Made by a program: the position numbers and the translations under genes. 13,742 nucleotides of DNA from Draconibacterium sp. (GTDB lineage: Bacteria; Bacteroidota; Bacteroidia; Bacteroidales; Prolixibacteraceae), in contig WGCT01000281.1 in NCBI GenBank assembly GCA_015493625.1, forward strand, positions 1-13,742, in the 5' to 3' direction. The first letter of the stretch is position 1; each line of letters begins with the position of its first letter. Positions 1 through 13,742 of this stretch are shown piece after piece. The notes beneath the pieces were generated by a model. It searched no databases. It worked only from the letters and a program-made list of their open reading frames with translations, and was not told the origin of the DNA.

Positions 1-128
1 TAACGATAGCGAAATATTCAAACAACTCCGCTGGTAATAGTAACTTGATTAATTCTTGATAATGCTCTTTTTGATGTGTCATAACGATATAAAATTGTAA
101 AAAACAAAACTCGTAATTTTATTTTACT

Positions 129-152
129 CCACAACTTTTTGAACTGAGCCAA
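129..152 (-). repeat. 24-nt direct repeat, copy 1 (possible insertion-sequence end)
   Basis: On the minus strand this reads TTGGCTCAGTTCAAAAAGTT followed by GTGG. It matches the copy at 212-235 with 2 mismatches in 24 positions, in the same orientation. The form (GGCTC near one end, a short A run, GTTGTGG inside) looks to me like the terminal repeat of an insertion sequence, but no transposase gene is present, so only remnant ends could be here. The repeat is directly visible; the insertion-sequence reading is an inference. Confidence 0.5.
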
Positions 153-211
153 TAGTGTTTTAAATATTACACCAATCCAAGTTATGAAGTGATCCCTCAA
201 ACGTGTATTCC

Positions 212-235
212 CCACAACTTTTTAAAGTGAGCCAA
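212..235 (-). repeat. 24-nt direct repeat, copy 2
   Basis: Second copy of the repeat at 129-152, reading TTGGCTCACTTTAAAAAGTT then GTGG on the minus strand, 83 bp away in the same orientation. Two same-facing ends so close together cannot bound a complete element. They would fit nested or successive insertions or deletions at one hot spot, or an unrelated intergenic repeat. Confidence 0.5.
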
Positions 236-287
236 GATAAACGCGAAAAAAAAGACAAAAAAAATACCCTCGCGGGTAAAAAGAAGG

Positions 288-384
288 AAGGGGAAAGCCC
301 TATGGACGCTTTTTGAAGATGATTGATGATTTACAAACCCCTAAACACAAAACCAATCATAAATACAGAAGTTGCTTTCCCCTT
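288..384. ncRNA. Possible structured RNA or leader: nested inverted repeats
   Basis: An 11-nt segment at 288-298 (AAGGGGAAAGC) is perfectly complementary to 374-384 (GCTTTCCCCTT). Inside it, a 7-nt segment at 319-325 (ATGATTG) is perfectly complementary to 354-360 (CAATCAT). Two stems nested in the correct order in otherwise featureless AT-rich DNA suggest a folded transcript: a small RNA or an upstream leader. An AT hairpin at 389-410 follows directly and could end such a transcript. No known RNA family is recognised and the strand is unknown. Chance pairing is possible, mostly for the 7-bp stem. Confidence 0.3.
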
Positions 385-388
385 ATAA

Positions 389-410
389 GTTTTATTTTTG
401 AAAATAAAAC
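389..410. terminator. AT-rich perfect hairpin, possible bidirectional terminator
   Basis: GTTTTATTTT at 389-398 and AAAATAAAAC at 401-410 are perfect inverse complements with only two bases between, so the site is nearly a 22-bp palindrome. It has runs of T or A on both strands but almost no G-C pairs, so as a terminator it would be weak. It lies just after the nested inverted repeats and about 170 bp before the rlmD promoter. Confidence 0.35.
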
Positions 411-563
411 CAACCATTAAATCATGAGCAAATATAGGGAACATCATTTTTACATAAAAATCATTTATTGTAAAAAGTGTTGAGATGTGGCAATATCAGC
501 TCAGTTTTCCCAATATGGGAAACAAATGGTTTTTTTGGGAATCGTTATTCCCACTCAATTAAT

Positions 564-590
564 TTTGTTTTTATTAAAAAGTTATATTTG
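564..590 (+). promoter_or_regulatory. Bacteroidota-type promoter of rlmD
   Basis: TATATTTG at 583-590 matches the Bacteroidota -7 consensus TAnnTTTG exactly. A TTTG at 564-567 lies upstream, although the 15-nt gap is shorter than the usual spacing to the -33 element. A transcript starting just after 590 would have a very short leader before the GTG at 606. This supports 606 as the start codon and argues against the in-frame GTG at 477, which lies upstream of the promoter. Confidence 0.5.
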
Positions 591-605
591 CCAAAAATTA
601 AAACT

Positions 606-2012
606 GTGGCAAGAAAAAAGAAAAAACCTTTGTATGAGGGGGTTACAATTGAGAGCATTGGTGCTGAGGGGAAAGCATTAGCACGAGTTGGCGATATGGT
701 TGTATTTACAAAATATGCTATTCCGGGCGACGTAGTTGATTTGCAGGTAACTAAAAAACGCAAAAAATATCAGGAGGCATTTGTGACAAATTTCCATGAG
801 TATTCTACAGATAGAGTGGAGCCATTTTGCGAACATTTTGGCGTGTGTGGAGGCTGCAAATGGCAGCTACTACCATATAAAAAACAGTTACATTACAAGC
901 AAGATCAAGTAGTAAATCAGTTAAAAAGAATTGGCAAGATAGAACTTCCTGATATATTGCCAATAGTAGCCTCTGAGAATGAAATTTTTTATCGGAATAA
1001 ACTCGAGTTTACTTTTTCGAACAAACGATGGCTAACTTTCGAAGAGGTAGAAAACAATACCGAGATAGATAATTCTAATGCGCTGGGATTTCATATTCCC
1101 GGACTTTACGATAAAATTGTTCCAATAAATAAGTGCTGGCTACAACCCGAACCTTCAAACGAAATTAGAAATTTCATCTATACATATGCTCTTGAAAACC
1201 AATTGGAATTTTTTGATATTCGCGAGCAGGTTGGCTTTTTAAGGAACCTCATTATACGCACCAGCTCAACCAAACAAATCATGGTTATTCTTTCGTTTTA
1301 TAAAGAAAACAAAACAGACAGAGTTCGGCTTTTAGAAGCGGTTAAAAATAAATTTCCACAAATTACATCGCTTTTATATGTAATTAATAGTAAAGGGAAC
1401 GATACTATTATTGACCAGGATATTCAGCTGTTCTCGGGAGAAGAGTATATTTTTGAAGAGATGGAAGGATTGCAATTTAAAATAGGGGCTAAGAGTTTTT
1501 ATCAAACAAATTCGGAGCAAGCCTATAATTTATATAAAATAGCCCGTAGTTTTGCCGGACTTACAGGTGACGAAATTGTTTACGATTTATATACAGGAAC
1601 AGGAACAATTGCAAATTTTATAGCCCAAGATGCAAAAAAAGTAATTGGAATTGAATATGTTCCCGAAGCAATTGAAGATGCAAAAGAAAACTCAAAAATT
1701 AATAATATATCGAATACTGCATTTTATGCCGGCGATATGAAACAGGTGTTGAATAACAATTTTGTTCGTGAGAACGGTAGTCCCGACATTATTATTACCG
1801 ACCCACCAAGAGCAGGTATGCATACCGATGTCATCGATACAATTCTAACAATTTCGCCCCAAAAGATTGTGTATGTAAGTTGTAATCCCGCAACTCAGGC
1901 ACGCGACCTGGCTCTTATGGACAGAGCATATAAAGTGACAAAAATTCAACCTGTCGATATGTTCCCTCACACGCATCATGTAGAAAATGTAGTCTTATTA
2001 ACAAAAAAATAG
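606..2012 (+). CDS. rlmD: 23S rRNA (uracil-C5)-methyltransferase RlmD (RumA/TrmA family)
   Basis: SAM-dependent enzyme that methylates C5 of a uracil in 23S rRNA (U1939 in E. coli), acting in the cytoplasm. The 468-residue protein starts VARKKKK, then has a TRAM-type RNA-binding region (about 10-65), an iron-sulfur cluster motif with Cys75, Cys81, Cys84 and a distant Cys177, and a C-terminal Rossmann methyltransferase. That domain shows the SAM loop DLYTGTGT, the DPPRAG motif, the catalytic Cys426 in YVSCNPAT and the general base Glu460 in HHVENVVLL. I chose the GTG at 606 because family similarity begins there and a TAnnTTTG promoter ends 16 bp upstream. The gene ends in TAG, which shows that TAG is a true stop in this organism. 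It appears monocistronic. RlmCD-type double specificity, known in some other phyla, cannot be excluded from sequence alone. Confidence 0.93.
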   Translation: MARKKKKPLYEGVTIESIGAEGKALARVGDMVVFTKYAIPGDVVDLQVTKKRKKYQEAFVTNFHEYSTDRVEPFCEHFGVCGGCKWQLLPYKKQLHYKQDQVVNQLKRIGKIELPDILPIVASENEIFYRNKLEFTFSNKRWLTFEEVENNTEIDNSNALGFHIPGLYDKIVPINKCWLQPEPSNEIRNFIYTYALENQLEFFDIREQVGFLRNLIIRTSSTKQIMVILSFYKENKTDRVRLLEAVKNKFPQITSLLYVINSKGNDTIIDQDIQLFSGEEYIFEEMEGLQFKIGAKSFYQTNSEQAYNLYKIARSFAGLTGDEIVYDLYTGTGTIANFIAQDAKKVIGIEYVPEAIEDAKENSKINNISNTAFYAGDMKQVLNNNFVRENGSPDIIITDPPRAGMHTDVIDTILTISPQKIVYVSCNPATQARDLALMDRAYKVTKIQPVDMFPHTHHVENVVLLTKK

Positions 2013-2178
2013 TTTTTTATTTGATGGAAATAACCTAAATTAGTAGAACTAATTGAAAAAAGGTTTGTTTATTAACTAAAATAGGGGTCTTATTTTCCTG
2101 TTTTGTTTCCAAATTAGTGTTGTATTATATAATTAACAGTTTTAACAAAGCATCTTTAATCCTATAAATCAGATAATT

Positions 2179-3723
2179 ATGAAAAAATTATTTTTATTGT
2201 TATTGGGATTCTTTCCAATAATTTTAACTGCCCAAAACAGTTGCAACTTTTTTGATAACGTTAATATTAAGATTGACAAAACATCATTAAATTCCTCTCA
2301 GAGTGATTTTGGGCCGGCATTCGTTAACAACGAATTGTGGTTTTCGGCTTATACCGCCGAAGAAATTGATAAATTGGCAAAAGGCGATACGAAAAAAGTC
2401 TTTTATAATCTTTTTAAAACAAAACTCGACAATAACGGGGAGGTTGCAGGAAGTCCGGTTTCGGTGTTAGGAGATATTAGTGAAAATTATCATTCCGGCC
2501 CGGTTTCGTATTGTGCAAAAACAAAAGAGTTATTTGTAACACTCAGCAACTTCAATAATCCGGATATTAAAAATAAGGTTTACCGAAAAGCTGATATTAG
2601 GCTTAAAGTAATTATTGTAAAAAACGAGGGTGGCACATGGAGAATAACCGGAGAATTACCATTTAATAATCCTAAATATTCCGTTGGGCATCCGGCTGTT
2701 TCGGTTACCGGCGATACCCTGTTTTTTGTCTCCGACATTGCAGACAAAGGGAAAGGTGGCACCGATATATATATGACTATTCGCAGTAACGGCCAATGGG
2801 GCGAGATGAAAAATATTGGAGCAATAAATACTGCTAAAAATGAAATGTTCCCATTTTTATTTAAAGGCAATATGCTAATTTTTGCATCGAACGGAATTAA
2901 AGATGGCAAAGACGATTTGGATCTCTACTATTCCTGCATCTCGGGAGGAACATTCTCAAAAGCAAAAGAGTTAAAACAACTGAATTCAGATTCGGATGAC
3001 TTTGGGCTGGTTATTAATGAAAATGGAGAGGTCGGTTATTTTGCTTCGAACAGAACAGGGGGAATAGGAAGCGACGACATTTATAAGGTTGGAATAGAAG
3101 GAATATATAATTTGGAATTAACGGTTTTAGACAAAGAGACAATGAGAGAAATTCCAAATCCAAAAGTAAACTTTAACGATAATATTTTTGCGGCTTTAGT
3201 TGGTGCAATATTAAAACGTGCATTAAGAAAAAATTCAGACTACGTAGCCACAACTCAAATAGATGGTTATATGAATACTTCGAAAACAATAACTACCAAA
3301 GGAAAACCTTTCGGAACAATTAAAGAGACTATTATTCTGGAGAAAGTTAAAGTTGGGCAAGTGTTTGTGATGGAGAATATTTATTACGATTTCGACAAGT
3401 GGGATATTCTTCCAGAATCGAAAGTTGAGTTAGATAAACTGGTTAAAGTAATGAATGATAATCCGAGTTGGAAAGTTGAATTAGGTTCGCATACCGACTG
3501 CAGAGGAAGCGACGCGTACAACGAGAAGTTAAGTCAGAAAAGGTCAGAATCGGCTGTTGAATATATTGTTAGCAAAGGAATCAGCCAAGACAGAATAATT
3601 GCAAAAGGGTATGGCGAAAGTCAATTAGTAAATAAATGCGACGATGGCGTTCCATGTACCGAAGCAGAACATCGGCAAAACCGTAGAACCGAGTTTAAAA
3701 TATTAGAAATGGATGGGAAATGA
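2179..3723 (+). CDS. OmpA-family outer-membrane/peptidoglycan-anchoring protein with PD40-like repeats
   Basis: The 514-residue precursor has a signal peptide (MKKLFLLLLGFFPIILTA, about 1-18). Residues about 30-310 carry PD40/WD40-like beta-propeller blades (for example FFVSDIADKGKGGTDIY and YFASNRTGGIGSDDIYK). A short segment at about 311-390 resembles a degenerate carboxypeptidase-regulatory-like domain. The OmpA C-terminal domain runs from about 395 to the end; Asp440 (in HTDCRG) and Arg455 (in LSQKRS) sit at the positions that bind peptidoglycan in this family. It is expected to sit in the periplasm or on the inner face of the outer membrane. PorE of the type IX secretion system has this domain set plus N-terminal TPRs, which are absent here, so that name is not assigned. 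The gene stands alone, ends in TGA followed by TAA, and is followed by a strong terminator. Confidence 0.88.
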   Translation: MKKLFLLLLGFFPIILTAQNSCNFFDNVNIKIDKTSLNSSQSDFGPAFVNNELWFSAYTAEEIDKLAKGDTKKVFYNLFKTKLDNNGEVAGSPVSVLGDISENYHSGPVSYCAKTKELFVTLSNFNNPDIKNKVYRKADIRLKVIIVKNEGGTWRITGELPFNNPKYSVGHPAVSVTGDTLFFVSDIADKGKGGTDIYMTIRSNGQWGEMKNIGAINTAKNEMFPFLFKGNMLIFASNGIKDGKDDLDLYYSCISGGTFSKAKELKQLNSDSDDFGLVINENGEVGYFASNRTGGIGSDDIYKVGIEGIYNLELTVLDKETMREIPNPKVNFNDNIFAALVGAILKRALRKNSDYVATTQIDGYMNTSKTITTKGKPFGTIKETIILEKVKVGQVFVMENIYYDFDKWDILPESKVELDKLVKVMNDNPSWKVELGSHTDCRGSDAYNEKLSQKRSESAVEYIVSKGISQDRIIAKGYGESQLVNKCDDGVPCTEAEHRQNRRTEFKILEMDGK

Positions 3724-3747
3724 TAAATTCCTATTTAATGCAAACGG

Positions 3748-3779
3748 AAAAGCTACTTGTTTTACAAGTAGCTTTTTTT
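3748..3779 (+). terminator. Rho-independent terminator of the OmpA-family gene
   Basis: AAAGCTACTTG at 3749-3759 and CAAGTAGCTTT at 3765-3775 form a perfect 11-bp stem with a TTTTA loop, followed by an unbroken T run to 3779. It lies 25 bp after the OmpA stop codon. The A run on the left arm could make it work in both directions, but the minus-strand gene on the other side ends far away at 4003. Confidence 0.88.
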
Positions 3780-3795
3780 GTACAACAATATACTG

Positions 3796-3931
3796 TAATG
3801 GTTCGGTACACTTTTATAAATATCTCATAAACAGAGAATTGCAAGACATAAGCCAATTGTCATAATTTACTAAAGAACAGACCTTTGCGACTTAGCACCT
3901 TTGGTAGAAACAAAAATTTAACGAAGTATTG
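3796..3931 (+). mobile_element. 136-bp MITE-like element, older copy A
   Basis: This block matches 13594-13729 over exactly 136 bp without gaps (18 mismatches counted by hand, about 87% identity), and similarity stops sharply at both ends. Its ends form an imperfect inverted repeat (TAATGGTTCGGT at the left, CAATACTTCGTT at the right read inward; about 14 of the first 20 positions pair). Its internal 8-bp tandem motif (3883-3906) is decayed compared with copy B, so this copy is probably older. No clean target duplication remains; ATACT (3790-3794) and ATGCT (3932-3936) could be a worn 5-bp one with one extra base. It codes for nothing evident and lies 16 bp past the OmpA terminator. Confidence 0.72.
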
Positions 3932-3964
3932 ATGCTCAAAACAAATAGCTTATTCGTAACAATG
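3932..3964 (+). repeat. About 33-nt dispersed repeat, copy 1
   Basis: The sequence ATGCTCAAAACAAATAGCTT continuing to 3964 matches 7022-7053 in the same orientation, with 4 substitutions and a 1-base gap. It begins exactly where the 136-bp element ends. The two copies lie at either edge of the segment that holds the two broken minus-strand genes. Function unknown. Confidence 0.55.
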
Positions 3965-4002
3965 CAGGCAATCATTGTAAATAAATATGGAAATACATTC
4001 TT

Positions 4003-5643
4003 CTACTTTTCGAAATTGGGTGCCACATTTTGTTTCTCGGAATTTACAATGCGCTGAAGTTTTATTTTCAAAACGGCTCCTTCGGGAGGCAAGACACTAT
4101 GGTAGAGTGCATCGCCATTCCAAAGCCGTTGCGTGTGCCATGTCCCGTTTTTGTAAAAGCCCTCTTCGGCCAAAACAAATTCGGCTTTGTTAAAACCCGA
4201 TTTGTATTTTGGACGAAAAATAAATTTGGCATCGAAACCGGCAATCATAAATTCGTCTTCCGATAATTGTCCGATAAGTACCCGCCCTGTAATTTCACCC
4301 TTTTTGTCGCGGTTGGGGAACCCGAATTGCACCAGTACATCGTAGTTGTCGAAGTGTAACAGTTTCTCGCCAAGTCCGTGTTCTTCGACTGCGGCTTTCA
4401 AATTTCCCGTTCCCTGCAGCTCAACAATTTTATCCGATATTTTACTAAAAAGTTTATAGTTTTCGGCCATTGGCAAGAATTTCGTATCCAGCGATTGTTT
4501 GTTTCTATTTTCGCGTGGGTCGATATAAAAGGGGTCTATCCCGTAAGGAGCAATTCCCATGGCATCGAAATCGGCCAGTGCATAAAACTGGTAGCGGGCG
4601 AAATTCATCCCGTTGCCCATTTCGGGTAAAAACAGCGGATTATCGGGCCGTTTATATTTTTTGCACAATTCAATGAAATCCATATTGTTCTGATGGTAAA
4701 TATCGAGAGCGAGCGTGAACATTTCGGGAGCAGCAATTTTCCAAATATCAATCATATTCGATGTTGGCCCGCCACTGGGGTACTCGCCCGGGCGCTGGAA
4801 ATAGTTCTCTTTTGTCCATACATTTATATACATGGGCAGTGGATAAACTGCTTTTCCTGCTGCCGCCACCCCGTTGATGTATTTCGCAATCCAGTAAGCA
4901 TTAAATGCCTCGGCTGCTTCAATCCCAAAAACTTCATCCCATGTACCTCCCTTTTTCCCTAACCCTAAAATCAGTTCATCGGGCACCTCTCCGAAATACA
5001 ATTTATTAGCGGCTTCACTGTAATCGCGGTCGGTTTGCAAGCTTCCCGGCTCGTTTTCGGGTTGAACCATAATTACGGTTCGCTCGCTGCTATCAATGGT
5101 GCGAATGTGTTGCATCTATTGCACAAAAGCTTTTTTGTCGGCAGTAATATTATTTTCGGAAATGGCCGACAAAACGTAAACCGGTTCGCCCGAACTATTT
5201 TTCATTCGTGGATATTTTTCGGGATTTTCGCGTACCCAAACAGGTGTATATTCCAAACTGCCGTTTTTAAAAGAGCCAAACCAGAGAACAACCAATTTCA
5301 GGTTGTTGCGGCGCGCTCCATAAATTAAACTATCGATGTTGTTAAAATTAAAAATTCCCTCCTGAGGTTCTATATCCTGCCAGTAAACCGGAGCTTCCAG
5401 CGTATTGCAATTTAACTCTTCTAATTGTGGCCAGATTTTAGGCAAGTATTCAGCCCACGCGCTGGAGTTCCAGAGTTGTGCCCCGAGCAATAAAAATGGT
5501 TTCCCATCGACATAAATTGTAAACTTCCCGTTCTCGTTGCGGATTTCGGCAATTGGCTTTTCCTTTTCCTGCAAATAGGGAGCAGAGGTTGCCTGATAAT
5601 TTCCTGCAATTAGGAAGAAAATAAGAATAATTATTTGCTTCAT
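4003..5643 (-). pseudogene. Broken secreted DUF5597/GH35-like beta-galactosidase-type glycosidase (in-frame TAG)
   Basis: Full-length glycosidase gene (546 codons) interrupted by one in-frame TAG at codon 176 (5116-5118); both halves are otherwise intact and in the same frame. The start is the ATG at 5641-5643, giving a signal peptide (MKQIIILIFFLIAGNYQATS). The N-terminal half reads as a (beta/alpha)8 glycosidase (YVDGKPFLLLGAQLWNSSAW, EAPVYWQDIEPQEG). After the stop come the likely acid/base Glu198 in VQPENEPGS and the likely nucleophile Glu341 in LFLPEMGNG, then a C-terminal beta domain of DUF5597 type. Family members cleave galactosides or related plant or algal glycans in the periplasm or at the surface; the substrate is not readable here. 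The stop comes before both catalytic residues, so an unsuppressed product would be inactive. It lies downstream of the broken hydrolase gene on the same strand, 188 bp apart. A sequencing error or TAG suppression is less likely but not excluded. Confidence 0.85.
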
Positions 5644-5831
5644 AAGTTTCGTTCGTTTGTTGAAATTATACACTTTTTTTGCAAGGTTTTCAGTTCCTAT
5701 AATTAGTTTCAAACTAAAATCTGAAATCGTAAGTTTGAAATAAAGCAATTTCGGTTAACCGGTTTCTGTTTTCAATCTCATCTATATCCAAGCGAATTTT
5801 ATTCGTTTAATGTTGAAAGTAAAATACAGTT

Positions 5832-6978
5832 TTAACGGTATTCAATATCAACTTTAGGTTTTCCGGCAACTTCACGTTCGGCAAAAAAAGTGTATGGTTC
5901 TGTCCATTGGTAGTCATTTCCTTCTCTACGTTGCTGCAACGAATACGAGAGGATTTCAATCCCTTTATCGATATCCCGTGTAGCATTTTCCATACTTATT
6001 GCCGTGTGGCCGGGCAGCAATAAATCGAAAAGAATGGGTTCCCTCACCATAATCCTGTCTTTTTCGTTATGTACCGTTCCTGCAATTGCATAGCGTTTTA
6101 GTTTCCAGAGCGAGTTTAAATATTGATTGAAATCGGCATAAGGGTGTCCCATCCAACCATGTTTTCCGTTGTGGAAAATGGTATCTCCCGAAATCAAAAT
6201 ATTTTTTCCCTCGCTTTGGAACGCAAAACAACATGAATCGGGGGTGTGCCCCGGTGTGTGTACCACGTATATTTTGAGGTCTCCAAAATCCAATTCGTCA
6301 CCATCGTGAAAAACAGAAATTGTGCCTTTAACTTTGGGGAAGGTTCGCTCGGGGCCATCAATTAAATACCAGGCAGTTATTTCGTTCCCTGTTTTTATTG
6401 GGTTTGCACCCAGTTGATGAATATGGATTTCGGCACCCGATTTTTGCCAGTAGTTTGCACTGTGCGAATGATCGACATGGCAGTGGGTGAACAGAATGTG
6501 TTTTACATCGTGCTAGTTGTACCCCAGTATTTCAATTTGTTTTACAATTGTTTCGGTATTGCTTTCCAATCCAGGGTCAACAAGAATTAACCCGGTTCCG
6601 GTTTCCAATAAAAAGGAATTTTGCTGCCCGTCTAAAACCAGTTGCCAAACTCCTGTTGCAAGTCTTGCTGGCCCGGTCGAGAATTTAATTTCGTTGTTAT
6701 CGAATTTCTTGTCTAACGCTGTTTGAAGTTTACCAATTTATCCCTTTCTTTATCCACTCAGCTTTTTTCATGTCGCCGTAGGTGTAGCGGTCGTAAACAA
6801 CTTTTTGCCCCCAGGGTGTTTTATAAAATATTGGTTCAACCCCCCTATTCCCGTTCACTTTAATGAATGGTTTATGTGTGACAGCCAAAGAGTTCGATGA
6901 AGCCGAAAGAACTCCGGGGATACTAATCCCTGCTCCCATTAACATTACCAACCTACCAAAAAATGTTGATCTGTTCAT
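5832..6978 (-). pseudogene. Broken exported metallo-beta-lactamase-fold hydrolase (frameshift plus in-frame TAG)
   Basis: About 381 codons of a zinc-dependent MBL-fold hydrolase with two lesions. The ATG at 6976-6978 begins a signal-like N-terminus (MNRSTFFGRLVMLMGAGISI). The frame ends at TAA 6730-6732; dropping one base there (6732) continues as GINWKLQTALDKKFDN. A second stop, TAG at 6513-6515, lies in LGYN*HDVKHILFTH, nine codons before the metal motif HCHVDH (6468-6485). Further metal-ligand motifs HTPGH, SGDTIF and LPGHTA follow, so the fold is complete to the TAA at 5832. The family spans beta-lactamases, glyoxalase II, lactonases and others, and the substrate cannot be told from this. 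It lies between pepD and the broken glycosidase on the same strand. The frameshift is not in a homopolymer, which makes a simple sequencing slip less likely. Confidence 0.85.
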
Positions 6979-7021
6979 GCTATTGTATATTATTTCGGTT
7001 CAAGATAAATAAAATTCCTGT

Positions 7022-7053
7022 ATACTCAAACCAAATAGCTTTTCGTCACGATG
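7022..7053 (+). repeat. About 33-nt dispersed repeat, copy 2
   Basis: ATACTCAAACCAAATAGCTT followed by TTCGTCACGATG matches 3932-3964 in direct orientation. It lies in the 141-bp gap between the pepD stop and the start of the broken MBL gene. With copy 1 it brackets about 3.06 kb containing both broken genes, which could mark the edges of an acquired or rearranged segment, or could simply be a common intergenic repeat of this genome. Confidence 0.55.
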
Positions 7054-7119
7054 GACTCCGGGATTATACAATCTTATTGTTCAATACAATTTATTTTCTC
7101 CGAGTTAACCAAAGAAAGG

Positions 7120-8574
7120 TTACTTTATATTCTCGAGAATATCAATCAAATGTATCCAGAATTTGTCTGTTGATTCAATATTTAATCTTTCGTTTGGAGA
7201 GTGTGCTCCTAAAATTGTAGGACCGAACGATACCATATCGAGGTTGGGATATTTCTCGAGAAAAAGCCCACATTCGAGTCCGGCATGAATTGAACGAACA
7301 ACCGGAGTAACACCAAAAAGTTTTTTATACGAATCAACAGTTGTCTTCACAATCTCCGAGTTGGGATTTGGTGTCCACCCGGGATATCCGTCGGAGTGAA
7401 CAACCTCTGCTCCGGCGAGTTCAAAAACCGACTCAACCATTTTTGCTACCGATTTTTTTCGGCCTTCCACGTCACTCCGCTGGCTGGTTGTAATTAAAAT
7501 TTTATTCTCATCAATAAATTTTACCGACGCCAAATTGGTCGATGTCTCAACCATTCCCTCAATTCGTTTGCTCATACCCATAACTCCGTGTGGGCAGGCA
7601 CAAATAGCTCTTATCAATTTCTGCTGTGTGTTGCAATCCATTACAAAGTCGGGTGCACTAACCTCCTCAACAAAAAATCTAATTTCGGGTTCTGCAAATA
7701 AAAAGTCGGATTTTGTTTGAACAGAATAATTTTCCAATTCATCAATAAAACTGTCCTTTTCGCTTTCGTGAACAGCAACAACAGCAAACGCTTCTCTGGC
7801 AATTGCATTTCGTAAATTACCTCCATCGAAAACAGCAATTTTTATTTCGTGTTTTAATGAAATCCCGAGCAAAAACCGGTTTAATATTTTATTTGCGTTT
7901 CCTCTGTTTTTATCTATATCGTCGCCCGAATGACCACCTAAAAGTCCGGTTACTCCTATTTTTACGGCAACAAACCCGGCAGGTACTTTTTTCCGTGTGT
8001 ACGAGAATGTTGCTAACGTATCAACTCCTCCTGCGCAACCAATAAAAATCTCGCCCTCATCTTCCGAGTCAAGATTCAACAAAATATTTCCCGATAAAAA
8101 TCCAGATTCTATACCAAATGCGCCCGACATTCCCGACTCTTCGTCAACCGTAAAGAAACACTCAATAGCACCGTGTTTTAGTTTCGAAGATGACAACACG
8201 GCAAGTTGAGCAGCCATCCCAATTCCGCAGTCGGCACCCAAAGTTGTACCGGTTGCTTTTATCCACCCCTCCTCTATTCTAAGCTCAATAGAATCGGTGT
8301 CGAAATCGAAATCCACATCCGAATTCTTTTCGCAAACCATATCCATATGCGTTTGTAAAATAACGGTAGGAACATTCTCCATCCCTTTTGTTGCAGGCTT
8401 TACAATTAAAACATTCCCAACGGAATCGGTTTTTGCTTCCAACCTGTTTTGAACAGCAAAGTCGAGCAAAAATTGCCTTATCTTCTCCTCTTTTTTCGAA
8501 GGGCGTGGCACTTTGCTAATAGCTTCGAAATAGGAAAACAGCGGCTGAGGACTTATCAGGGAAAGTTTCTTCAT
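7120..8574 (-). CDS. pepD: Aminoacyl-histidine dipeptidase (peptidase D, M20C)
   Basis: A cytosolic two-metal peptidase that splits Xaa-His and other dipeptides, feeding amino acids from peptide uptake into metabolism. It has 484 residues, the usual PepD length (E. coli about 485). Metal and catalytic residues are visible in order: His76 and Asp78 in LQTHMDMVCEKN, Asp115 in LGADCGIG, Glu145-Glu146 in FTVDEESGMSGA, Asp169 in LNLDSEDEG, and His458 in GAHSPNERLN. The lid or dimerisation domain (GLLGGHSGDDI) sits in the middle, as in M20C enzymes. The start ATG at 8572-8574 begins MKKLSLISPQPLFSYFEAIS, typical of the family. No lesions are seen, unlike the two genes downstream on the same strand. 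It is divergent from the porin gene, separated by 299 bp. Confidence 0.95.
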   Translation of the reverse strand: MKKLSLISPQPLFSYFEAISKVPRPSKKEEKIRQFLLDFAVQNRLEAKTDSVGNVLIVKPATKGMENVPTVILQTHMDMVCEKNSDVDFDFDTDSIELRIEEGWIKATGTTLGADCGIGMAAQLAVLSSSKLKHGAIECFFTVDEESGMSGAFGIESGFLSGNILLNLDSEDEGEIFIGCAGGVDTLATFSYTRKKVPAGFVAVKIGVTGLLGGHSGDDIDKNRGNANKILNRFLLGISLKHEIKIAVFDGGNLRNAIAREAFAVVAVHESEKDSFIDELENYSVQTKSDFLFAEPEIRFFVEEVSAPDFVMDCNTQQKLIRAICACPHGVMGMSKRIEGMVETSTNLASVKFIDENKILITTSQRSDVEGRKKSVAKMVESVFELAGAEVVHSDGYPGWTPNPNSEIVKTTVDSYKKLFGVTPVVRSIHAGLECGLFLEKYPNLDMVSFGPTILGAHSPNERLNIESTDKFWIHLIDILENIK

Positions 8575-8873
8575 ACTAATATAATTACTGTATTCTTTTT
8601 TAAAAGTTACATTGTGCGATTTACAAAAAGAAGTTTACAAATCATAATTGCCGGTTTTTCTTTCTCAATTTGGGACACAATTTGTGTGATAAGAAAAATA
8701 GTCTATTTTTATCACGTAATAGTTTATCTGTTTTTAAATGTGAGATATGAAACACTAGCAAACGTCTTAAACAGACCCGTTTAATACAAATTCATCATTC
8801 GCATATTTCAAAAATAGCCAATGAGTTACAGACTACAAAAGCATACTAACATCATCTTATTCAACAAAATGAT
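8575..8873. other. Divergent intergenic region between pepD and the porin gene
   Basis: This 299-bp AT-rich gap should hold the promoters of both divergent genes, but I find no exact TAnnTTTG box on either strand at a convincing distance. No hairpin with a T run, repeat copy or coding frame with a recognisable family is seen in it. Confidence 0.5.
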
Positions 8874-10319
8874 ATGAAATTTAAATATAAATTATTTGCC
8901 CTGTTGCTACTCGCTATTTCAATAAATTCGTTTGCACAAGTAACATACCAATTACCCGAAAAAGACGGATTCTCGTTTGGCTCGTATGGAAGAGTTGGAG
9001 TTGATTGGTCGTTCGAACACGGTGGCTCAATTGGCCGCAGATTAAATTTGAATAATATGGGAAGTATTGGCGGAAGAATGGAAGAACAAGATTATCTGGA
9101 GCTGTATCCTGCTTTTCATTTTACTCCTTTTAAAAAAGACGACCCGACACTGATTAAAGTCCAGATGCGTTTTGCTGTCTATTCACAAAGTCTTTCGCTT
9201 TTTGGCAACTCGTCGACCAGTAGTATTGGCGGATTAACAATTGCAATGCCCGAAATTTATGCCGAGGCAAAAAATATTAACGGAAAAGATTTAAACATTT
9301 GGATAGGCGCCCGTTTATATCGAACCGAAGAGCTGCACATTGCCGACCACTTCTTTTTCGATGACCACTCGGGACAAGGTTTTGGCATTGAATATAAACA
9401 CACACGGTTTAGTACTTTCTTTGTTTCGTCAACCGATACTTCGTCGAATGTTCCTCCCTATTTTTACCTGAATATTGGAAACGGTGTATCGAATATTGCA
9501 CTCAGACAGCGTGTTGTTGGCGTTATAGACCATGAATTTTCTCTTGCAGAAAACAATAAACTTACCGTAATGGGCGAATTTCATTACATGAGCAAAACCA
9601 ACACCAATGAAACAGATATAACTCCGATTGAAGAACCCGAAGACAGCACAGAGATTTATTTAAACTACCCAATGGATTACGGCCTTGTTTTTGGAACAAA
9701 ACTGATTACAAATTTTAAAAATAAATATGGCGAAGGAATAAACAAACTTGCCATTAGATATGGTACACGCATTGCAAATGGCGGCGATGGCGGAGTGTCG
9801 AAAACATGGCTTACTTTCGGAGCACCCGATTTAAACAGAGTTAATTATTCAAAAGCATACTCATTGGCTATTGTCGAAGAGGTAAAACTCAATTTGTCCG
9901 ATAATAATAATTTTAATGGGTACATTGTGTTTACGCAAAGTAAAGGTGGTGCACGAACCGACGGAAAAGCAAAAACATACTGGGGACGCGAGGTTTACAA
10001 CCGCAAAAAAGATTTTACATTTGGCTTTCGCGATACCTATTACATAAAACCAAAATTTCATCTGCTCACCGAGTTCCATTACTCGCAACGCAAAGATGGC
10101 ACCGATAATATGTACCGTTTTCAGAAAATAAGCATTGCTCCAACACTCGTTCCCACAGGCAATAAAGATTCGGGTGCCCGCCCCCATTTACGATTTGTAT
10201 GCTCGCTGGCACATTACAACAATGCCGCAAAAGAAAATCTGTACTCGCCGTTTTTACAATTTGTAGGTCACAAACAGTGGGGCTACTATTTTGGTGTAAA
10301 AATGGAATGGTGGATTTAA
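8874..10319 (+). CDS. LamB/maltoporin-like outer-membrane carbohydrate porin
   Basis: The 481-residue precursor has a clear signal peptide (MKFKYKLFALLLLAISINSFA, cleaved before QVTYQ). The mature part is rich in alternating aromatic strands and fits a trimeric beta-barrel porin. LamB-like landmarks are visible: an opening strand GSYGRVGVDWSFEHGG; the motif GARLYRTEELHIADHFFFDD followed by GQGFGIE, which parallels the [20 protein letters not shown] and G-G-GIEN region of maltoporins; TYWGREVYN; and an aromatic C-terminus GYYFGVKMEWWI as needed for BAM insertion. It is expected to let sugars or oligosaccharides diffuse across the outer membrane. The sugar is not deducible. The gene ends 11 bp before rluF on the same strand, so the two are probably co-transcribed. 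Family assignment rests on recalled motifs and should be tested by profile search. Confidence 0.75.
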   Translation: MKFKYKLFALLLLAISINSFAQVTYQLPEKDGFSFGSYGRVGVDWSFEHGGSIGRRLNLNNMGSIGGRMEEQDYLELYPAFHFTPFKKDDPTLIKVQMRFAVYSQSLSLFGNSSTSSIGGLTIAMPEIYAEAKNINGKDLNIWIGARLYRTEELHIADHFFFDDHSGQGFGIEYKHTRFSTFFVSSTDTSSNVPPYFYLNIGNGVSNIALRQRVVGVIDHEFSLAENNKLTVMGEFHYMSKTNTNETDITPIEEPEDSTEIYLNYPMDYGLVFGTKLITNFKNKYGEGINKLAIRYGTRIANGGDGGVSKTWLTFGAPDLNRVNYSKAYSLAIVEEVKLNLSDNNNFNGYIVFTQSKGGARTDGKAKTYWGREVYNRKKDFTFGFRDTYYIKPKFHLLTEFHYSQRKDGTDNMYRFQKISIAPTLVPTGNKDSGARPHLRFVCSLAHYNNAAKENLYSPFLQFVGHKQWGYYFGVKMEWWI

Positions 10320-10330
10320 TACCAAAACAA

Positions 10331-11062
10331 ATGAGACCAATTAACGAAAAACGGCTGAATAAAGCGATTTCCGAAACCGGGTTCTGCTCACGCCGCGAAG
10401 CCGATAAACTCATTGAAAAAAAAAGGGTAGCAGTAAATGGTGAAGTTGCCGGATTAGGAGTAAAAGTTACGCCTGCCGACACAATTCAAATTGATGGAAA
10501 AACCATAAAGAAAGAGACAAAAAATATCTACCTCGCATTTAACAAACCTGTGGGAATTACCTGTACAACCGACACTTCAATAAAAAGCAACATCATTAGT
10601 TTTATTAATTACGGTGAACGGATTTTCCCCATTGGGCGACTTGACAAACCCAGCGAAGGACTTATTTTTTTAACCAACGACGGCGATATTGTAAACAAAA
10701 TCCTTCGCTCGCAAAACAACCACGAAAAAGAGTACACAGTTACCGTAAACAAGAATATAACTTCTGCTTTTTTAAAACGAATGCGAAATGGCGTTCCTAT
10801 TTTAGATACAGTTACAAAAAAATGCCGGATCGATAAAATTGACAATCGGACATTCTCGATTGTGCTTACACAAGGATTAAACCGCCAAATTCGAAGAATG
10901 TGTAACTATTTGGGCTACGAAGTAAAAACGCTGAAAAGAGTAAGAATTATGAACATCGGTCTGGGAAACTTAAAGATTGGAAAATACCGCTCGTTTTCTT
11001 CGTCAGAACTTAACGAGATATTGATGCTGGTTGAAAACTCGAGCAAAACAAAAGAGGGTTAA
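10331..11062 (+). CDS. rluF: 23S rRNA pseudouridine synthase, RluF type
   Basis: Converts uridine to pseudouridine in 23S rRNA (U2604 for E. coli RluF; a related tRNA target is known for that enzyme). The 243-residue protein has an S4 RNA-binding domain (about 6-60, RLNKAISETGFCSRREADKL) and then an RsuA/RluB/E/F catalytic domain. The catalytic Asp105 sits in FPIGRLDKPSEGLIFLTNDG, followed by HEKEY and GLNRQIRRMCNYLGYEV, a pattern closest to RluF. The frame is open upstream into the porin gene to 10199, but I chose the ATG at 10331 because MRPINEKRLNKAI begins the S4 domain and lies 11 bp past the porin stop. Ends with a short charged tail (SSKTKEG) and TAA. Confidence 0.9.
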   Translation: MRPINEKRLNKAISETGFCSRREADKLIEKKRVAVNGEVAGLGVKVTPADTIQIDGKTIKKETKNIYLAFNKPVGITCTTDTSIKSNIISFINYGERIFPIGRLDKPSEGLIFLTNDGDIVNKILRSQNNHEKEYTVTVNKNITSAFLKRMRNGVPILDTVTKKCRIDKIDNRTFSIVLTQGLNRQIRRMCNYLGYEVKTLKRVRIMNIGLGNLKIGKYRSFSSSELNEILMLVENSSKTKEG

Positions 11063-11301
11063 TTCCAAATTCAGTCAACTCATTTTAATCATAATAGTTT
11101 TTATTAATTTTACGTCTTCAATTTTTATTATGAGCAAAACAAAAAAAAGGGTTATCGCTCACGGCAGGTTTGGGAAAATATGAGCGTCAATGTTGGAGTA
11201 CAATAATCTATTGATATAAATGACATTTACCATAAAACAATAACAATAAACGGCGAACATAAAATGAACCGGAGGATTAGCAAGCTGTAATGGCGCTATA
11301 C
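11063..11301. other. Convergent intergenic region with a possible 17-codon frame
   Basis: A 239-bp gap between the convergent rluF and TonB-receptor genes. No strong terminator is visible. The end of rluF (GAGCAAAACAAAA, 11041-11053, then GAGGGTTAA) is partly echoed at 11132-11153 (GAGCAAAACAAAA, then AAAGGGTTA), which may be a small duplication. An ATG just before the echo opens 17 basic codons (11130-11183, MSKTKKRVIAHGRFGKI); it is too short to call a gene. Confidence 0.4.
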
Positions 11302-13588
11302 TTAAAACTGCTCTTTACCAAAAGTGCTCTCCGCTTTTTTATGCGATTTCCCTTTCATATTGAACGAGTATTTTGCACTAACTTCCAAAATTGGGCCGTA
11401 CCGTGTGTACTCCACCTCCTGATAAAATATTTGTGTTCCCGACGGGTTGTAAGCACGCGTATTCAATCCGGTTACGTTCGAGCCTAAAAGATCTAAAACT
11501 TTTACGCCCAAGTTCCAGCCATTCAGTACATCTGGCGAATAATTCAACGCTGCATTCGACATATAAAACATTTCGTTTCGGCCCTGTGTGGTAACAGTTG
11601 CCGAACGTAAATCGAAATCGAGAGTAAATTTCAAATCTTTCCGAAGCATTAAATTCATGTTGCTTTTTAAACTCCAGTTTGTACTGCTGTTATCCTCTTT
11701 ATATCCGAATACATCGCCCTGCGTATTGAAATTATAAAGCGATCCACCAACAAAAAATTTCGCAAATTTTCCGGCTGTTAAATTAGCGTTCAACTCGGCT
11801 CCCAATGCTTTTACATTTCCCGAATTTGTATAACTTCTAATCAGCACATTCTCCTTTTTGTAAACGGTATTTACACGAAAAATTGCATTGTCGGTTCCAC
11901 GATAAAAACCGGTTAAAGCAAAACTCTGTTTTCCAAGTTTTTTATCGAATGTCAATTCGAAATTTGTAAGGTATTCGGGTTTTAACTCCGGGTCGCCTAC
12001 CACATAAACTTCGTAATGGCGACGATACAGAAACGGCGCCATATTTTTTGTTCGTGGCCGGTTAATGCGGCGGCTGGCAGCAAAAATAACAGAACTGGTT
12101 TCGTTAAAATTGTAACTTAAATGAAGCGATGGAAACCAGTCGAGCTGCCGAACTTTGTATTCGGGCAAAATAGGTTTATCGAAAAAATTAAGCGAGTCGG
12201 GGTTATCTATTTTCAGGAGTTGGTCGGTGTACTCAACGCGCAGCCCGGCAATTAAACTAAAATTGCCAAAGGTTGCCGAGTAGTCGAAATATCCAGCATA
12301 AATTGCCCTCGAAAAATCGAAACTATTGCTGAGTGTTTTATTCGTTCCCAACTGCCACTACTTACATTTAACGTATCGTACTGATAACCACCTGCCTGGC
12401 TTACAAACTGCGGCTGAAATCCAATTCCCAGCTTTCCGTTTTCAAGCTCCTTTTCAAAATCGATTGCTGTACGCACTCCGTCGAGTGGAGTATTATCGGT
12501 TTGATGATAGTGTGCTAACTTTTCGCCTACTTCGTCGGCAGATTTATCGAAAGCATAATTCTGATTACTCAATTCACGGCTCAACTCCGAGTGTTCGTAC
12601 AACAACGAAAATGTAACTTTCGATTTATTATCGAATTGTTGTGTTAAATCGATATTCCCTGTATGAAAAATACCATAACGGTTGTCGGTATTCGGATTAT
12701 AAATCCAATGGTTTTGCGGGTCGATTCCCGGAATTGGATTTTTATCCACATCGCCATAAAAATTATTATATACATAAAATGCCGAGCGTCCTTCGGTTCG
12801 GTGGCCATAAAAGTACGATGCCGTAATATTGCTCTTCTCGCTTATATTATAATCGACACCAATATTTGCCGAATAGTTTTCGTACCACTCGGGGCGTTCG
12901 CCACTGGCAACCATGTGGTAATACGACCCGTCGGATTGCAACAACCGAGCATCGCCAATGCGCGCACCATTTACGTTTCGTTTATTGTAATTTAGTCCAC
13001 CGTATAAACTCAAATTATTCTTATTATACACCAAATTGAGCCCGCCGCCACCGCGCCGGTCGGTAAGATTAAAACCACTGTATTTGTCGGTAACATGTCC
13101 CCAAGGGGCATCGCCAAACACACCGTTTGCCGAAACCGAAAGTCCTTCAAGTCCCTTCTTTTTTGTTGTAATATTTATAATTCCGCCTTTCCCCTGCGCA
13201 TCGTACCGTGCAGTTGGAACAGTAATAATTTCAATATTTTCGATTGCATCGGCCGATATTTGCCCCAACAAAACTGAAGCTTCCATTTGTGTAGGTTTTC
13301 CATTCAGATAAACCATAAAATCGGTGGTTCCGCGCAGCGAAACAGTACCATCGGGGCCAACAGAAACCGACGGCAGTTTATTTAATACATCGACAGCTGT
13401 ACCGCCACTTGCCGTTTCAAAATCGCTGGCATGGTAGGTCTGTCTGTCAATTTTCTTCGCAGTTGTTCGTGCCATTGCCTTTACATCCACACCTTCAAGC
13501 TCAACTGTTGATGGAGACAAAACTACATCGTCAGTAAAAACAGTTGGATGAGATGCTGAAAGAGTAATTGCATTTAATGTGTCGTTAC

Positions 13589-13593
13589 CATAA
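13589..13593. repeat. Target-site duplication CATAA, left
   Basis: CATAA directly abuts the left end of the 136-bp element and is repeated at 13730-13734 directly after its right end. Removing the element and one copy restores the receptor reading frame, so this is very probably a 5-bp target duplication made on insertion. Confidence 0.8.
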
Positions 13594-13729
13594 TAATGGT
13601 TCGGTATATTTTTATAAGTATCTCATAAACAGAGAATTACAAGGCATAAGGTGATTGTCGTAATTTGCTAAAAATCAGACCTTTGCGACTTTGCGGCTTT
13701 GCGAGAAACAAAAATCTAACGAAGTATTG
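13594..13729 (+). mobile_element. 136-bp MITE-like element, younger copy B, inserted in the TonB receptor gene
   Basis: Same block as 3796-3931. The ends TAATGGTTCGGTATATTTTT and CAATACTTCGTTAGATTTTT (right end read inward) pair at 15 of 20 positions, an imperfect terminal inverted repeat. It is flanked by perfect 5-bp CATAA copies. Inside, near the right end, is an intact 8-bp tandem motif repeated three times (CTTTGCGA, CTTTGCGG, CTTTGCGA; 13681-13704), which is decayed in copy A. There is no coding capacity, so a transposase elsewhere in the genome would have to move it. Size, inverted ends, duplication and multiple copies fit a miniature inverted-repeat transposable element; the transposase family is not identified. 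Confidence 0.82.
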
Positions 13730-13734
13730 CATAA
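13730..13734. repeat. Target-site duplication CATAA, right
   Basis: Right-hand partner of 13589-13593. On the minus strand the receptor reads TTT ATC GG, then TTATG, then jumps to GTAACGACACA, encoding FIGYGNDT without interruption. Confidence 0.8.
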
Positions 13735-13742
13735 CCGATAAA

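Follow-up and report, generated by a model that had tools for sequence, protein, structure and literature searches.

Two MITEs of Bacteroidota bear the closest described likeness to the element considered here. MITECca01 of Cardinium cOegibbosus (PMC9769881), as far as the accessible parts of its description go, is short, present in many copies and furnished with ends resembling those of a resident IS, its interior being unlike the IS except for these ends and a few bases. BrickBuilt of Porphyromonas gingivalis, a MITE of Bacteroidales (PMC4596501, in excerpt), contains in its interior a tandem repeat that varies in copy number. The 136-bp element analysed below shares these traits but differs from MITECca01, for which the same parts of the source give an IS982-family parent (ISCca4) and a length of ~240 bp and mention no 8-bp array, as well as from BrickBuilt, for which the excerpt reports a 23-nt repeat, IS5-type ends such as GAGACCTTTGCA, target duplications inconsistent between copies and an always intergenic location. 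On the side of transposases, the relevant scheme is that of De Palmenaer et al. (2008; PMC2266710), where, in the portions available to us, the YREK motif defines IS4 and target duplications are 7–13 bp long for IS4, exactly 4 bp for IS701 and 5–6 bp, AT-rich, for IS1634. IS701 elements are described there as 1.40–1.55 kb long, mostly without the YREK tyrosine and with the end consensus ---YACT-Y--YR, and IS1634 elements as 1.5–2.0 kb long, with long transposases and ends C-----YT. No description of the present family was apparent among the listed papers on Bacteroidetes and Bacteroidales MITEs, IS701 and Draconibacterium, ISfinder lying outside this search, and the array and end sequences, searched for in the literature as letters, gave no match; the proposal of the sequence-only reading that the element belongs to an undescribed family in this lineage thus stands with respect to the literature searched, but the family turned out not to be confined to one lineage. 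The element is well supported as a new family of MITEs, mobile DNA of an already familiar type, for which a parent IS group can plausibly be named.

The window, by which the whole analysed stretch of 13,742 nucleotides is meant, contains two copies of the element, A and B, and its ORF list includes no ORF of 60 aa or longer inside either of them. Copy B occupies positions 13594..13729 (plus strand, 136 bp) within a TonB-receptor gene and begins and terminates with TAATGGTTCGG...GAAGTATTG; CATAA stands on both sides, at 13589..13593 and 13730..13734, as a target-site duplication to which no strand is assigned. The element is non-coding: its ends are imperfect inverted repeats of each other, its middle is AT-rich, and a short array of an 8-bp unit adjoins the right end. 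The left terminal inverted repeat, TAATGGTTCGGTATATTTTT (13594..13613, plus), is complementary to the right one, CAATACTTCGTTAGATTTTT on the minus strand (13710..13729), bases 1–20 matching the reverse complement of the final 20 at 15 of 20 positions, and the array consists of three units, CTTTGCGA CTTTGCGG CTTTGCGA (13681..13704, plus). Copy A (3796..3931, plus) is intergenic and aligns with copy B over all 136 bp without gaps, at 86.8% identity and with the same ends. The perfect CATAA duplication, the coincidence of its inner borders with the ends set by similarity to copy A and the inverted repeat had all been claimed from the letters alone, and all are confirmed. Copy A has no exact target duplication; it is an older copy adjoining a remnant of a second repeat family. 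This second MITE-like family is represented in the window by an intact end (7018-7045) and a degenerate one, recognised by eye (~3932-3955). Nine of its 11 copies read (loci L305-L315) are 155–170 bp long and two are 60 and 81 bp, with ends TACTCAAACCAAATAGCTTTTCG and with TA on both sides in 10 of the 11. The pattern of its ends has 74 matches in the host genome (G000), 79 and 63 in the congeneric genomes G021 and G001 and at most 10 in each of 34 other genus members, the reversed control giving at most one match per genome. Given the TA flanks, we take it to be possibly of the IS630/mariner type.

In the interrupted TonB-dependent receptor gene, the N-terminal part with the plug domain (PF07715) is split by copy B (12252..13742, minus) and the C-terminal barrel part (PF14905) lies in another frame (11302..12351, minus). 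The ORFs into which the gene is divided, 12252-13520 and 11302-12351, differ in frame; this frame change is a second lesion, independent of copy B. Read without excision, the receptor strand gives F-I-G-Y-A-I-L-R-stop (TAG), with the stop no more than five codons from the junction, in accordance with the early termination noticed by the sequence-only reading. In G021 the receptor ortholog is a single frame of 851 codons, and its site is empty: the DNA there is TTATTGGTTATGGTAACGACAC, with one TTATG (= CATAA) at the predicted position, the protein is FIGYGNDTLNAITLS and the site reads SFIGYGNDTLNAITLS, which is the uninterrupted site that had been predicted. In other members of the genus 13 receptor homologs were found, and all eight that were read are continuous and free of the insert, as had also been anticipated for orthologous receptors. 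The contig terminates 13 bases past copy B, and since 12 of these 13 agree with the uninterrupted G021 gene, an assembly chimera at the junction is unlikely. The receptor gene is one of three apparently broken neighbours in the window (4003-5748, 5832-6978 and 11302-13742, all on the minus strand), of which the first, glycosidase-like (DUF5597), contains an in-frame stop and the second, of the metallo-beta-lactamase fold, is fragmented. Genome size is low in both MITE-bearing genus members (G000, 3.3 Mb at 94% completeness; G021, 3.7 Mb at 99%), most other members of at least 90% completeness having 4.3–7.8 Mb, with exceptions of 2.2, 3.9 and 3.9 Mb; small genomes and broken genes in combination are a hint of genome erosion.

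In the host genome, available as 3.3 Mb in 587 contigs, BLAST gave at least 40 matches to the element (40 scored of 62 candidates), many of them at contig ends, as is usual for repeats, and contig C14 terminates in one further left end. Complete copies, 25 in G000 and 24 in G021 (49 in total), are 117–144 bp long; both ends are constant, nearly invariant in sequence across copies, so that the copies keep the borders of a MITE instead of extending beyond them, and the spread in length arises partly from the presence of two, three or four copies of the 8-bp unit CTTTGCGN beside the right end. When ends were fixed by the consensus and mispaired flanks served as controls, exact duplications of 5–7 bp were found in 13 of 25 complete copies in G000 versus 1 of 600 controls and in 15 of 24 in G021 versus 7 of 552; pooled, duplications of at least 5 bp flank 28 of the 49 complete copies (controls: 8 of 1152). 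They are 5–6 and rarely 7 bp long, with an A+T content of 90% in G000 and 86% in G021, and are missing in exact form of at least 5 bp from 12 of 25 and 9 of 24 copies, respectively. The expectation of 5-bp duplications at other copies therefore held as to short AT-rich duplications but not as to a fixed length of 5 bp. Copy number and duplication statistics together exclude a chance origin of the element. An open frame of at least 80 codons runs into only 3 of 25 complete copies in G000 and 5 of 24 in G021 (one flank being too short for this test in 8 of 49), so gene disruption is the exception, and at 446 codons the frame entering the receptor copy is by far the longest running into any complete copy; a regulatory or other effect on neighbouring genes is conceivable. 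Two loci of G021 on different contigs, L234 and L247, agree in their flanks and in the TCTTAA duplication and are 95% alike over 391 bp, which may reflect segmental duplication or strain variation and, maybe, a single insertion event. The right flanks of L002 (G000) and L229 (G021) are orthologous and begin at the element in both genomes, the left and right flanks of L002 are on different contigs in G021, and a separate perfect duplication borders each of the two copies; this may stem from independent insertions close together or from a rearrangement.

Comparison of the two genomes provides empty sites and some indication of relative age. Apart from the receptor, 21 further flank pairs from G000 were searched in G021 and nine of them aligned. 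Four sites filled in G000 are empty in G021, namely the receptor and L025, L015 and L019, the alignment at the latter three crossing the site without the element, with the exact G000 duplication at L015 only. At L013, G021 lacks both the element and part of a surrounding second repeat; L020, L005 and L007 are matched on one side only, the alignments at L012 and L024 give no clear reading of the site, and at L018 the element is present in both genomes. A sister copy of at least 97% identity exists for 10 of 25 copies in G000, four of them having a sister that is identical if gaps are left uncounted, and for 2 of 24 in G021, very likely the flank-sharing pair L234/L247. The transposase frame considered below is open in G000, being cut by the contig end, and in G021 only a decayed transposase fragment was found. 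Copies thus look recent in G000 and old in G021, and the contrast, drawn from two genomes only, agrees with transposase-dependent spread.

Parts of the element recur in other genomes. A search of 61 genomes, the host included, with at most 14 candidates scored per genome, found full-length copies among these candidates in the congeneric G000 and G021; other matches comprise the array with its border and, in G048, the array with the right end of another element. Of 393 genomes sampled from the order, a sample that contains G000 but not G021, 6 gave matches to the pattern of array plus right end. Being found by a pattern that demands array and right end, the elements recovered in this way sample only carriers of this module. 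In those of G295, G048, G103 and G174, representing four different families, the left end resembles CAATAGTTCGGTA and the right end is TTAMCGAAGTATT or a near variant; 5 of 5, 5 of 6, 1 of 1 and 1 of 2 of them, respectively, are flanked by duplications of 5–7 bp, the examined elements being fetched loci with a left end from 24, 14, 1 and 3 pattern matches; at the single match in G285 (L253) no left end is evident. According to z values from a simple shuffle of base pairs in steps of two, the middles of the G048, G103 and G174 elements have no detectable similarity to those of G000 (z at most 2.0), and the middles of five G295 copies are similar to them (z 2.2–6.0). It is conceivable, and deserves serious though less than even credence, that array and right end form a self-standing dispersed module recombined with different left halves, so that several MITE families would have captured one module. 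The unlike middles in G048, G103 and G174, in elements that as wholes align well with those of G000 (z 8.4–9.9 on the matching strand), would fit this, as would the frequency of arrays of the 8-bp unit alone in relatives; it is opposed by the similarity of the G295 middles, which come from another family, and by the agreement of lengths and left ends. A more far-reaching idea, which we regard as rather doubtful, is an order-wide MITE superfamily built on one conserved right-end module, the array (CTTTGCGN)n followed by WGAAAYAAAAATTTAMCGAAGTATT, with unrelated middles; the array would then be kept for a role in transposition, for instance binding of the transposase or of a host factor. Arrays of CTTTGCGN and its variants without MITE ends recur in relatives in either orientation, e.g., at L107/L064 (G046), L108/L067 (G029), L066 (G056), L054 (G032) and others; frames beside some of them resemble, judged by eye, those of a GxxExxY protein or a sugar aminotransferase. 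At L103, L104 and L105 of G048 a palindrome-like unit similar to TACCGGTCAGGCAGG breaks up the array.

The likely candidate for the driver, judged by its sequence, is a resident IS. When two mismatches at most were allowed to the right end, a search of the host genome was noisy (96 matches versus 39 for the reversed control). The end of this IS stands out from the noise through its fivefold recurrence at an IS boundary, TTAACGAACTATTG being present at five contig ends as one and the same end of a longer element. On contig C134 the IS encodes a DDE transposase in an open frame of 391 codons that runs off the contig (at least 391 aa); one end of the IS is seen, and the remainder of the ORF, the second end and the duplication would lie beyond the contig end at codon 391. 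The product matches Pfam DDE_Tnp_1 and DDE_5 above cutoff. As a sole query with incomplete C-terminus, it has its best NCBIfam match in IS701_3 (NF049999; 106.6 bits versus a cutoff of 170) and no IS1634 model among its NCBIfam matches, and no sequence relative was found in PDB at E 0.001. The IS end CAATAGTTCGTTAAA coincides with the consensus right end of the MITE, CAATACTTCGTTAAA, at 14 of 15 positions (13 of 15 for copy B), nothing significant being found beyond the terminal 15 bp of the sequenced IS end. A search for a full-length transposon with the same 20-bp ends had been proposed; an IS with a transposase and a matching end is present, but only the terminal 15 bp are shared, and on this ground derivation of the MITE by internal deletion of the resident IS was rejected.

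The transposase from G059 has a very large number of homologs (3303 among 8000 scored candidates). Of 270 homologous IS loci the best 80 were taken, and a motif-free search found CAATASTTCGKTAA-like ends in about two thirds of these; since it picks pairs maximising end match plus duplication, the duplication lengths it yields are biased and the count with the motif fixed was used, in which CAATASTTCGKTAA is present at both ends of 61 of these 80. The right end of copy B fits this motif at 13 of 14 positions, and the right end of the family consensus does so at 14 of 14; the left end of the MITE begins with T, not C, and over 14 positions has 3 mismatches to the IS consensus. Of the homologous ISs, 52 have both flanks, and 27 of them are bordered by duplications of 5–7 bp (6 bp in 20, 5 bp in 5 and 7 bp in 2), 25 having no exact duplication of this length, as compared with 34 of 2652 controls with at least 5 bp. 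Their sizes are 1238–1493 bp in 51 of 52 and 981 bp in one, placing the group at ~1.35 kb, and two full ORFs encode 405 and 409 aa. A clean representative is L118/L165 (G059; Bacteroidales bacterium STD2_118), 1373 bp long with perfect 14-bp ends and a 6-bp duplication. A tandem pair of the 8-bp unit was found at none of 76 ends of 38 ISs.

The group fits none of IS4, IS701 and IS1634 cleanly as these are delimited in the consulted portions of the 2008 scheme, and is filed here as IS701/IS4-like, unplaced. The YREK motif, Y-(2)-R-(3)-E-(6)-K, is complete (Y300, R303, E307, K314) and invariant in a three-row alignment; among 24 rows R, E and K are invariant and Y is conserved in at least 90%. 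A DDE transposase with full YREK brings the group close to IS4, but its duplications are mostly 6 bp, reaching 7 bp in 2 of 52. Its size of ~1.35 kb is close to that of IS701. The IS701 end consensus fits CAATACTTCGTTA; among 122 motif-selected ends 36 have C and 86 have G at position 6, the other positions fitting. The group departs from IS701 by 5–7 bp duplications, with exactly 4 bp in 0 of 52 copies, by the full YREK, and by a score below the family-model cutoff, obtained with the C-terminally incomplete query. IS1634 is approached by duplications of 5 or 6 bp in 25 of 52 copies and by ends fitting C-----YT but not by length (1.24–1.49 kb, one copy 0.98 kb) or by the transposase of ~405 aa. 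Full IS4 signature and 5–6 bp duplications make a combination unforeseen by the published IS4/IS701/IS1634 scheme, in its accessible parts.

Taken together, these data make it highly probable that the 136-bp element is a MITE, most likely moved in trans by this IS701/IS4-like DDE transposase group. The transposase of the group (CAATASTTCGKTAA ends, ~1.35 kb) would bind the MITE ends in trans; the bound MITE would be freed, presumably by cut-and-paste chemistry, and joined to a staggered cut in an AT-rich target, which would generate the 5–6 bp duplication. Copy B would have landed in the receptor gene probably after the split of the host lineage from G021, its insertion bringing in the stop that lies at most five codons from the junction. 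That some other, unseen transposase drives the MITE, and that the resemblance to IS701/IS4-like ends is convergent or ancestral only, appears improbable. The resident IS end does share just the 15 terminal bp with the MITE, and four genomes with matching elements (G295, G174, G103 and G285) gave no match to a transposase of the group in a search in which the positive controls G048 and G059 matched; yet the 14/15 end match is to an IS of the same genome, duplication lengths of IS and MITE agree, and G048, from another family, pairs the IS group with its own MITEs bearing the same ends. These four are among seven genomes with matches and are each assembled in at least 70 contigs, assembly loss or IS extinction being possible causes of the missing transposase; a simple link between presence or absence of MITE and transposase across genomes was discarded as not clean. 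That the element is a functional intergenic repeat, a small RNA or a regulatory element, its receptor copy being an accident, is scarcely tenable, for although most copies lie outside long open frames, the window has no Rfam match at gathering thresholds, shuffled sequences fold no worse (z -0.74 and 0.28), changes on both sides occur at 1 of 34 pairs in a consensus fold of 18 copies, and target duplications and empty sites mean insertion, the latter largely refuting it. An RNA gene or structured repeat was rejected likewise, with no Rfam match, shuffle-level folds and no covariation.

The preferred reading, a MITE mobilised in trans by the resident IS group, provides environmental Bacteroidota with a well-documented MITE and a candidate parent, characterised by exact ends, controlled duplications, empty sites and a candidate transposase. 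The element accounts for a number of contig breaks in a draft genome and for one clean disruption of a receptor gene. The array, being common to MITEs from several bacterial families, makes a testable question of a repeat for which there was otherwise no explanation, and if the order-wide superfamily were true, the CTTTGCG arrays widespread in these genomes might be what such elements have left behind.
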